A DNA stretch of 64,000 nt from Microcaldota archaeon (GTDB lineage: Archaea; Micrarchaeota; Micrarchaeia; Micrarchaeales; Micrarchaeaceae). Position 1 is the stretch's first letter. Each line of letters begins with the position of its first letter. Shown here in pieces: positions 1 to 64,000 of the stretch. The translations under genes were made by a program, and so were the position numbers. Below the pieces are notes generated by a model. That model ran no database searches, was not told the origin of the DNA, and was given only the letters and a program-made list of their open reading frames with translations. The DNA lies in NCBI GenBank assembly GCA_021799475.1, contig JAJZAJ010000001.1:248001-312000 (forward strand). Reading direction: 5' to 3'.

Positions 1-1
1 C

Positions 2-307
2 AACGTAATTCTAATCATAGCTCTCCTCCTATCCCTTATGTCTTTCTCTTCAGGCATAATGGTGATGCTTTCATCACGCAATAGCTTCAAAATGAGTGCC
101 GTATCAGGCATAGCAATCGTTATCCTGTTCAGCTACCTATACCTAAACACCCTTGCAATTCTATATGGAGTAATAGCTGCATTGTCATTTATCGGCCTTG
201 TAAGCCTTGCATACTCAAAGGTATCGCTGGAGGAGCTTCCCGATGAGGAATTTTTTGCGTCAGGAGTAGTTCCGCCGGCAGAGCTGGCAAACGGCAAAGG
301 GATATAG
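2..307 (+). CDS. C-terminal part of a membrane protein (5' end outside window)
   Basis: The reading frame is open from the first bases of the window, so the true start lies upstream; the internal ATG at 38 is probably not the start. The visible ~100 residues contain about three hydrophobic segments, then a short acidic and polar tail (EELPDEEFF near the end) that is probably soluble. I do not recognise the family. The next gene begins 36 bp downstream on the same strand. Confidence 0.6.
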   Translation, partial: NVILIIALLLSLMSFSSGIMVMLSSRNSFKMSAVSGIAIVILFSYLYLNTLAILYGVIAALSFIGLVSLAYSKVSLEELPDEEFFASGVVPPAELANGKGI

Positions 308-343
308 CCGCATATAGAAGCAAAACTCCGCAAAAGTGATACA

Positions 344-922
344 ATGCCAAAAGTATTGAATGTAGAGGAAAGCAAACGGATAATCCCACACTACGAGAGC
401 GCGCTGAAGATCGCGCTCCGCAGCGACTGCAAAGAGGCACAATTCGGCGCGGTGATATTCCACAAAGAATCGGTGCTTGCAGAAGGGGTAAACCATATCG
501 CAGAAGCATTTTCGGGAAAAGAATGCTCGCTTGATTGCCCAAGGAGAAGGATGCCGCAGTTGAGAGGAGGAGTTGGCGCGGAGCTCTGCATCGCAACACA
601 TGCCGAGGAGGAAGCGGTAAACAATTTCAGGAACCTGCCGGAAAGACCAGGAAGAGAGATAGAGGAAAACTCTCTCATGGTGGTGGCAAGGCTCAAGGAA
701 AGGAGACAGGTGCTTCCTGATACGATTGCATATGTGCGCTGCACTCTGTGCGCGAAGAAACTGAATGAAACAAACCTGGCGGGAATATTGTTTCCGAAAT
801 CGGATGCGGGCGGGATAACCTTCTCGTATTTTACCAGAAAGGAATTCGCCGTCTTATCTGCAAAAAACCTTGCGGAAAAATGGATAGAACTATTTCCGTT
901 TCTAGCTGCGTCTAAGCCGTAA
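344..922 (+). CDS. CMP/dCMP deaminase-like zinc enzyme
   Basis: A 192-residue protein with the zinc signature of the cytidine/deoxycytidylate deaminase fold: HAE at residues 86-88 (metal ligand and catalytic Glu) and CTLC at 133-136 supplying two Cys ligands. The usual PCxxC proline is replaced (RCTLC). Extra cysteines at 61, 65 and 82 could bind a second metal. The family hydrolytically deaminates cytosine-type bases in nucleotides or in tRNA; the substrate cannot be read from sequence. Its 3' end overlaps the end of bud32 on the opposite strand by 11 bp. Deamination is well supported as the reaction class; the pathway is inference. Confidence 0.7.
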   Translation: MPKVLNVEESKRIIPHYESALKIALRSDCKEAQFGAVIFHKESVLAEGVNHIAEAFSGKECSLDCPRRRMPQLRGGVGAELCIATHAEEEAVNNFRNLPERPGREIEENSLMVVARLKERRQVLPDTIAYVRCTLCAKKLNETNLAGILFPKSDAGGITFSYFTRKEFAVLSAKNLAEKWIELFPFLAASKP

Positions 923-1526
923 GCAGGCTTCTTGACTGATACCTGCCCCTCATCTCTATCTCCTTAAGCCTTTTTATGACGGCGCTCCCGCTGCTGCCGG
1001 ATTTTTCAACGTATTGATTAAGGAACTGCACATATTCCCTCTTTTTTACGGATCTTTTCATAAGCAGCAGATCCAGCGCGAATTCCTCATCGGAATTTCC
1101 CGTGTCGGAAAGCCCAAAATCTATAGCCCATACTACTCCAGATCCATCAACAAGAAGATTGGCCGGAGTATAATCACCATGGTTTATCCCGAGCGAGTGG
1201 AGCTTTGCCAGAAGGCCGCCGGCCTGAACAAATATGTCTCCAAGGTTCCTGCGATGGGCTGAAGAGAGCATGCTGCTGAGCAGCTCTCCTTTTATGTATG
1301 TCATGACTATAGCGTTCCCGCGCACCATGAGGAGCATGGGCACGGCTGCCCCTCCTCGCGAGGCGAGAGCCATTATCCTGGCTTCTTTCTTTGTCCTTTC
1401 CTCCCTTATCTCTCTATCAAGCTCCTCATTCCTGTAAGCCTTGCGAACCCTGTCCTTTACTACCGCGTCTATCCCGAGCAGCCTTTCCCTGTATACCTTT
1501 GCCTCAGCCCCTTCCATTATTTCCAT
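912..1526 (-). CDS. bud32: KEOPS complex kinase/ATPase Bud32
   Basis: Small atypical protein kinase of 204 residues, the usual length of stand-alone archaeal Bud32. Visible landmarks are a candidate catalytic lysine (K24 in VVKDR), E48 in the following helix, the catalytic loop HGDYTPANLL (D118, N123) and DFG at 136-138. Bud32 is the ATPase partner of Kae1 in KEOPS, which makes threonylcarbamoyladenosine at position 37 of ANN-decoding tRNAs. The ATG overlaps the 3' end of kae1 by 10 bp, so the two are cotranscribed. In many euryarchaea the two are one fused protein; here they are separate and overlapping. Confidence 0.93.
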   Translation of the reverse strand: MEIMEGAEAKVYRERLLGIDAVVKDRVRKAYRNEELDREIREERTKKEARIMALASRGGAAVPMLLMVRGNAIVMTYIKGELLSSMLSSAHRRNLGDIFVQAGGLLAKLHSLGINHGDYTPANLLVDGSGVVWAIDFGLSDTGNSDEEFALDLLLMKRSVKKREYVQFLNQYVEKSGSSGSAVIKRLKEIEMRGRYQSRSLLTA

Positions 1527-2497
1527 CCTACCATCGCCCTGTCTACTCTATACCTCTGGTCTATAGTGCACTCCCCAATGCGCGCCTGCTGTCCTGCTTT
1601 TATCATCTTCTCGGCCACAAGCGCTATCATGGCGCCGTTATCGGCATTAAGGTCGTTTGGCGCAGTGTACACTTTACAGCCATGCGCCTCGGCCATCAGG
1701 GAGAGCATCTCCTTCAGCCTTGCACTTTGCGCCACACCTCCGGAAAGCAGCACGTTTTTCTTCTTCTTCAGCAGAAGCGCTCTCTCAGTAGCTTCGCAGA
1801 GCATGGCAAACGCGGTTTCCTGCATGGAGAACGCCACGTCTTTCGCGCTCCTGCTCTGCAGCATCTTTATAGAATGCGTAAGAAGGCCGGTAAAGGTAAA
1901 ATCCATCCCTTTGACCGTATAAGGCATCATGAAGTACTTCCCTCCCTCCGCCAGCTTCGCAACGCTGGAGCCCCACGCAGGGTTGAGCTTTGCCTCCCTG
2001 GCAAAACTATCAAGCATGTTCCCAACACCTATATCAAATGTCTCTCCATATACGTGATAGTGCTTGAAAGGCTCCTCGTCGAATCCCAGTATCTGCGAAT
2101 TCCCTCCAGATACATAGAGGACGACCGGATCTTCTATCCCGGCAAGATGCCTTGTTATCTCTATATGCGCCAGCGCATGGTTGACCGGCGCGATAGGTAT
2201 TCCGAGCCTGGCTGCAACTGTCTTTGCCATTAGCTGCCCCACCCTTAAGCAGGGACCAAGGCCCGGCCCCATTGTATACCCTACTCCTTCAAGCTCCTTA
2301 GATGATAGCCCTGCCTTTGCAAGCGCCTCGCTTATTACTGCGCCAGCGTTCGATGCGTGCTGCTCAGCCGCCTTAGCAGGTATTATCCCTGCTGTGCCTA
2401 TCGGGTACATAATTTTCTCGTTGGACAGCACCTTCCCGTCTTCCACGATACCGGCGCCAAGAGTGTGTGCGCTGCTCTCTATCCCTAGTACAATCAC
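1517..2497 (-). CDS. kae1: tRNA threonylcarbamoyladenosine synthase Kae1
   Basis: Kae1/TsaD/Qri7 family catalytic subunit of KEOPS, which transfers the threonylcarbamoyl group to A37 of tRNA. It shows the N-terminal LGIESSAHT phosphate-binding strand, the metal-binding HALAH motif (about residues 107-111 from the chosen start), YVSGGNSQ, and LSGGVA plus DNGAM near the end. I chose the GTG at 2497 because family members begin immediately before the (V)LGIESS strand. The longer frame to 2557 would run into the 3' end of the LamG/pilin gene, which stops at 2502. About 326 residues, the normal length. No clear Shine-Dalgarno sequence is visible. Confidence 0.93.
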   Translation of the reverse strand: MIVLGIESSAHTLGAGIVEDGKVLSNEKIMYPIGTAGIIPAKAAEQHASNAGAVISEALAKAGLSSKELEGVGYTMGPGLGPCLRVGQLMAKTVAARLGIPIAPVNHALAHIEITRHLAGIEDPVVLYVSGGNSQILGFDEEPFKHYHVYGETFDIGVGNMLDSFAREAKLNPAWGSSVAKLAEGGKYFMMPYTVKGMDFTFTGLLTHSIKMLQSRSAKDVAFSMQETAFAMLCEATERALLLKKKKNVLLSGGVAQSARLKEMLSLMAEAHGCKVYTAPNDLNADNGAMIALVAEKMIKAGQQARIGECTIDQRYRVDRAMVGWK

Positions 2498-2501
2498 TGA
2501 A

Positions 2502-3437
2502 TCACGTCGCTGACGGAGGAACGTAACTTCCGATCCAGCTGCCGTTGAATGAAACATGCCCGTTTATCTGCCCATTGTAGTTGTTTCCGGAATAGTCCTG
2601 CGCGTTGCCGTTGAGAGGCCACCATCCTACGAGGCTGCTCAGGTCTATCGGATCCCCTCCTATCCCTTCTAAATAAAGTGTTTTCAGCTCAGAAACCGAA
2701 AGGCTCGTATTATACAGCTGCACATCAGCAATGCCTCCTGTGAAAAACGTTCCGTCGCACTGGGCTTGCTGGGTGCCTATCACTACATTGTTATTGAAAT
2801 TATAATCGTATCCATTGGTTACTGTAGTTGAATTGCCGTCCAGCATGAAGCGATAATTCGGCGCGCTGACAGACACTGCAATAAAATGCCATCTCCCGAA
2901 GCTCATAAGCGGGAGGGAAGATTCTGCCGTATCCGCGCTATTGCACCTGTGCAGCATAAATTCAGAGGAGGTACTAACCCCACCCCTGAAATATTCATAA
3001 GCTTGATAAGTACTCATTCCAAATACAGGGATATTGCTTTTGCTAAAGTTCGTCGGAACGTATATCCACATAGTTATAGTGAATGGCACGTTTGTCCCGG
3101 ACATGGTTGAAGACACGGTAGCTGTTATGAAGGAGTTGCTGTCATATCCGCTGGGGTAGCTAAAACCTCCATAATCCCCATCAAAGGATCCGGTGTATTC
3201 AGGCACCTCGTTTACGCAACTGCCAGCAAAAGACGCAAGGCTCTGCGTGGCAGTGTTCTCTCTTATTACCTGGCAGCTTCCGGGCTGCGCCTTAGGGGTG
3301 ATATTTCCGCTTGAGAAGACTCCGAGCTGGAACAGAACACCGAGCACGACGGCAATGAGTATTATCGCCCAGCCGTAGGTCATAAGGTATTCCATCGCGG
3401 ATTGGGATTTCTTGAAGATCATAAGGAGAAATGGCAA
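2502..3437 (-). CDS. LamG-domain surface protein with class III (pilin-type) signal, copy 1
   Basis: 311 residues. The short N-terminus KKSQSAMEYLM is followed by a ~20-residue hydrophobic helix (IILIAVVLGVLFQLGVF). This is the arrangement of archaeal class III / type IV pilin-like signals, cut by a prepilin peptidase on the cytoplasmic side. The ectodomain resembles LamG/concanavalin-like folds: FTITMWIY, FMLDGN and DVQLYNTSLSVSELKTLY. It ends with GWWPLNGNAQDYSGNNYNG, normally found at the start of such domains. It is the most divergent of five paralogues in the window and has a shorter leader than the others. Probable role: cell-surface or pilus-displayed, carbohydrate- or protein-binding adhesin (inference). 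Confidence 0.75.
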   Translation of the reverse strand: MPFLLMIFKKSQSAMEYLMTYGWAIILIAVVLGVLFQLGVFSSGNITPKAQPGSCQVIRENTATQSLASFAGSCVNEVPEYTGSFDGDYGGFSYPSGYDSNSFITATVSSTMSGTNVPFTITMWIYVPTNFSKSNIPVFGMSTYQAYEYFRGGVSTSSEFMLHRCNSADTAESSLPLMSFGRWHFIAVSVSAPNYRFMLDGNSTTVTNGYDYNFNNNVVIGTQQAQCDGTFFTGGIADVQLYNTSLSVSELKTLYLEGIGGDPIDLSSLVGWWPLNGNAQDYSGNNYNGQINGHVSFNGSWIGSYVPPSAT

Positions 3438-3521
3438 CGCTTCTTTAAAAATATTGCTTTTTCTTCTCGGAACAAGAGAAATAGCAGAATTCCTGATAAT
3501 AACGGCGAACGGTGTGCGGAA

Positions 3522-3827
3522 TCAGGCAAGGTCTATGTTGCTCTCCTTGTAACCAAGCTTCGCGAGCACTTTCTTCGCGTCCATCTTATGCTCACCCTGC
3601 AACTCTATCGTATTGTCCTTAACTGTGCCCCCACAAGCGAGGCGTTGCTTAAGCTCCCTCGCAGTCCTTCCTATTTCATCGGGGCTTATACCGTCTACGA
3701 TAGTCATATACTTATCGAACTTTGCTTTTTTGGTATACACCTTTATCTTGTTCTCGGTCTCCCTGTCGAGAACCTTGCACACACAAATTTCAAGAGGCAA
3801 GCCACAGTTGCTGCAGATATCCGCCAT
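3522..3827 (-). CDS. Translation initiation factor aIF1 (SUI1 family)
   Basis: 101 residues. The N-terminal CSNCGLPLEICVC looks like a small Cys4 metal knuckle (C5, C8, C15, C17), followed by a SUI1 domain (about 28-101) with TIVDGI, RELKQRLACGGTVKD and GEHKMDAKKVLAKLG. aIF1 binds the small subunit near the P site and enforces start-codon fidelity. Its ATG shares one base with the stop of the L29 gene (TAATG), so the pair is translationally coupled. In many archaea L29-aIF1 are followed by Rnp1 and S17; here the next gene is a surface protein. Confidence 0.92.
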   Translation of the reverse strand: MADICSNCGLPLEICVCKVLDRETENKIKVYTKKAKFDKYMTIVDGISPDEIGRTARELKQRLACGGTVKDNTIELQGEHKMDAKKVLAKLGYKESNIDLA

Positions 3828-4021
3828 TAGTTTTGGGCACCTTTCTTTTCGTTGATAATTGTAAGTATCCTTGCAATGGTCCTGCGTATCTCCCTTGTCT
3901 TAACGACTTTAGAGGCTACACCAGTGGAAGCCACCTTCCTCTTCTCCACAGCAAGTTCCAGCCTAAGCTCCTTCAGTTTTCCCTCTAGGGAATCAGCCGG
4001 CAATGCCCTCATGTCTTTCAT
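3827..4021 (-). CDS. rpl29: 50S ribosomal protein L29 (uL29)
   Basis: 64 residues from MKDMRALP, a typical uL29 beginning, with LKELRLELAVEKRK and the C-terminal VKTREIRRTIARILTI. I prefer the ATG at 4021 to the one at 4036 because of family alignment and because a TATA-like ATTATAGA (about 4044-4050) lies ~25 bp upstream, implying a leaderless or very short-leader mRNA. uL29 sits at the polypeptide exit tunnel. Separated here from the large ribosomal operon but still paired with aIF1. Confidence 0.9.
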   Translation of the reverse strand: MKDMRALPADSLEGKLKELRLELAVEKRKVASTGVASKVVKTREIRRTIARILTIINEKKGAQN

Positions 4022-4036
4022 GTTTATAATAAACAC

Positions 4037-4507
4037 CGATTTCTATAATGCTCATCCATGTATCATACCAGTACAAGTATGCGCATGTAACATGGATTTT
4101 TGACCGGATACCGGATATCGCATTACTGTTTGCTATTACTGTGTCAACTAAAATATATAAATGTATCAGTGACATACCTGCCGGTAAACGGCGCGTGTTT
4201 TCTCCGCATTTTGCAGAATACACATCTATCTATAATCCATATCTGACGCGTTTCACTATTTTTGCTCAAGTTTGCGGAAGGAATCACCCGCAAATCACGG
4301 CAAAATCGCAGGCGTGGGCCTAGGAGCCGCATAATAACATGCAGTGCCGCAGAACCGTACATGAATTCAGCTGCAGCTTTTCCCTCTCATAAAAGGCGTG
4401 AGTTTCCTGCTCATGTTGCTAATAAATGCCAATAAAACATCGGGCCACAGGCTCTGCGAAGCAGAAAAACGCAAGTCTAAATACGTTACTATCAATACTA
4501 CAATAAA
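4037..4507. other. 471-bp intergenic region without a recognised gene
   Basis: Lies between divergently transcribed L29 (minus) and a surface protein (plus). I see no convincing protein gene, tRNA, RNase P RNA or SRP RNA. AT-rich AAATATATAAATG at about 4150-4162 could act as a TATA element in either direction, and TAAATACG near 4480 could serve the gene at 4508. The stretch 4160-4400 has balanced composition and could encode an unrecognised small RNA. Confidence 0.5.
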
Positions 4508-5539
4508 GTGATTCGCATGGACGATGGTGTAACAAATACAGGGATGCCTACCGGCACTCCGCCGCAAGAAACAAAAAAGAAATCACACCTGGCAACGTAC
4601 ATAGCGGCACTCGTTCTTCTGATAATGGTAATCGCTGTTGTTTCTGCTTATGTGCACCCTAACGGCAACCCTATAGCCAGTCTGTTGCACGGGCTGCTTG
4701 GCCAGCACGGGAACGGCAATCAAACGATCAATGCGAGCACTTCTTCTGCATCTACCTCAATCGCATATTCAACAACAGTCATGCAGAACCAGACCACCAT
4801 ACCATCTAATACTCAAACCACTACCGTTAACGCTACCACTACCGTATCAAATACCGTAAATTCTACAAGCACGACTACTATTAGTACAAAACCTCAACCA
4901 CTGACAGTAGGCAATGCGATTGCGAATCCCATTAACCCGAGCTCTGGAACTACTGTAATACTGAGCGCTGCCAAGGCCTCCGGAGGCTACGGTCTGATAT
5001 CCTATCAATGGCTGATGAAGACTCCGTCTAACAGCTCGTATGTAAAGCTTGCCGGAGCAACGACCAACCAGACCTCTTTCCTTTTCGCAGGGGTACCTTA
5101 TGGGAATTATATATTCATGCTGAATGTAATGGACGGTTCCGGCAACACAACCAATTCCGTACCGGTAACGGTAAACTATAACGCAAATGCCGTAATAAAC
5201 GCGCATGCATCGATAATCTTCAACACATCAGTGCTCACGAACATTTCTCCGTATAATGCCGTAATAATATTGTCAAACAGCATAATTCCTGGCAATACGT
5301 ATTTGACAGCAAGCCAGCTTCCTTATGTATTCACTACAAATATCGTCCCAATGAACTTGACCTACTATTACGTAACTCCATTGTATAATATGTCCGGAGG
5401 TAATTACATCCTGTACGCATTATATACACCAACCTGTAAAAATACAACCTCTGTATCGTCCAGAACGACCAATTCATTCGGGACAATAAGGATAACAGGC
5501 AATGTAAGCAACTGCACTTTCTTCGGCCTGTACAATTGA
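4508..5539 (+). CDS. Membrane-anchored Thr/Ser-rich surface protein with Ig/PKD-like domain
   Basis: 343 residues (GTG at 4508; ATG at 4517 is an alternative start). After a short basic cytoplasmic N-terminus (KKKSH) there is one membrane helix (about residues 28-48, AALVLLIMVIAVVSAYV). A long Ser/Thr/Asn-rich linker with many N-x-S/T sequons follows, probably glycosylated. A beta-rich module (about 140-230) has ILSAAKASGGYG, SYQWLMK and a VTV strand, as in archaeal Ig-like repeats; the final ~100 residues are another beta-rich region. This module resembles one in the large surface protein at 28837. The protein is anchored N-terminally and displayed outside; its function is unknown. Confidence 0.7.
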   Translation: MIRMDDGVTNTGMPTGTPPQETKKKSHLATYIAALVLLIMVIAVVSAYVHPNGNPIASLLHGLLGQHGNGNQTINASTSSASTSIAYSTTVMQNQTTIPSNTQTTTVNATTTVSNTVNSTSTTTISTKPQPLTVGNAIANPINPSSGTTVILSAAKASGGYGLISYQWLMKTPSNSSYVKLAGATTNQTSFLFAGVPYGNYIFMLNVMDGSGNTTNSVPVTVNYNANAVINAHASIIFNTSVLTNISPYNAVIILSNSIIPGNTYLTASQLPYVFTTNIVPMNLTYYYVTPLYNMSGGNYILYALYTPTCKNTTSVSSRTTNSFGTIRITGNVSNCTFFGLYN

Positions 5540-5600
5540 GCCGCACTGGTCAAAGCAGGCGCGCAAAACCAGAATCAAAAAGCCTAACAAGCGGGCAAGA

Positions 5601-5609
5601 TTTATAAAG
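5601..5609 (+). promoter_or_regulatory. TATA box of lonB
   Basis: TTTATAAAG lies 37-45 bp upstream of the lonB ATG, the expected position for an archaeal TATA box with a leader of roughly 10-15 nt. Confidence 0.6.
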
Positions 5610-5645
5610 TGCTGTGTCGTATAAGAATACGCGTTTTGTGGTACG

Positions 5646-7709
5646 ATGGCAAAGGCAAGAAAGTCGCAGAAGAAGTCAAAAAAGCTCGAGTCCCTCAGTG
5701 CAAAGGCGGCAATAAAGAAATCAGGTGGAAAAATGCCTGCGACTAAGCATGTGCATGACAGAAACGAGTTGAGACTGCCCGATGGGTTCAAAAGCACCGA
5801 CGATATACATATTCCTGAAAAACTGGTCGATCAGGTAATAGGACAGGAAAACGCAGTCAAGATAATAAAGAAAGCGGCAAAACAGCGCAGGCATGTTCTT
5901 CTTATAGGCAGCCCCGGAACGGGCAAGACGATGCTTGCGCAGGCAATGGCAGAAATGCTTCCAGCAACAGACTTGGAGGACACACTGATATACAGAAATG
6001 TCAATGACGAGAATGCGCCGCTGGTCAAGACGATGAAGACATATCCTACCCAGGCGCTCACAGAGAAGCTTGGCGACGGGCAGGGAAGACTCCTGCTGCA
6101 GAAGGAGAGGATGAAGAACAGGATCAGCATGGGCAAAGGCACATCGATAATCACCCCTATAACTATCTTCCTTGTTATAATACTGCTGGGGCTATCTCTT
6201 AGCGGCTACATAACCGGCTATGAGATAATAGTTCTCGCCGCTCTGATGCTAGGCATAATGATATTTGGTTCAGTTGCGCTGTTCACGACAGGGCTCACAA
6301 GGCGCGTCGGGGTGCTTCCCGGCATGCAGGAGCCGCAGGAGATGAAGCTGATAGTCGATAACAGCGGCCACTCTACTGCCCCTTTCATAGATGCGACAGG
6401 GGCAAAGGCTGGCGCACTCTTCGGTGACATAAAGCATGACCCTCTGCAGTCAGGGGGGCTTGGAACTCCCGCCCACCTTAGGGTAGAGAGCGGCGCAATA
6501 CATAAGGCGAACAAAGGGGTGCTGTTCATAGACGAGGTATCGAGGCTTGACCCAAGGTCGCAGCAGGATCTTCTGACAGCAATGCAGGAGAAGAAATTCC
6601 CTATCACGGGACAGAGCGAGATGAGCTCAGGAGCGCTGGTAAAGACGGAGCCGGTGCCGTGCGACTTCATCCTTGTCGCAGCAGGGAACCTGCAGGATAT
6701 GCAGAATATGCACCCTGCATTAAGATCAAGGATAAGAGGCTACGGCTATGAAGTGTATATGGACTCAACCATGCAGGACACGGAGTCAAACAGGATGAAG
6801 ATAGTTCAGTTCGTCGCCCAGGAGGTGAAGAAGGACATGAAGATACCTCCTTTCGACAGGTCAGCACTTGAGCAGATAATAGAGGATGCAAGAAGAAGGA
6901 GCGAGAGGAAAGGCAAGCTAACGCTCGTGCTCAGGGATCTTGGGGGACTTATCAGGGCAGCAGGGGATATCGCAGTCGAAAAGAACCACAAGATGGTTAC
7001 TGCAGAAGATGTCCTATCAGCGAAGAATCTCGCGAACCCGATAGAGGCACAGGTGGTGTCGCAGATAGTCGAATTCAGGAAAGATTACAAAGTATTCAGT
7101 ACAGGTGGATTTGCTATAGGAAAGGTTAACGGGCTGGCAGTTCTGGGATCAACAATAATGGCGCCAGGCATAGTGATGCCGATAGTCGCAGAGGTGACTC
7201 CCGCAAGCTCGAGATCCGAAGGCAAGTTCATAGCTACAGGAAAGCTTGGCAAGATAGCCAGCGAAGCAGTAAAGAATGTCAGCGCAATAATAAAGAAGCA
7301 CATGGGCAAGGACGTCGCAAACTACGACATGCACGTGCAGTTTCTTCAGAGCTATGAGGGAGTGGAAGGAGACAGCGCGAGCATATCTGTGGCAGTAAGC
7401 ATAATATCTGCAATGGAGAGCATACCTGTAGATCAATCAGTTGCCATGACCGGATCGCTATCTATAAGAGGGGAGGTGCTCCCTGTCGGCGGGGTGACCA
7501 GCAAGGTGGAAGCAGCAATAAGCGAAGGAATAAAGAGCGTCATAGTGCCTTCGAAGAACCTGAACGACATATACCTGAGCAAGGACATGGCTAAGAAGAT
7601 AAAGATAATACCAGTAAAGAGCCTTGCAGAAGTACTGGAGCATTCATTGAAGGACACCCCAAGGAGGCAGGAGATGATAAAAGAATTAAAGAAATACGAG
7701 CACAAGTAA
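5646..7709 (+). CDS. lonB: Archaeal membrane-anchored Lon protease (LonB)
   Basis: 687 residues, with the order typical of archaeal LonB: AAA+ Walker A GSPGTGKT (88-95); a two-helix membrane insertion (about 172-214) between Walker A and B; Walker B VLFIDE (292-297); and a C-terminal S16 protease domain. The Ser-Lys dyad is visible as S577 in EGDSAS and K620 in GGVTSK. It performs ATP-dependent degradation of misfolded and regulatory proteins at the inner face of the membrane. The Lys-rich N-terminal ~35 residues look disordered. All catalytic residues are present and the length is normal for the family. Confidence 0.96.
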
Positions 7710-7799
7710 ACAAGCCGGCACGGAGAACAAGGGCAGGTTTTACGGCAATATGCTGCAGCACGCCAACAGCAACACATACAACAGCAATATCTATCCGCA

Positions 7800-7809
7800 T
7801 ATACATAAA
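7800..7809 (+). promoter_or_regulatory. TATA-like element of top6A
   Basis: TATACATAAA lies 27-36 bp before the ATG at 7836. With archaeal TATA-to-start spacing this predicts an almost leaderless mRNA. The 126-bp gap to lonB contains nothing else I recognise. Confidence 0.5.
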
Positions 7810-7835
7810 AACCAGGAAAGCCGAATGGTGACCAA

Positions 7836-8966
7836 ATGGCAAAACAGCCGAAGAAGGAAACAGAACGCAGGAGCTCAGCATCTACAAAACAGCTTCTGGA
7901 ACAGTTCGGCAACAGCATAGTAAAGGATATAGAAGTAGAGAAGAGCCCTACATTCAAGACAGTCGCGAGAACCAGATCAAATATATTATACGATGAAAAG
8001 GAAGGGGTTCTGAAGCTTGGTAGCAATCAGGAGGAAAGGAACTTCATAAATATTGCGCAGTCGAAGCGGTTCATGCAAACAGTGGCAGTAGCCGCAAAAT
8101 GCCATAAGTTTGTCTCAGAGAACCTCCACACATCAATAAGAGGGCTGTTCTACCAGCTCAAATACTCGTTAGGGGAAGACGTAGAGGAAAACGTATTCAG
8201 CGAGCAGTCCGAGTCAAACCCCCTGATAGAAGACCTGGAGACTGCTCTAAGAGTGAAGAGGGAAGACCTGAACCTCAACGCGAACAGGAAGGGGGTGCTC
8301 GCGGGAAACATGAGAGTCATCGACAGATTCGGAGGAGAAGAGATAGAGACGGACACGAGCAAGATGGGGAGGAGCGGCTGGGCAATACCTAGCGACGTCG
8401 ACAACGACATAGAGTTCGTGGACGTGAAGGCAAAGTACGTTATTTCGGTGGAAAAGGATGCGTTATGGCAGAGGCTGAATGAAGACGGATTCTGGAAGAA
8501 GGAGAATTGCATACTGATAAGCCCGCAGGGACAGGCCGCAAGGGGGGCGAGGAGGATAATAAGGAAGCTGGCTGACATGGGCCTGCCTATATACACATTC
8601 AATGACGCCGATGCGTGGGGGTGGTACATACACTGGACGATAAAGACGGGGAGCATGAACCTTGCTTATATGGGTAAGGAGATAGCCACACCGGAAGCGC
8701 ATTTCCTCGGAGTTACTATGTCAGATCTGGAGGTGTTCGAGTTCCTGAAGAAGTCCGCGCTGAAAGCAACGGAAGTCGACCTAAAAAGGGCGCAGGAGAT
8801 GCTCGACTATCCATGGATAAACAGGCATAAGGAATGGGCTGAAGAGCTGAAGAAAGTATTGAAACTGAAAATAAAATTGGAGCAGGACGCGTTGCAGGGA
8901 CCGAGACTCACCTTCGTCGGAGATTACATAAGGCAGAAGATAAAGAATGAGGAGTGGCTGCCCTAA
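7836..8966 (+). CDS. top6A: DNA topoisomerase VI subunit A
   Basis: 376 residues, Spo11/Top6A family. Catalytic tyrosine Y106 lies in SIRGLFYQLKY in the 5Y-CAP domain; the Toprim domain has E206 (VISVEKDAL) and D257/D259 (FNDADAWG), which bind Mg2+. Subunit A cleaves both DNA strands through 5'-phosphotyrosine links and works with the ATPase subunit Top6B to decatenate and relax DNA. top6B is normally adjacent but is not in this window. Downstream lie remnants of a toxin-antitoxin pair on the other strand. Confidence 0.95.
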   Translation: MAKQPKKETERRSSASTKQLLEQFGNSIVKDIEVEKSPTFKTVARTRSNILYDEKEGVLKLGSNQEERNFINIAQSKRFMQTVAVAAKCHKFVSENLHTSIRGLFYQLKYSLGEDVEENVFSEQSESNPLIEDLETALRVKREDLNLNANRKGVLAGNMRVIDRFGGEEIETDTSKMGRSGWAIPSDVDNDIEFVDVKAKYVISVEKDALWQRLNEDGFWKKENCILISPQGQAARGARRIIRKLADMGLPIYTFNDADAWGWYIHWTIKTGSMNLAYMGKEIATPEAHFLGVTMSDLEVFEFLKKSALKATEVDLKRAQEMLDYPWINRHKEWAEELKKVLKLKIKLEQDALQGPRLTFVGDYIRQKIKNEEWLP

Positions 8967-8977
8967 CTCTATGGTTT

Positions 8978-9202
8978 CTACAGGACAATACCTTCACTAA
9001 GTGCCTGGCTTACCAAGTTTATCTCCTTTGCCAATTCCCTGTACTTGTTCTCGTCGTAATGGATAAAGTCCATTGGGAATCCGATATTCTCTTTCTCATG
9101 CCATTCCTCAATGAGATTTGCGACTATGTGCTTATCTTATTTTTTGACCCTGGATTTAAAATACTCCAACAATCCTATAATTTTAGGATTGACTTTGCCC
9201 AT
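8978..9202 (-). pseudogene. Remnant of MNT-type nucleotidyltransferase (antitoxin-like)
   Basis: Read on the minus strand, an ATG at 9202 opens a frame giving ~21 residues (with GLLEYFKSRVKK), then an in-frame TAA. The same frame continues to a TAG at 8978, reading IEEWHEKENIGFPMDFI and ELAKEINLVSQALSEGI. This C-terminus matches the minimal nucleotidyltransferase family, whose members end with a comparable 'DF..Y...E.......I.L...AL.EGI' pattern. The catalytic GSxxxG...DxD core is missing, so the gene has a premature stop and an internal deletion. It sits immediately downstream of a HEPN-like remnant, the usual MNT/HEPN partner. Confidence 0.55.
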
Positions 9203-9354
9203 TGCAGCACCTCCTCAGCTTCCGCCAAAGCTTCCTCCGGGTCTTCCTCGGTTACTTTTTCCTCAATAAATAGATACCTGGACGATATGTAATATCTACT
9301 TATAGCATACCTTGAAAGTCTTACGACTCTTGACCGTGAGTTTACAATGGCAAC
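9175..9354 (-). pseudogene. Remnant of HEPN-domain protein (toxin-like)
   Basis: An open minus-strand frame without a start codon ends at a TAG at 9175. It reads RLSRYAISRYYISSRYLFI and then EEDPEEALAEAEEVLQWAKS. A paired YY..SRY segment followed by an acidic helix ending in 'A..VL.WA' is the characteristic C-terminal half of small HEPN proteins that pair with minimal nucleotidyltransferases. The N-terminal half is not visible. The frame overlaps the 5' end of the MNT remnant by 28 bp, as in intact modules. Both look like decayed relics. Confidence 0.55.
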
Positions 9355-9396
9355 TCAGTTGTGGAAGTTGTAAGGTTAATCTGGTACGCTATAACT

Positions 9397-10971
9397 TTAA
9401 TTGCGGAGTATCTTTGACAGTTCCGTAAGCGCTGCTCCCTTTCGAGTGTTTCCCAGCATCTCGTATATCGTTGCGGCGTCATCATACCGCCCACTCTTCT
9501 CATATGCTTCCGCGCATGCTGCAGCTCTGTCTTTGTTATCTGATTGTAGCCAGATTTTTGCTGCAGAGGCATACCACTCATTCTTCTCATATGCTTCCGC
9601 TGCCTTCTCTTTGTTATCTAATTGTAGCCAGATTTTGGCTGCGTTGTCATACCGCCCACTCTTCTCAGATGCTTCCGCGCATGCTGCAGCTCTATCTTTG
9701 TTACCTAATTGTAGCCAGATTTTTGCTGCAGAGGCATACCACTCATTCTTCTCATATGCTTCCGCTGCCTTCTCTTTGTTATCTAATTGTAGCCAGATTT
9801 TTGCGGCGGGGACATACTCTCCCTCCTTCTCATATGCTTCCGCGCATGCTGCGGCTCTATCTTTATTATCTAATTGTAGCCAGATTTCTGCGGCGGGGAC
9901 ATACTCTCCCTTCTTCTCATATGCTTCCGCGCATGCTGCAGCTCTGTCTTTGTTATCTAATTGTAGCCAGATTTCTGCGGCGTCGAAGTACAATCCATTC
10001 TTCTCACATACTTCCGCTGCCTTTTCTTTGTTATCTAATTGTTGCAGCCAGATTTTTGCGGCTTCGAAGTACAATCCATTCTTCTCATATGCTTCCGCGC
10101 ATGCTTCAGCTCTGGGTTTGTTGTCTAATTGTAGCCATATTTTGGCAGCATCGTCATACCATCCATTCTTCTCATATGCTTCAGCTGCCTTCACTTTATT
10201 ATCTAATTGTAGCCAGATTTTGGCAGCATCGTCATACCCTCTCCTTTTCTCATATGCTTCCGCTGCCTTTTCTTTGTTATCTAATTGTAGCCAGATTTTG
10301 GCAGCATCTGCATACTCTCCCATTTTCTCACATGCTTCCGCGCATGCTGCAGCTCTGTCTTTGTTATCTGATTGCAGCCAGATTTTGGCAGCATCTGCAT
10401 ACCCTCCATTCTTCTCATATGCTTCGGCTGCCTTTTCTTTGTTATCTAATTGTAGCCAGATTTTTGCTGCATAGTCATACCATCCCATTTTCTCACATGC
10501 TTCCGCGCATGCTGCAGCTCTGTCTTTGTTATCTAATTGTAGCCAGATTTCTGCTGCATAGTCATACCTTCCCATTTTCTCATATGCTTCCGCTGCCTTT
10601 TCTTTGTTATCTAATTGCAGCCAGATTTTGGCAGCATCGTCATACCCTCCATTCTTCTCATATGCTTCCGCTGCCTTCTCTTTCTTATCTAATTGTAGCC
10701 AGATTTTGACTGCAGAGGCATACCACCCCTCCTTCTCACATGCTTCAGCGCATGCTGCAGCTCTGTCTTTGTTTTCTAATTGTAGCCAGATTTCTGCGGC
10801 AGAGGCATACTCTCCCTTCTTCTCATATGCTTCGGCAACCGCAGCTTTATTACCAGGAAGCAGTCCTATCTCTTCCGCTCTTTTCAGCGCTCTTGTTCTC
10901 GCGTCTGGAGTCAGCTCTTCTATAAGTGCCATGAGTTTCTGCTGATCCGCCGAGGCTGTTTTGTCAGGCAT
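9397..10971 (-). CDS. TPR-like solenoid protein with 17 near-identical repeats
   Basis: About 524 residues: a short N-terminal region (MPDKTASADQQ..., to ~40), then 17 tandem units ending at the C-terminus. The unit is A.AYEK.G.Y..AAKIWLQLDN, with two lengths: ~26 residues (KEKAAEAYEK) and ~29 residues (KDRAAACAEAYEK). It resembles compact TPR/alpha-solenoid repeats used for protein binding. One unit has a one-residue insertion (WLQQLDN) and the last is divergent (IYEMLGN). I chose the ATG at 10971, not 11019, because a strong TATA element lies inside the longer frame. No signal peptide or membrane helix, so probably cytoplasmic; partner unknown. Confidence 0.8.
   Translation of the reverse strand: MPDKTASADQQKLMALIEELTPDARTRALKRAEEIGLLPGNKAAVAEAYEKKGEYASAAEIWLQLENKDRAAACAEACEKEGWYASAVKIWLQLDKKEKAAEAYEKNGGYDDAAKIWLQLDNKEKAAEAYEKMGRYDYAAEIWLQLDNKDRAAACAEACEKMGWYDYAAKIWLQLDNKEKAAEAYEKNGGYADAAKIWLQSDNKDRAAACAEACEKMGEYADAAKIWLQLDNKEKAAEAYEKRRGYDDAAKIWLQLDNKVKAAEAYEKNGWYDDAAKIWLQLDNKPRAEACAEAYEKNGLYFEAAKIWLQQLDNKEKAAEVCEKNGLYFDAAEIWLQLDNKDRAAACAEAYEKKGEYVPAAEIWLQLDNKDRAAACAEAYEKEGEYVPAAKIWLQLDNKEKAAEAYEKNEWYASAAKIWLQLGNKDRAAACAEASEKSGRYDNAAKIWLQLDNKEKAAEAYEKNEWYASAAKIWLQSDNKDRAAACAEAYEKSGRYDDAATIYEMLGNTRKGAALTELSKILRN
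9445..10851 (-). repeat. Intragenic tandem repeat array (17 units, ~78 or ~87 bp)
   Basis: The coding repeats are also strikingly similar at DNA level; for example TTATCTAATTGTAGCCAGAT (plus strand) recurs through most of the array. Long open frames on the opposite strand here are an artefact of the repeated composition. Confidence 0.85.
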
Positions 10972-10997
10972 ATTACCACTGCAGTGAATGGTGTTCT

Positions 10998-11012
10998 GTA
11001 TAATATATATAG
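10998..11012 (-). promoter_or_regulatory. TATA box of the repeat protein
   Basis: On the minus strand CTATATATATTATAC lies 27-41 bp upstream of the ATG at 10971. This supports the shorter start and a leaderless or nearly leaderless transcript. Confidence 0.6.
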
Positions 11013-11239
11013 CTTTCATTGTGCTTGGGTATGGGACATAAGTCAGCCCTTTCCAACCAACAATAGGTTATGCCACAACCCCTTGCACATCACGGACGTC
11101 CTTATTCTATCATCGCGTTCTGTGCTTTTCCACGCCTCAGAGCCCTGCGCACACTTGTGTGTATTAGTGGCATGGCGTCGAAGGTAACGAGGTAGCTGCT
11201 TACTGCGGCAAGCTGAGAATTCCTAAGGCTGACAATCGA

Positions 11240-12181
11240 TTATGGCGGCGTGTACTGCGCGTTCCATGTGCTGTTGAATGTTATGTTTGAACTGATCTGC
11301 CCATTGTTATTATTTCCTGAATAATCATTCGCATTGCCGTTGAGCGGCCACCATCCCACAAGGCTCTGTATTCTCACTGGTGCGCCGCCGATGCCTTCAA
11401 GGTAAAGGGCCTTAATCTCATTTGAAGAAAGAGATGTATTGTAAAACTGTACGTTCGCTATGGAACCATATACGCGGTTGTTGTTCGCACCACCATATAT
11501 CTCATAGCCTATACCTATAAGCGGACTGTTATTTCCAACAGAGACTGCGGGAAGCCCTGTAAGTGTCCCGCCATCCTGAGTACCATTTATGTAAATGACT
11601 CCATTCCCTCCTGTATCCTTTGTAATAGCCAAAAAGTACCATTTACCAAGAGCAGGCGAGCCGCCGCTAAAACGGTCGTTGTGGGTGCCAAAGTCAACAT
11701 AAGGGAACAGCGTACTTGATGCACCTAATCGTATCTCATCGTAGTATGTTGTAAAAATGGTTTGCGAGCTTGATGGATTAGTGGTCCTAAACCACAGTGC
11801 AACGGTAAACGCATTCTGTGTATTCACTGATAACAGGGTGCTCGATGGCTGTACACTTATCTCACTAAGGCTTGATGAGCCACCTAGAGACTGTGCAACA
11901 TACTGAGGCAGCTGCCCCTGACATTCTCCTTCTAATGACACCTGTCCTCCCAGCCGCACCACCTGGCACGCACCAGGAGCCGCTTTCGGCGTCAGCGCGC
12001 TGCCAGAAAAGACACCCAACTGGAACAGCACCCCCAATACGACGGCGATGATGAGTATCGCCCATCCATACGTCATAAGGTATTCCATGGCCGACTGTGA
12101 TTTTTGATTAAACGTTTTCCCAAAAAGTTTAGTGGACTGCGACTTTACAGTCGGAGTCCTGTGCGTGTGTGTTAGTGGCAT
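11240..12181 (-). CDS. LamG-domain surface protein with class III signal, copy 2
   Basis: 313 residues. The N-terminal ~95 residues are nearly identical to copies 3-5: a ~30-residue polar leader, QKSQSAMEYLM, a hydrophobic helix, and a two-cysteine segment (GACQVVR ... GECQGQLPQYV). The middle is unique to this copy and LamG-like: FTVALWFR, KWYFLAITKD, VIYINGTQDG, SIANVQFYNTSLSSNEIKALY. The last ~50 residues (GIGGAPVRIQSLVGWWPLNG...) are again shared. Predicted to be processed by a prepilin-type peptidase and displayed outside the cell. The neighbour at 12482 diverges from it, with 300 bp between the two starts. Confidence 0.78.
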   Translation of the reverse strand: MPLTHTHRTPTVKSQSTKLFGKTFNQKSQSAMEYLMTYGWAILIIAVVLGVLFQLGVFSGSALTPKAAPGACQVVRLGGQVSLEGECQGQLPQYVAQSLGGSSSLSEISVQPSSTLLSVNTQNAFTVALWFRTTNPSSSQTIFTTYYDEIRLGASSTLFPYVDFGTHNDRFSGGSPALGKWYFLAITKDTGGNGVIYINGTQDGGTLTGLPAVSVGNNSPLIGIGYEIYGGANNNRVYGSIANVQFYNTSLSSNEIKALYLEGIGGAPVRIQSLVGWWPLNGNANDYSGNNNNGQISSNITFNSTWNAQYTPP

Positions 12182-12216
12182 GATGGTCGATGAGAAATGG
12201 AAAGGAAGGAATAAAA
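11896..12216 (-). repeat. Dispersed ~320-bp constant block (pilin-type N-terminus plus 5' flank), copy in gene 2
   Basis: Homologous to blocks at 14560-14881, 19406-19727 and 21905-22226. It covers the coding sequence for the constant N-terminus and ~35 bp upstream, including the GGAAAGGAAGGAATAAAA (plus-strand) tract. This copy has the most differences in its upstream part. Confidence 0.8.
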
Positions 12217-12453
12217 AATAGGCAGTCAGTGCTGCCTGCTGTTTTTATATGAGAGCATATCGCTGCCCGCATTTTCTATCCGGATCCTTGCGATGTCCTA
12301 CTTCTTTTTGAAACCCTGAATCGCGGCATCAGCAAAACACAGCATCCTAGTGCTGTAATAGATATGCTTCACCATTCTGTAACAGGGCTGTGTTTTCTTA
12401 ATTCCATTCTTGTGCAGCGACTCGACCTAGGACGGAGCCAGTAGGAAGATACA

Positions 12454-12464
12454 AATATTATAAG
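12454..12464 (+). promoter_or_regulatory. TATA box for the paired unknown genes
   Basis: AATATTATAAG ends 18 bp before the ATG at 12482, so the transcript should be leaderless. The preceding part of the 300-bp gap (12182-12453) holds only a small GGCAG/CTGCC hairpin at 12221-12236 and no gene I can support. Confidence 0.55.
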
Positions 12465-12481
12465 ACAACACTTGTTCTGAT

Positions 12482-13123
12482 ATGGACAGGAACATACCGG
12501 TGCGTGCTGCACCACATGCGGATCCAATTGAAAGGTACACCCTGGTGGCTGCGCAGAGCCATATACTGATAATCGGGAAGAGCGGAGAATCTCATTCTAT
12601 CTCGAAGATAATCGGCGGGAAGTTCATTCTAAAGAAGTTCACAGTCACTTCAAGCGATGTCGCGAGGTTCCATCTGGCTATGGAGGACTGCGGTGCAAAA
12701 TCTGGGGAGATAATAGCAACTGATATAAATGAGACCACGAAGGCTCTTGCAAGGTCGTACGGTATAGAGGTGTCGACCATTGAGAAGTGGCAGCAGTATA
12801 CTATGCTGAGGGATGGATTTACAGTCGAGTCTGCTCCGACAGGCATGTTCATAGTCGGAAAGAGCGGCGAGAAGTACTGGGCATCCAGAGTCGAGGGAGA
12901 TACTGTTGTGAGAGTGCTGAGGATGGCAGCAAAGTCCACCGACATCGAGTGCCTGAAAATGGCGGTTGCCGATACGGGAATGAACTGGCGCATCGTCGCT
13001 AGTGCTGCATCTATGGATGCAATGAGGTTGGCAACACGCTATGGCCTGAAACTGGTGCTGCTGTCGGACCTTCAGCGCAATTCCATCCAGTACGATCCGA
13101 ACAAGAGATTGCAATCAAAGTGA
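12482..13123 (+). CDS. Unknown protein made of two repeated ~85-residue domains (A)
   Basis: 213 residues. Two halves align with each other: residues ~19-103 (YTLVAAQSHILIIGKSGE ... LARSYGIEVSTIEKW) and ~113-198 (FTVESAPTGMFIVGKSGEKY ... LATRYGLKLVLLSDL). Shared features are a GKSGE...S+I/V hairpin, a hydrophobic strand, a helix ending in D(C/T)G, and a final 'A...A..YG(I/L)' helix-strand. The order loosely resembles Mrr-like restriction-endonuclease folds, but no D...ExK catalytic set is visible. No signal peptide or membrane helix. It is followed 4 bp later by a paralogue, so the two form an operon. Family not recognised. Confidence 0.7.
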   Translation: MDRNIPVRAAPHADPIERYTLVAAQSHILIIGKSGESHSISKIIGGKFILKKFTVTSSDVARFHLAMEDCGAKSGEIIATDINETTKALARSYGIEVSTIEKWQQYTMLRDGFTVESAPTGMFIVGKSGEKYWASRVEGDTVVRVLRMAAKSTDIECLKMAVADTGMNWRIVASAASMDAMRLATRYGLKLVLLSDLQRNSIQYDPNKRLQSK

Positions 13124-13127
13124 TTAG

Positions 13128-13811
13128 ATGGCAGTTGCAACAATGGAAAAAAGAAACTGCGGTTCAACGCCTTTACCGGAATTGCTGAGAACTTCTACAG
13201 TATACATAAACAAGTGCATGAAGCTCAGGACTGACACGGGCAATGTGTATATTTTGACTAGGATAATCGACAATACTCTAATAGTTGAAAAGATAGCAAA
13301 AAGTTCTTGTGTTACCAAAGAAAATATCCAGAGTCTCAGCGATGCAGTAAGAGAATGCGGCGCCGATTCCGGAGTAATAATTACAACAGATAAGCTATCT
13401 CGCCCAATAGCGTCGTTGGCGGCAAAGTGCGGCATAGAGATAATGGAACCTGAGGAAGCCACTGCAAATATCAGCGACCGCGGTTACCGTATCAGGCTGG
13501 AGGCAATGCCTGGCGGCCTGTTCATCACCGGAGCGAGCGGGACAAAGTACTGGATTTCAAGGATTGACAACGGCATATTGGTTAGGACTACAACACGTTC
13601 TTTACTTGGATCACAAGTACTCCAGTTCAAGAATGCTCTTGACGACTGTGGGCTTGCCGGCAAGATGGTTGCGGCGAACGCTTCGTCGCAGGCTGTTGTC
13701 ATGGCGAAGAAGTTTAATATATTGCTTCAACTGGTCGGGCGTCAGAAGCGCAGCGAGTTCAAATACAACATATATAAGCGAAGAGGCCAAACCTCTGCTG
13801 CTGACTGCTGA
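13128..13811 (+). CDS. Unknown protein made of two repeated ~85-residue domains (B)
   Basis: 227 residues, paralogue of the preceding gene with the same internal duplication: TGNVYILTRIIDNTLIVEK ... LAAKCGIEIMEPEEA, then GLFITGASGTKYWISRIDN ... AVVMAKKFNILLQL. The second domain keeps the G.SG.KYW.SR motif seen in domain 2 of gene A, and the D-C-G helix end is conserved. The C-terminus is basic and polar. Codon 6 is a possible alternative ATG. The two proteins could form a heteromer with four copies of the domain (inference). Flanked on both sides by LamG/pilin-like genes on the opposite strand. Confidence 0.7.
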   Translation: MAVATMEKRNCGSTPLPELLRTSTVYINKCMKLRTDTGNVYILTRIIDNTLIVEKIAKSSCVTKENIQSLSDAVRECGADSGVIITTDKLSRPIASLAAKCGIEIMEPEEATANISDRGYRIRLEAMPGGLFITGASGTKYWISRIDNGILVRTTTRSLLGSQVLQFKNALDDCGLAGKMVAANASSQAVVMAKKFNILLQLVGRQKRSEFKYNIYKRRGQTSAADC

Positions 13812-13942
13812 TTATGTGTCCTTATCCAGAAAGCGCTAAATACGAAGACAAAAACTGAGAAAGAAGTGTTGTGGGTCAGACAGAAGTTACTTTGTAGGCG
13901 ATACATGAGACAGAAGAAAATAACAAGGAACAAATTTCCTGA

Positions 13943-14845
13943 TTACGGTGGCGTATACACTCTCTGCCATGTGCTGTTGAATACTACATTGCTTATTATC
14001 TGCCCATTATTGTTGTTTCCTGAGTAATCCTGCGCATTTCCGTTGAGAGGCCACCACCCCACGAGATTTTGTATCTTGATTGGCGCTCCACCAATTCCTT
14101 CGAGATAGAGCGCTTCCACTTCATTGGCGTTTAGCGAGACGTTATAAACCTGAATATTGGCTATCTCAGAATTAAGGAAGACATAGTTGTTACCTTGGAT
14201 CCCAAACACCATTGTTCCGTAACTACCAATCGGAATGTTGCTCGGGGCAGTGCTATGTGCTTGTCCGTTGTTGTAAGCAGTAACAGTGACTCCATTGTAC
14301 GTTCCTGTAAAGAAAGTCCAACTGCCAGGATATACATTGGAGTTAGCATTGGCATACAAATTAACTCGCAGGTCTACATATGCCGGCTTGTCTGAACTCA
14401 TGCCAAAATACACCAGATAATTACCCGCGGCAAAAATCTGTGGATATGGAGCAGTTGTATTCGACCAGCTCGGAAGATAATACCAAAAAGATACAGTTAT
14501 TGCTGTAGTTGATCCTGAGGTTGCTGCAGTTATCAGACCCGTTGGACTACTGAACTGTGCAACATACTGAGGCAGCTGCCCCTGACATTCTCCTTCTAAT
14601 GATGCCTGTCCTCCAAGCCGCACTACCTGGCACGCTCCTGGAGCCGCCTTCGGCGTCAGCGCGCTGCCTGAGAAGACTCCCAGCTGGAACAGCACTCCCA
14701 ACACAACCGCAATAATCAGAATCGCCCATCCGTATGTCATCAGATATTCCATGGCGGACTGGGATTTTTGATTAAACTTTTTCCCGAAAAGTTTAGCAGA
14801 CTGCGACTTTCCAGTCAGAATCCTATACGTGTGCGCTAATGGCAT
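13943..14845 (-). CDS. LamG-domain surface protein with class III signal, copy 3
   Basis: 300 residues. Constant N-terminus as in copies 2, 4 and 5, with the KSQSA motif present twice (in the leader, KSQSAKLFGKKF, and at the processing site, KSQSAMEYLM). The unique middle has ITVSFWYYLP, SWTFFTGTYNG and EIANIQVYNVSLNANEVEALY, as in LamG folds. It ends with the constant IKIQNLVGWWPLNGNAQDYS segment. Likely displayed outside the cell, membrane- or pilus-associated. Transcribed away from ftsY, which lies 40 bp upstream on the same strand. Confidence 0.78.
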   Translation of the reverse strand: MPLAHTYRILTGKSQSAKLFGKKFNQKSQSAMEYLMTYGWAILIIAVVLGVLFQLGVFSGSALTPKAAPGACQVVRLGGQASLEGECQGQLPQYVAQFSSPTGLITAATSGSTTAITVSFWYYLPSWSNTTAPYPQIFAAGNYLVYFGMSSDKPAYVDLRVNLYANANSNVYPGSWTFFTGTYNGVTVTAYNNGQAHSTAPSNIPIGSYGTMVFGIQGNNYVFLNSEIANIQVYNVSLNANEVEALYLEGIGGAPIKIQNLVGWWPLNGNAQDYSGNNNNGQIISNVVFNSTWQRVYTPP

Positions 14846-14881
14846 GGTGGTCAGTGCAACAATGGAAAGGAAAGAATAAAA
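14560..14881 (-). repeat. Dispersed ~320-bp constant block, copy in gene 3
   Basis: Near-identical to 19406-19727, including the upstream flank (GTGGTCAGTGCAACAATGG on the plus strand). The homology stops abruptly in the coding region after the codons for PQYVAQ, where the variable domain begins. Confidence 0.85.
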
Positions 14882-14884
14882 GCA

Positions 14885-16063
14885 TTAGTTATTCGGCATT
14901 ATCGCATTGACGATAAAATCCGGTGTGTATCTGACGAGTGCGTCATATGATTCCCCTGTCCCTATGTAAGCAATAGGTATCCCTGTCGTGTGGGCTATAG
15001 ATATTGCATTGCCTCCTTTCGCGTCACAGTCCAGTTTCGTCAGTATTATGCCATCGATCTTCATGAACTTGGCGAACTCCTTTACCTGTTCAGAAAGCTG
15101 GTTGCCCGCTGTGCTCTCCCCAACAAACAGTATTATATCCGGCTTTGCCACGCGCACCATCTTCTCCATTTCATGGATAAGGTTCTTATTTGTCTCCTGT
15201 CGCCCTGCAGTGTCAATAAGCACGGCGTTTAGCTTGTGGGACTTGGCATACGATATCGCGTCAAATGCTATGCTGGCGGGATCAGCTCCATAATTGCTTT
15301 TTATGACTGGTACACCAACCTTGTTGGCGTGATGCTCCGTCTGCTCTATTGCCGCGGCTCTGAAAGTGTCGCTTGCTGAGATAACGCAGGTAAACCCCTT
15401 AGATTTGAGCATGTGTGCGATCTTCGCCATCGTTGTCGTCTTTCCGGTTCCGTTCGGTCCAAGGAAAAGTATCTTTACAGGGCCGTCAGCACCGCTTCTG
15501 CCGACCGCGTCCAAAATATCTATCGAAGGTCTTACACTGTTAAGCACGTCAAATAAGGCCGACCTTACCTCACCGACAAGTTCCTTCTTGAGGTTTTTGC
15601 TGTCAAGCTTCGCACTCCTTAACCTGCTTTTCAGGTTTTCGGTAAAGGCGTCGGCAGTGTCATACGAAACATCGGACTGAAGCAGAGAGACTTTTATATT
15701 TTCAGAGAAGTCATCTATCTCGTTCTCGTTCAGCACTATCCCTATCGAGAAGATGCCCTTGAGCTTCGTCTTAAGCGAGAGCCTGACAAGCTCCTCTTCT
15801 CTTTCTCTCCTCGCTGCCTTCTCTTCCATATGGGCTGCATTCCGCTCATGCGTAGCGGTCACGGCCGCTGCCTTGCTCTCCTCAGACTTAACCTCTTTCT
15901 GGTTAGGTAATGGTATTGGCTCCGGAGCCGCATGCATCTTCTCAGCATCAGCTCCGGGTGCGTGCTCCTCCGCCGTATCCTTGGTTTTATCCGCTTCCTT
16001 CTTTATCAGATCTTTTACCGCTTCAGAAAGTTTTTTCCTAAGGCCACCGAACATCGCAATCAC
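14885..16063 (-). CDS. ftsY: Signal recognition particle receptor FtsY
   Basis: 392 residues (GTG at 16063 overlapping the prefoldin stop; ATG at 16054 also possible). A charged N-terminal region (~1-95) is followed by the SRP NG domain: G1 GPNGTGKT (202-209), DTFRAAA (232-238), DTAGR (284-288) and TKLD (342-345). FtsY is the membrane-associated GTPase that receives SRP-ribosome complexes and hands them to SecYEG. It is the last gene of the S19e-to-FtsY operon; aIF6, prefoldin alpha and FtsY are a conserved archaeal neighbourhood. All GTPase motifs are intact. Confidence 0.96.
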   Translation of the reverse strand: MIAMFGGLRKKLSEAVKDLIKKEADKTKDTAEEHAPGADAEKMHAAPEPIPLPNQKEVKSEESKAAAVTATHERNAAHMEEKAARREREEELVRLSLKTKLKGIFSIGIVLNENEIDDFSENIKVSLLQSDVSYDTADAFTENLKSRLRSAKLDSKNLKKELVGEVRSALFDVLNSVRPSIDILDAVGRSGADGPVKILFLGPNGTGKTTTMAKIAHMLKSKGFTCVISASDTFRAAAIEQTEHHANKVGVPVIKSNYGADPASIAFDAISYAKSHKLNAVLIDTAGRQETNKNLIHEMEKMVRVAKPDIILFVGESTAGNQLSEQVKEFAKFMKIDGIILTKLDCDAKGGNAISIAHTTGIPIAYIGTGESYDALVRYTPDFIVNAIMPNN

Positions 16064-16524
16064 TCCCGTGCTGCCTCATCGATTCTATAAGATATCTCTA
16101 TAAGAGCGGCTTCTATCTCCTTTTTAGCGCGCATAAGGTTGTTTATCTCCTTTGTCTTTTTCTCAATCTCCTTCGCGATATACTGCTTAGCCTCATCTAC
16201 CTCTTTCTCAACAAGATAGCCGGCACCCACTCCTACAAGCGGCTTACTCGATTCCGCAATCCTGGCATGCAGGTAGACATCATAGCCTACGGGCATAAGC
16301 GCCTCTTTATCCTTTATCGAGTCAATTGACTCAAGGCTTCGCTGGGCCGCATCCAGCTCCCTGATAGAAATATTTTTTCCCTCAAGCTCCTTTCCGACAA
16401 CCGAATACTGGTTCTGGTATATTTGCTGTATATATCTGAGCTCTTCCAATCCTGCCTTTCCTGCCTCCTTTCCACCTGCCCCACTATCAACATTTCCATC
16501 CATAGATCCACCATCAAACGCCAA
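16060..16524 (-). CDS. pfdA: Prefoldin alpha subunit
   Basis: 154 residues. Two long heptad-rich helices (about 24-65 and 110-150) bracket a beta-hairpin region (LMPVGYDVYLHARI, LVGVGAGYLVEK), the prefoldin alpha architecture. Prefoldin is a hexameric cytosolic holdase that delivers unfolded proteins to the thermosome. The Gly/Asp-rich first ~20 residues may be an extension; Met8 is an alternative start. It overlaps ftsY by 4 bp and starts 20 bp after aIF6. The LX (L18a-type) gene often found between aIF6 and prefoldin is absent. Confidence 0.88.
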   Translation of the reverse strand: MAFDGGSMDGNVDSGAGGKEAGKAGLEELRYIQQIYQNQYSVVGKELEGKNISIRELDAAQRSLESIDSIKDKEALMPVGYDVYLHARIAESSKPLVGVGAGYLVEKEVDEAKQYIAKEIEKKTKEINNLMRAKKEIEAALIEISYRIDEAARE

Positions 16525-16544
16525 TACCTTTCCTTGCTCTGATC

Positions 16545-17216
16545 TTATTCCAAATCCAGCCCTTCCATCAGCCTTGCAAGCTCAAACCCCGTAGTATCTT
16601 CTCCAACAACCAGCCCCCTGCTGTTCGCCACCGCGGTAAGCCCTACATTAAGCGAACCAGTTCCTGCTGTCGTCCTAACCGAATCAAAGCCTAGAAGCTT
16701 ATCGAGATTCTCCTTCTCCTCATCGCTTGCCCTGTTATTTATAACAAATCCTTTGTTTGTAAGGATGTTGTTCGCCCCGACTGTATTAAATCCCCCTATG
16801 CTCAACTTTATGACTTCGACTCCCAACACATCCCCTATCTGTTTGACATCCCTTGCGCTGTATTCCGGATTCACTAATGCTATCTTGTCGTTTACCAGAA
16901 CGTTGTTTCCTATTGCGTTCAACATGCTGCCGAGCACCTCCACGTTCATACCGAGCTTAAGAGATCTCAGATACTGCAGTTCGCTATCTTCAACGAGGTT
17001 CGACACAAGTATTCCCGTTTTGTTCGCACGGCAGAGCACTCCGGTTATCTCTGATGATGCTATCACTACCTGCACCATCTCAACATCGAGCGAATCGGCG
17101 ACTGCCCTGCTGTCGCTCTGGTTTGTGTATTTATGTATGAACAGATGCCTGTCCGTAGCAGTAGCGAATGCCCCTACATATCCGCTGCCGTTCAGGTTGA
17201 TCTTCCTAGTAGTCAT
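16545..17216 (-). CDS. Translation initiation factor aIF6
   Basis: 223 residues, normal length for the anti-association factor eIF6/aIF6, a five-fold pentein repeat. Typical phrases are GTGSLNVGLTAVANSRGLVV, GNNVLVNDKIALVNPEYS and GILVSNLVEDSEL. It binds the 50S subunit near L14/L23 and blocks premature joining with the 30S. It lies between L31e and prefoldin in a same-strand operon (36-bp and 20-bp gaps). Confidence 0.95.
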   Translation of the reverse strand: MTTRKINLNGSGYVGAFATATDRHLFIHKYTNQSDSRAVADSLDVEMVQVVIASSEITGVLCRANKTGILVSNLVEDSELQYLRSLKLGMNVEVLGSMLNAIGNNVLVNDKIALVNPEYSARDVKQIGDVLGVEVIKLSIGGFNTVGANNILTNKGFVINNRASDEEKENLDKLLGFDSVRTTAGTGSLNVGLTAVANSRGLVVGEDTTGFELARLMEGLDLE

Positions 17217-17252
17217 CGCAGCACTGGAGTAAATGAGGATAGAATTAATATA

Positions 17253-17696
17253 TTACTTTGCAGCTGTCTGCGCGCTGTCTTTCTTTGCTGGCGATGCCGC
17301 TGCCTGATGCTGTTGCGGTGCTGTTCTTGCGGGCTTCTGCTGCTCTGTCGTCTGTTTCCCAGCATCACGTACTGCATCCGGAGCCTTCTCCTTATCATGT
17401 TTCTTTGCCTCTCCCTTCGCAACAACTGTAGGTATTTTCCTTTCAACCCCGAATGGCATGACCTCTGCAGTATCTGTGCCGATCTTGACCGTGCACTTGA
17501 CAGGCACCATCTTCTTAGCGTAGTGCTTGAGTATCATGCTGTTGAGCTCCTGGCTGATCTTGACGTTCTCCGGCTTGATTTTTGTATAATGCGCAATCCT
17601 TCCCTTTATGTAAGCTGCAGCCTTCCTTGGTCTCTTCGTCCTCGGCTGCGCAGATAAGTATTTCCTTATGCTTACTGTTATCAATCTGTCAGTCAT
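17253..17696 (-). CDS. rpl31e: 50S ribosomal protein L31e
   Basis: The first ~85 residues are a normal eL31 (TVSIRKYLSAQPRTKRPRKA, KISQELNSMILKHYA). A ~60-residue Ala/Gln/Lys-rich low-complexity tail follows, not part of the core fold and probably disordered. I use the ATG at 17696; the GTG at 17705 overlaps the L39e stop. eL31 lies near the exit tunnel on the 50S subunit. The tail length is unusual for the family. Confidence 0.92.
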   Translation of the reverse strand: MTDRLITVSIRKYLSAQPRTKRPRKAAAYIKGRIAHYTKIKPENVKISQELNSMILKHYAKKMVPVKCTVKIGTDTAEVMPFGVERKIPTVVAKGEAKKHDKEKAPDAVRDAGKQTTEQQKPARTAPQQHQAAASPAKKDSAQTAAK

Positions 17697-17701
17697 ACAA
17701 A

Positions 17702-17860
17702 TCACTCCTCTAATCCCATCTTCTGCTTCCTCCAGTCTCTCTTAAATCTGTTGAACTGGAGCCTTCCATGAGTCCTGAGCCTCGCTATATGCGGAATTCT
17801 CCTGCTCTGCTTGAGCTTCTTGCCCAGCCGCATCTTTTTGCTCCTTGTCTTCTTCGACAT
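17702..17860 (-). CDS. rpl39e: 50S ribosomal protein L39e
   Basis: A 52-residue gene found by reading the gap between L31e and the PDCD5-like gene. It begins MSKKTRSKKMRLGKKLKQ, continues RRIPHIARLRTHGRLQFNRF and ends RDWRKQKMGLEE. The pattern 'R.IP.....RT.......R...WR..K.G' identifies eL39, a small basic protein that threads through the exit-tunnel wall. Its position before L31e is the conserved archaeal order. Confidence 0.93.
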   Translation of the reverse strand: MSKKTRSKKMRLGKKLKQSRRIPHIARLRTHGRLQFNRFKRDWRKQKMGLEE

Positions 17861-17870
17861 CCTTTCACTC

Positions 17871-18185
17871 TTATTTATGTTTGAACTCCAGCTTTGTCTC
17901 CGGCCTGTATGTAAGCTTCCTCAGCAGCTCAACGAACTGCTCTTCCGTTATCTTTCCTGCTACTCTGTTCTGCTGCACGACAGAGACTATAAGATCAAGC
18001 AGCTGCAGGTATAGCTCTGTGTTAGATGTGCCTATGTTCGCGAGCCTTTCATAAGCCCGCGCATCCAACACCTTCTTTGCTATCTCTCTCTTCTGCAGTT
18101 CTATCTGCTGCCTCTTAATCCTCTCCATTACTGCCTTTCTTGCTTTTTGCTGCTGACTTGATTCAATATCATCATGATATTGCAT
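17871..18185 (-). CDS. PDCD5/TFAR19-like DNA-binding protein
   Basis: 104 residues with the archaeal PDCD5 pattern: a charged helical N-terminus (KARKAVMERIKRQQIELQKR), LDARAYERLANI, then a three-helix bundle (ELYLQLLDLIVSVVQQNR, ITEEQFVELLRKLT). The family binds DNA in vitro and is linked to chaperone/translation operons; its archaeal role is not settled. It sits 3 bp after S19e and 10 bp before L39e, the usual neighbourhood. Confidence 0.9.
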   Translation of the reverse strand: MQYHDDIESSQQQKARKAVMERIKRQQIELQKREIAKKVLDARAYERLANIGTSNTELYLQLLDLIVSVVQQNRVAGKITEEQFVELLRKLTYRPETKLEFKHK

Positions 18186-18188
18186 CGC

Positions 18189-18605
18189 TCATGCACTTTT
18201 TCCGGCTATTTCGCCGCTAATTTTATCCAAGAAGGATTTGCCCTGCGGGGCGATTACCCTTCCTTTCTTCGTCTTTTTGATAAATCCTATCTTCTCCAAC
18301 GCGACAAGCGAATCGCTTATTATGCTCCCTCCTGTTTTCATATGGTGCATCCTGTGTACTACATGCGTCTTCCTCTGCCCGTATCTTGTCCTGAGTTTCG
18401 AGACTCCTACCGGTCCATTGACGTATACCTGCCGCAATATCGAAGCGCTCCTCACAAACCAGAATTCCGGATCCTGCGGAGGTCTTTCCCTGTCTGCTCC
18501 TGACTTTACATAGTCAAGGTACTGCGGCTTCTTTATCTTGTCCTTGAGCCTTTGCGAGGCTGCCTTTACAAGCTCGGAAGCGTTAACATCATATACATTA
18601 GACAT
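18189..18605 (-). CDS. rps19e: 30S ribosomal protein S19e
   Basis: 138 residues from MSNVYDVNASELVKAA. Winged-helix eS19 features are visible: WFVRSASILRQVYVNGPVGV, LRTRYGQRKTHVV and a C-terminal LEKIGFIKK.....G+VI. I reject the longer frame to 18650 because family members begin at this Met and the extra residues are Lys/Glu-rich with no homology. eS19 acts in small-subunit maturation. It is the first gene of a seven-gene minus-strand operon running to ftsY. Confidence 0.94.
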   Translation of the reverse strand: MSNVYDVNASELVKAASQRLKDKIKKPQYLDYVKSGADRERPPQDPEFWFVRSASILRQVYVNGPVGVSKLRTRYGQRKTHVVHRMHHMKTGGSIISDSLVALEKIGFIKKTKKGRVIAPQGKSFLDKISGEIAGKSA

Positions 18606-18727
18606 TGAATCCTCTCTTTTTTCTCCTTTTCCTGTTTTCTTATTAAGCAATAAGCAGAGCTTACTGCAAAGAAAAAAGACAATAGTTATTCTGCCGCAAG
18701 AGTATTAAAATCTTCGGTTTTGCGGCA

Positions 18728-19690
18728 TCACGGAGGCGAATACCCGCTCTGCCAGCTTCCGTTGAAGCTTACCCCAGGTTCAGCCTGTCCGTTATTGTTG
18801 TTTCCGGAGTAGTCCTGCGCGTTGCCGTTGAGAGGCCACCACCCGACAAGATTCTGTATCTTTATCGGCGCACCGCCGATGCCTTCAAGGTAGAGCGCTT
18901 TGATATCGTTTGCGCTGAGCGTCGCGTTATAGATTTGCACGTCTGTTACAGAGCCATTGAACGACCCGACATAGACTCCTGGAGCGCAACCAGAACCGAG
19001 AGCGCCGATGAAATCGGCGAGCGGGGTTGTGGGTGTGTTTGTGTCCTGCAGCGTTCCCGTGCTGCCCTGCGTACCATTGATGTAGATTGTCGCTGTTCCT
19101 GCTCCTGCAATGTTGGTGCTTGATTCGGTGTAAGTGAAGAACTGCCATGCCCCCTGCGTCAGTGAAGTCGTAGAGGTCCAGGTCTGCCACTTACCACTAT
19201 ATCCGTTGTTCCACGCCGATACGGCCAATGGCGCACCGTTAATGTAGAAGTTGGCGCATCCCGTCCCTTTTTGTCCTTCGGTAAAGATGGTGCCAACCCC
19301 TTTTGTTGCAAGGTGCAGCCACATCGCTATCGTAATATACTGGTTATTGTTTATTGCTGGGTTGAGCGTCGCAACGTAGCCGTTTGCCGTCATGCTGGTT
19401 TGCATCACATACTGTGGCAGCTGCCCCTGACATTCTCCTTCTAATGACGCCTGCCCTCCCAGCCGCACCACCTGGCACGCTCCTGGAACCGCCTTCGGCG
19501 TCAGCGCGCTGCCTGAGAAGACTCCCAGCTGGAACAGCACTCCCAATACGACCGCAATAATCAGAATCGCCCATCCGTATGTCATCAGATATTCCATGGC
19601 GGACTGGGATTTTTGATTAAACTTTTTCCCGAAAAGTTTAGCGGACTGCGACTTTACAGTCAGAATCCTATACGTGTGCGCTAATGGCAT
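18728..19690 (-). CDS. LamG-domain surface protein with class III signal, copy 4
   Basis: 320 residues, the longest paralogue. Constant N-terminus with QKSQSAMEYLM and hydrophobic helix, then PQYVMQ leading into a unique LamG-like domain (ITIAMWLHL, GAWQFFTYTES, TIYINGTQGS, SVTDVQIYNATLSANDIKALY). The C-terminus is the constant GIGGAPIKIQNLVGWWPLNG segment plus a short variable end. Two extra cysteines occur in the variable domain (GTGCANF and GSGCAPG). Likely function: surface adhesin or lectin-like protein (inference). Confidence 0.78.
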   Translation of the reverse strand: MPLAHTYRILTVKSQSAKLFGKKFNQKSQSAMEYLMTYGWAILIIAVVLGVLFQLGVFSGSALTPKAVPGACQVVRLGGQASLEGECQGQLPQYVMQTSMTANGYVATLNPAINNNQYITIAMWLHLATKGVGTIFTEGQKGTGCANFYINGAPLAVSAWNNGYSGKWQTWTSTTSLTQGAWQFFTYTESSTNIAGAGTATIYINGTQGSTGTLQDTNTPTTPLADFIGALGSGCAPGVYVGSFNGSVTDVQIYNATLSANDIKALYLEGIGGAPIKIQNLVGWWPLNGNAQDYSGNNNNGQAEPGVSFNGSWQSGYSPP

Positions 19691-19727
19691 GGTGGTCAGT
19701 GCAACAATGGAAAGGAAGGAATAAAAA
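19406..19727 (-). repeat. Dispersed ~320-bp constant block, copy in gene 4
   Basis: Nearly base-for-base the block at 14560-14881, including its 5' flank. Isolated differences are mostly single substitutions, which points to recent duplication or gene conversion. Confidence 0.85.
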
Positions 19728-19741
19728 GGCGCAATATGCGC

Positions 19742-21181
19742 TCACTCCACATGTTTTTTGCAAAGCCCCAATACCGCATCGACATCGAAAAGCAGCACCT
19801 TTTCGCGCTTTGCCATATCAATCATCTCGTCGCTGAATCCCTCTCTGCTGAAGAGTGCAAAACGCTCCTTCCTTGCACTGTTATGCCACTCTACAAACTG
19901 CGACTTGCGCTTCAGGTTTGCATAGACATCAATCCCTACTTTCCTGTTGCTCCACTTGCATTCCGCAAACAGCGCTTCTTTTGTGCTGCTGTTTACGGCA
20001 ACTACATCAATTTCCTCTTCTCTAGCACCGGAAGATTTTCGCATGTTACTACCCCACCATCTGCCTGCAATGTCATACCTTCCAATTGCCCCGTCAGACA
20101 CGAGCTCGCGGCACAGCGACTCAAATTTTCTCCCAGCTATGAGATCCAGATCATCCATCACCAATTGCGGTGCGCGTTCAGTGCCCATGTATTTTTTCAT
20201 CTCTCCGAAATAAAAGTCTATGAAGTTGTCACTTATCGAATATACACCGGTTTTCGACTTTCTCGAGAATTTCATTGGCACTGGAAACTCTTTCTTCACA
20301 AGTCCTATTGATTCGAGAAGGCCCATGTATTTTGCAAGATTGCCGTGCGCCACGCCTGCCTTTGATGCCATCTCTCCTGGCTTGTTGACGCCGTTCGACA
20401 TAAGTTCCAATATCTGCAGGTAAACCCTGTCATTCTTTACCTCTTCGGAAAGCAGCAGGTTGGGCTCCGATGAGAATACGCTTCCAGGGTTGAACAGCTG
20501 TGATACTATATGCAACAGGCTAGCGTTGTCATAGTCTGCTATGCTGCTCGCCATGGTACTGTAGTATGCCGGGACGCCTCCGAAGATGAAGTAGAGGCGG
20601 AGCTTGTCCTTGTTCGGCAGGTTCTTTGGGGCCAGCAGCATAATGTCCCTAAATCCTATCTGGCCAAGCTTGAATATGAGTGAGCTTCTGCCATACAGCG
20701 GGGACGAGTAGTTCAGCGCCTCATCCTGCATCATGCTTATGCTTGACCCGCTCAGTATAAGCATCAGATTGCCGCTCTCTTTCAGATAAAGATCCCATGC
20801 GCGCTGCAGAGTAGATGGCACAGCCTTGTCAAGTTTTGCCAGCTTCGGGAACTCATCAATCGCGATAATAAACTTTTTTTTGGAAGCGGTTTTTGAAACC
20901 TTGTAAAATATCGCTTCCAAGCTTGCTGCCCCCATTCTCATCAGTTCGGTGTCGCCAATTACTTCTCCGACTGCAATGGAAATGCGTCTGAGCTGCTCCG
21001 AAAACAGGCTTTCGTCGCACAGGTAGTAGGCGAAACACTTACTCTTCTCTTTTCCGAAGTGCCTCGCCAACTCCGTCTTCCCGATTCTCCTGCGACCATA
21101 TATTATAACTAGATTCGAGCTTTTTGCAGAGTACGCATCGCGCAGCGATGAGATCTCCCCGTTCCTATCAACAAACTTCAT
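19742..21181 (-). CDS. Archaeal AAA+ ATPase with DUF234 / PD-(D/E)XK C-terminal domain
   Basis: 479 residues. N-terminal STAND/AAA-like ATPase: Walker A GRRRIGKT (29-36) and Walker B FIIAIDE (D109, E110). A winged-helix region (~255-300) follows, then a DUF234-type domain whose D392...E407-C-K409 spacing is the PD-(D/E)XK nuclease signature. This archaeal family is abundant and often linked to mobile or defence loci; no substrate is firmly established. A strong TATA element precedes the ATG. It lies between two LamG/pilin-like genes on the same strand but has its own promoter. Confidence 0.85.
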   Translation of the reverse strand: MKFVDRNGEISSLRDAYSAKSSNLVIIYGRRRIGKTELARHFGKEKSKCFAYYLCDESLFSEQLRRISIAVGEVIGDTELMRMGAASLEAIFYKVSKTASKKKFIIAIDEFPKLAKLDKAVPSTLQRAWDLYLKESGNLMLILSGSSISMMQDEALNYSSPLYGRSSLIFKLGQIGFRDIMLLAPKNLPNKDKLRLYFIFGGVPAYYSTMASSIADYDNASLLHIVSQLFNPGSVFSSEPNLLLSEEVKNDRVYLQILELMSNGVNKPGEMASKAGVAHGNLAKYMGLLESIGLVKKEFPVPMKFSRKSKTGVYSISDNFIDFYFGEMKKYMGTERAPQLVMDDLDLIAGRKFESLCRELVSDGAIGRYDIAGRWWGSNMRKSSGAREEEIDVVAVNSSTKEALFAECKWSNRKVGIDVYANLKRKSQFVEWHNSARKERFALFSREGFSDEMIDMAKREKVLLFDVDAVLGLCKKHVE

Positions 21182-21210
21182 ATAATCATCTTCATATAAT
21201 TAGTATTAAG

Positions 21211-21224
21211 ATAAATATATAAAG
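21211..21224 (-). promoter_or_regulatory. TATA box of the DUF234 ATPase gene
   Basis: CTTTATATATTTAT on the minus strand, 30-43 bp upstream of the ATG at 21181. Confidence 0.6.
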
Positions 21225-21260
21225 ATATCTGCAAGGGATACGGCGCATCAGGCTGGGATT

Positions 21261-22190
21261 TTACGGTGCCGTATAGCTGCTCTGCCAGCTTCCATTGAAG
21301 GAAACCCCTCCGATTATCTGTCCGTTATTGTTATTGCCAGAGTAATCCTGCGCGTTGCCATTAAGGGGCCACCATCCAGCCAAATTCTGTATCTTTATCG
21401 GCGCACCGCCGATGCCTTCAAGGTAGAGCGCTTTCACTTCATTGGCTGAAAGGCTCGTATTGTAAAGCTGGACATCCGCCACTTCGCCGTTTATACTGCA
21501 GCAAGACTCACCGAAGTAAGAACCTATATCAAGTGGATATCCACTCCCACTTTCTAAATTGCCCGCCGCATAAGCAGTTGGTCCTCGCTGTACTCCGTTT
21601 ATATAGAACGTTATAGCAACTCCATTATAGGTGCCTGCATACTGCTCCCACGTTCCAACCGGAGCGCATGGAGGGCTAGCTATACTCGGGTATGACGGAA
21701 GAGTATTTGCAATTTGGAAATAAGCGCCACTGCCTGTGTTAACACATGCATCAATATATGTGTCCCTTTGGGAGAACATAATTCCTCTGGGTGGATTTGC
21801 TCCGTTACCAAGCACGTCTGCCCATAAAACAACAGTAAATTGATTTCCTGTTATCTGGGCTGCGACCGGAAGGCCAATGTAAGAGGTCTGCCCGTTAAAA
21901 TACGCAACATACTGAGGCAGCTGCCCCTGGCATTCTCCTTCCAGAGAGACTTGTCCTGCAATTCTCAGAACTAGACAGCTGCCAGGCTGCGCCTTCGGCG
22001 TCAGCGCGCTGCCTGAGAAGACTCCCAGCTGGAACAGCACTCCCAATACTACGGCGATGATGAGTATCGCCCACCCGTATGTCATCAGGTACTCCATAGC
22101 GGACTGGGATTTTTGATTAAACTTTTTCCCGAAAAGTTTAACGGACTGCGACTTTCCAGTCAGAATCCTATGCGTGTGCGCTAATGGCAT
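21261..22190 (-). CDS. LamG-domain surface protein with class III signal, copy 5
   Basis: 309 residues. The N-terminus is constant up to SALTPKAQPGSC; there it matches copy 1 (KAQPGSC) rather than copies 2-4 (KAAPGAC or KAVPGAC), then returns to the shared SLEGECQGQLPQYVA. The middle is LamG-like (FTVVLWADV, TWEQYAGTYNGVAITFYING, EVADVQLYNTSLSANEVKALY) with an unusual CC pair (GESCCSING). It ends with the constant GWWPLNGNAQDYSGNNNNG segment. The mosaic N-terminus suggests exchange between paralogues. Confidence 0.78.
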   Translation of the reverse strand: MPLAHTHRILTGKSQSVKLFGKKFNQKSQSAMEYLMTYGWAILIIAVVLGVLFQLGVFSGSALTPKAQPGSCLVLRIAGQVSLEGECQGQLPQYVAYFNGQTSYIGLPVAAQITGNQFTVVLWADVLGNGANPPRGIMFSQRDTYIDACVNTGSGAYFQIANTLPSYPSIASPPCAPVGTWEQYAGTYNGVAITFYINGVQRGPTAYAAGNLESGSGYPLDIGSYFGESCCSINGEVADVQLYNTSLSANEVKALYLEGIGGAPIKIQNLAGWWPLNGNAQDYSGNNNNGQIIGGVSFNGSWQSSYTAP

Positions 22191-22226
22191 GGTGGTCAGT
22201 GCAACAATGGAAAGGAAGGAATAAAA
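21905..22226 (-). repeat. Dispersed ~320-bp constant block, copy in gene 5
   Basis: Same block as in genes 2-4, including the upstream tract. It differs over the stretch encoding PGSCLVLRIAGQ and is near-identical on both sides of it. Confidence 0.8.
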
Positions 22227-22260
22227 TACTAATCAAATACAAACGCGCAGACCCTGGCTT

Positions 22261-23160
22261 TCATTTCTTCATTATCTCCCTACCGTGCCAGAATATATAC
22301 TGCTGCGCATAACCCGCGTAATCGCCCCATCTTTCCTGCGCAAATTCCTTCAGATATTTTATATTCTTATCCTTGCCGTTGAAGTACATCTTTTCCAATG
22401 TCCTTTTCACCCAAACGTCTATCGGGAATGCTCTCAGATTGCCGTAACCCATGAGCGCCACGCAGTCCGCTACCTTCTCCCCAACTCCGTCTATCTCCAT
22501 CAGATTTTCCATAAGGCTGTCATAATCCTTCGCGTTGAGCTTATAGAGATCGAGGTTGTTGGTGCAGAATTTCGCCGCACTCGCAATATATCTGCCGCGG
22601 AATCCCGTACCGCATTCCATAAGCTCCTTTTCCGTAGCTCCTGCCAGATCTTCGCTTCTGGGAAAAGCCTTGCCGATAACTCTTCCTTCCTTGTCCTTTA
22701 TCTCCATGCCGTACGTGGCAATGAGCTTTCTGACTATAAGCCTTATTCGTTTAACGTTGTTGAATTGCGACACTATGAAGCACAGTGTTGCTTCCCACGG
22801 ATCGTTGAGCGTCAGCCTCATGCCATGGAAATGCCGCGTTGCATTTCCGATAGCATTATCAGTATTTATCATCTTGTATATCTTCGGAAGGTCATCGTTG
22901 AGCCTGAAGCGCCTAACGACCTCTTTTTCGACACAATGCTCCGGCATGCCTGCCAGGCTCTTCATGTGTATGCTGCCGCTTCTGCTGTCTCCGAAGAACC
23001 TGAGCTGCAGCACGTCGTCATAGGTGGAGTAGCGCATATATCCTTTCTCTATCTCCGCATCGGCGTGGAAGGTAAGCGGCTGCGCGCTCTCAAAAGTATG
23101 CCTAAGATCGAAATAAGACGTGTCTATCCTGTCCGCCATGCTTTCAGCTGTACTCATCAT
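22261..23160 (-). CDS. ogg: 8-oxoguanine DNA glycosylase/AP lyase (OGG1-type)
   Basis: 299 residues with an OGG1-like layout: an N-terminal beta domain, then the HhH-GPD fold with NDPWEATLCFIVSQFNNVKR, the hairpin GVGEKVADC carrying catalytic Lys229, and catalytic Asp248 in FPIDVWVKR. These glycosylases excise 8-oxoguanine and cleave the abasic strand by beta-elimination. The start overlaps the 3' end of glyS by 17 bp; Met2 or Met8 are alternatives. The motifs fit bifunctional OGG1 rather than the shorter archaeal AGOG or Ogg2. Confidence 0.92.
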   Translation of the reverse strand: MMSTAESMADRIDTSYFDLRHTFESAQPLTFHADAEIEKGYMRYSTYDDVLQLRFFGDSRSGSIHMKSLAGMPEHCVEKEVVRRFRLNDDLPKIYKMINTDNAIGNATRHFHGMRLTLNDPWEATLCFIVSQFNNVKRIRLIVRKLIATYGMEIKDKEGRVIGKAFPRSEDLAGATEKELMECGTGFRGRYIASAAKFCTNNLDLYKLNAKDYDSLMENLMEIDGVGEKVADCVALMGYGNLRAFPIDVWVKRTLEKMYFNGKDKNIKYLKEFAQERWGDYAGYAQQYIFWHGREIMKK

Positions 23161-24610
23161 AAAAGAACTTCTCCAACTCCTTTACATGCTTCCTTACCTG
23201 TTTCTTGTCATCCCTATATCTTACCGTAACGCTGTTGAAATTATCTGATTTCTCGTCTACCGTATCGAAATCCACTGTAATGCAGAACGGTGTGCCTATC
23301 TCATCCATCCTGGCATACCTCTTTCCTATCGATCCGGCGCTGTCCGTTATCACTTTGAACTTATGTCTTAGCGCATCATACAGCTCAGCGGCTTTCTTCT
23401 CGATCTTCTCGTCTTTCTGCAGCGGGAATACGGCAAGCTGACAGGGTGCCAGTGCATAGGGCAGTGAGAGCACAGACCTCTCCCCATCTTTCCTGTAAGT
23501 CAGGTCAATCAGCATCCATATGTTCCTGTCTACGCCGAAACTCAGCTCAAGCACATGCGGCATTATCCTTTTGCCATCAATGCTGACGGACATGTCCTGC
23601 CCAGATCCCCTGCTGTGGCTTGTTAGATCGTAATCTCCTCTGTAGTGCAAGCCCCCGACTTCCTTGAAGCCGGACCAGCTCTCGACATCAACCTCTATGT
23701 CCATATGGACCTTGTTGTAGAATGCCTTCTCGTTTTCTCCTTTCTCAAGGAACCTGAGCTTTCCTTCAGGGACCATTAGCTCCGTAGTATAGAAATTGTA
23801 TATGAGCGCCATGTGGTACGCATAGAACTCCGGTATCCCGTGCTTGGAAACAAGATCGCGCAGCGAAAGCATTTCTGTCTTTTTCCCTTTGTACAGGAGC
23901 ACAGGCAGGCGGATGCCCTCAAACTCCTTGAAATCTACCTTCCAATTATCCGCATCAAAGAAAATCTGTAACTCAGCCTGCGTTAGCTCTCTCATCCTGT
24001 AGAGCCCCTGCCTTGGGCTTATCTCATTTCTATAGGCCTTGCCTATGACAGCAAGCCCAAGCGGGAGCGCCTTCCTAAGCACGTTAAACTCCCTGAAGAA
24101 ATTAAGATATGCCGACTGCGCCGTTTCCGGCCTCAAATACCCTTTGTCTGATTTCTCCGGACCGAGGCGCACGTCTATCATCATATTGAATGTCTTTGCG
24201 GGGAGCAGCACTCCCTTATCCCTTGGGCATTTTATGCCGTTCTTCTGCAGTGCCACATCCATCTCTGTTGCGGATGCGCCTTCCGACACAGTTATTTTGT
24301 TATCTGATAGCAGTACGTCCGCCCTATAATACGTATGGCATTTGGAGCATCCTACAAGGATATCATTGAACCTGGCAGCATGTCCTGACGCAACAAGCGG
24401 CTTTTCCGGCAGCATAGTGGATCCTTCTATAAGGTGGTAGTCCCTGTTGGAATCTACGAAATAAGAGAGCCAGAGGCTTTCAAACCTGCGTTTTATCATC
24501 GCTCCTACATGTCCGTAATCAAAGATGCCGGAGCTACCGCCATAAATCTCTGCACTCTGCCAGAAGAATCCCTTAGCTTTGGCAAAAGCCAGCAGGTCAT
24601 CTATATTCAT
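23144..24610 (-). CDS. glyS: Glycyl-tRNA synthetase (class II)
   Basis: 488 residues. Class II core with GFFWQSAEIYGGSSGIFDYG near the N-terminus, LRPETAQSAYLNF (motif 2 region), AYRNEISPRQGLYRMREL and a C-terminal anticodon-binding domain (LAPCQLAVFPL, KRYARMDEIGTPFCITVDFD). A Cys pair (CSKC) near residue 90 is consistent with a small zinc site. It charges tRNA-Gly in the cytosol. Compact relative to ~570-residue euryarchaeal enzymes, but all core regions are visible. Overlaps ogg, so the two are likely cotranscribed. Confidence 0.95.
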   Translation of the reverse strand: MNIDDLLAFAKAKGFFWQSAEIYGGSSGIFDYGHVGAMIKRRFESLWLSYFVDSNRDYHLIEGSTMLPEKPLVASGHAARFNDILVGCSKCHTYYRADVLLSDNKITVSEGASATEMDVALQKNGIKCPRDKGVLLPAKTFNMMIDVRLGPEKSDKGYLRPETAQSAYLNFFREFNVLRKALPLGLAVIGKAYRNEISPRQGLYRMRELTQAELQIFFDADNWKVDFKEFEGIRLPVLLYKGKKTEMLSLRDLVSKHGIPEFYAYHMALIYNFYTTELMVPEGKLRFLEKGENEKAFYNKVHMDIEVDVESWSGFKEVGGLHYRGDYDLTSHSRGSGQDMSVSIDGKRIMPHVLELSFGVDRNIWMLIDLTYRKDGERSVLSLPYALAPCQLAVFPLQKDEKIEKKAAELYDALRHKFKVITDSAGSIGKRYARMDEIGTPFCITVDFDTVDEKSDNFNSVTVRYRDDKKQVRKHVKELEKFFYDEYS

Positions 24611-24684
24611 ATACTATCACCGCTAATCAAACCAGGCAATCCAATGACTGCCACTTTATGAGCCGGCAGTCATATAATATACTA

Positions 24685-24719
24685 TGTATCTTGTATCTTG
24701 TATCCCGTATCCCGTATCT
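24685..24719 (+). repeat. Five tandem copies of a 7-bp unit (TGTATCT/CGTATCC)
   Basis: Short tandem array in the divergent gap between glyS and nop5. The unit varies at two positions. No function is evident; replication slippage is the simplest origin. Confidence 0.8.
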
Positions 24720-24790
24720 CCTTATCATGTATAATTGCAGTAACCGGTTTATATCCTTTGGCTTTGCCTTGCGGGCAGGTATGCAAAATG

Positions 24791-24799
24791 CTTATAAAG
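24791..24799 (+). promoter_or_regulatory. TATA box of nop5
   Basis: CTTATAAAG lies 39-47 bp upstream of the TTG start, so a leader of ~15-20 nt is predicted. Confidence 0.5.
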
Positions 24800-24837
24800 G
24801 CAGACACAAATAATACTACCAAATACCGGTGTTCTGA

Positions 24838-25806
24838 TTGCAGAGAAAAGAAAGTTTTGAGGAGCTTAGAGAAAGGATGCTCAAGAGCGCCAAATCTGGA
24901 ATAAAGAGCGCATATTCGAGCGAGGAGTACGCACTCATCCAGTCAATCAACGCATACCTCGAGACGGAAAAATCGATGAACCTTGCATACGAAAGGCTTA
25001 CCGAATGGTTTGGGATATATCTGCCGGAAATAAGGATGAGCAATGCGAGGACACTGGCGGCACTTGCGCTTTCAATCGCGACGAAGCCCATAACACTGGA
25101 ATCGGTCGCAGAGGCGGTGGAAGACAGGCAGAAAGCGGAACAGATAGTGCAGAAGGCAAACCAGACGATAGGCAGGAAGATGAACGATGAGGAGAAGCAG
25201 ACTGTAGCCAGCTTCGCGAAGATGCTGAAGGATATGGGTCAGTCAATGGAATCGCTGCAGTCCTACATAAAAGCATCTGCGACCAGGGTGCTCCCCAACG
25301 TAACATATCTCACTGATGAGAAGATAGCCGCGGAGATGTTGAGCAAGGCGGGCTCAATGGAGAGGTTTGCATTGATGCCGGCAAGCACCGTACAGCTGCT
25401 CGGTGCGGAGAAAGCGCTATTCAAGCACCTGAAATTCGGGAACAAGCCGCCGAAATACGGCGTACTGTTCAAATTCGCGCCGATAGGCACCGCACCGAAA
25501 GACAAACGCGGAAAGATTGCCAGGGTGTACGCCACGAAAATAGCCATAGCGCTAAAAGCGGATTATTACTCGAAGAACTTCATAGCCAAGGATCTCAAGG
25601 AAAGCATTGATTCTACAGTGCAGAGGATACTAAAGGAGCCGGAAAAACAGAAGCAGCAACAGCATCGCAATCCAGCGCAGCAGCAGGGCCGCCAGCTTTA
25701 TCGGAGCAACAGGCCAAGGCAGGGCAACCATGGGCATCACGGCAATGAAAGGAGCAGGTTCAAAAGGAGAGATGGAGGCAGGGATTCCGGAAAAAGAGGA
25801 TTTTAG
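24838..25806 (+). CDS. nop5: C/D-box sRNP core protein Nop5 (Nop56/58)
   Basis: 322 residues from a TTG directly after an in-frame TGA (ATG at 24874 is the alternative). A coiled-coil region (about 90-160) is followed by the Nop domain with GAEKALFKHLKFGNKPPKYG and RGKIARVYATKIAIALKADY. The C-terminal ~60 residues are Gln/Arg/Gly-rich and probably RNA-binding. Nop5 scaffolds L7Ae and fibrillarin on C/D guide RNAs for 2'-O-methylation of rRNA. Fibrillarin, the usual neighbour, is not in the window. Confidence 0.92.
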   Translation: MQRKESFEELRERMLKSAKSGIKSAYSSEEYALIQSINAYLETEKSMNLAYERLTEWFGIYLPEIRMSNARTLAALALSIATKPITLESVAEAVEDRQKAEQIVQKANQTIGRKMNDEEKQTVASFAKMLKDMGQSMESLQSYIKASATRVLPNVTYLTDEKIAAEMLSKAGSMERFALMPASTVQLLGAEKALFKHLKFGNKPPKYGVLFKFAPIGTAPKDKRGKIARVYATKIAIALKADYYSKNFIAKDLKESIDSTVQRILKEPEKQKQQQHRNPAQQQGRQLYRSNRPRQGNHGHHGNERSRFKRRDGGRDSGKRGF

Positions 25807-25862
25807 CCGTTCCCTCGGAAATAATGCAGTTTTTTACTTTCTGTACAATGCAAAGCAGAAAG

Positions 25863-25873
25863 ATATTTAAATA
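25863..25873 (+). promoter_or_regulatory. TATA box of the radical SAM gene
   Basis: ATATTTAAATA lies 36-46 bp before the ATG at 25909, consistent with a short leader. Confidence 0.55.
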
Positions 25874-25908
25874 ACTCAAAAGAGCCTAGTATCATCAGAA
25901 ACGGTGCT

Positions 25909-28029
25909 ATGATGACAGGACAAAGTCATAATTTTGGCGGAGTAAATGAAGAGAAGGGACTGGCAAGTGCCGAGAACGGAACGCTTGCAGATGATGCCTG
26001 CGGCTGCGGCGGAGGAGGCTGCGGTTGTGCGGACTCAGAGCAGGAGTCTGGAGCAAAAGGGGAGTCCGGCTGCGGATGTGGTTCGTGCGGCTGTGACGAA
26101 GAAAAGACAGCCTCTCCAGCACCCCAAACCTCTAATGCTGGTAAGACTATACAAGCTTCTTCAGGCAAACAGGGCAACGCCCAGGCACAGGTTCAAGTTC
26201 AAGTGCAAGTAAAAAAAGAGCTTCCTGAAGAGATAAACAGCAAGAGGCCGGAAACGAAAATGGACGACGTGAATACCAGCGATCCTCTCTACGCTCCGTA
26301 CCACAGGACAATGGAAGATATGGAAAAGATGCCAGTAATAGAGAAAACGATGACTGTCTGCCCGGAATGCAAGCTGATAATAGAGGGCACGATATACAAG
26401 GACGGCGACAACGTAATGATAAGGAAATTCTGCCCGGAGCACAAATGGACAGTCGAAAAGTACTGGGAAGACTATGACATGTATACGAAGATGAAAAGAT
26501 ACAATTATTTCGGCAGGGGCTTCGACAATCCGAACTATCTCGGAGGGGGAGAAAACTGCCCGATGGACTGCGGGATGTGCGAAAGGCACCACACGCACAC
26601 AGGGCTTGCGAACGTGGTAGTGACAAACAGGTGCCATCTTTCATGCTGGTACTGCTTCTTCTATGCGAAAGAGGGAGAGCCGATATATGAACCGAGCGTG
26701 CACGAGCTCGATAAGATATTCAAAAACCTCAGGAGCGCGAAGCCTATAGCGGCAAATGCGCTTCAGATAACCGGAGGAGAGCCGACGATGCATCCCGAAA
26801 TAGTGGAAGTGATAAGGCTCGCGAAGAAGGCGGGCTTCGACCAGATACAGCTCAACACTACTGGCATAAACCTTGGACTGAATCCCGATCTAGCGGTAAA
26901 GATAAAGCAGGCCGGATCCGGAACGCTCTACATGAGCTATGACGGTGTTACCGCAAGAGCAAATCCTAAGAACCACTGGGAAACACCGCTGGCTCTCGAT
27001 GCGTGCAGGAAAGCGAAGATAAATGTAGTATTGGTGCCTACTGTTATCAGGACGATAAACGACCATGAGCTCGGCAGCATAATAAACTTTGCGCTGAACA
27101 ACATGGATGTGGTAAGGGCAGTCAACTTCCAGCCGGTTTCGCTGGTGGGCAGGATGCCATCGAGGCTAAGGGAGAAGCAGAGGATTACGATACCCGGCGC
27201 GATAAAGCTCATAGAGCAGCAGACAAACGGCGTGATAAGGAAGGAGCACTGGTTCTCAGTCCCGTATGTGGGAGGGATAAACAAGTTCATAGAAGCGCTA
27301 TCCGGAGAGCATAAGTACGACCTTTCGATACATTTCGCATGCGGCGCTGGAACCTATCTGTTCCTCGATAAGGACAACAAAGTCATACCTGTAACGGACT
27401 TCGTAGATGCGGCAGGGCTCGTGGAGCTGCTGCAGAAAGGAGTCGATGAGATGCAGGGCAAGGGATCTGTACAGAGAAAGCTTATCGCAGCGAAGACTCT
27501 GCTCAAGATACCGAGCCTGATAGACAAGCAGAAACAGCCGAAATCCGTTAACTTCGAGAAACTGCTCATGTCTATACTGCTGAAGAGGGACTTCGCATCG
27601 ATGGGTGCGCTGCAGATGAAGTCCTTATTCGTCGGAATGATGCACTTCCAGGATGAATATACGTATGACATACACCGCGTGGAGAAATGCGACATACACT
27701 ATGCGCAACCGGACGGGCAGGTGCTGCCGTTCTGCACTTTCAACGTATTTCCTGAGATATACAGGGACAAGATACAGAAGCAGTACAGCATACCGGCAAA
27801 GGACTGGCTGAAGGTGCATCCGGACTGGAACTACAGGGCTGACAAGTACATGAGAAATGTCAAGCTGCTGGAATCCAGCGAACCGTATGTCAGGACCTAC
27901 TGCAAGATGCAGGACTACTTTGCCATGCCGGTCAACGGAGGCAAACCCGTCGCAAACTTCTCCAACGAAATGCAGAAATCACAGGACGTCATACCTGCAG
28001 AACAGCTGCTGGCGCAGATAGCAAAGTAA
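25909..28029 (+). CDS. Radical SAM protein resembling archaeal tetraether lipid synthase (Tes)
   Basis: 706 residues. Order: a Gly/Cys-rich segment (residues 30-62) with eight Cys in CGCGGGGCGC and CGCGSCGC; a Gln/Val linker (VQVQVQVQ); a CPEC...CPEH zinc-like site (151-177); CPMDCGMC (217-224); the radical SAM cluster CHLSCWYC (C242, C246, C249); ITGGEPTMHP; and a C-terminal region with CDIHYAQPDGQVLPFCTFNV. The extra Cys motifs and the C-terminal pattern match the MJ0619/Tes family, which joins the lipid chains of two archaeols to make tetraethers. Membrane-lipid coupling is therefore the likely role. The Gly/Cys N-terminus is not part of the known core. Confidence 0.82.
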   Translation: MMTGQSHNFGGVNEEKGLASAENGTLADDACGCGGGGCGCADSEQESGAKGESGCGCGSCGCDEEKTASPAPQTSNAGKTIQASSGKQGNAQAQVQVQVQVKKELPEEINSKRPETKMDDVNTSDPLYAPYHRTMEDMEKMPVIEKTMTVCPECKLIIEGTIYKDGDNVMIRKFCPEHKWTVEKYWEDYDMYTKMKRYNYFGRGFDNPNYLGGGENCPMDCGMCERHHTHTGLANVVVTNRCHLSCWYCFFYAKEGEPIYEPSVHELDKIFKNLRSAKPIAANALQITGGEPTMHPEIVEVIRLAKKAGFDQIQLNTTGINLGLNPDLAVKIKQAGSGTLYMSYDGVTARANPKNHWETPLALDACRKAKINVVLVPTVIRTINDHELGSIINFALNNMDVVRAVNFQPVSLVGRMPSRLREKQRITIPGAIKLIEQQTNGVIRKEHWFSVPYVGGINKFIEALSGEHKYDLSIHFACGAGTYLFLDKDNKVIPVTDFVDAAGLVELLQKGVDEMQGKGSVQRKLIAAKTLLKIPSLIDKQKQPKSVNFEKLLMSILLKRDFASMGALQMKSLFVGMMHFQDEYTYDIHRVEKCDIHYAQPDGQVLPFCTFNVFPEIYRDKIQKQYSIPAKDWLKVHPDWNYRADKYMRNVKLLESSEPYVRTYCKMQDYFAMPVNGGKPVANFSNEMQKSQDVIPAEQLLAQIAK

Positions 28030-28089
28030 AAATAGACTATATTCATCAAGACATCAATACAAAAGCAATGACGCAGGATATCACAAACC

Positions 28090-28692
28090 GTGGATTCGAT
28101 GGACAGGAGGGATACAAAGGAGGTGGCGCTGAACAAGCAGGTCTTCGGACCGCAAGTCGAAGCTTCCGAGACGCAGGAAGGCGAGATGTCATGGGTAGAG
28201 GAGAGCGGAAAACTCTACAGGATGCCATACAAGATGATAAAGCAGGTAGTATTCTCCGAACTGGACAAAAACGAGCTAAAGGATATCCCTTATAGCGCAA
28301 GGCTGCAGTACAGGCTTCTGCTCATGGAGCCGGTGCTCAAGGCTAAGGTCGCATTCCACAAGCGATTCATAAGGATAATATACAACCCAACCGGAGCGGA
28401 CAACATAAAGCCGAAAATAAGCAGGGAGCAGCTCATAAAGTTTCTTGCCGATGAGGGGGTGCATGTGAGGCAGGATAAGATAGAAGAGAGGGACTACGAC
28501 TACTACAAGGAGTTCTATCAGTATGCATATTTCCCGAAGTCAATAAGGGAGGCTCCTCCGTATGGCTGGACAAAGGAAGAGTGGCAGAAGCAGAAGGAGA
28601 AACTGGCAAAGCAGCAATACAGGAAGGAGCATCCGACTGTGCTGGACAGGATCCGCACGGCGCTCAAGCCAAAGGATCATGCAACTTCCTGA
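28090..28692 (+). CDS. Conserved-looking protein of unknown function next to Tes-like gene
   Basis: 200 residues (GTG at 28090; ATG at 28099 equally plausible with GGAGG nearby). The middle (about 70-125) has a beta-alpha-beta-beta-alpha feel: MEPVLKAKVAFHKRFIRII, then SREQLIKFLADEGVHV, reminiscent of ferredoxin-like HMA domains but without the metal CxxC. The C-terminal third is rich in Tyr, Lys and Glu (EERDYDYYKEFYQYAYFPKS). No membrane helix. It starts 60 bp after the radical SAM gene on the same strand and is probably cotranscribed; a role as its partner is inference. Confidence 0.65.
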   Translation: MDSMDRRDTKEVALNKQVFGPQVEASETQEGEMSWVEESGKLYRMPYKMIKQVVFSELDKNELKDIPYSARLQYRLLLMEPVLKAKVAFHKRFIRIIYNPTGADNIKPKISREQLIKFLADEGVHVRQDKIEERDYDYYKEFYQYAYFPKSIREAPPYGWTKEEWQKQKEKLAKQQYRKEHPTVLDRIRTALKPKDHATS

Positions 28693-28836
28693 TTCTTGAT
28701 AAGACGCGTGCAATGCACCTTACAAAACAGAAACGTATTTAAATATCATTTGCCTTTTTACCTTACTTAACTTAAATCGACGCATCTTGATTTGGAAATA
28801 AAAGAAAATAAAGATTGTTTATAATTAAACCGTGAT

Positions 28837-31212
28837 ATGATGAGAATGAGAAATTCGATAATACTCGCAGCATTCCTGCTTATAGGAGCGATGCTGCCAA
28901 TGAGCTTTGGGTCTTTTGTTGCTTCTCCGAATCCTTACACTTTGACAAACACAGTAATAGATGCAGGACAGATATCTGTAGCGAATTCCCTTGTATCCGG
29001 TGGAATTTTGGGAGGTAATTCTGGTCAGTGGACATGGGTAAGCACTAACCAGAGCAACAACGTGGTTGGCAACACCGTTATTACATACAATACTATCGAC
29101 GGCATGGCCTTTTCGCCAAACGGTGCATTATTGTACGTTGCGGAGAAAGCCCCTATAAGCAGCGCACCAGGTTTCCTCCAGATACTAAATACGACCACTG
29201 ACAAAGTAGTAAATACGATCAGACTCGGTGCAGGAGTAAGCGCTTCAAGTATAGTTATCAATTCTTCAGGCACACAGGCGTATTTGGGTGTAAGTTCCTC
29301 GAACATACTTGTTATAAATACAGCTACAAACACGGTTGTAAATACAATCACAACAGCAACACCAGGTCCTTACAACATGGCATTCAACCCAAACGGGCAG
29401 TTCATATATGCGATTTCCTCAGACGGTGACTTCTTCCAGACCGTAAATACAATATCTAACACGGTATCAAACACAATAAACTTTGCTACAGGCATGTCTC
29501 CTTCCGGCCTCGCGGTTAACCCTTCTGGAACCAAAGCATATGTACTGGTGCAGTCTCCCGGAGCAATGGATACAATAAGCACAGCGGCAAACGCTGTGGT
29601 AAATACGATAGTTGTCGCACCTGGCAGCGGAGGAATTACGGATGCAATAGCTGTTTCACCATCGGGAAATTTTGCATATGTGTCATCTCATGAAACAGGT
29701 GGAGGAGGCCAACAGCACTTAAATATAATAGACCTTTCGACTAACGACATAGTGCATGTTATAGACTTACCAACAAATGCCACGTCTCTCGCACTCAATC
29801 CATCTGGAAGCCTCTTATATGCTGCTCTTTCATATTCTGCTACAAACACCAAAAACGTCATAGTGATAAGCACCGTTACAAACAGCATAATCGGTTCATT
29901 CAACACTTCCACTTCGAATCCGGATCTGATTGCGGTAAGCCCCCGTGGCTCTAAAGCATATGTAGGATACTACAATACTCGGAACGTAAGCTCCATCGTA
30001 AATCTCTCAAGCACCAATGTGCAGCCGCTGCTAGGTTCGCAGTCGCTCGGGCTCGTAATAGACGCGGTAAATAACAACACCCTTACATTCACATTCAACG
30101 GAGTCCAATACAACGAAAACACCGCCTCGCATACAATAGCCGGCACATGGTCATTGTATGGATTTGCTGAAGACAACAGCACAAACCTGTATGGCTTTGG
30201 CAGCAGCACCGCACTTTCAGTCAACAGCCTGAAAGTGTTCCCTGCGCTTGGTGATTCGGTCTCGCCAACTTCAGCATCGCTTACAAATGGCCAGAGCCTA
30301 ACCTTGACAGGCACGGTTACGGGAGGAACAGGAACGGCCAACTATACCTACCAGTGGTATGAGTCGATAGATGGATCCGCATACTCCGCATACACCGGAG
30401 GAACGTCAAACACCCTCTCATTCGGCTCGCTGCCAGTTGGACATACTTATTCATTCAAGCTGCAGGCTACTGATACCGGCACAACCACTCATATGATAAC
30501 CAATTCAAGCGTCTCAACTGTAACAGTATCAAGCGGAGGAGGCGGCGGAGGAGGCAGCACAACAACCACATCAACGTCAACGGTGGCGCAGACTAGTACT
30601 TCCACCGCAACCACTACTACTACCTCGACAGTTCCATCTACAACGACTACTGTACCTCCTGCTATAAGCAATTCTACCGGAACGGCCAACCTAACGGTGT
30701 CATCGTCATCAAGCGGAACTGTTAATTACGTCCCTGGCAATTCGTCGATCGTTATATCCACGAATTCCAATACTCCTGTAGAAACCACATTCACTATCTC
30801 AAATGCGACTTCGGTTACTCCACCAGCACCTAGCCAATACACAAAAATAATCGCGCTCAACCTGAGCTCGAGCAACCCGAATACGACCATGGAAGTGGTG
30901 ATGAGCTATCCGTGCTCTGACACCAGCTCCAACATTCATCTATTCAAGCTTGTTTCGGGGACATGGACGCAGGCTGCATCAACCGTTAATTCCACATCAT
31001 GCACATCATCAGCTTCTGTGCCGAGCGGAACTGTCGCACTGATGTATTATGCTCCAGCCGCAACAACCACTGCCGTACCAGCAACGACCACGGTCCCTCA
31101 ATCACAAGGAAGCTCTGTGCTCTACGGCGCTGCTGCCGTCATCATCATAATAATAGTGGCTGCTGCATACGCTCTGACGAGACGCAAGAAACAGTTCCCT
31201 TACAAGCGGTAA
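28837..31212 (+). CDS. Large surface protein: YVTN beta-propeller, Ig-like domain, C-terminal membrane anchor
   Basis: 791 residues. A Sec-type signal (IILAAFLLIGAMLPMSFG) is followed by about seven YVTN-type blades (~60-400) with recurring 'NTATNTVVNTI', 'I.VSPSG..AYV' and 'LALNPSGSLLY' patterns. Next come an Ig-like module (SLTLTGTVTGGT, YTYQWYESIDGS, VSTVTV), a Gly-then-Thr/Ser-rich linker, a second beta domain with CSDTSSNIHLFKLVSG and two likely disulfide cysteines, another Thr-rich stretch, a C-terminal helix (AAAVIIIIIVAAAYAL) and a basic RRKK stop-transfer. Probably a glycosylated S-layer or adhesin-type protein. Two TATA-like elements lie upstream (about 28735-28746 and 28816-28828). 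Confidence 0.8.
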   Translation: MMRMRNSIILAAFLLIGAMLPMSFGSFVASPNPYTLTNTVIDAGQISVANSLVSGGILGGNSGQWTWVSTNQSNNVVGNTVITYNTIDGMAFSPNGALLYVAEKAPISSAPGFLQILNTTTDKVVNTIRLGAGVSASSIVINSSGTQAYLGVSSSNILVINTATNTVVNTITTATPGPYNMAFNPNGQFIYAISSDGDFFQTVNTISNTVSNTINFATGMSPSGLAVNPSGTKAYVLVQSPGAMDTISTAANAVVNTIVVAPGSGGITDAIAVSPSGNFAYVSSHETGGGGQQHLNIIDLSTNDIVHVIDLPTNATSLALNPSGSLLYAALSYSATNTKNVIVISTVTNSIIGSFNTSTSNPDLIAVSPRGSKAYVGYYNTRNVSSIVNLSSTNVQPLLGSQSLGLVIDAVNNNTLTFTFNGVQYNENTASHTIAGTWSLYGFAEDNSTNLYGFGSSTALSVNSLKVFPALGDSVSPTSASLTNGQSLTLTGTVTGGTGTANYTYQWYESIDGSAYSAYTGGTSNTLSFGSLPVGHTYSFKLQATDTGTTTHMITNSSVSTVTVSSGGGGGGGSTTTTSTSTVAQTSTSTATTTTTSTVPSTTTTVPPAISNSTGTANLTVSSSSSGTVNYVPGNSSIVISTNSNTPVETTFTISNATSVTPPAPSQYTKIIALNLSSSNPNTTMEVVMSYPCSDTSSNIHLFKLVSGTWTQAASTVNSTSCTSSASVPSGTVALMYYAPAATTTAVPATTTVPQSQGSSVLYGAAAVIIIIIVAAAYALTRRKKQFPYKR

Positions 31213-31269
31213 CTAAAGCAGTAACTTACAAGCAATAGGAGCGAAGAGGACGACGGGTTAAACCGGCTA

Positions 31270-31293
31270 TAGTGTAATAGTGTAACAGTGTAA
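31270..31293 (+). repeat. Three tandem copies of an 8-bp unit (TAGTGTAA)
   Basis: Lies in the convergent gap between the surface protein and pheT; the third unit differs at one base (CAGTGTAA). No function apparent. Confidence 0.75.
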
Positions 31294-31349
31294 CCAGCGA
31301 GCGGGAAATCCCTGCACCTTCTACGGTTTATTTTACGGGTGTGAGGATA

Positions 31350-32999
31350 TCACGTAAGATCAATCCCGGAGAGAATGATCTCAATTGCAATAGTCGGTTC
31401 GTCTATCCCAATGCGCCGAAGCACATCCGGATGTATCTCGCCGAAATGACCTATCTGCCTGCTGCCTATCCTGACCGCAGCGCACCTGCCGTCTATGAAG
31501 CTCGGATGGTCTTTGGCATCAATCTCGAAGTCTGCGCCAAGCATACCATTCAACGCCTGGAAATAGGCTTTCATAGCGTTGAAATTGCTCTTCGCTCCAG
31601 TCTCAACTGCCGCAAGGTGGTACTCTTCAAAGACTGCATTGTCGCGCATATTGAATGCCATGTCTATCTCGAAGAGCTTCTGCGGCATTTTCTCCATTTT
31701 CGACAGAGATATGTTCTTCAGAAGGGACGGAATCAGCCATGTCCTCATCATGGAAACTGAAGAGGAAACCGCGTTCTTTATCTTTATGTATTCAGGAGCA
31801 GCGGGCACGCGCATGTCAACGAAGTTCGCCTTTTCGTTTGTTAGGAACGAATTCAGCATCTCAATAAAGCCAAGTCCTGACATGATCCGTGCAACTTTTC
31901 TGTTTGCGACCGTCTGTGCTTCGAGAGCTCCCTGCCGTATGCTCGGCACAGCTATCGGCTGAATATAATCATATCCATAAGCTATCGCAATATCCTCTAT
32001 CAGGTCCTGGTCGTTGAGCACGTCTGCCCTATAGACAGGCACTTTAACCCGTATATTCTTGCCGACTAGCGCACCGTCATAACCTATCTTGTTCACCAGC
32101 GAGATGACATTTTTATAACCTATGAGCACGCCTATCTCGGATTCTGCCTGCAATACGGGTATCTCGATTTCTGCACTTTCCATCTTTGGAGCTATTTCGC
32201 TTCCGGAGCCGTATTCTATGCTGACCGGCAGCACATCAAAACCGAGATCTATGAACATGGCAGCCAATATATCTGCGCTCTTCTCTATCACATATTTCGA
32301 TGTGCCCGTAATGTCTATGAACAGGTTTTTTGTACCGACTCCGACCTTTGTCCTATCCGAGTTCAACACCGGTATAAGGGCTATCGTCCCGGCATCATCT
32401 TTGAGCGTTACATACCTGTCTTTCAATTCCCTATGCGTTATATGCCCATATGCGATACCCTTCTCATGCTCCCTGACAACCGTACTGAACTTCATGGATT
32501 TATTGCTGTTCAACGGCGTAAATTCCTCATCCCCAGAAATGCCATAATGCAGGCGCCCCTCTACCTTATCGAAATCGTGGATGCCTATGGCTATCTTCTC
32601 CCTTTTCCTCCCATATGTCTCACAGAGCTTTTCCGTAAAGTTTATCGCATCAACCAGCGACTCTTTGCTGAATTTCACGTTCTTAACCACGAGCCCTGAG
32701 ATGAACGGTCTAACTTTCTTTACCATGTCATCAACGGATATGCTCGCTGCCGCCTGCTGGGAGCTGAGCCTGTATGCATACTTGCTGCTCCTGTGCATGA
32801 AATGCTTGAGCGCCCTTGCATAGCCCACCGTGCCGAGCATATCCGGTCTGTTCGCTGGAAACTCGATGCTAATCTCTCTCTCATTCATAGATTCAAGGCT
32901 TAGCCCCATCTTTCCTGTCTGGTCCCTTAGGGCATTGTCGTCAAGAGTGTAACCAAGGATATCAAAAAGGAACTTCTTATCAAAAGTAGTAACCGGCAT
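31350..32999 (-). CDS. pheT: Phenylalanyl-tRNA synthetase beta subunit
   Basis: 549 residues, the short archaeal/eukaryotic form. Visible: B1-type N-terminus (FDILGYTLDDNALRDQTGKM), EISIEFPANRPDMLGTVGYA, a B3/B4 editing region, the B5 domain (KVPVYRADVLNDQDLIEDIA) and the class II-like C-terminal fold (SSSVSMMRTWLIPSLLKNIS, FGEIHPDVL). The beta subunit binds tRNA-Phe and edits Tyr-tRNA-Phe within the (alpha-beta)2 enzyme. It begins 8 bp after pheS. Confidence 0.95.
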   Translation of the reverse strand: MPVTTFDKKFLFDILGYTLDDNALRDQTGKMGLSLESMNEREISIEFPANRPDMLGTVGYARALKHFMHRSSKYAYRLSSQQAAASISVDDMVKKVRPFISGLVVKNVKFSKESLVDAINFTEKLCETYGRKREKIAIGIHDFDKVEGRLHYGISGDEEFTPLNSNKSMKFSTVVREHEKGIAYGHITHRELKDRYVTLKDDAGTIALIPVLNSDRTKVGVGTKNLFIDITGTSKYVIEKSADILAAMFIDLGFDVLPVSIEYGSGSEIAPKMESAEIEIPVLQAESEIGVLIGYKNVISLVNKIGYDGALVGKNIRVKVPVYRADVLNDQDLIEDIAIAYGYDYIQPIAVPSIRQGALEAQTVANRKVARIMSGLGFIEMLNSFLTNEKANFVDMRVPAAPEYIKIKNAVSSSVSMMRTWLIPSLLKNISLSKMEKMPQKLFEIDMAFNMRDNAVFEEYHLAAVETGAKSNFNAMKAYFQALNGMLGADFEIDAKDHPSFIDGRCAAVRIGSRQIGHFGEIHPDVLRRIGIDEPTIAIEIILSGIDLT

Positions 33000-33007
33000 C
33001 CATTCAC

Positions 33008-34486
33008 CTATAACTGTTTCCTCCTTACCCAGCCGATTCCGTTATTGTATAGCTGAGTTATGCTTTCCAAATCCTTATCCTTGAACAGGAGTATCCTTTC
33101 TATGCCAGGGCCCCATGCAAGCACACCCAATTTTTTCCTCGAGATGCCGACTATCTCTCTCCTTATCATGCCGGCGCCGCCCATCTCCATCCATTCCCCG
33201 TCCCTAAAGCTCTGTATCTCTACTCCTGGCTCAACGAACGGAAAGTATGACGGGAGGAATCTTACTTTGATTCCGACAGTGCTGTATATCTTGAGCAATG
33301 TATCGAACAGGTTTGACAGGGTAAGCTTCTCGCCTATGATCAGCCCGTCCATCTGGTAGAAATCGGCAAGGTGCTTGTAGTCAACATTCTCATTCCTGAA
33401 GTTTCTGCCTATTGTAAACAGCTTTATCGGAAGCTCATACTCTTCGGGATGCTCCCGCAAGCCCTTCACTATGTTGAATATCTGCATGGACGATATCGCA
33501 GTCGTATGCGGCCTTAGTATGGCCTGCTTTGCAATATCCTCCGACCATTTCTCGTGGTACGCTTTTTCGTGCTCCCTCTTTACTCTCTGCATCTCTGCAG
33601 CATCAATCTCAATGCTCTTTGGATTTGAAAGGTAGAATGTATCCATCATTGTCCTTGCCGGATGGTCCTGCTGGACAAAGAGTGCGTCGAATGCCCAGAA
33701 CGCCGGACCTATTATCGGACCTGATACCTCCGTGAATCCAAGGCTTACATAAGTATCCTTGAGTCTGTCTATAAGGTCGCGGAGAGGGTGAGTTCTTCCA
33801 ACATCTGCAGCATCTACCTGAGCATCAATATTGTATGGCCTAAAACCTGTGTCCTTCCACGATCCTGAGGCTATTATCTCCTTCGAAATTTCTCCTATGC
33901 CTGTATCTGCCTTCTGCGTAGAGATCATCTCAGCGCCTTTCTGGGCAATCGAAACCGAAGATATCATGCTCCTTTCTTTTATCTCGACCAGCCCTCTTTT
34001 TGCCAGAGCCTCTACTACTGCTCTCTTAGAGGAAAATGCTTTCGCCGCTGCCTCAGGTCCGCGGGAAAGTTCTTGCAGCACTTCACGCATCTCGTAAGAT
34101 CCGGACTTGACGGCAGCCTCGCCTGCGGCCGTCAGCTGTGCAAATCCTCCAACAATCACAATCCATCCGTTCTTCTTCGCCCAGTTTAGCCCTATAGCAT
34201 CCTTTATATCGTAAATCTTTACTTTTCCTTTTGCTTTTCCTATGCTTTCAACTACCTTTTCCTCAGGGAACGCCTCGAGATAAGACCTACCCTCCTCGGA
34301 AAGCGACGCCTGCACAGTGCTTTCCTTTTCTATCCTGATGGCGCCCGCCTTCAAAAGGTTCTCCAATGCCCAGACTATTGGCTCATTGCGCAGTTTTGTA
34401 AAGGCGGCAAGCTGCTCCATCGACAGGCTTTTTCTGTCTTTCAATGCCGAGAGTACCCTGAATTCATAATCGTGCAAAAAGAACAC
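33008..34486 (-). CDS. pheS: Phenylalanyl-tRNA synthetase alpha subunit
   Basis: 492 residues. An N-terminal winged-helix region (~1-75, EFRVLSALKDRKSLSMEQL) is typical of archaeal/eukaryotic PheS. The class II catalytic core has HPLRDLIDRLKDTYVSLGF, motif 2-like LFTIGRNFRNENVDYKHLAD and motif 3-like LGVLAWGPGIERILL. It is the catalytic subunit that activates phenylalanine. Its ATG directly abuts the stop of the upstream membrane protein gene, so the three genes probably form one transcript with pheT. Confidence 0.95.
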   Translation of the reverse strand: MFFLHDYEFRVLSALKDRKSLSMEQLAAFTKLRNEPIVWALENLLKAGAIRIEKESTVQASLSEEGRSYLEAFPEEKVVESIGKAKGKVKIYDIKDAIGLNWAKKNGWIVIVGGFAQLTAAGEAAVKSGSYEMREVLQELSRGPEAAAKAFSSKRAVVEALAKRGLVEIKERSMISSVSIAQKGAEMISTQKADTGIGEISKEIIASGSWKDTGFRPYNIDAQVDAADVGRTHPLRDLIDRLKDTYVSLGFTEVSGPIIGPAFWAFDALFVQQDHPARTMMDTFYLSNPKSIEIDAAEMQRVKREHEKAYHEKWSEDIAKQAILRPHTTAISSMQIFNIVKGLREHPEEYELPIKLFTIGRNFRNENVDYKHLADFYQMDGLIIGEKLTLSNLFDTLLKIYSTVGIKVRFLPSYFPFVEPGVEIQSFRDGEWMEMGGAGMIRREIVGISRKKLGVLAWGPGIERILLFKDKDLESITQLYNNGIGWVRRKQL

Positions 34487-35257
34487 CTACCACTTTGCCT
34501 TATAATAAGTGTACATGATGAAAGCGGCGATGAGCGCGATGATGATTATGTACAAAAATACGCCGAGCGTCTGGTATACTTGGCTGAAGAACCCGAAAAC
34601 CTCATCCTGGAGGCTTTGCTGCAGCGTGAATTGAAGGTTGAAATGTGAAAGCGTTTCTCCCCTATCCCACGTAAGCTGTGTAGAATTCTGGTAATCGCTG
34701 CTAGCTCCGACGACCGGCAGGTCAGGAAGCGGGCTGATTCCCGAAAGGACTTTTGAGCCCTGCGGAAGGATTATGGTAAGGCTCGCATTGGGATAAAGCA
34801 CTTCTCCGTTTACCGCGTGCTCAAAGTTAAGCACGTTATCATTGAAAACGTAATGGAAAACCCTTGGGCTTGTCTCATTCACCATGGTTGCGTTGTTCAC
34901 CTCGTAAGTCATTATTATGTATGCTGTATGGAATCCGGTAAGGTTGATGATAGGACCGGGAAGCAGGTTGAATTCAGACACTCCTGTAGTGGGATTTACA
35001 ATATGCTGCGTAAGCATCGGACCTATGAGATTCTGCCACTGGCTTAGCGTGAAGTTAAGCGATATTCTCGCATTGCTGTACTGCTGTATCGACGAATTGC
35101 TGCTTACCAGCACAGTAAGCACCTCCTTAACCTGTGCTGCGCCAGTGGAATTGAGCATTACCGTGGTATTGAGGTGTGTCACGTTGTACGAAGCGTACGA
35201 AAGCTGCGAAAGCGACAGGACCAACGGCAACAGCAACAGGAGCAAATAGCCTTTCAT
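34487..35257 (-). CDS. Secreted, C-terminally membrane-anchored protein of unknown function
   Basis: 256 residues. Signal peptide (MKGYLLLLLLPLVLSLSQLS), a beta-rich ectodomain with many N-x-S/T sequons, and a C-terminal membrane helix (FLYIIIIALIAAFIMYTYY) followed by KAKW. I do not recognise a domain; alternating hydrophobic strands and an ILPQGSKVLSGISP phrase recall archaeal DUF-type beta-sandwich membrane proteins. It abuts pheS without a gap, but a functional link is not expected. A TATA-like CTATTTATTC lies ~30 bp upstream. Confidence 0.65.
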   Translation of the reverse strand: MKGYLLLLLLPLVLSLSQLSYASYNVTHLNTTVMLNSTGAAQVKEVLTVLVSSNSSIQQYSNARISLNFTLSQWQNLIGPMLTQHIVNPTTGVSEFNLLPGPIINLTGFHTAYIIMTYEVNNATMVNETSPRVFHYVFNDNVLNFEHAVNGEVLYPNASLTIILPQGSKVLSGISPLPDLPVVGASSDYQNSTQLTWDRGETLSHFNLQFTLQQSLQDEVFGFFSQVYQTLGVFLYIIIIALIAAFIMYTYYKAKW

Positions 35258-35294
35258 ATGACCGGTTTTATTGCTGTGACTATGAATAAATAGC

Positions 35295-35924
35295 TTATGT
35301 ATGGCGCCTCTCAGGAATGAATCCCTTTCCTTTCAGCACCGTCTGCACTCCGGTCCATGCATCTTCACAGACCTTTTCAACGCTGCCCGTTCCGTCTATT
35401 TCATAGACCCCTTTGCTCAGAGCAATCGCGGTTCTGTACGCATCAGCAATCTTTTTCTGGTGCTGCAGCGTATCAAACCTCTCCTTATCATGCCTGCTAT
35501 TGATTCTTTCAAGTGCCGCTTCAGGCGAGATGTCCACAAAAAGCGTCATGTCCGGACGCCTGAAGAGATTGCCCATAGCGAGCAGGCCTTCGAGGCTTAG
35601 GCCGGTCGAAGCGCCATATGCGACCGTTGACAGGTGGTACCTGTCACAGACAACCCATGTGCCATCCTCAAGCTTTGGATTTATTACCTTTTCAACGTGG
35701 ATGGCCCTGTCAAGACAGAAGAGAATCTGAAGAGAAAGATTGTCCATCTTTGTTCCTGCAAGGCTTTCGCGTATTAGCCGGTACAGCGCACTTTTGTCCG
35801 GCTCTGCAGTCTCGAACACCTCTGCTCTGAGTTCATGCCTTATCTTCCATGCGAGGTTCTTCGCCAGCGTAGTCTTTCCCGATCCGTCTATTCCTTCTAT
35901 TACGATGAACGCTCCCTTCTCCAT
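35295..35924 (-). CDS. tmk: Thymidylate kinase
   Basis: 209 residues. P-loop FIVIEGIDGSGKTTLAKNLA at the N-terminus, the DR(Y/W) motif in VVCDRYHLSTVAYGAS, and a LID-like region (RINSRHDKERFDTL). It phosphorylates dTMP to dTDP. It follows ThyX on the same strand after 30 bp, so production and phosphorylation of dTMP are linked in one operon. Confidence 0.93.
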   Translation of the reverse strand: MEKGAFIVIEGIDGSGKTTLAKNLAWKIRHELRAEVFETAEPDKSALYRLIRESLAGTKMDNLSLQILFCLDRAIHVEKVINPKLEDGTWVVCDRYHLSTVAYGASTGLSLEGLLAMGNLFRRPDMTLFVDISPEAALERINSRHDKERFDTLQHQKKIADAYRTAIALSKGVYEIDGTGSVEKVCEDAWTGVQTVLKGKGFIPERRHT

Positions 35925-35954
35925 ATGTATCTTCCCAGGTTCAAATGAAATGGC

Positions 35955-36944
35955 TCACTGGTGCGATGTCCTGATTCTCTTAAGCTTTGCCAGGAACTCC
36001 ACTCCCTCTCCTGTCTTCATCGGCACCATATTGCCGTTTCCATCCTTCCTGAGAAGCGGCATCCCGGCTTTTTCTGCGGCAGACACAGCAGCGGCGTCGA
36101 AACCTTCATTCAGCAGCAGCATGTCGAGCGCCCTAAGCTCGAGAGCTGAGAAGCGCATTCCGTTGAGCTTATAATCTTCAAACGCTTTCCATGTGATTGG
36201 CACGACCGTCTTTACTATATCAGCAATGACATCGGCATATACCCGTATCTCCGCTTGCGCATGAGCGTCCATCCTGAGCTCCAGGAAATGCAGGAGGTTA
36301 TGCAGGTTTATTTTCCAGTACCATTGCGTATAATATGAGACCGGAAGCACGCCTCTCGCAATCTCTCTCGCTATGCCGTTATCGATTGCCCATTTGTAAG
36401 CAGAATAAGCCTCTTCGCCTATCTTTATCTGCTTTCTTATGAACTCTGTTTTAACGCTGTTCGGAAGACTCCCGCTCCTGCCCTGTTTATTGGTAAAGGA
36501 CTGTGCTTTAAGCGCGTCGCTTCGGAAAACGTGGAATTCATCCGGTACCAAAGAATATCTGGCCGAATATTCGTTGACGCTTGCGGTCCTGTGCCTTATC
36601 CACTGCCTGGCCGTAAAAATCGGCATCCTGCAGAAGAATTTGAAATCTACCATCTCAAAAGGGGTAGTGTGGTCGTGCCTCATAAGATATCGGATAAGCC
36701 CCTCGTCTCCGCGGATATTCTTCGTGCCTTTGCCGTACGATGTCCGTGCAGCCTGGACGATAGAGCTGTCATCGCCCATGTAATCCACAAGCATGACAAA
36801 CCCGTATTTCATCCCGGCTACTGGCAGTCTCTTTCCTATAAGAGAATCAGCGCTTGCGATGTTCACACGGGACATCATTTCTTCCCCATCTTCATGCTCT
36901 GTATCCTTGTTAGGAATGCTTTTTCTGCCTGATATATCAACCAT
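35955..36944 (-). CDS. thyX: Flavin-dependent thymidylate synthase ThyX
   Basis: 329 residues, longer than the usual 220-250. The signature RHRTASVNEYSARY (R117 to Y130) matches RHRxxSxNxxSxRY, which binds FAD and dUMP. Other core features are HDHTTPFEMVDFKF and LHNLLHFLELRMDAHAQAEI. It makes dTMP from dUMP using methylene-tetrahydrofolate and reduced flavin. The extra length is an N-terminal ~45-residue lead-in (ATG at 36944; Met23/Met24 also possible) and a C-terminal extension after residue ~270. No ThyA is seen nearby. Confidence 0.94.
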   Translation of the reverse strand: MVDISGRKSIPNKDTEHEDGEEMMSRVNIASADSLIGKRLPVAGMKYGFVMLVDYMGDDSSIVQAARTSYGKGTKNIRGDEGLIRYLMRHDHTTPFEMVDFKFFCRMPIFTARQWIRHRTASVNEYSARYSLVPDEFHVFRSDALKAQSFTNKQGRSGSLPNSVKTEFIRKQIKIGEEAYSAYKWAIDNGIAREIARGVLPVSYYTQWYWKINLHNLLHFLELRMDAHAQAEIRVYADVIADIVKTVVPITWKAFEDYKLNGMRFSALELRALDMLLLNEGFDAAAVSAAEKAGMPLLRKDGNGNMVPMKTGEGVEFLAKLKRIRTSHQ

Positions 36945-37114
36945 GATCCCACTCCAGCACTCACCTTTTTCTAATATTTATAACTTGTGTTGAAAATTGC
37001 TTGGTTTGCCGCATCAGCATCAGCAATATCTCATCGATCACCTGCGAAGAGCACAGGAGCAACTTTTCACGTGCATAGCAAAGGTTTAATTCGTTTGTTC
37101 AATAGATTCTACAT

Positions 37115-38044
37115 ATGTACACCAAGGAGGAGCTCGATTTTGCATACAAGTATCCTGTATCGGAAGAGTCAAAGCTGATAATACGTTCCCTGAATATGGG
37201 TAAAGTGGATCAAAACCATCTGCGCATAGGCGTAGCGCGGCTGGAAGCCGCACTCAGCGGGAAGATAGATTATAAGCCGATAAGCTATGGCAAGCTCGAT
37301 TACCTGATCGGCTATGTATATGCAAGGATGCTCGTCAGCTGTATGAAGAGCCAGTATGCGATAAATCTATTCGCGCAAGCAGAAGCAAGAAGGAGCGCGA
37401 CGGCAATGAAAAGCGATCCATCGCTGTCTCTGCTGCAGCTTGCAAAGGAACTGGGGATTGCTGCGAAAGAATCGGAAAACGAGTTTTCAATAAGCTTTAC
37501 AAAGCTACTGGAGAATATGCCGAAAAACAGCGGATACTCCCTGGCTAACCTGCAGCTGAGCAAGGGTACTGTAGTACTGAACAAAAAGCAGTTCATCGAT
37601 GTAATAACCGAAGCGACTATCGCATCTATAGCGCATAGCCTCCCGGTAGATAACTCCGGAATACCTACGGAAGTCAGGAATGCAGCGAAGAACATCAGGA
37701 TGCCGGTGCAAAAAATCATGGCAAAGCGCAGCGGAAGCAATGCGATAGCGTGGATAGACAGGCTCCTAGAGGTTCCGATATCTGACTGCAGGCACAGGAC
37801 AGTCAATCTCATACTCGCCCCTTACCTGATGACTATAAAGGGACTTGATGTGGAGGAAGGGGTAAAAGTGATAAGCAATTACATAGAGAAATGCAAGACC
37901 GTGAATCCGCACACAAACGTCAACGAGTCATATATCAGATACCAATGCAAGTATGCGAAATCGCATGGCATGAAGCCTATGACGCTTGTAAGGGCTAAAA
38001 ATGAGCTCAGCGCAATAGATTTCAAGATAATAGGGGAAGAGTGA
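37115..38044 (+). CDS. DNA primase noncatalytic subunit (PriL/PriX-like)
   Basis: 309 residues. The N-terminal half is helical and recalls PriL N-domains (LDFAYKYPVSEESKLIIRSL; AINLFAQAEARRSA...LAKELGI). The C-terminal third (about 205-300) has WIDRLLEVPISDCRHRTVNL, LAPYLMTIKGLDVEEGVKVI and IRYQCKYAKSHGMKPMTL. The 'R...v..ilaPYL....gl...e....i..wi.kC' pattern is that of PriX/PriL C-domains. The four-cysteine set of the PriL iron-sulfur cluster is not obvious. It would support PriS in making RNA primers. A cdc6 gene lies 1.2 kb away. Assignment by pattern only. Confidence 0.5.
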   Translation: MYTKEELDFAYKYPVSEESKLIIRSLNMGKVDQNHLRIGVARLEAALSGKIDYKPISYGKLDYLIGYVYARMLVSCMKSQYAINLFAQAEARRSATAMKSDPSLSLLQLAKELGIAAKESENEFSISFTKLLENMPKNSGYSLANLQLSKGTVVLNKKQFIDVITEATIASIAHSLPVDNSGIPTEVRNAAKNIRMPVQKIMAKRSGSNAIAWIDRLLEVPISDCRHRTVNLILAPYLMTIKGLDVEEGVKVISNYIEKCKTVNPHTNVNESYIRYQCKYAKSHGMKPMTLVRAKNELSAIDFKIIGEE

Positions 38045-38052
38045 GTGGTAGA

Positions 38053-38193
38053 ATGGGAGAGATAAAAAGATTGTGCTCTGTCTGCGGAAAAGTAGCGGAA
38101 CACGCATGCAGCATATGCGGGAAGATTGTGTGCAGCAAGCACTATGATGCAAAGCACAGGGTCTGCATTGACCATGCAAAGACCTTTGGATGA
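38053..38193 (+). CDS. 46-residue HIT/B-box-type zinc-finger protein
   Basis: A small gene 8 bp after the primase-like gene. Cys/His order: C8-x2-C11, C19-x2-C22, C27-x2-H30, then H35-x2-C38 and H41, as in a cross-brace HIT- or B-box-like finger (LCSVCGKVAEHACSICGK). It would bind two zinc ions and act in protein or nucleic-acid binding. Same strand and close spacing suggest cotranscription with the upstream gene. The 5S rRNA promoter begins only 36 bp downstream. Confidence 0.7.
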   Translation: MGEIKRLCSVCGKVAEHACSICGKIVCSKHYDAKHRVCIDHAKTFG

Positions 38194-38229
38194 ATGCTGG
38201 CAGGGCTTGGCTGGCCGATGGATACAGCA

Positions 38230-38242
38230 ATATATTTATATC
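38230..38242 (+). promoter_or_regulatory. TATA box of 5S rRNA
   Basis: ATATATTTATATC is centred ~27 bp upstream of the predicted 5' end of 5S rRNA, the canonical archaeal spacing. Confidence 0.7.
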
Positions 38243-38260
38243 TTGCCTGCCGATATGATA

Positions 38261-38377
38261 GCGTTAAACGGTAATAGGAGCAGGGAAACGCCCATACCCG
38301 TCCGATCATGGAAGCTAAGCCTGCTCACGACACGTGTGTACTGCCTTTGGGCGGGAAATCGTGTTGCTGTTTAACAC
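38261..38377 (+). rRNA. rrf: 5S ribosomal RNA
   Basis: Recognised by the conserved core CGCCCATACCCGTCCGATCA then TGGAAGCTAAGC, by the GGGCGGGAAATC region, and by terminal helix I, where GTTAAACGG (38263-38271) pairs with CTGTTTAAC (38367-38375). Length ~113-117 nt. It is a stand-alone gene with its own TATA box, not joined to 16S or 23S here, a common arrangement in some archaea. The ends are accurate to a few bases. Confidence 0.92.
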
Positions 38378-38378
38378 C

Positions 38379-38705
38379 TTATGCCTTGTTCTTTGTTTTC
38401 TCCCTCCCCAACAGCGCCCTTATCGTGCCGGATGTCTTCAACGTGTAGAATGCTATCTCTTTCCCATTAAGATTTTTTATCAGCGCAAGGCTGAGAATCA
38501 CTTGTGCTGCCCCGGGCACGGTCGTCCTTATTATGAAAGTATTTTTCCCAACAAACTTCACGAATTTTGGGTTTGTTATATGGTAGTTGGTTTCTCCGAT
38601 GCAGCGCAGCAGCTCGTCAGATAACTGGTTCCAGAATGTCTCTGTGTATCCATCAGCATCCGGATACGCTTCTACAAGCACATATCTCTGCTTATCTCTC
38701 ATCAT
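38379..38705 (-). CDS. rnp2: Ribonuclease P protein component 2 (Pop5)
   Basis: 108 residues with the Pop5 pattern: RYVLVEAYPDADGYTETFWN at the start, IIRTTVPGAAQVILSLALI in the middle and YTLKTSGTIRALLG at the end. Pop5 pairs with Rpp30 to activate the catalytic domain of RNase P RNA for 5' tRNA processing. It overlaps rnp3 by 4 bp; both follow cdc6. Confidence 0.9.
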   Translation of the reverse strand: MMRDKQRYVLVEAYPDADGYTETFWNQLSDELLRCIGETNYHITNPKFVKFVGKNTFIIRTTVPGAAQVILSLALIKNLNGKEIAFYTLKTSGTIRALLGREKTKNKA

Positions 38706-39259
38706 ATACGCATCACAAGCTTCTTGTTTACCTCACTTATGCAGTGCGCGGCTGAACTTCTATCCGCACAGACAAGATTTGCCAGCTCAATCAGCTGCAT
38801 GTAAGAGTTCATGTATAGCTGTGTCTTCGCCATGCTGACAAAAGCAACAGGAATTTCGAGTTTCGTCGCGCTCCTATAGAGCTTCGACATCCTGTAGATG
38901 TTCTTTGTCCGCACAATCCCTCTAGATGCAGTTATCGCGTTTAGCGGAAGCACCAGGATACAGCCATTCTCCTTCATGACTGTAAGTAGTTTCCTGTCTA
39001 TGAACGAGCCGGTGATCGCAATCCCTTTTACCCCTCTCTGTGCCAGGGCAAGCAACTGCTCGATGTCGCCTCCGAATCCTACGCTGTTCCCGAAATCAGC
39101 AACGTTGCTTCTGTTGGACCCAGCCGCAATCACGTCCCTGCCAAGAACGCCTATCTTAGAGAAACCGAGCCGCATGCGCAATGAATCATCGAACACGCAT
39201 GTCTCGGAAACCAAGTCATAATATTCCAATAATACACCGATACGCAAATACACAATCAT
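38702..39259 (-). CDS. rnp3: Ribonuclease P protein component 3 (Rpp30)
   Basis: 185 residues, compact TIM-barrel-like Rpp30. Key phrases: GVKGIAITGSFIDRKLLTVM, LPLNAITASRGIVRTKNIYR, EIPVAFVSMAKTQLYMNSY and QLIELANLV. It forms a heterotetramer with Pop5 in RNase P. Its ATG overlaps the cdc6 stop (ATGA) and its 3' end overlaps rnp2, making a tight three-gene operon cdc6-rnp3-rnp2. Confidence 0.88.
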   Translation of the reverse strand: MIVYLRIGVLLEYYDLVSETCVFDDSLRMRLGFSKIGVLGRDVIAAGSNRSNVADFGNSVGFGGDIEQLLALAQRGVKGIAITGSFIDRKLLTVMKENGCILVLPLNAITASRGIVRTKNIYRMSKLYRSATKLEIPVAFVSMAKTQLYMNSYMQLIELANLVCADRSSAAHCISEVNKKLVMRI

Positions 39260-40494
39260 TCAGCGGCAGGCTTCTCTTTCTCTTTTTCTTTCTCCTTTCC
39301 ATCGGCATCTCCAAAGATGTCTTTTTGAAGGACATCACCCATCTTCTTCGCCGGATAAAGAAGTTTTATCAGCTTTGTGTGTCCCCGTATGCCCTTTCCT
39401 GACTCGTAAGAGACGACGAGACCCTGCATCTCCAGTTCAGACAGGTACTTCCTGTACCAGCGCTCGCTTTTGGGCTCCTTCTTCATGCTCTGGGCAAGCG
39501 ACCTGTATCTGCTGTAGACTTCTCCGGAGAACAGGTAGGTATCTACACCATCAGTAAGCTTCTTGTACGATCCACCGCTTTGCGTGAGGAGCGATATCGA
39601 ATAAAGTATGAATTTCTGGTGCTCCGGGAGAGTAGCTATTATGTCGTAGACAACCTCGTTCTCAGCTATCTTTGCCGCCTCTTCCGCTTCCGCGATGCTG
39701 ACCCTGTCCTTCTTCTTATCATCAGCCAGCTCGCCCGCCTTTGCCATTATCTTCAGTGCGAACCTCGCATCACCTCCTTCCCTTGCAGCAAGGGCTGAGA
39801 TATAATGCAGCACGTCGTCGTCCATCGCATCCTTCTTGTAGCCTAGCTGGCATCTATCCTTTATTATCGCATAGAGCTCCGTGGCATAGTATTGCGAGAA
39901 CACGAGCTCCGTCTCATAAAGCGATGACAGGCTCCTCGGATCCAGCTCGTCCTTGAATGAAACCTTGTTCGATATGCCTATCATAGTTACTCCTCCCGCC
40001 TTTATATCGCTGTTTATCCTGGTCAAAGTATATACAAGGTCATCGAGATCCCTTACGAGGTCTATCTCGTCTAGCACTGTGACAAGGATTTTCCCGTCTT
40101 CCTCTATCCATGAGGTGAGTCTTTCATACAGGTCAACTGCTCCATACCCTCTTTTCGCATAAGTAGGGATATGGTCGCTTATTATCTTGTTCAGAACCCT
40201 GAACCTGCTATTGTAAATTCTGCAATTAACATAAGTGATCCTTGCCTTGGTGTTCGGTATCGCCTTTACCTCATCCAGAACGTATTTTACGCAGGAAGTT
40301 TTTCCCGTTCCTGTCTTTCCATAAACAAACAGGTTTCTTCCCCTGTCACCCTTAAGCGAAGGAGCTAGCGCTTTCTCTATGTTATTTATCTCCTTTTCCC
40401 GGTACATGAGTTTTTTAGGCGTGAAGTGAGGGGAGAGCACCTCTCGGTTTGCAAATATCTTAGAATCTGCCATAAGGTCGCTAAGGTTGCTCAT
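39256..40494 (-). CDS. cdc6: Origin recognition/initiator protein Orc1/Cdc6
   Basis: 412 residues. AAA+ domain with Walker A GKTGTGKT (59-66) and Walker B VLDEIDL (D142, E143), sensor phrase MIGISN, and a C-terminal winged helix (about 290-385) that contacts DNA. The final ~15 residues are a Lys/Glu-rich tail (KEKEKEKEK). It binds replication origins and helps load MCM. The 263-bp gap upstream toward rpl1 is where an origin might be expected, but I could not find convincing origin-recognition boxes. Confidence 0.95.
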   Translation of the reverse strand: MSNLSDLMADSKIFANREVLSPHFTPKKLMYREKEINNIEKALAPSLKGDRGRNLFVYGKTGTGKTSCVKYVLDEVKAIPNTKARITYVNCRIYNSRFRVLNKIISDHIPTYAKRGYGAVDLYERLTSWIEEDGKILVTVLDEIDLVRDLDDLVYTLTRINSDIKAGGVTMIGISNKVSFKDELDPRSLSSLYETELVFSQYYATELYAIIKDRCQLGYKKDAMDDDVLHYISALAAREGGDARFALKIMAKAGELADDKKKDRVSIAEAEEAAKIAENEVVYDIIATLPEHQKFILYSISLLTQSGGSYKKLTDGVDTYLFSGEVYSRYRSLAQSMKKEPKSERWYRKYLSELEMQGLVVSYESGKGIRGHTKLIKLLYPAKKMGDVLQKDIFGDADGKEKEKEKEKPAAE

Positions 40495-40684
40495 TCCAAT
40501 CCCATTTTATAAGACAGTGACGCTATCTACCACAGAAGCATTGATGCTTTAAGCGGAGCTGTTAGATGCAACGATAATATCCATCTCATGTTTAAAATGC
40601 TTTTCGTTGATTGCAGCATCAACGGTAAATGCGGCAGCATGTTTAACCAGGCGTGCACCATGGGATATACTGGACTTCAGCAAT

Positions 40685-40693
40685 CTTTATAAG
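40685..40693 (+). promoter_or_regulatory. TATA box of the L1-L10-L12 operon
   Basis: CTTTATAAG, 65-73 bp upstream of the L1 ATG at 40758, predicting a leader of ~40 nt. A strong Shine-Dalgarno GGAGG at 40746-40750 sits 7 bp before the ATG and decides the start. Confidence 0.6.
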
Positions 40694-40757
40694 TGTTACG
40701 GACATAATATTACTCACTGCTTTTCCCGCACGCACTGCCCAGGCAGGAGGGATTGAC

Positions 40758-41387
40758 ATGGAGAAGGAACAAATCGACAAGCTTAGCGCTTTTCTCGGCG
40801 AGAACAAGGGCAAACGCAAGTTTACGCAGAGCGTTGACCTGGTAGTCAACTTCAGGAACATAGATTTCTCCAAGCAGGACAATAGGTTAAATATGGAGAT
40901 AAAACTCCCATACGGGAAAGGAAAGGTGAGCAAGGTGATGCTCTTTAGCGACGACGCCGCCATGAGCGCAAAGGCATCGCAGTTAGGGATTAAGGTCGCA
41001 AAAAGCGGTGAGCTGGCATCAATCGCGACAGACAAGGTGAAGATGGCCGAGCTGCTGGAATACGAATTAATAGCGCAACCCGCTCTCATGCCACAGATCG
41101 CAAAGACGCTCGGTCAGTTCCTAGGTCCAAGGAACAAGATGCCGAGGCCCGTTATAGGGGACGTATCTGCTATGATAGGCAGCATGGGAAAGAGCCTTTT
41201 CGTAAGAAGCAAGGGGAAGTACCTGCCAACCGCGCACTGCGTCGTAGGCACGGAGCAGATGCCGCAGGACCAGATAGCGGCAAACATAGACGAGGTAATA
41301 GGTGCTTTTGCGAAGAAAACGGGAAAGCAGAATATACGCTCAGTCTTTATCAAGCTGACAATGAGCAGCCCAGTGCGGCTGATATGA
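40758..41387 (+). CDS. rpl1: 50S ribosomal protein L1
   Basis: 209 residues from MEKEQIDKLSAFLGENKGKR. uL1 landmarks: FTQSVDLVVNFRNIDFSKQD, PYGKGKVSKVMLF, LGPRNKMPRP and FIKLTMSSPV at the end. I reject the longer frame from 40653 because an SD site directly precedes this ATG and the extra residues lie in the promoter/leader. uL1 forms the L1 stalk and moves deacylated tRNA out of the ribosome; in archaea it can also repress its own operon by binding the leader. Confidence 0.95.
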   Translation: MEKEQIDKLSAFLGENKGKRKFTQSVDLVVNFRNIDFSKQDNRLNMEIKLPYGKGKVSKVMLFSDDAAMSAKASQLGIKVAKSGELASIATDKVKMAELLEYELIAQPALMPQIAKTLGQFLGPRNKMPRPVIGDVSAMIGSMGKSLFVRSKGKYLPTAHCVVGTEQMPQDQIAANIDEVIGAFAKKTGKQNIRSVFIKLTMSSPVRLI

Positions 41388-41394
41388 TACGGTA

Positions 41395-41415
41395 GAATAA
41401 CGAATAACGAATAAC
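41395..41415 (+). repeat. Three tandem copies of GAATAAC between rpl1 and rpl10
   Basis: Perfect 7-bp direct repeats in the short intercistronic gap, ending 11 bp before the L10 ATG. They probably arose by slippage and also set the spacing of the L10 start. Confidence 0.8.
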
Positions 41416-41426
41416 GAGTGACATTT

Positions 41427-42275
41427 ATGTTGACTAAAAACGAGAAGATAAAATTCGTTGAAGAGGGCAGGAGCATACTGCAGAAATACTCTGTCATAGG
41501 AGTAGTCCCGCTGGCAAATGTACCGGATAGGCTCGTCCAATCAAACAGGAATAAGCAGAGGGCTAGCGTCCACTTCATACTGGGCAGGAAGACTCTGCTC
41601 ACCAAGATACTAGAGGGCAGCGAAAAGACGAAGCCACTGGTAAAAGAATTGACCGGGACATCAGCAATAGTGCTTAGCAATGACGATCCATTCGATGTGT
41701 TCCAGCGGTTCAAGTCAAATTATATAAAGATGGCAGCAAAACCTAACCAAATAGCCCCTGAAGATATAGAGATACAGGCGGGAGATACCACAATACAGCC
41801 CGGGCAAGCCGTCACGGAATTGAAGCAGGCGGGCATTGACGTGCAGATAAAGGCTGGAAAGGTGGTCATAGCAAAGGACAAAACAATTGTGAAAAAGGGC
41901 ACAAACATAACGGCGCAGGTGGCAAAGGCACTTAAGACCCTTGACATAATGCCATTCAGCGCATCACTTCTTCCTGCTGTCCTGCTATCCGGGAATATGG
42001 TATTCACAAAGGACATACTCAACATAGATCCAGCAAGGACTGTGTCGGAAATAGGGCACGGTTTCATGCAGGCATTTACGCTGTCGATGGAAACGGGCAA
42101 CGTAAACAGCTACAACATAATCCAATTCGTACAAAAGGCATTCAGGTCAGCCAGGATGCTTGGCATAGAGGCAAGACTGTACGAACCAGGCGTGATAGAC
42201 ACGCTTATACAGAATGCTGTTGCCCAGGCATCCGCGCTGAACGCGAGCGTGCCGCAGGCACAGGATCAGAAATAA
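41427..42275 (+). CDS. rpl10: 50S ribosomal protein L10 (P0 stalk base)
   Basis: 282 residues from ATG 41427 (MLTKNEKIKFVEEGRSIL); the GTG at 41418 is a weaker alternative. The N-terminal rRNA-binding domain and archaeal insertion are evident (FILGRKTLLTKILEGSEK; GDTTIQPGQAVTELKQAGID), followed by a helical spine that binds L12 dimers. The usual acidic C-terminal tail ending in a GLFG/ALFG-type motif is absent; the protein ends in a short polar segment (VPQAQDQK). uL10 anchors the stalk that recruits translation factors. Confidence 0.93.
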   Translation: MLTKNEKIKFVEEGRSILQKYSVIGVVPLANVPDRLVQSNRNKQRASVHFILGRKTLLTKILEGSEKTKPLVKELTGTSAIVLSNDDPFDVFQRFKSNYIKMAAKPNQIAPEDIEIQAGDTTIQPGQAVTELKQAGIDVQIKAGKVVIAKDKTIVKKGTNITAQVAKALKTLDIMPFSASLLPAVLLSGNMVFTKDILNIDPARTVSEIGHGFMQAFTLSMETGNVNSYNIIQFVQKAFRSARMLGIEARLYEPGVIDTLIQNAVAQASALNASVPQAQDQK

Positions 42276-42300
42276 ACAACAATGACGCTAAGGTGAAGTT

Positions 42301-42612
42301 ATGGAATACATATACGCAGCGCTGCTTTTGGATGCTGCAGGAAAGGAGGTAAACGAGAAGGGTCTGCTGGAAATAGTCAAGGCGGCAGGAATGTCGCCGG
42401 ACGAAGCCAGAGCGAAGGCTATCGTGGCATCGCTGAAAGGCGTCAACATAAAAGACGTCATCAAGAATGCGCAGGCAGTTCAGGTGGCAGCACCAGCTGC
42501 TTCAGCAGCACCTGCTGGCGCACCTCCCGCAGCGGCAAAGAAGGCAGAGAAGAAAGAGGAAGCCAAGAGCGAGGAAGAAGCAGCAGGAGGTCTTGCAGGT
42601 CTCTTTGGCTGA
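42301..42612 (+). CDS. rpl12: 50S ribosomal protein L12 (P1-type)
   Basis: 103 residues: a helical dimerisation domain ([39 protein letters not shown]), an Ala/Pro hinge, and a Lys/Glu-rich tail ending GGLAGLFG that contacts elongation factors. Last gene of the L1-L10-L12 operon. A strong terminator-like hairpin with five Ts follows ~35 bp later. Confidence 0.95.
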
Positions 42613-42647
42613 GTCAATGCAGGTTAATGCAATAGCAAAGGCGCTCA

Positions 42648-42670
42648 CGCTCCGCTAGCGGAGCGTTTTT
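42648..42670 (+). terminator. Hairpin plus T-run terminator after rpl12
   Basis: Perfect 18-bp palindrome CGCTCCGCTAGCGGAGCG followed at once by TTTTT. It ends the ribosomal stalk operon and separates it from the ferredoxin promoter. Archaeal termination mainly needs the T-run, so the hairpin may be accessory. Confidence 0.75.
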
Positions 42671-42692
42671 GTAATTACAGTTAACCAAAATT

Positions 42693-42716
42693 CAGCAACT
42701 GTTTTATAGGTTGCTG
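42693..42716 (+). promoter_or_regulatory. TATA box inside a perfect inverted repeat (possible operator)
   Basis: CAGCAAC and GTTGCTG flank TGTTTTATAG, so the TATA element of the ferredoxin gene lies inside a 7-bp inverted repeat with a 10-bp spacer. A dimeric regulator bound here would occlude TBP. It lies 21-44 bp upstream of the ATG at 42737. Confidence 0.5.
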
Positions 42717-42736
42717 GACAAGCAAACGTGATTTGG

Positions 42737-43078
42737 ATGGACGTATACGTGGAAAAACCGAAGTGCACCGGCTGTTCGCACTGCTTCGATGTCTGCCCTG
42801 TAGCAGTATTCGAGATGCGGCCTCTGGATGGCAGCAAGGGAGACATCAACGCCGATACCGCTCCGGAAGAATGGAAGTGGAAGGGACAGGAAGATCCTGC
42901 TGTTTTTGCGAAGTGGAACAATGATGTGCAGAAATGCCATGACCATTACAAGCAGAAATCGGTCGCCGTGAATGGCAGCGCATGCATACTCTGCCAGGCA
43001 TGCCTGATAGAATGCGAAGGGGAGTGCATAGTGATAACGGATGACCAGGGACAGAAATACCATTCAATATACAAGTAA
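42737..43078 (+). CDS. 2[4Fe-4S]-type ferredoxin-like protein
   Basis: 113 residues from ATG 42737 (GTG 42728 is the alternative). Two iron-sulfur motifs are well separated: CTGCSHCFDVCP near the N-terminus and CILCQACLIECEGEC near residues 85-100. An unusual ~60-residue insertion between them is rich in Trp, Asp and Lys (PEEWKWKGQEDPAVFAKWNN). It probably carries electrons in the cytosol; possible clients are unknown. Single gene with its own promoter. Confidence 0.85.
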   Translation: MDVYVEKPKCTGCSHCFDVCPVAVFEMRPLDGSKGDINADTAPEEWKWKGQEDPAVFAKWNNDVQKCHDHYKQKSVAVNGSACILCQACLIECEGECIVITDDQGQKYHSIYK

Positions 43079-43219
43079 TGCCTGCAGTTAGAAAGCGATT
43101 CCTCGTTTGATGCCTTTGCGCCTGCCGCTCAGCGTTCCCTCTATACTATCTGCATGTTTGCACATCTGCAGAACCGGTTTTTACACTCATCTATTTATCT
43201 TTTCATTTGCCAATTATCC

Positions 43220-45922
43220 ATGCCGCTTTCTCACGTGCAGCCTGATTCCATGCCGATAGAGATGATGAACAAACCATTTACGGACGAGGAGAGCCTAGGT
43301 TCCCTAAACAGATATGTTAGGAAGTGGTTCGAGAAGAACTTCAAAGAGATCACTCCTCCGCAGCAGTTCTCCTTCAAGCTGATTACGGAGGGGAAAAACG
43401 TGCTGATAACAGCTCCGACAGGGTCCGGCAAGACGATGTCCGGTTTCCTATCAATAATAAGCAAGCTGTTCGACTACTCCCTGCAGGGGAAACTTGAGAG
43501 CAAGGTGTACTGTTTGTATATATCGCCGCTAAGGGCGCTCAACAACGACATCTACAGGAATCTGCAGAAACCGCTTGAAGAGATATACGACATGATAAAA
43601 AAAGAGAAGGGAATTGACATAATAAAGAACAACATCCAAAATGTGACTATAGGGGTCAGGACCGGGGACACGACACAACAGGAGCGTGCACAGATGCTGA
43701 AGCATCCGCCGAACATACTTGTCACGACTCCGGAAAGCCTTGCAATACTACTCAACTCTTCGAAATTCATCGAGAATATGCGCACCGTCCAGTATGTCGT
43801 CATAGACGAGATACACGAGCTCGCGAACAACAAGAGAGGGGTGCATCTCTCGCTCTCGATAGAGCGGCTGGCCGCGATGACTTATGGCAATTTTACGAGA
43901 ATAGGGCTCGGGGCAACGCTGTACCCATTGGAGGAAGCGGCTAGGTTCCTGGCCGGCTACAATGGAGCACAGCCGAACGACTGCATCATTGTCGATGCGT
44001 CGTGGAGCAAGAAGCTGGACGTGAAGGTGATAAGCCCATCAAGCGATCTTATCCATACCGAGGACCAGCGCATAGAGGACCTGACTTACGGAATCATCAA
44101 CGACATAGTGAAAAAGAGCAAGACTACCCTGATATTCACTAACACGCGCAGCGGTACAGAAAGGGTAGTCTTCAACCTGAAGAAAAGATTCAGGTATAAT
44201 GAGGATATCGCGGCGCACCATGGCTCGCTTTCAAGAGAGTCAAGGCTCGAGGTGGAAGACCTGCTGAAGAAAGGCTCGCTGAAATGCGCGGTATCATCTA
44301 CGAGCCTAGAGCTGGGCGTTGACATAGGCTCAATAGAGAATGTTGTGCTGCTCGGTTCCCCGAAGAGCGTCACGCGCGCAATGCAGAGGATCGGCAGGGC
44401 TGGCCATTCTTTCAGGGAAACCGCAAAGGGAGAGGCGATAGTCCTTAACAGGGACGACCTGGTGGAATGCACGATGATGCTTGACGCGGCGCTTAGAAAG
44501 CACCTCGACTCCTTTGTCGTGCCACAGAATGCGCTTGACGTACTGGCCCAGCACATAGTCGGAATGTCCCTCTCGCAGAAATGGGATGTTGACGATGCAT
44601 TTAGTTTGGTGAAAAAGGTTTACGCGTACCACAATCTGCCGAAAACGGATTTTACCGCGCTCATAAAATATCTTGCCGGAAACTATGTCGGCCTAGAAAG
44701 CAGGAGGGTGTACGGGAAGATATGGTATGATGAGAAAGAAAACAGTTTCGGTAAGAGAGGATACAATACAAAGATGATATACATGCTCAACCTCGGCACC
44801 ATACCTGATGAAGTCGCTGTCAATGTCCTGATGAAAGGAACAAAGAAGTCGATAGGGTTCATAGAGGAGGAGTTCCTATCGAAGCTGAAACCTGGCGACG
44901 TCTTCACGCTGGGAGGGAAATTGTACAAGTTCGACCATGCCGTAGGGATGAAATGCTTCGTTGATGATGGCAAAGGGCTTATGCCAACCATACCTCCATG
45001 GTTTTCGGAACAGCTGCCGTTAAGCTATGAGCTATCACAGGAGATAGGCAGGTTCAGGAGGGAGTTCTCGGAAATACTAGAACGCAGCATCAAGAAAGAA
45101 AAGATAACCCGTCTTGGAAAGAAGATACAGATGGGGAAAGAAGCGTCAGAGTACCTTGACAAACTGCCTGTAGACGGAAGCTCCAAGCAGGCGCTCTATG
45201 GCTACTTCATGGAGCAGCTCCTCTTTGCCAAGGCGGTACCGACTGACCGGCAGCTGCTGATAGAGCAGACCGAAGATCCTACATCCGGAGCCGATGTTCT
45301 TGTCTTCCATTCCCTATATGGCAGGAGAGTGAACGATGCGCTCTCGCGGGCGTTCGCGATGGAGCTGGGAAGCCGGTTGGACTCAGACATAGGGGTAATG
45401 ATAAACGACAACGGTTTCATGCTCAACAGCGAAGAGGGAATAAAACTGAATGCGAAGGCGCTCGAAAGTCTCGTGAGAGGAGTATCAAACGGGGACATCA
45501 CCCAGCTGCTGAAGAAAAACATAAGGAACACGGAATTAATGAAAAGGAGGTTCAGGCATGTCGCTGCAAGAAGCTTCATGATACTCAGGAACTACAAGGG
45601 GTTCAAGATAGGTGTCGGGAGGCAGCAGGTCAACTCACAGCTGATATTCAGGGCAGCAGAGGAGATAGATCCCGATTTCCCGATAATAAAGGAGGTTTAC
45701 AGGGAGATATTCAATGACATGATGGATCTGCCAAGGGCGGAGACCCTGTTATCAGCAATGATAGATGGAACCGTGCAATACAAGTTCATAAAGACAGACG
45801 CTCCAAGCCCATTCGCACACAACCTGATAACATTCGGAAGAGCAGATGTCGTGCTCATGAAAGAAAGGCACAAATATCTGGAATTCCTCCACGATAAAGT
45901 GATGAAGAAAATAGGCGGATAG
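43220..45922 (+). CDS. lhr: Lhr-type superfamily 2 DNA helicase
   Basis: 900 residues. SF2 motifs: Q-like TPPQQFSFKLI, motif I APTGSGKT, Ia SPLRALNNDI, II VIDEIHEL, III GLGATLYP, IV LIFTNTRSGTE, V STSLELGVDIG and VI QRIGRAGH, then a winged helix and the Lhr core region. Lhr-family helicases unwind forked DNA and RNA-DNA hybrids in repair. I moved the start from 43154 to the ATG at 43220 because a TATA element (CTATTTATCT, 43191-43200) lies between them. It is followed 7 bp later by a phosphoesterase. Confidence 0.93.
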   Translation: MPLSHVQPDSMPIEMMNKPFTDEESLGSLNRYVRKWFEKNFKEITPPQQFSFKLITEGKNVLITAPTGSGKTMSGFLSIISKLFDYSLQGKLESKVYCLYISPLRALNNDIYRNLQKPLEEIYDMIKKEKGIDIIKNNIQNVTIGVRTGDTTQQERAQMLKHPPNILVTTPESLAILLNSSKFIENMRTVQYVVIDEIHELANNKRGVHLSLSIERLAAMTYGNFTRIGLGATLYPLEEAARFLAGYNGAQPNDCIIVDASWSKKLDVKVISPSSDLIHTEDQRIEDLTYGIINDIVKKSKTTLIFTNTRSGTERVVFNLKKRFRYNEDIAAHHGSLSRESRLEVEDLLKKGSLKCAVSSTSLELGVDIGSIENVVLLGSPKSVTRAMQRIGRAGHSFRETAKGEAIVLNRDDLVECTMMLDAALRKHLDSFVVPQNALDVLAQHIVGMSLSQKWDVDDAFSLVKKVYAYHNLPKTDFTALIKYLAGNYVGLESRRVYGKIWYDEKENSFGKRGYNTKMIYMLNLGTIPDEVAVNVLMKGTKKSIGFIEEEFLSKLKPGDVFTLGGKLYKFDHAVGMKCFVDDGKGLMPTIPPWFSEQLPLSYELSQEIGRFRREFSEILERSIKKEKITRLGKKIQMGKEASEYLDKLPVDGSSKQALYGYFMEQLLFAKAVPTDRQLLIEQTEDPTSGADVLVFHSLYGRRVNDALSRAFAMELGSRLDSDIGVMINDNGFMLNSEEGIKLNAKALESLVRGVSNGDITQLLKKNIRNTELMKRRFRHVAARSFMILRNYKGFKIGVGRQQVNSQLIFRAAEEIDPDFPIIKEVYREIFNDMMDLPRAETLLSAMIDGTVQYKFIKTDAPSPFAHNLITFGRADVVLMKERHKYLEFLHDKVMKKIGG

Positions 45923-45929
45923 TGAAAGC

Positions 45930-46667
45930 ATGATGCTTGATGAAGACATAGAGCTGCTCGACGGGCTTCCAATCGCATACATAAAGAGCCTGAAGTCCTT
46001 GGTAGTAGCGGACCTGCACCTCGGTTACGAGGGAGTGATGGCGAAGAGGGGGATGCTGCTTCCGAAGATCAACTACAGAAAGATAACTGATATGCTGGAA
46101 GAGGCGCTTGCGAAAACGATGGCAACGAATATCATAGTTGATGGCGACATCAAAAATGAGTTTTCTACTGTTGACCAGGAGGAGTTCAATGAACTTTTTG
46201 ACTTCATCAACTTTGCGAGAGAGAAGAAGGCGAAGCTCATCCTCATCAAGGGAAACCATGATAATTTTGTGGAGCGGTACCGCGAACCGTTCAAGCTGAC
46301 TGTTGCAAGCCAGGAACTGAAGATTAACGACTATTTTTTCTTCCATGGCGAGGAGCTGCCAACCGGGTTTAGGAAGTCAAAGATGCTCTTCATGGGCCAT
46401 GAGCACCCTGCGCTTGGCGTGCTGAACGCGGCAGGTTTAAAGGAAAAGGTGAAGTGCTTCTTGCTCGGCAGGTACAACGGAGTCCCTCTTCTCGTGCTTC
46501 CCGCTATGAACTACTTCGCTGCGGGCACTGACGTCAACATGCATCCAAAGAGCCATCTTCTCTCTCCTGTATTCAAGAAAGCCGACATCGACAAGATGAA
46601 GGCAATAGCCGTAGGTTACGGCTCAACGATAGATTTTGGGACAGTAGGAAAGCTCAGGAGGATATAA
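45930..46667 (+). CDS. Metallophosphoesterase (Lhr-associated type)
   Basis: 245 residues, calcineurin-like fold: VVADLHLG (D, H metal ligands), IIVDGDIKNEF, LIKGNHDNF, FFFHGEELP and FMGHEHPALG. The family cleaves phosphoesters, often in nucleic acids. The 7-bp gap to the helicase and the recurrent pairing of Lhr with phosphoesterases imply a joint role in DNA or RNA end processing. The usual GDxxD is GDI/KNE, close to canonical. Convergent with the site-2 protease gene. Confidence 0.9.
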   Translation: MMLDEDIELLDGLPIAYIKSLKSLVVADLHLGYEGVMAKRGMLLPKINYRKITDMLEEALAKTMATNIIVDGDIKNEFSTVDQEEFNELFDFINFAREKKAKLILIKGNHDNFVERYREPFKLTVASQELKINDYFFFHGEELPTGFRKSKMLFMGHEHPALGVLNAAGLKEKVKCFLLGRYNGVPLLVLPAMNYFAAGTDVNMHPKSHLLSPVFKKADIDKMKAIAVGYGSTIDFGTVGKLRRI

Positions 46668-46709
46668 CCTGAGGCACTGCCAACGGACAACAGCAGATAT
46701 GTGCGGCCA

Positions 46710-48194
46710 TCAGATGTAAAACCACGGCAGCGCATTGAGTACAAGGGCGATTACAAGAATTATGCCAAGCAATTTTACCAGTCTCCTGCTCTTGACGCCT
46801 GCCTGGTAGATCCTCCAGCCGTCAAAAAGAGGCAACGGAAACAGGTTTGCAGCTCCGACAAGGAAGTTGAACAGGAGAGATAGCGAGAAGACTATGTAAA
46901 GGAAGTAGCTGACCTGCACCCATGTTGCAGATGATACCGGCTGGTACGCATTTGCTAGTCCTATGATTCCATGCGGAGAGCCGCCAATGGAGATTGCATT
47001 GAAGCTGTATGGCGTTCCGTTCGCCACTACAGTGACCATTTGCCCAGGGGTGTCTGTCGCGGCCGCGCTGGTAAGGCTAGTTATATTGCTTATCTGATGT
47101 CCATTCCACGACTGTATCCACATGCCGGGCTTTAACACCCCGTATGCCGGAGTGTTTGATACGACCGCTCCTATGATTACATGGTTAGAGTATATGAACG
47201 GCATGACGTAGAGCTGCATCGCAACGACCAGCACGAAGAAGAGCATCATGATAAGGAAATTCGATGCAACGCCCGCCGAGAATATCTTCATCTGCCTGAA
47301 CGCATCGAGACGGCTCACTTCCTTCTCATCCGGCTCCACGAATGCCCCTATAGGGATTACGCCGAAGAGCAGAAGGCCCATCTGCTTCAGCTTAACCTTC
47401 CATATCCTTGCGAGTATCCCATGGGAGAATTCATGCACTATTATCAATATCGCAAATGCAATGAGCCCTGCAACGAGAGGTATGCCGATGCCAGGCAGTA
47501 TAAGCGCGACACCCGGCACCTGCGTCGTAAGGTTTGATGAATTTGGCGCTCCGGCAAGCAGCGACAGCAAATAGAGTATGTCAGAATATACTATGCTGGC
47601 TGCATTGTATGCGATGAAACCGAAGAGGAAGCCGGAAAGCCCTGTTACTATGCTCACGACCAAGAATACTGCCTCTATCAGCATTACCGCGCTCGCTGTC
47701 TGGGCAGGCCTCGACGCCGCAGCGGCTGCCACTTGCGGTATATTTATAAACTGGTATGCGCTGGTAGCGACAGGGATAACAAGCAGGTAGATAAATATAA
47801 GGGATGCAATTCCAAACGCATACATCTTGAAGCTCACCCTCTTCCTCATTATAGGATATGAGAGCAGCCCAAGGCCCACTATAATTCCCCATACGGACAT
47901 CGCTTCCCAGAACTTAGGCCATTTTCTAGATATCCTGTCTACCAGAGTCAGACCATGAGATGTACCGGCTATGTAACCGCCGTAGCCGCCCTTCAACGAG
48001 TTTACCCTCTGTATGGTTAATCCTATCACGAACATCGATATAAGGCCAAGCGCGAGCTGGGCAGCTCCCCCAAGGATCGACGCAGAGGCAGCTACATATA
48101 CCAAGGCGAACCCGAGGACGATCAGCGCTAAGGTTGCGGGCTTTGCTGCCTTCCGGCTTACCGACTTGCTTTTCTTTGTCGCCATAAGAACCAT
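46710..48194 (-). CDS. Site-2-type intramembrane metalloprotease (M50) with PDZ domain
   Basis: 494 residues, multi-pass. The zinc motif HEFSH is in LIIVHEFSHGILARI, and the third ligand motif in LFPLPLFDGWRIY near the C-terminus. A PDZ-like insertion between them (HVIIGAVVSNTPAYGVLKPG, WIQSWNGHQI) is typical of S2P/RseP. Several N-terminal helices precede the core. These enzymes cut transmembrane segments of regulators to release signals. Its own substrate is unknown. ATG at 48194; ATG at 48185 is also possible. Confidence 0.9.
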   Translation of the reverse strand: MVLMATKKSKSVSRKAAKPATLALIVLGFALVYVAASASILGGAAQLALGLISMFVIGLTIQRVNSLKGGYGGYIAGTSHGLTLVDRISRKWPKFWEAMSVWGIIVGLGLLSYPIMRKRVSFKMYAFGIASLIFIYLLVIPVATSAYQFINIPQVAAAAASRPAQTASAVMLIEAVFLVVSIVTGLSGFLFGFIAYNAASIVYSDILYLLSLLAGAPNSSNLTTQVPGVALILPGIGIPLVAGLIAFAILIIVHEFSHGILARIWKVKLKQMGLLLFGVIPIGAFVEPDEKEVSRLDAFRQMKIFSAGVASNFLIMMLFFVLVVAMQLYVMPFIYSNHVIIGAVVSNTPAYGVLKPGMWIQSWNGHQISNITSLTSAAATDTPGQMVTVVANGTPYSFNAISIGGSPHGIIGLANAYQPVSSATWVQVSYFLYIVFSLSLLFNFLVGAANLFPLPLFDGWRIYQAGVKSRRLVKLLGIILVIALVLNALPWFYI

Positions 48195-48313
48195 AGTATT
48201 CAGAAACGAGCCTATAAAACCTTTGTCGTAATACGGTTGTTGTTATCGAAGCGATAGCGCGTCAAGTGCAAAGGATTTTATTTGCGCGCTGCGCAATGCT
48301 ATAAGGTGTTCTG

Positions 48314-48769
48314 ATGGAGGATTGTGAATTGTGCGGCAGGGAGACCAAGGATATCTACATACTGAATGTCGAAGGCGTCGAGCTCCGCGCCTGCGCAAGA
48401 TGCGCAAAGGGCAAAAAGGTAATAAGGACTGAGTTTGAGCAGGCAGCTACCAGGAAAAATGAATCAAAGCCCTCAAAACAGTTAAAGGAGGAAGAAAAAC
48501 CAATAGTGGAGAACTACGGCGCTATAATCAGGCAGGCACGGGAAAGGATGAAGATACCGATAAAAGTGCTTGCCGAAATGCTTAATGAGAAGGAGCATTA
48601 TCTTGTAAGGGTAGAAGAGCAAAAGACTGAGCCGAACCTTGCCCTTGCCCGTAAATTGGAGAAAGAACTGAAAATAAAATTAACAGAGGAAAGTGTATCA
48701 GAAAACGGAAACTATAACCAGAAGAACCAGAAGGGATCTGTTGCCACTTTGGGCGAGTTCACAAACTGA
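48314..48769 (+). CDS. Multiprotein bridging factor aMBF1
   Basis: 151 residues. N-terminal zinc ribbon (CELCG at 4-8 and CARC at 28-31), a charged linker, and a Cro-type helix-turn-helix (YGAIIRQARERMKIPIKVLA, then EHYLVRVEEQKTEPNLALAR). aMBF1 is a transcription coactivator homologue that also associates with the 30S subunit. The fen gene starts 13 bp later, so they are probably cotranscribed. Confidence 0.92.
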   Translation: MEDCELCGRETKDIYILNVEGVELRACARCAKGKKVIRTEFEQAATRKNESKPSKQLKEEEKPIVENYGAIIRQARERMKIPIKVLAEMLNEKEHYLVRVEEQKTEPNLALARKLEKELKIKLTEESVSENGNYNQKNQKGSVATLGEFTN

Positions 48770-48782
48770 AGGAGTGCTGCAG

Positions 48783-49835
48783 ATGGCTGTAGATCTAAGG
48801 GATATAGTATCAAAACGCGCAATCGAAATAGAAGAGCTTAACGGGAAGAGTATCGCGATAGATGCATACAATGTCTTCTACCAGTTCCTGTCAATCATAA
48901 GGCAGCCGGACGGGACGCCGCTGATGGATGACAAAGGAAGTATAACCAGCCACCTATCCGGACTCTTCTACAGAAACACAGAGCTGATAAGCAAAGGCAT
49001 AACTCCTATCTATGTCTTCGATGGTCTTCCTTCTGTATTGAAGCAGAAGACCATAAACGCAAGAATGCAGAGGAAGAGGGAAGCGCAGGCGGCATGGAAG
49101 GAGGCAGTAGAAAAAGGGGATATAGAGGCAGCGAGAGCTAAAGCGCAGCAGACTGTGAGAATGACAAAAGAGATCGTAGAAAGCGGGAAGGCTCTGCTTG
49201 GTCTTATGGGCATACCGTGCATAAACGCGCCAAGCGAAGGAGAGGCTCAGGCATCGCATATGTGTGCCCAAGGTCAGGTGTATGCCGTCGGCAGCCAGGA
49301 TTATGATACTATGCTTTTCGGCGCGCCTGCCGTGGTAAGAAACCTTACAATAAGCGGGAAGAGAAAGCTTCCCGGAAAGAATGTCTACGTGAACGTATCT
49401 ACTGAGCTACTTAACTTCAAGGATACTCTTGAGAAGAATGGCATAACGCATAGGCAGCTCATATGGACAGGCATACTATTGGGCACAGATTTCAACGAAG
49501 GGGTAAAAGGAGTGGGCCCGAAGACTGCGCTTAAGATAGTAAAATCCGCTAAAAAGATAGAGGACGTAAAAGCATACGTAAAGCAGAAGTATAATTATGA
49601 ATTTGAGCTGGACATAGAGGAAGTGGAACATCTGTTCATGAAACCTGAGGTAAAGGACATAACAGGGCAGGAGCTTGACTCTTTCTCGAAGCTATGGCCA
49701 AACAAGGAAGGGATTATCTCGTTCATGTGCGCCATGCATGGATTCAGCGAGGACCGGATTGAAAAATATACTGATAAGCTCATGGAGCTGAAGGGCCACT
49801 CGGCGCAGAAGACGATAAGCAACTGGTTCAAATGA
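48783..49835 (+). CDS. fen: Flap endonuclease 1 (FEN-1)
   Basis: 350 residues from MAVDLRDIVSKRAIEIEELN; the longer frame from 48693 overlaps aMBF1 and is rejected. XPG N-domain with AIDAYNVFYQFL, IYVFDGLPS; XPG I-domain with NAPSEGEAQASHM and AVGSQDYDTMLFG; H3TH with GILLGTDFNEGVKGVGPKTA. The C-terminal QKTISNWF is a PCNA-interacting peptide. It removes RNA-primed 5' flaps during Okazaki fragment maturation and repair. Confidence 0.96.
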   Translation: MAVDLRDIVSKRAIEIEELNGKSIAIDAYNVFYQFLSIIRQPDGTPLMDDKGSITSHLSGLFYRNTELISKGITPIYVFDGLPSVLKQKTINARMQRKREAQAAWKEAVEKGDIEAARAKAQQTVRMTKEIVESGKALLGLMGIPCINAPSEGEAQASHMCAQGQVYAVGSQDYDTMLFGAPAVVRNLTISGKRKLPGKNVYVNVSTELLNFKDTLEKNGITHRQLIWTGILLGTDFNEGVKGVGPKTALKIVKSAKKIEDVKAYVKQKYNYEFELDIEEVEHLFMKPEVKDITGQELDSFSKLWPNKEGIISFMCAMHGFSEDRIEKYTDKLMELKGHSAQKTISNWFK

Positions 49836-49888
49836 GCAGACAGCGGCGTATTTTTATAACCTAGCGTGCAAATGTGTGTGGTGTTCAA

Positions 49889-50023
49889 ATGGTCCAAAAA
49901 ACAGTGTCAAAATCAAAAAGACGCATCGGGAAAAAGTACCGCAAGGTGCAGAAGATAAAGAAACTGAGAAGGGAGCACAGGAAAAAACTAAAACTATCAA
50001 GAAACAAGCGCAGAAAGCGCTGA
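49889..50023 (+). CDS. 44-residue very basic protein (candidate)
   Basis: ATG to TGA, 44 residues, about half Lys/Arg (starts MVQKTVSKSKRRIGKKYRK, ends KLSRNKRRKR). A good TATA element (TTTTTATAAC, 49851-49860) lies ~30-38 bp upstream, so it is likely transcribed as a leaderless or short-leader mRNA. It resembles a small ribosomal or nucleic-acid-binding protein in composition, but I cannot place it in a family. Confidence 0.5.
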   Translation: MVQKTVSKSKRRIGKKYRKVQKIKKLRREHRKKLKLSRNKRRKR

Positions 50024-50089
50024 TACCTGGATCTGTTTGTTTTTGCATAGGGCTTTAAACTTTTCTTGTGATGAATGCACGGTAATAAA

Positions 50090-50185
50090 ATGGCAAGAAA
50101 AATGAAAAAGACCAAAAAGTCGCATAAGAAGACATCTATGAAAAGGAGGAGCAAGAAAGGGACAAAAAAACGGAGCAGAAGATAA
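50090..50185 (+). CDS. 31-residue very basic miniprotein (candidate)
   Basis: ATG to TAA: MARKMKKTKKSHKKTSMKRR then SKKGTKKRSRR. It has its own TATA-like CTTTAAACT (50053-50061). Size and charge are in the range of L41e-type ribosomal peptides, but the sequence is not a clear match. Its stop directly abuts the end of the convergent gene at 50186. Together with the gene at 49889 it forms a tandem of tiny basic ORFs with separate promoters. Confidence 0.4.
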   Translation: MARKMKKTKKSHKKTSMKRRSKKGTKKRSRR

Positions 50186-50782
50186 CTATACGACGTCAAG
50201 GTATACTTTGTCATTGAATTCATACACGGTGGTATCGCCATCCTTTTCATCAAGGCCTATGCCGTGTATGAAGTCTCTAACCTTGGTAACAAGCTTAATC
50301 TCATCCTTCAAGATATCGAGCACATAAGTATGGTCCTCGAATTCATAATAAGTGAAAATCACCCTAATGCTGCCCTTTATCGCAACAAAAACTTTTGAAG
50401 AAGGATTGCCGAGAGCAAGCAGCATGCTGCACAGCAATATATTCCTGTCGAGCAAATCACCGAGCCTGAACCTTATCGTATCATCAGGGGTAAGCCAGAA
50501 CTGTATCGGCAGAGTCAAGTCACCTATCTCGTTCTTAACGAAGGAAAAACACTGGACGCTGGCTTCAAAGAAATCCGAATTATAGTTATAAATCCCAAAA
50601 CTGCTTTTTATCCTCTCTATCTCTTTTGCTACAAGGTTGCTTTTTGGCGTGACAAGGGTAGGAAGCTCCGAAACAGACAAATGCTCCTTCTCCTCTATCA
50701 GCTCCTTGTACCGCAGTATGATGTCTAGATAAACCTCGTTGAGCTTTGCCTCTCTCTCAAAATCTGTATCCTTATCAGCCAT
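50186..50782 (-). CDS. Unknown cytosolic protein, possibly transglutaminase-like
   Basis: 198 residues, no membrane helix. The middle, LLDRNILLCSMLLALG then SSKVFVAIKGSIRVIFTYYE and EDHTYVLDI, has the helix-Cys...strand-strand...His-Asp order of transglutaminase-like folds. The family link is weak and the catalytic Cys (in ILLCSMLL) is only a candidate. The N-terminus is Glu/Lys-rich. It is divergent from the gene at 50878 with ~95 bp between starts. Confidence 0.55.
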   Translation of the reverse strand: MADKDTDFEREAKLNEVYLDIILRYKELIEEKEHLSVSELPTLVTPKSNLVAKEIERIKSSFGIYNYNSDFFEASVQCFSFVKNEIGDLTLPIQFWLTPDDTIRFRLGDLLDRNILLCSMLLALGNPSSKVFVAIKGSIRVIFTYYEFEDHTYVLDILKDEIKLVTKVRDFIHGIGLDEKDGDTTVYEFNDKVYLDVV

Positions 50783-50877
50783 CTCATCTATATTGGTTCG
50801 CAGCCAAGGACTAAAACATTTTGTTTTGCAGGCAGGCAGCTATAAATATAATACGGAGCAATAAGGAATGTGGCAGT

Positions 50878-51159
50878 ATGTACAGATCCTTCAAAGTAAC
50901 TACACATAAAGGGATAGCGCGCATGGCGCTGTCACACGGGAGCACATGGATACCTGCAGGGAGCGATGTGCTGATGTGCGACATAGCTACGAAGTCTATT
51001 ACCTCAGAGCTCGCTAATTTCCTAAGGCACAACTGCGGTGTACATGAAGTGCTTGCAATACCTGAAAAACTCGCACGCAGAATAGATGGGATACGTATCA
51101 GAGGGGTGGGAAGGGGCGAAGTCCGCATATTGTTCAGGTATTTGGACGAATCGCCGTAA
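50878..51159 (+). CDS. Unknown 93-residue protein
   Basis: Starts MYRSFKVTTHKGIARMALSH. I chose the ATG at 50878 because a strong TATA element (TATAAATATA, 50841-50850) falls inside the longer frame. Alternating strands and helices (SELANFLRHNCGVHEVLAIP, GIRIRGVGRGEVRILFRYLD) suggest a small alpha/beta domain. No recognised motif. It ends 29 bp before polX on the same strand. Confidence 0.6.
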   Translation: MYRSFKVTTHKGIARMALSHGSTWIPAGSDVLMCDIATKSITSELANFLRHNCGVHEVLAIPEKLARRIDGIRIRGVGRGEVRILFRYLDESP

Positions 51160-51188
51160 GCTATTAAACTGTTCCAGAGAATCTAATC

Positions 51189-52919
51189 ATGATGGACAAC
51201 AGGACAATAGCAGACATGTTTGACGAGATAGCCGACATGCTGAGCCTGGAGAGCTTTCCAAACGTGCAGTTCGAGGTCAGGGCATACAGGAAAGCAGCGC
51301 TCATCATAAGGAGCATGCAGGAGCCGATCTATGATATATACGGGAAAGGAGGGCTAGAGGCTCTAATGGAGATACCGGGAGTAGGGAAAAGCATAGCTGC
51401 AAGCATAGAAGAATGCATAAAGACGGGCAAGATGCGAAAATACGAAATGCTCAGGAAGAAATATCCTTTCAGCATGAGAGAGCTTACCTCAATAGCCGGG
51501 CTCGGCCCGAAGACAGCCCTGCTGCTCTACAGGAAGCTTAAGATAAGAAATATCGCGGATCTCAAGAAGGCTATAGCAGAAAACAGGATCGGTAATGTAG
51601 AAGGCATCAGGGAAAAAAGCATAGAGCAGCTGCGGAAAGGCATCGATTTAATGGAGGCGAGCAAAGGGAGGATGATTATAAGCGATGCTCTGCCGGTTGC
51701 AGAACAGATAATAAAGAGGCTGACTGGCAGTGGACTTGTAGAGCGCGCTCTCGTCGCCGGGTCTGCCAGGAGAATGCGCGAGACGGTCGGCGACCTCGAC
51801 ATACTCGCGATATCGCCAAACGGAGAGCAGGTAATGGAATTTTTTTCAAGGATGCCTGAAGTCGAAAGCACTATAATGAAAGGGCCGACGAAGACGACTG
51901 TGCATCTTAAGATTGGGCTGAACTGCGATATAAGGGTTCTTGAGCCAAAAAGCTTCGGGGCGGCAGTGCAGTACTTTACCGGAAGCAAGGATCACAACGT
52001 GCAGGTACGCACCATCGCAATAGGCAAGGGCTACAAGCTCAACGAGTATGGCCTTTTCGACAAGAAGGGTAGAAACGTGGTTCATGAACATGAGGAAGGG
52101 ATCTACGAAAAGCTTGGGATGCAGTGGATGCCGCCGGAAATGCGGGAAGCGAGAGGAGAGGTGAAGCTTGCGCAGCAGCACAAGATACCAAAGCTGGTTG
52201 AGCTCGGGAACATCAGGGGTGACCTCCACACCCACTCTGTTGCGACTGACGGTCAGAGCACGATCGAAGAGATGGCAGCTTCGGCCGCAAAGATGGGTTA
52301 CGAGTACATCGCCAATACTGACCATACAAAGAGCACGAGGGTAGCAAATGGGATGAACGACAGGCAATTCGCGGCTCATCTTGATAAGATAGACAGGCTG
52401 AACGATAAGCTCGCAGGAAAAATAAGAATACTCAAAGGGGTGGAATGCGACATACTTAAGGACGGGACGCTTGACCTCTCAAGCTCTATGCTCAAGAAGA
52501 TGGACTGTGTTGTTGCAGCAGTGCATTCCAACATGGCGATGGAAAGGGACGAGATGACAAAAAGGGTGGCAAAGGCGCTGGAGACGGGGCTTGTTCATAT
52601 CCTTGCGCATCCGACTGGCAGGATAGTCGGAGTCAGGGAGCCATACAAGATAGACCTTGAGAAGGTAGCGGAATCTGCAGAACGCAACAATGTCGCTTTT
52701 GAGGTGAACGGCCAGCAGAGGCTTGACCTGAATGATACGAACATAATGCTGGTTTCAAAGTATAAGGTTGGCTTTGCGATAAACACCGATGCGCACAACA
52801 CCACACATTTCGCGCTGATGCGCTACGGGGTAGGCACAGCAAGGAGGGGATGGTTGACGGAGAACAGGGTAATAAACACATTGCCGCTGGAAAGGCTGCT
52901 TAAGACACTGAAGAAATAA
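51189..52919 (+). CDS. polX: Family X DNA polymerase with PHP phosphoesterase domain (PolX)
   Basis: 576 residues. Two helix-hairpin-helix motifs (IPGVGKSIAAS at 62-72, IAGLGPKTALL at 102-112); a Pol beta-type catalytic domain with GSARR...ETVGDLDI (D202, D204) and a third acidic residue D247 (CDIRVLE); then a C-terminal PHP domain from ~343 (GDLHTHSVATDG, NTDHTKS, HILAHPTGRI, NTDAHN). It fills short gaps in base excision repair; the PHP domain carries 3'-5' exonuclease or AP-site activity in characterised homologues. All catalytic residues are visible. Confidence 0.95.
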   Translation: MMDNRTIADMFDEIADMLSLESFPNVQFEVRAYRKAALIIRSMQEPIYDIYGKGGLEALMEIPGVGKSIAASIEECIKTGKMRKYEMLRKKYPFSMRELTSIAGLGPKTALLLYRKLKIRNIADLKKAIAENRIGNVEGIREKSIEQLRKGIDLMEASKGRMIISDALPVAEQIIKRLTGSGLVERALVAGSARRMRETVGDLDILAISPNGEQVMEFFSRMPEVESTIMKGPTKTTVHLKIGLNCDIRVLEPKSFGAAVQYFTGSKDHNVQVRTIAIGKGYKLNEYGLFDKKGRNVVHEHEEGIYEKLGMQWMPPEMREARGEVKLAQQHKIPKLVELGNIRGDLHTHSVATDGQSTIEEMAASAAKMGYEYIANTDHTKSTRVANGMNDRQFAAHLDKIDRLNDKLAGKIRILKGVECDILKDGTLDLSSSMLKKMDCVVAAVHSNMAMERDEMTKRVAKALETGLVHILAHPTGRIVGVREPYKIDLEKVAESAERNNVAFEVNGQQRLDLNDTNIMLVSKYKVGFAINTDAHNTTHFALMRYGVGTARRGWLTENRVINTLPLERLLKTLKK

Positions 52920-52955
52920 CTATGTCTGCCGTATGCATGGAAGAAAGAGCCATAC

Positions 52956-55900
52956 TTACAGATAGTTAGAAAGGTTGAACTGCCGCACTGACCTGTTTCC
53001 GCCTCCAACTCCCCCGAACACTGTCTCTATCTCGTCCTTGAGCAGGAGGAGTCTTTGCTTCATGTACTCTTCTAGTTCGTATTTTTCCGTCAGGTCAAGA
53101 GCGATGTTCATATACTTCTCTATCCCTCCCTTGCTTATCGTCAGCACTATCTTCCCTTTACACTTCTTGCATTTGCCTATAAGAGGTATCCTCCTGTATT
53201 TTGCATTGCAATTTACACACCTGAATGTCTGTCTTGAAAAGCTGTGCAGGTTTCCCATCAGGTCTGGAATGAAGTGGCTCATTATGAGTCTTCTGGCCGT
53301 GTCCTGTCTGTCAACAGTGCATAGCTTGTCCATAAGGCTAAACTGCGCGTCGAGCTTCTCCTGCATCGTCTTCAATTTCGTATACATGCTTCTCATCGGC
53401 GCTCCGGTTATATTGTCCGGGCTGTCAAGATGCGTGAAGTTAAGCCCGATGTACTCATTCTGCTTTCCCAGCCTGTTTCCAACAAGCTCTATTGACACAT
53501 CACCAGGAGATGGGTAAGAGTAAGTCTTGTCATAGAACTCTTTGCCGTATCTTTCAACTATCTCCATGGCGTGGACCTCGTCATCAACTTCTTCCGGGAG
53601 TATATGTATGGACATAATGAGCGGAGCATCCATAGTCCCTCCTATAGTCACCGGCAGGTAGCTTCTCGAAAAATTCACCAGGCCGTCGAGCAGAAGCATC
53701 GTTGTATCTTCATCACCATCGCAATTTCGCCTCCGTGCGGATATCGTGTAAGGATGTGCGAATCCAACGCTTGCATTTGTAAAACCTATTATCCTGCCAA
53801 GTACACCGCAGGAAGTATGCGGCGAAAGTGTTATAACACAGTGCCCTGCGAGATCCTCCGGCCTGTGCAGGTTGTAGAATGGCTCCAGACCGTAAAACCT
53901 TACCAGCAGCTCGTCTACGAATCCGCTAATCCTATACATATACTCCATTCCGTTCCTGTTTAGCACCACATCCTGGTGCTTCAACTCCAGCAGCTGATCA
54001 TCTCTCTCAAGGGGCGCTCCTCTGAAGTCTTCGGTATAACCGAGCTCCCTGAGCTTTGCGATCCCGACCCCTATCTCTTTAGGGTAGAAATGAGTCATCG
54101 GGGCGTCTGTCGCATCGAATCTGGCAGTCCCGTCTTTGAATATAGAAATGCTGTGCTGGCTTCTCAATATTCCTTTCTCTAAAGGCTCAGTGAGCTTGTC
54201 CCTGCTTACCAATCCCTTGACTCCTTTGACCACCTTCGGCATCGACTGCACTCCTATCGTTGCCATCGCCGAGTCTATCATCGAAGCAAGGTTTATTTTC
54301 CTCCTGTCGCTACCGATCGTCTTTCCTTTGCAGACGCTGCATACCGGTAATTTGCTTGATCTGCCGCATACGCTGCATACCCTGTCTATACTAGCTCTTG
54401 ATTTGTGCGTGAAACAGTACATTGTAGTGATGAATTCCCCTCCGACATCGCACTTGGCGCGCACCATCTCGACATCGATGAGTTGAAGACCGAACTTTCT
54501 TTTATCGTCGCTGTACGCCCTGGATATGTTCCGTTCCTTGCTTCCATACTCGAAAATAGGGAACAGCACGTTCGGCGCAGGTTTCATAAGACGCTCCTTC
54601 GCCTTCTCCGGACGCCCTATCCTGGCGCCTATCCGTGTCGCCCTTACCATTATCGTGAAAGGGGAAAATGAATTCAGCATCTCAACCGGCTGAAGCTGCA
54701 TGTTGTACTTATCTATGGTTGCCTGATTCCTTTCTATCTTGCTATCTGAGGAGAAGCCCAGCGATGCAATAAGGCTCTGTGCATCGTTGTTCCTTATAGC
54801 TATAGTGTCTCCCCTATCGAGGTGCGGTATGCACAGCCTTTCGATAGACTGCGTCAGCTGCCTGTCGGTCTTAAATTCGATCTCAGCCAAGTCAAACAGC
54901 GAATCGCCTTTGCTCTCGAGTTTTGCGGAAAGCACCGCCTTGGCAATCGCAAGGATTTCCTGCTGGCTTATCTCATTGTAATCATATATGTAAAGAGGGT
55001 GCATCGGCACATTATAAGCCTTCGATAGCCCATACGCTTCCCTGAAATCAGGCTTCTTCGGCATTTCTCCCTTGAAACCGGCAGCGCGCAGCTGCTCCTC
55101 CCAGTATTCCTCAACATAGCTTGTGGGTTGCAGCGGCGTGTTTGTCTTCTTGAAATCCCCATATGTCACGAGGATGTCACCTACTGACAGTATCTTCGTT
55201 ATGCTATGCGCCACTGCCTTTGCCTCTTCCACGCTATTGACACGCAGCGCCTCTCCATTCGAAAGCTTGACAAACGGTCCCTCTATAGAATCAACGGGCA
55301 TGGCAACACAGCCCTTTCCGGGTTTCTCAACTTTCAACTGTGTGCCTACTGCTATAAACTCTCCAAGAAGCCACATTGTAGCAGGGCTGAATCCTTTCGC
55401 GGCTATCCCGGTAAGTCTCGACCTCCCATACCTGAGCCTAAAACTCCCGTGGTATCCCGGGTATGCGAGCACCGGCCTTCCGGCAACAAGCTCCTGAAGA
55501 AAGACAGCTATTTTTTTATCTTCCTTCCCGCTCTTCTGCACCGTGCCCTTGTCTGCTTTTATCACTTCGTTGAGCCACGACCAGTCCAATCCTGCCATCT
55601 TGGTATATTTGAGAACGCTCTTGGCCTTTTGCGCTATTCCCTCGCAGACCACAAGCCCTATCCCTCCTCTTACCCTGTTCGTAATCTGTTCTTCCTTTCC
55701 ATTCGAATCGAGCCTTTTGATATTCCTGTGCACGCTAACCTCTATATCTTCAGTGGGCAATCCGTCAATGCACACAGGGCAGTTTTCAAGAATCTTTCTC
55801 ATGTCGCCTTCGCTCGGCAGATACTGCAGCCTTGCGCATCTCGCATGGTAAAGGAGCATTTCCTCTATCGTCCTTTCTACTTCTGACCCAGTTGCCCTGT

Positions 55901-56426
55901 ATTGCCCTATCATAAGAAGCTTTCTTGCATAGTCTGCGAGAGCCACTGACAGCGCCGCGCTTGTGCCTCCCGCTCCCCTTATCGGACCAGCATAGATAAC
56001 AGCTATGTAATCCGAGCCATCCGCGTTCCTGTATAAGTTTACTCCCTGCAGGCCTTCGGTAGGGGCGACTAGCACTCCTTCTGTAAGTATTGCGAGCCCG
56101 CTTCTAACCGCAAGAGTCAGCCTGCCCTTGACGTCATAAGCATATTTCTCATTATACCTATTATCTGTACATATTGCCTTCACTATCTCAAAAGCGAGCT
56201 CTTGCCTGGAGAGGCTCTTTTCTTTCATCTTGCTCCTTATCATGTCAGCAAGCCCATCAAGCCCTATTATACCCTCAACTCTCGACGCGAGATCCGGTGC
56301 TGCCTTTATCTCGACGAAAACCTCCGGATCGTATCCCCTGCTTCGCGCAGCGGAGGCTACCGCAAAAGCTTTCTCGTAATTCTTTGTCAAAATATCAAAA
56401 TACTCCTTGCTGTCCATTCTATTCAC
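52956..56426 (-). CDS. polC: DNA polymerase D large subunit (DP2)
   Basis: 1156 residues, a normal intein-free length. It contains GPIRGAGGTSAALSVALADY, the catalytic NCDGDED motif in ARRRNCDGDEDTTMLLLDGL, several Cys-rich zinc modules (CFTHKSRASIDRVCSVCGRS, CVNCNAKYRRIPLIGKCKKC), and a C-terminal QFNLSNYL that could be a weak PCNA-interacting peptide. DP2 carries the polymerase active site of the main archaeal replicase. It starts 8 bp inside the end of DP1, so the two are translationally coupled. Confidence 0.96.
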   Translation of the reverse strand: MNRMDSKEYFDILTKNYEKAFAVASAARSRGYDPEVFVEIKAAPDLASRVEGIIGLDGLADMIRSKMKEKSLSRQELAFEIVKAICTDNRYNEKYAYDVKGRLTLAVRSGLAILTEGVLVAPTEGLQGVNLYRNADGSDYIAVIYAGPIRGAGGTSAALSVALADYARKLLMIGQYRATGSEVERTIEEMLLYHARCARLQYLPSEGDMRKILENCPVCIDGLPTEDIEVSVHRNIKRLDSNGKEEQITNRVRGGIGLVVCEGIAQKAKSVLKYTKMAGLDWSWLNEVIKADKGTVQKSGKEDKKIAVFLQELVAGRPVLAYPGYHGSFRLRYGRSRLTGIAAKGFSPATMWLLGEFIAVGTQLKVEKPGKGCVAMPVDSIEGPFVKLSNGEALRVNSVEEAKAVAHSITKILSVGDILVTYGDFKKTNTPLQPTSYVEEYWEEQLRAAGFKGEMPKKPDFREAYGLSKAYNVPMHPLYIYDYNEISQQEILAIAKAVLSAKLESKGDSLFDLAEIEFKTDRQLTQSIERLCIPHLDRGDTIAIRNNDAQSLIASLGFSSDSKIERNQATIDKYNMQLQPVEMLNSFSPFTIMVRATRIGARIGRPEKAKERLMKPAPNVLFPIFEYGSKERNISRAYSDDKRKFGLQLIDVEMVRAKCDVGGEFITTMYCFTHKSRASIDRVCSVCGRSSKLPVCSVCKGKTIGSDRRKINLASMIDSAMATIGVQSMPKVVKGVKGLVSRDKLTEPLEKGILRSQHSISIFKDGTARFDATDAPMTHFYPKEIGVGIAKLRELGYTEDFRGAPLERDDQLLELKHQDVVLNRNGMEYMYRISGFVDELLVRFYGLEPFYNLHRPEDLAGHCVITLSPHTSCGVLGRIIGFTNASVGFAHPYTISARRRNCDGDEDTTMLLLDGLVNFSRSYLPVTIGGTMDAPLIMSIHILPEEVDDEVHAMEIVERYGKEFYDKTYSYPSPGDVSIELVGNRLGKQNEYIGLNFTHLDSPDNITGAPMRSMYTKLKTMQEKLDAQFSLMDKLCTVDRQDTARRLIMSHFIPDLMGNLHSFSRQTFRCVNCNAKYRRIPLIGKCKKCKGKIVLTISKGGIEKYMNIALDLTEKYELEEYMKQRLLLLKDEIETVFGGVGGGNRSVRQFNLSNYL

Positions 56427-57930
56427 TACCGAAGTTCATTTCTGTGAAGTGATGGGATTTCATCTCATAGACCGGAAGTATGCACGGCGTCGGTATATGT
56501 CCTGTCCTTATCTGGAAATCAGTCCTCGCCTGCCATGTCCCGCTATTCACTATCTCAACGCCGTGGTAGTTGGATATCCCGTTCTTATGTATGTGGCCCA
56601 TATGCAATATATCCGGCACCTTGTCTATGATCAGATTATCGTTCTTACTTGGCACAATGACGTTCTTTCCTCCGTATACTGGCGAAAGATGCCTCCTCTT
56701 TAGCAGCTCTATCATCGCCTTCTCCGGATACGCATATGATAGGCCTGGTATTGAAGCTATCGTGTCGTCAAGCGAGGTGCCATGGTATGCAAGCACCTCC
56801 ATGCCCTGCAAGGTCAGATAACTTGGGTTCGTAACTATATGTATGTTATTCCATTTCTGGTCTGCGAGCAGCTGTGCAGTCAATGGCGGCTGCGGTTCTG
56901 CTCTTTGCACAGCATCATGGTTGCCCGGCATGACAAAGACATGCACGTAATCAGGTATGGCTTCCAAAAGCTTGAATAGCTGGCGATATTGCGCATATAT
57001 ATCAAAAACTGCAAGGTCGTCTTCCTGCCCCGGATATATCCCTATCCCGTCTGCCACATCCCCGGCTATTACTATGTACTTGATCTTTTCTGCAAGATCC
57101 TTCCTTGTCGCGACATTGCCGTTCAGCCAGTCTATCATATGGAGGAAATTCTTTTCCATGAATCTTTTGCTGCCTACATGCACGTCTGACAGGAACGCTA
57201 CCGCAATGTCCTGGCTTATGTTTTTCTTGTTTATTATCGGCACATCAGGCATAAGCAGGTCGCTTGCTATAACCATTCCCTTCCAAAGCTTTCCCTTTAC
57301 CGCTATCACTTCATCATTTATTATTGAGGATGTTTTTTGGAAAAGGAGCTTTGACTGCTGAGAGCTGCCATTCATGAACAGTACCCTTATTTCTCCGGTG
57401 CTGTCCTCTATAAGTGCCGAAACATGCCCCTTGGCTGTCTGGTTTCTCGATGTCACTATCCCCAAAACAGTAACCTCTCTTCCTTCAGCGTATTTTTTCA
57501 TAGCATCAATATTCTCTGCCATGCTTCCCATAATACCCATATGCTCCATAAGGATGGCCCTCATCCTATCTACTCTGCTGTTGAAGTAGGAGGTAAAGTC
57601 ATCTGCGGTGCCTTCCGTCCTTTCTGTCGGCTTGTCCCTTATGCTGTAAGAAGGAGCTATGTCCTTCGCTTCCGGATTGAAGGACGGCGACCTCGAAATC
57701 TCTATAGGCATCGGAGTTTTTGCAGCCTTCAGGCTCTCGATGATCTCATTTATTTGCCCCGCATTGACAAATTTTATGCCGAGGTTGCTTTCCTGCGACT
57801 CTATCAGCTTATCCGCGATCAGGCTTATGTCGATGCCTGACAGCTGCTCCGGCGTTATGTCCCCTTCCAAGACTATCCTTGACTTCGCAAGAATCCGCAC
57901 CAGTTCCTTTACCGAGTTTTCGTCTGCCAT
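56419..57930 (-). CDS. polB: DNA polymerase D small subunit (DP1, proofreading exonuclease)
   Basis: 503 residues from MADENSVKELVRILAKSR. I prefer ATG 57930 to 57984 because the longer frame overlaps the UPF0147 gene, which stops at 57936. An OB-fold region (EVTVLGIVTSRNQTAKGHV) is followed by a calcineurin-like nuclease: FLSDVHVGSK, VIAGDVADGIG, VMPGNHDAVQ, LAYHGTSLDD and MGHIHKNG. DP1 supplies 3'-5' proofreading and binds DP2. All metal-binding motifs are present. Confidence 0.96.
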   Translation of the reverse strand: MADENSVKELVRILAKSRIVLEGDITPEQLSGIDISLIADKLIESQESNLGIKFVNAGQINEIIESLKAAKTPMPIEISRSPSFNPEAKDIAPSYSIRDKPTERTEGTADDFTSYFNSRVDRMRAILMEHMGIMGSMAENIDAMKKYAEGREVTVLGIVTSRNQTAKGHVSALIEDSTGEIRVLFMNGSSQQSKLLFQKTSSIINDEVIAVKGKLWKGMVIASDLLMPDVPIINKKNISQDIAVAFLSDVHVGSKRFMEKNFLHMIDWLNGNVATRKDLAEKIKYIVIAGDVADGIGIYPGQEDDLAVFDIYAQYRQLFKLLEAIPDYVHVFVMPGNHDAVQRAEPQPPLTAQLLADQKWNNIHIVTNPSYLTLQGMEVLAYHGTSLDDTIASIPGLSYAYPEKAMIELLKRRHLSPVYGGKNVIVPSKNDNLIIDKVPDILHMGHIHKNGISNYHGVEIVNSGTWQARTDFQIRTGHIPTPCILPVYEMKSHHFTEMNFGSE

Positions 57931-57935
57931 AAGCG

Positions 57936-58223
57936 TTACTGTTCCTGCTCTTTGATTGATTCCAGCATGCTCAGGATATTCCATATGGCGGTCCTGGCCT
58001 GAGGAGGAAGATTTATGTCATTCGAGACCCCGTCTATGCAGTATATCGCATCAGAGATCCTTACTGTATAGTCGCCCTGCCCTCCAAGCTTTGTCTTGGC
58101 CTCCGCAACCGCGGTCCTGACATTCTTCGGTACGCTGGTATCATTCATCAGCATCTCCATCCTTTTTATTATGTCATTTATCAATTCAATTGTATGCGTA
58201 TTATCCGGCACGGTATCACCCAA
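57936..58223 (-). CDS. UPF0147 family protein
   Basis: 95 residues, helical, with MLMNDTSVPKNVRTAVAEAK and LPPQARTAIWNILSMLESIK, the conserved phrases of archaeal UPF0147. No biochemical role is known to me. It precedes DP1 by 5 bp and is probably the first gene of the PolD operon. Confidence 0.85.
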   Translation of the reverse strand: MGDTVPDNTHTIELINDIIKRMEMLMNDTSVPKNVRTAVAEAKTKLGGQGDYTVRISDAIYCIDGVSNDINLPPQARTAIWNILSMLESIKEQEQ

Positions 58224-58271
58224 AAAGAGTCTTGTTAAGACGATTCTTCCTTAAAAGTATATATACCTTCG

Positions 58272-58991
58272 TCATGCAGGCACTGCTCCAAAGAAGCGAC
58301 CAATCAGATAACCGGCAAATCCTGCAACCATCCCTATAACCAGCATCTGCAACCCTCTCCTCCATATAGAGCCCACAGTGCTCTTCGCCTCATAAGCGCC
58401 GATGATGAAAAGCGCTATCGCACTTATCGCGATTGAGGATTCGACTCCATAAAGGATGTTCGACGTGAAATATAAAAACGGCAGGATAGGAAGGACAGAA
58501 CCAAATACCGTAGAAGAGAGGACTACTACGAAACTGTCTCTGGCATCTGATTTTCCTACTGGTGAAAGGTTGAGCTCGTGCGCCATCATGAACTCCAGCC
58601 ACGCCTTTTTGTTGCTGCATATATTGTCGGTCATAACACGCAGCTCTTTTCCGCTGTATCCCCAGCGCTTGAATATATCCTCAACCTCCTTTCGTTCTGT
58701 CTCTGGAGTGTCTCTCATTTCAAACCTTTCGCGCTGTTCCTCCTTAAGGTAGTGCATGCGCCTTGCCAGTGTGGAGGTATATGCGACAGCGCCCATAGAT
58801 ATGGCCTCTGCTCCAAGAGCCGCAAATGCAGCGACAAAGATTATCCTTATGTCATTTGTGGCAGCACTGACCCCAAGTATTACGCCAAGGACATTGACCA
58901 ATCCGTCCTGACCTCCCAGAATAAAGTTCGATAGAAGAGTAGGCCGTGCATGCCTTTCGCTCGTCCGTCTGTGAAGCTCAACTTTTGACAT
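58272..58991 (-). CDS. VIT1/CCC1-type membrane transporter
   Basis: 239 residues from MSKVELHRRTSERHARPTLL. The VIT1 pattern is clear: FILGGQDGLVNVLGVILGVS in helix 1, AEAISMGAVAYTSTLARR in helix 2, a charged cytoplasmic segment (ERFEMRDTPETERKEVEDIF), then three more helices. The family exports Fe2+ or Mn2+ by proton antiport. I rejected the start at 59075 because a TATA element (CTTTATAATAAG on the minus strand, ~59013-59024) lies within that extension. Confidence 0.88.
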   Translation of the reverse strand: MSKVELHRRTSERHARPTLLSNFILGGQDGLVNVLGVILGVSAATNDIRIIFVAAFAALGAEAISMGAVAYTSTLARRMHYLKEEQRERFEMRDTPETERKEVEDIFKRWGYSGKELRVMTDNICSNKKAWLEFMMAHELNLSPVGKSDARDSFVVVLSSTVFGSVLPILPFLYFTSNILYGVESSIAISAIALFIIGAYEAKSTVGSIWRRGLQMLVIGMVAGFAGYLIGRFFGAVPA

Positions 58992-59117
58992 AGTTAGAGA
59001 ATGAATTACACTTATTATAAAGCTTGTTGTATGCGGACGCAAGCGCACCGCGACATGACTCAACGAAGAAGCCAAACTATAAATCCCTTTGTTTTGAATA
59101 TAAGTGTCGGTGAGGAA

Positions 59118-59663
59118 TTGATACTATCTGACTTTGACCTTGAGAATTTTATAAGAGGAAAGCGGCTTGTGATAAAACCTTTCTTAAAAGACACTATAAG
59201 GGAGAACGGCGTAGACCTGAGATTAGACAACCAAATCGGCAGGCATAACGAGAATGTTGGTGACGATTTCGTGCTCGACCCGTCAAAACAGGAACATATA
59301 AACTTGGCATTTAAGATAGAGAAAAATCAGAAACAGCTGTTTCTCAAGGGACGTTCACAGGTGCTCTTATCAACTAAAGAGTACATAAAACTACCCAACG
59401 ATCTAATGGGGTTCGTCGAACTTAGAAGCACATGGGCACGCCATGGGCTTGCACTTCCCCCTACAATAATAGACGCGGGTTTCGAAGGGAACGTGACTCT
59501 CGAGGTGCTGAACAACGCACCTTATCCTATATTATTGAAACCGGGGGTAAGGTTTGCACACGTTATATTCGCGGCCACGATGAACCAAGTGAAAAATATC
59601 TATAACGGAAAGGTATATCAGGGGCAGCGCGGTGTCAAACTGCCAAAGGTAATAAACGAATAA
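59118..59663 (+). CDS. dcd: dCTP deaminase
   Basis: About 181 residues. Core motifs: LILSDFDLENFIRGKRLVI at the start, ENGVDLRLDNQIGRHN, LPNDLMGFVELRSTWARHGL (catalytic Ser/Arg region) and IIDAGFEGNVTLEVLN (catalytic Glu). The trimeric enzyme turns dCTP into dUTP, feeding dUMP to ThyX. I chose the TTG at 59118 because family members begin at exactly this ILSD position and a TATA element (CTATAAATC, ~59076-59084) precedes it. ATG 59055 remains possible with an upstream TATA. Confidence 0.88.
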   Translation: MILSDFDLENFIRGKRLVIKPFLKDTIRENGVDLRLDNQIGRHNENVGDDFVLDPSKQEHINLAFKIEKNQKQLFLKGRSQVLLSTKEYIKLPNDLMGFVELRSTWARHGLALPPTIIDAGFEGNVTLEVLNNAPYPILLKPGVRFAHVIFAATMNQVKNIYNGKVYQGQRGVKLPKVINE

Positions 59664-59671
59664 GGTATTTG

Positions 59672-61093
59672 TCAGCTTTTACGACGTGTTTTTCTGTTTG
59701 AATAATTTCCTCTGGCAAAAGACATGAGCCCGGCTATTATAACAAGCACAAGCGAACCAAGAAGTGCTATATGTATGCCATCAACAAATGAAGAAGTGAG
59801 CCCTCCGAGCAAATGCGAGGTTCCTACAAAAACTTGGTATGCAACGCTTCGCGGCACCACAACAGAGGATATGTACAGCACAACAACGTAGCTGAGCAGC
59901 CCCCCTGTGCTCTGCAGCGTCCTAAGCAGCCCGTTCATGCTGCCATGGTATCTGGAAGATGAGTTTGACATTACAGCTGCATTGTTCGAAGGATAGAACA
60001 TCGCAGTGCCGAAACCAGATAATATTGAAGCTATTATCACAGTCAACGGGGAGAAATTATCTATATTCAGAGTCAGGTATGCAATTATAGACAGCATGAA
60101 AAACACTACTCCTGCTGTTGCAACCGCCCTAAAGCCTATCTTATCGGATAGCCTCCCCATACTTGGGGAAAGCAGCAGCCCTATCACGGCTCCAGGAGCA
60201 AGCAGCAGCGCGGCATTCAACGGACTCAGGCCCACAATGCCCTGAAGGTACAGCGTTATGACAAACAGGATAGCAAACGCGCCTATCGCAAGGAAGAATG
60301 CAGCAAGCAGCGAGAATGCAACAATCCGTTTTCTAAAGACTGACAGGTCTATCAGCGCATTCTTTTTCTTTTTTTCTTTATACAGGAATAATACGAGCAG
60401 CAATATACCGACGATGATAAGTGCGGCATCTATAAAAGAAACGCCTTGTGAAGCTGCGCTTAATGAATCAAATGTTATCAGCAGCAGCCCTGCGCCAAGC
60501 AAGATCATCCCTGTAAAATCAAATTTGCGCTGAAGCGTCCCGGTGCTCTTAATAAATTTAAGCCCAATTATAAAAGCGACGATTCCTATAGGGACGTTTA
60601 TGTAGAATATGTACCTCCATCCTGCTAAGGTAGTGAGGAACCCGCCTACAACTATCCCAAGGAGGTTGCCTGCACCCCATCCGGAAGACAGATACCCATA
60701 AGGCCTGCCAAGACGCCCTTTCGGAAATGTATCTGCTATTATAGCTCCCGAGTTCGCAAGAATCATCGCTGCGCCAAAACCCTGCAGGATGCGGAACCCG
60801 ACCAGAAACCAAATGTCCGGTGCCGCGCCGCAAATTGCAGATGCTACTATAAATACGAGAAATCCTGCATTGAATGTTCTTCCCCGTCCATAAATGTCGC
60901 CAACCTTCCCCAGTTGCGTGGTTGCCACTACAGTGACTATCATATAGACAAGAATTGTCCATATAGATGAAGATACGTTTGTGTTGAGCGTCTGCGTAAT
61001 ATCAGGGAAAGCGAGCAGCACAACGGAAGAATCCAAAGCAGTCATTATTACTGCAATTACTACAACAGCGAGAATCCACGACTCTTTTTTCAA
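59672..61093 (-). CDS. MFS transporter, DHA2 (14-helix) drug/proton antiporter type
   Basis: 473 residues with ~14 hydrophobic helices. MFS signatures: motif A-like GKVGDIYGRGRTFNAGFLVF, motif C-like GWGAGNLLGIVVGGFLTTLA, and a second GRLSDKIGFRAV loop in the C-terminal half. The QacA/EmrB group exports hydrophobic cations or other small molecules. The substrate is unknown. It ends 8 bp after the dcd stop (convergent) and follows the glycoside-hydrolase-like gene on the same strand after 15 bp. Confidence 0.9.
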   Translation of the reverse strand: MKKESWILAVVVIAVIMTALDSSVVLLAFPDITQTLNTNVSSSIWTILVYMIVTVVATTQLGKVGDIYGRGRTFNAGFLVFIVASAICGAAPDIWFLVGFRILQGFGAAMILANSGAIIADTFPKGRLGRPYGYLSSGWGAGNLLGIVVGGFLTTLAGWRYIFYINVPIGIVAFIIGLKFIKSTGTLQRKFDFTGMILLGAGLLLITFDSLSAASQGVSFIDAALIIVGILLLVLFLYKEKKKKNALIDLSVFRKRIVAFSLLAAFFLAIGAFAILFVITLYLQGIVGLSPLNAALLLAPGAVIGLLLSPSMGRLSDKIGFRAVATAGVVFFMLSIIAYLTLNIDNFSPLTVIIASILSGFGTAMFYPSNNAAVMSNSSSRYHGSMNGLLRTLQSTGGLLSYVVVLYISSVVVPRSVAYQVFVGTSHLLGGLTSSFVDGIHIALLGSLVLVIIAGLMSFARGNYSNRKTRRKS

Positions 61094-61108
61094 GAAATGT
61101 TCACCCTG

Positions 61109-62152
61109 TCAGCTGCTATTGTGCAGGAAAGAAATAAAAGAATACCAAGCAGGCTTCGGCTGCAGCGTCGTCATGTTGAGCAACCCATAATCCTCGTTTT
61201 TCCCGTTGTAACCGACAAGATGGAACCAGTAGATCCTTTTTACGAATGGATACGAAGCAAAAAACCTGAAATCCTGAGTCAGGTAGGAAGCCTGGTTCTG
61301 TTCCGACATATTGATGCCCGTAGTCCAGTTATTCGAAGGAATGCCGGTCTCTGTTATCCAAATAGGTTTGCCAGTCAGGTTTTCATAAAGGTTCAGCGTG
61401 AAATTGAAAACCTGCCGCAGCGTATATCCGCTACCGACCTGTTGGCTGAAATTATAGTAGGGTTGACTGTATGCATGCAGGGATATGGCATTACAATACT
61501 TGTATGCCCCGTAAGACCAGACCTGCTGGTAGAACGCATATTCAACCGCAACTGTGCTGCCCGGAAACATCTGAGCTCCACCAAAACAGACAATCGTAGC
61601 GTTCGGATCCCTGCTCTTTATTATATAATATGCGCTTTTTATCATGTTGAAATAGTTAATGGCGCTTCCGTTCTCGTAACCGCTGACGAATTCACCTATC
61701 AGTGGTTCATTGTATATCTCCCATTCATGTATGGAAGGATAATCAGCAACAGCATTTGCAACACTAGCATTCCAAGTATTGAGCGTCCAGTTGCAGCCTG
61801 ACAAGCATCCATACCGTGAAGGCTGTGCTCCAACCGTATCATAATCGAGTATTCCCAGATATTGCGCTCCTGCCTTGGAAGCGTTAGAAACGAAATTTAT
61901 CGCTCCTTGGCTGAGCGATATATCTGTCCTATAGCAGGTTATTCCATTGTCAATTGCGATTCTCATAGCGGTAGAATTCATTGAGCCATCAAGGCAGAAA
62001 GATACAGTATTGCTGCTATTGGACGATACGGATGTCAAGGGTGTTGGTTTTGGCTGAGACTGATATTGATGACCCAATGCGATTACAGCTGCAAGGATAA
62101 CGGCCATTATAAAAACTGCCGATATCACGAATAGAAAATGTCTCCCACGCAT
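61109..62152 (-). CDS. Membrane-anchored glycoside hydrolase-like (beta/alpha)8 protein
   Basis: 347 residues from MRGRHFLFVISAVFIMAVIL, an N-terminal membrane anchor followed by a Ser/Asn/Pro linker. The barrel resembles clan GH-A (GH39/GH5-like): WEIYNEPLIG supplies the N-E acid/base pair, and PIWITETGIPSNN the nucleophile Glu; conserved aromatics lie in ISLHAYSQPYYNF. It would hydrolyse a polysaccharide or glycan outside the cell. I rejected the start at 62185 because a TATA element (TTTATATACT on the minus strand) lies within it. Next gene 15 bp downstream: MFS transporter. Confidence 0.8.
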   Translation of the reverse strand: MRGRHFLFVISAVFIMAVILAAVIALGHQYQSQPKPTPLTSVSSNSSNTVSFCLDGSMNSTAMRIAIDNGITCYRTDISLSQGAINFVSNASKAGAQYLGILDYDTVGAQPSRYGCLSGCNWTLNTWNASVANAVADYPSIHEWEIYNEPLIGEFVSGYENGSAINYFNMIKSAYYIIKSRDPNATIVCFGGAQMFPGSTVAVEYAFYQQVWSYGAYKYCNAISLHAYSQPYYNFSQQVGSGYTLRQVFNFTLNLYENLTGKPIWITETGIPSNNWTTGINMSEQNQASYLTQDFRFFASYPFVKRIYWFHLVGYNGKNEDYGLLNMTTLQPKPAWYSFISFLHNSS

Positions 62153-62232
62153 GGATGTTAATGCGCAATAAGTATATAAATACAAACCTGTAGAACCGAC
62201 GAATTGCTGGCAATGATCTAGAAATCAGAAAC

Positions 62233-62305
62233 CGCCTTGGCCGGGATTCGAACCCGGGTCGCAACCGTGACAGGGTCGCATCCTAGACCACTAGACGACC
62301 AAGGC
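62233..62305 (-). tRNA. tRNA-Asp (GTC)
   Basis: 73-nt cloverleaf. Acceptor GCCTTGG pairs with CCAAGGC; the D-arm contains TAGTGGTCTAG; the anticodon stem CGACC/GGTTG encloses loop CTGTCAC with anticodon GTC; T-arm GGGTTCGAATCCC. No intron and no encoded CCA. A TATA-like TTTATAATAT (minus strand, ~62326-62338) gives it its own promoter. Confidence 0.93.
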
Positions 62306-62346
62306 AGCAACTATCTTTTTACGCACGATATTATAAACTGTTTCTT

Positions 62347-62754
62347 TTAGCTCTTCAGCCTCTCCCATACTGTTTTCAATTCCTTTCCATCCTTCCCGAA
62401 GTTCTGTATGCTGATTGTATGGCCATCATTTTCCTTTCTTGGAATTATGTGCACATGGAGATGGAATACATCCTGTTGCGCCGCTTTTCCATTTGACGAG
62501 AGAATGTTTACCCCGTCCAGACTCATCCTATCCTTATAACGTACAGAGAGTCTCTTTGCCGCTGACATTACCATCCCCAAAAGATCATCAGGTATTTCGA
62601 AAATGTTCTCATAGTGCTCCTTCGGGATAACCAAGGTATGACCCTCACAGATAGGGTTTATGTCAAGGAAGGCGAATACCTTTTCGTCCTCGTATACCTT
62701 ATACGATGGGAGTTCTCCCTTAACAATCCTGCAGAACACGCAGCTTTCAACCAC
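62347..62754 (-). CDS. HIT family nucleotide hydrolase/transferase
   Basis: 135 residues from GTG 62754 (VVESCVFCRIVKGELPSYKV). The CxxC near the start and the histidine triad HLHVHIIPR mark the Hint branch, which hydrolyses AMP-lysine or related nucleoside phosphoramidates. I rejected the start at 62814 because that extension runs through the tRNA-Tyr gene. The GTG is 15 nt after the tRNA-Tyr 3' end, so the tRNA and mRNA probably share a transcript. Confidence 0.88.
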   Translation of the reverse strand: MVESCVFCRIVKGELPSYKVYEDEKVFAFLDINPICEGHTLVIPKEHYENIFEIPDDLLGMVMSAAKRLSVRYKDRMSLDGVNILSSNGKAAQQDVFHLHVHIIPRKENDGHTISIQNFGKDGKELKTVWERLKS

Positions 62755-62769
62755 CAAATCACTTTTATT

Positions 62770-62869
62770 TCCCGACGGGGAGAGTTGAACTCCCAACCTA
62801 TCGCTTTCTGGCATATCTTATACCATTTGCAAACTACAGGCGATCGCTCTACCATTGAGCTACGTCGGG
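62770..62869 (-). tRNA. tRNA-Tyr (GTA) with 28-nt intron
   Basis: Acceptor CCCGACG pairs with CGTCGGG (C1-G72 as in archaeal tRNA-Tyr); the D-arm contains AGCTCAATGGTAGAGC; anticodon stem ATCGC/GCGAT; T-arm GGGAG-TTCAACT-CTCCC. The anticodon GTA (62835-62837) is followed by G37, then a 28-nt intron (62806-62833) before A38, the canonical 37/38 position. The intron can fold as a TGGTAT/ATGCCA hairpin compatible with a bulge-helix-bulge splice site. TATA element at about 62896-62908. Confidence 0.9.
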
Positions 62870-62972
62870 TCATAGGTAAGTAGCTATTATTTTGGCAAGA
62901 TTAATATATATTGGTGCCTGAGCAACTTCTATATATTAAAACAGAGGAAAATATAATATTGCAAAAGAGAGG

Positions 62973-64000
62973 ATGGATTTGGTGGCGGCCCATACTGTAG
63001 ACGGAAGTGCGAGAAGCACCGAGAGGAAAGCAAAGCGTGTCGACTTACACGGGAGGCTGTCAGAGAAGATAGTAAGAAAGCAGTACAGGACGCCACTGGG
63101 AATATACCACATAAAGGACACCCTGAGCCACATGCTGAGCTCAGGCAATTTTATAGACGCACTGCTTGCCACGATAACATTCCTTGTAGTTTCCACAGCA
63201 CTGGGATTCTATCCCCTGCCTATTGCAGTTCTCTGTGCTGTGATATTGTTCTTCGTTGCGCTATATCAGCCATTTCTGGGGCTCATATTATACACAGCAC
63301 TGTCATTTCCAATATTCATGTACCAGGCGCCTGTCCTTGCATGGTCTTTCCTGTTCCTTGTCAGTGCTATGCTAATTTACGGTTATATGCACTACAGGAC
63401 AATAATGTTCACCTATCTGCTCACTGTCCTTGCGTTTTCTCCAATCGGGTACCTGCTCGCGATACCGGCACTGATATTTTCAGCAATAATCATAGGCAAT
63501 AAGCGCTCTGTTTTCGTAGTGCTCCTGAGTTTCCTTCTAGTGATATCTTTCTCGGCCGTTACCGGGATACAGAACAGTGCATATTTTGCATACAACGCAG
63601 CACAGGGGCATACGGCAATAGGAAACAACCCAATACTGCAGTTCGACACCGGAACAAACACGGGGTTCAGCATGGGAAATCTGATTCCGGGTTTTGCGTC
63701 TACCTCGTCGATCTTCTTCAGCAGGCAGGTAACGAGCCTGATACCAAATGCAGTGGCAGCAATAGCAGCGGCGCTCGGAAGTGGCATTGCGACGTATCTA
63801 TCGCAGATACTTCTGTTGATAGTCATAGTGATTGCAATAGACTGGTTTGCGGTTACCAGCAGATCGAAGCACAAAGGGGCTGTATCAAGTATGTTCGGCG
63901 TCATATATCCTTTGTCCTATGTCTTACTGTCAGGTTATTCGTATGATGTTTCAGCTCTGGTCCCTCTCCTGAGCTTCATACTGGCTCCTGCCAGCTTATA
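62973..64000 (+). CDS. Polytopic membrane protein (3' end outside window)
   Basis: Open from ATG 62973 to the end of the window, at least 342 residues. A charged N-terminal ~60 residues (RKAKRVDLHGRLSEKIVRKQ) precede eight or more hydrophobic segments. A polar loop near residues 205-240 (NNPILQFDTGTNTGFSMGNL) separates the two halves. I do not recognise the family. TATA-like TATATATTAAAA lies at about 62930-62941. Confidence 0.65.
   Translation, partial: MDLVAAHTVDGSARSTERKAKRVDLHGRLSEKIVRKQYRTPLGIYHIKDTLSHMLSSGNFIDALLATITFLVVSTALGFYPLPIAVLCAVILFFVALYQPFLGLILYTALSFPIFMYQAPVLAWSFLFLVSAMLIYGYMHYRTIMFTYLLTVLAFSPIGYLLAIPALIFSAIIIGNKRSVFVVLLSFLLVISFSAVTGIQNSAYFAYNAAQGHTAIGNNPILQFDTGTNTGFSMGNLIPGFASTSSIFFSRQVTSLIPNAVAAIAAALGSGIATYLSQILLLIVIVIAIDWFAVTSRSKHKGAVSSMFGVIYPLSYVLLSGYSYDVSALVPLLSFILAPASL

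Follow-up and report, generated by a model that had tools for sequence, protein, structure and literature searches.

A predicted tetraether lipid synthase of Micrarchaeales with an end-changing CxC module and a linked HMA-fold partner

INTRODUCTION

The closest described system to the locus analyzed here is the tetraether lipid synthase (Tes) of M. jannaschii (MjTes; also GDGT-MAS, MJ0619; Protein Data Bank [PDB] codes 7TOL and 7TOM). Its published description (PMC9433317) gives Tes three [4Fe-4S] clusters and one iron, with two of these sites at the surface. The ligands named there are C9/C12/C33/H36 for the rubredoxin site, C73/C77/C80 plus a His for the N-terminal cluster, and the radical SAM triad; Q268/S271/R275 of the SAM loop, the labile M439, and Y459 are also listed. 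By the published mechanism, SAM would be cleaved at the radical SAM cluster, and one of the sulfurs in the C-terminal [4Fe-4S] cluster would hold a substrate carbon for the time being. The TrsS radical SAM (seleno)proteins (NF045646) are homologous to Tes in the N-terminal ribbon and in the radical SAM region.

Two further groups of proteins bear on this locus. Metallothioneins and CxC copper-binding tails are Gly/Ser/Glu-rich, disordered sequences with CxC pairs and almost no aromatic residues. The HMA proteins include CopZ, Atx1, and the N-terminal domains of CopA, and HMA metallochaperones bear an MxCxxC metal loop. Here we describe a window (the whole stretch of 64,000 nucleotides analyzed) in which Tes, an enzyme of known identity, comes with two features that were not expected: a CxC module that swaps ends and a closely linked gene for an HMA-fold partner. 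Neither a CxC module that changes ends on one Fe-S enzyme while keeping its grammar nor a linked HMA-fold partner was found in the literature that we searched.

RESULTS AND DISCUSSION

Identification of the synthase

The window derives from an 814-kb genome (95% complete, three contigs) of a member of the Micrarchaeota that is probably host dependent; our genome searches covered all three contigs, contig 2 to within 836 bases of its end. An open reading frame (ORF) on the forward strand (positions 25909 to 28029) is open across 706 codons (706 aa). In alignment, its Tes homologues begin at the second ATG (MTGQS..., position 25912), which is therefore probably the true start of tes. The features of the enzyme proper are as follows.

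25912 to 28029 (ORF opening at 25909), forward strand: tes, predicted tetraether lipid synthase of the radical SAM class (NF045702; 7TOL; Foldseek matches 7TOM/7TOL)
26284 to 26337, forward strand: PLYAPYHRTMEDMEKMPV element ahead of the core, near universal in Micrarchaeales Tes and lacking in the Tes of the other orders of Micrarchaeota
26335 to 26469, forward strand: rubredoxin-like zinc-ribbon domain (PF23545, E = 2.5e-11; mapped to MjTes C9/C12/C33/H36)
26344 to 27795, forward strand: Tes core (NF045702, residues 146 to 629; conserved in 104 of 104 sequences; ligand roles from PMC9433317)

The initial annotation had recognized a Tes-type core with a C-terminal motif CDIHYAQPDGQ...PFCTFN; the motif lies at residues 594 to 611, and the assignment is borne out by family score, fold, and residue conservation. 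The protein scores 648.8 bits against the NCBIfam Tes family NF045702 (cut-off, 450), with the profile covering residues 146 to 629. Against the TrsS family it scores 291.6 bits, which is under the cut-off of 490 and far under its Tes score, and the two are told apart on these values. M. jannaschii GDGT-MAS (7TOL) is the closest solved homolog (E = 5.3e-125), and the best Foldseek matches of the predicted structure are 7TOM/7TOL, at 38% identity. The AlphaFold model behind this comparison was built with 25 close homologs, has moderate confidence (pLDDT 62), and served solely for assignment of fold and disorder.

All the MjTes metal ligands and catalytic residues that we checked by residue mapping occur in the window protein, and nearly all of the mapped positions are kept in 104 of 104 distinct micrarchaeal Tes sequences, the exceptions being H36 (99/104) and R275 (103/104). 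The rubredoxin site takes the form CX2CX20CX2H (C151, C154, C175, and H178). The ligands of the N-terminal [4Fe-4S] cluster, C217/C221/C224, are invariant (104/104), as is H227, a candidate and likely the fourth (His) ligand. The radical SAM CX3CX2C motif is C242-X3-C246-X2-C249 (104/104); the region of the C cluster holds C478/M578/C594/C609; and the equivalents of Met439 and Tyr459 are M578 and Y598 (both 104/104). The window Tes and GDGT-MAS thus have in common the whole core of ~485 residues, with all four metallocofactor sites, the Met439/Tyr459 equivalents, and Gln268, Ser271, and Arg275 of the SAM loop, whereas the window Tes has, beyond these, an N-terminal element specific to Micrarchaeales (APYHRT...MPV), a C-terminal extension that continues, conserved, past the profile (~residues 630 to 690), a disordered tail with the CxC module, and a co-conserved partner gene. 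Judged by its sequence, the window gene is a bona fide tes encoding a predicted enzyme.

Phyletic distribution and origin of the gene

Zeng et al. (PMC8941075) raised the possibility that Tes genes of DPANN archaea come from their hosts. Applied to the window, this would make tes a mis-binned gene of the host archaeon, a concern voiced in the literature for DPANN metagenome-assembled genomes (MAGs) as a class. The window tes, however, sits on a 438-kb contig, among micrarchaeal neighbors: a Nop56-like gene accompanies tes in 46 of 110 loci and PheRS-beta in 40 of 110. Searches of 301 genomes of the phylum recovered tes from ~137 Micrarchaeales genomes and from 11 genomes of other micrarchaeal orders. 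The full-length Micrarchaeales proteins are 66 to 79% identical to the window protein, making up one family, and form one supported clade in a tree whose single characterized sequence, MjTes, lies on a very long branch. The gene is also present in a record titled complete genome (L097, ARM-1). With the long contig, the single family across ~137 genomes, and the conserved neighbors, we conclude that tes is native to Micrarchaeales and not host contamination; mis-binning is extremely improbable. For Micrarchaeales, this answers the suspicion of host DNA. No Tes was found on viral contigs, and the plasmid matches were just distant haloarchaeal and bacterial radical SAM proteins (21 to 30% identity).

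Four MAGs titled Candidatus Marsarchaeota (L034, L044, L057, and L073) have a Micrarchaeales-type tes and are probably mislabeled; the partner gene described below is also present in L044, L057, and L073.

The CxC module and its placement

Ahead of the core, the window Tes carries the following features.

25999 to 26094, forward strand: CxC module (CGCGGGGCGC...CGCGSCGC), eight Cys, residues 31 to 62 (found by sequence; similar C-terminal modules in most relatives; disordered in the model)
26179 to 26217, forward strand: VQ-repeat flexible linker, residues ~91 to 103 (found by sequence; pLDDT about 28 to 45)
26227 to 26253, forward strand: short motif EEINSKRPE, recurring as NINNKRPE/EVNSKRPE in many Micrarchaeales Tes tails

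An N-terminal segment with eight cysteines in Cys-Gly repeats, followed by a VQ-repeat linker, had been noted in the initial annotation, and both were confirmed: the cysteines (residues 31, 33, 38, 40, 55, 57, 60, and 62) all fall in four CGC pairs within a span of 32 residues. A Cys-Gly extension does recur in homologs, but it is not the N-terminal extension of one protein; it is lineage-wide and changes ends. Among 99 distinct Micrarchaeales Tes sequences, the module is C-terminal in 59, N-terminal in 13 (the window protein included), split in 1 (L079, with four Cys at each end), and absent from 26. These 99, together with 5 sequences from other orders, make up the survey set of 104, in which 31 (26 + 5) have no module. 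The module is likewise absent from all 11 Tes of other Micrarchaeota orders examined (the 5 in the survey and 6 more). As a quarter of Micrarchaeales Tes do without it, the module is not essential. The module-less sequences include a well-supported clade of 14, some of which share sample codes with module-bearing MAGs; no separate Cys-Gly protein that might replace the module in module-less genomes was seen in the surveyed loci or in the window genome.

Full-length alignment showed that most relatives without the N-terminal segment have a segment of this type (SCGCG...SCGCG) at the extreme C terminus. In the Tes of one relative (G176), the C-terminal module, placed just beyond the aligned core, is 58% identical to window residues 28 to 80, a likeness that is partly compositional. 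Placement at the N or the C terminus is nearly exclusive (Fisher P = 1.3e-5, kinship ignored). Mapped onto a core-only tree, the module states need 10 changes, and N-terminal modules appear in three places, namely, the genus of the window, a second genus (L030, L075, and L078), and L068; the closest relatives of the window clade, L087 and L091, have a C-terminal module. Some deep branches of this tree are weak, and the placements fit both independent gain and relocation. Tails are otherwise unalignable, save that IN[NSTI][KVI][RKM]P is matched by 38 of the 104 distinct tails; the KRPE-type motif ([IV]N[NS]KRPE) is possibly a docking motif.

The cysteines of the module follow a consistent grammar, with 491 of 527 in CxC pairs, in which x is mostly Gly. 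Their number has a mode of 8 and a range of 4 to 12. In the whole genome, Cys makes up 1.04% of ORF residues, and an ORF search returned no convincing second protein with a CxC array; since Tes is the sole plausible carrier, the array is not a product of chance. Two ORFs with more Cys per scanning window were rejected as module copies, as they look like spurious frames. Searches against Pfam, NCBIfam, and PDB gave no family match for the module, and the model shows disorder across it (pLDDT about 30).

These tails could be taken for low-complexity drift, fast-changing disordered sequence that gains Cys-Gly codon repeats without function, in keeping with their rate (3 to 10 times that of the core at the protein level), their widely varying lengths, and the 26 of 99 proteins without a module. 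Against this, pairwise dN/dS of the tail is about 0.15 to 0.3 between related genes in the pairs with unsaturated dS, and the cysteines are mostly kept; the CxC grammar is alike at both ends and in many lineages; 73 of the 99 have the module, most of these with at least 7 Cys; and nothing similar is seen on other proteins of the genome. We therefore consider drift quite unlikely. By its substitution pattern, the Cys tail is translated and under purifying selection.

The module plausibly binds a metal or an Fe-S cluster, as far as its composition can tell. The 2[4Fe-4S] ferredoxin spacing CxxCxxCxxxC does not occur in it, and adjacent cysteines are spaced at i + 2 (CxC) 248 times and at i + 3 (CxxC) 13 times, which speaks against a cluster of the ferredoxin type and favors a thiolate, metallothionein-like site. 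The module resembles metallothioneins and CxC copper-binding tails in its CxC pairs (Cys-rich CxC/CC being the hallmark sought), few aromatics, Gly/Ser/Glu richness, and disorder. It differs from metallothioneins, to which it is likened by sequence only, in having no family match and in being no small free-standing protein: in every case it is fused in frame to Tes, at one end or the other of this single enzyme or split between both.

An alternative use of the cysteines would be as a donor, repair, or electron-relay element that passes iron or a cluster to the N-terminal [4Fe-4S] cluster, the rubredoxin iron, or the C cluster. The three [4Fe-4S] clusters and the single iron of Tes, of which two lie at the surface (PMC9433317), are possible recipients; the modal eight Cys could serve two clusters, and a module attached to either terminus could reach any of them. 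The scarcity of CxxC, however, is unlike ferredoxins, the number of Cys varies from 4 to 12, and relatives without the module exist, so that a donor role is possible but rather unlikely. Our best guess, from the sequence features above, is instead that the module is a tethered metallothionein-like thiolate patch that would buffer soft metal or iron on behalf of an enzyme rich in Fe-S clusters. Its attachment by a disordered linker, at whichever end, is in keeping with such a tethered local reservoir and not with a folded domain.

The linked partner gene

The gene immediately downstream of tes has these features.

28099 to 28692, forward strand: Tes partner gene, 197 aa from the ATG at 28099 (in-frame GTG at 28090), directly 3' of tes in 108 of 110 loci
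28234 to 28497, forward strand: HMA-like domain within the partner (beta-alpha-beta-beta-alpha-beta), lacking the CxxC loop (1P6T profile; AF2; 3CJK_B)

The partner lies on the same strand as tes in those 108 loci; of the two exceptions, the sequence of L034 ends first, and in L108 the partner was not found. It was recovered from 136 of the 301 genomes of the phylum, all of them Micrarchaeales. Both genes are present in 134 genomes, tes alone in 3, and the partner alone in 2 (Fisher P of about 1e-18 on the listed genomes, a value that overstates independence, as adjacency eases joint loss). In genus g5, six genomes (G071, G090, G195, and G286 to G288) are without tes and the partner, and two (G009 and G055) have both, by joint loss or an assembly gap.

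No Pfam or NCBIfam family was found for the partner. A profile of 20 homologs nevertheless matches CopA HMA domains significantly (1P6T, E = 1.9e-6), and AF2 predicts a confident beta-alpha-beta-beta-alpha-beta domain (pLDDT over 90 for most of it) that superposes on 3CJK_B over 75 residues at 1.6 Å (VIA; Z = 11.6). The predicted fold is thus that of CopZ, Atx1, and the CopA N-domains (Z up to 11.6), but the partner departs from these in the absence of the MxCxxC loop, in its extra N- and C-terminal parts, and in its genetic tie to tes. The window partner has no Cys at all, and the family has no conserved Cys. Given this HMA fold without metal cysteines and the linkage to tes, the partner is most likely a docking or positioning subunit of Tes. 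It is retained in Tes loci without the module, and so partner and module need not work together.

The C-terminal end of the partner is basic, often GFWFHG, and could be drawn into another reading of the module, as a membrane or protein tether whose cysteines are lipid modified, or crosslink or Zn-bridge Tes to itself or to this partner, to reach a membrane substrate. The substrate is indeed a lipid of the membrane, the module sits flexibly at a terminus, and several C-end modules end in CGC or CNC. Yet no lipid-modification signal was recognized, the module of the window protein is internal (residues 31 to 62), and the association of the WFHG end with the module (raw Fisher P = 1e-6) comes down to 4 independent pairs and loses significance once the tree is taken into account. 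We regard tethering of this kind as improbable.

Proposed mechanism

From the observed family membership, residue conservation, gene pairing, and module distribution, we infer a scheme that extends to catalysis, metal binding, guarding, and docking. By the published mechanism, the micrarchaeal Tes would make GDGT, a rigid lipid of double length, by linking two diether lipids at the ends of their phytanyl chains, working with its co-conserved HMA-fold neighbor as the likely docking or positioning subunit. The CxC module, flexible and tethered such that its position at the N or C end would not matter, would most likely use its thiolates to bind a soft or transition metal close to Tes and so guard (or supply) the Fe-S and rubredoxin sites of Tes in metal-rich acid. 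Our confidence in this combination, an authentic Tes with an HMA-fold docking partner and a thiolate metal-binding guard module, is evenly balanced.

A guard function is motivated by two points. Radical SAM enzymes lose their activity to Cu(I) both in vitro and in vivo, since it destroys their clusters directly (PMC9576991), and among the genes of this genome is one for a copper-type P1B ATPase that has a YHS domain; a copper-rich habitat may be surmised. Two observations speak against it: the module occurs on no other protein of the genome, though a general need for metal protection would predict more, and one in four of the Micrarchaeales Tes has none. Were the guard reading correct, an Fe-S enzyme with an end-changing CxC module and an HMA partner could show how a radical SAM enzyme survives metal-rich acid.

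Lipid pathway context

Family searches recovered GGGPS, two UbiA-family proteins, and CarS from the genome, along with two geranylgeranyl-reductase-like (GGR-like) proteins below the family cut-off. Neither G1P dehydrogenase (G1PDH) nor HMG-CoA reductase was detected in it. Among 31 good-quality genomes of the group, G1PDH is present in 1 and HMG-CoA reductase in 13; all four archaeal controls have G1PDH. The same two gaps are seen in Ca. Micrarchaeum harzensis (Krause et al.; PMC8975820), for which dependence on host lipids or precursors was inferred and whose co-culture has up to 97% GDGT-0 in its lipids, like the host alone. G1PDH is reported in some Micrarchaeales (PMC12892359), and its presence therefore varies within the order.

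The initial annotation had suggested that the organism remodels lipids that it may not make itself. The lack of detectable G1PDH and HMG-CoA reductase fits imported precursors, but with GGGPS, UbiA-family proteins, GGR-like proteins, and CarS present, this is one reading among several. From this gene content, the archaeon may import precursors and finish its lipids itself; uptake of finished lipids would also fit. Together with Tes, the two gaps make the proposition that the organism takes up precursors and finishes tetraethers itself directly testable. We suggest, tentatively and with considerable doubt, that Micrarchaeales run a lineage-specific tetraether-making unit, composed of Tes with an end-swappable metal-buffering CxC module and a metal-free HMA-fold subunit, that would convert host-derived or precursor-fed diethers to GDGT. 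If so, the symbiont would control how rigid its membrane is, although its genome encodes only part of the lipid pathway.

Other genes of the window and genome

Judged by motif, the 814-kb genome appears to have just one further radical SAM gene, at G000:C1:203457-204584, and its product scores below all listed NCBIfam cut-offs.

Upstream of tes, a Nop56/Nop5 homolog (24838 to 25806, forward strand) matches only positions 112 to 405 of the 417-position profile, its N-terminal part being missing. In other archaea, that part of Nop56/Nop5 binds fibrillarin. A fibrillarin gene is nonetheless present in the genome (C3:329499-330140).
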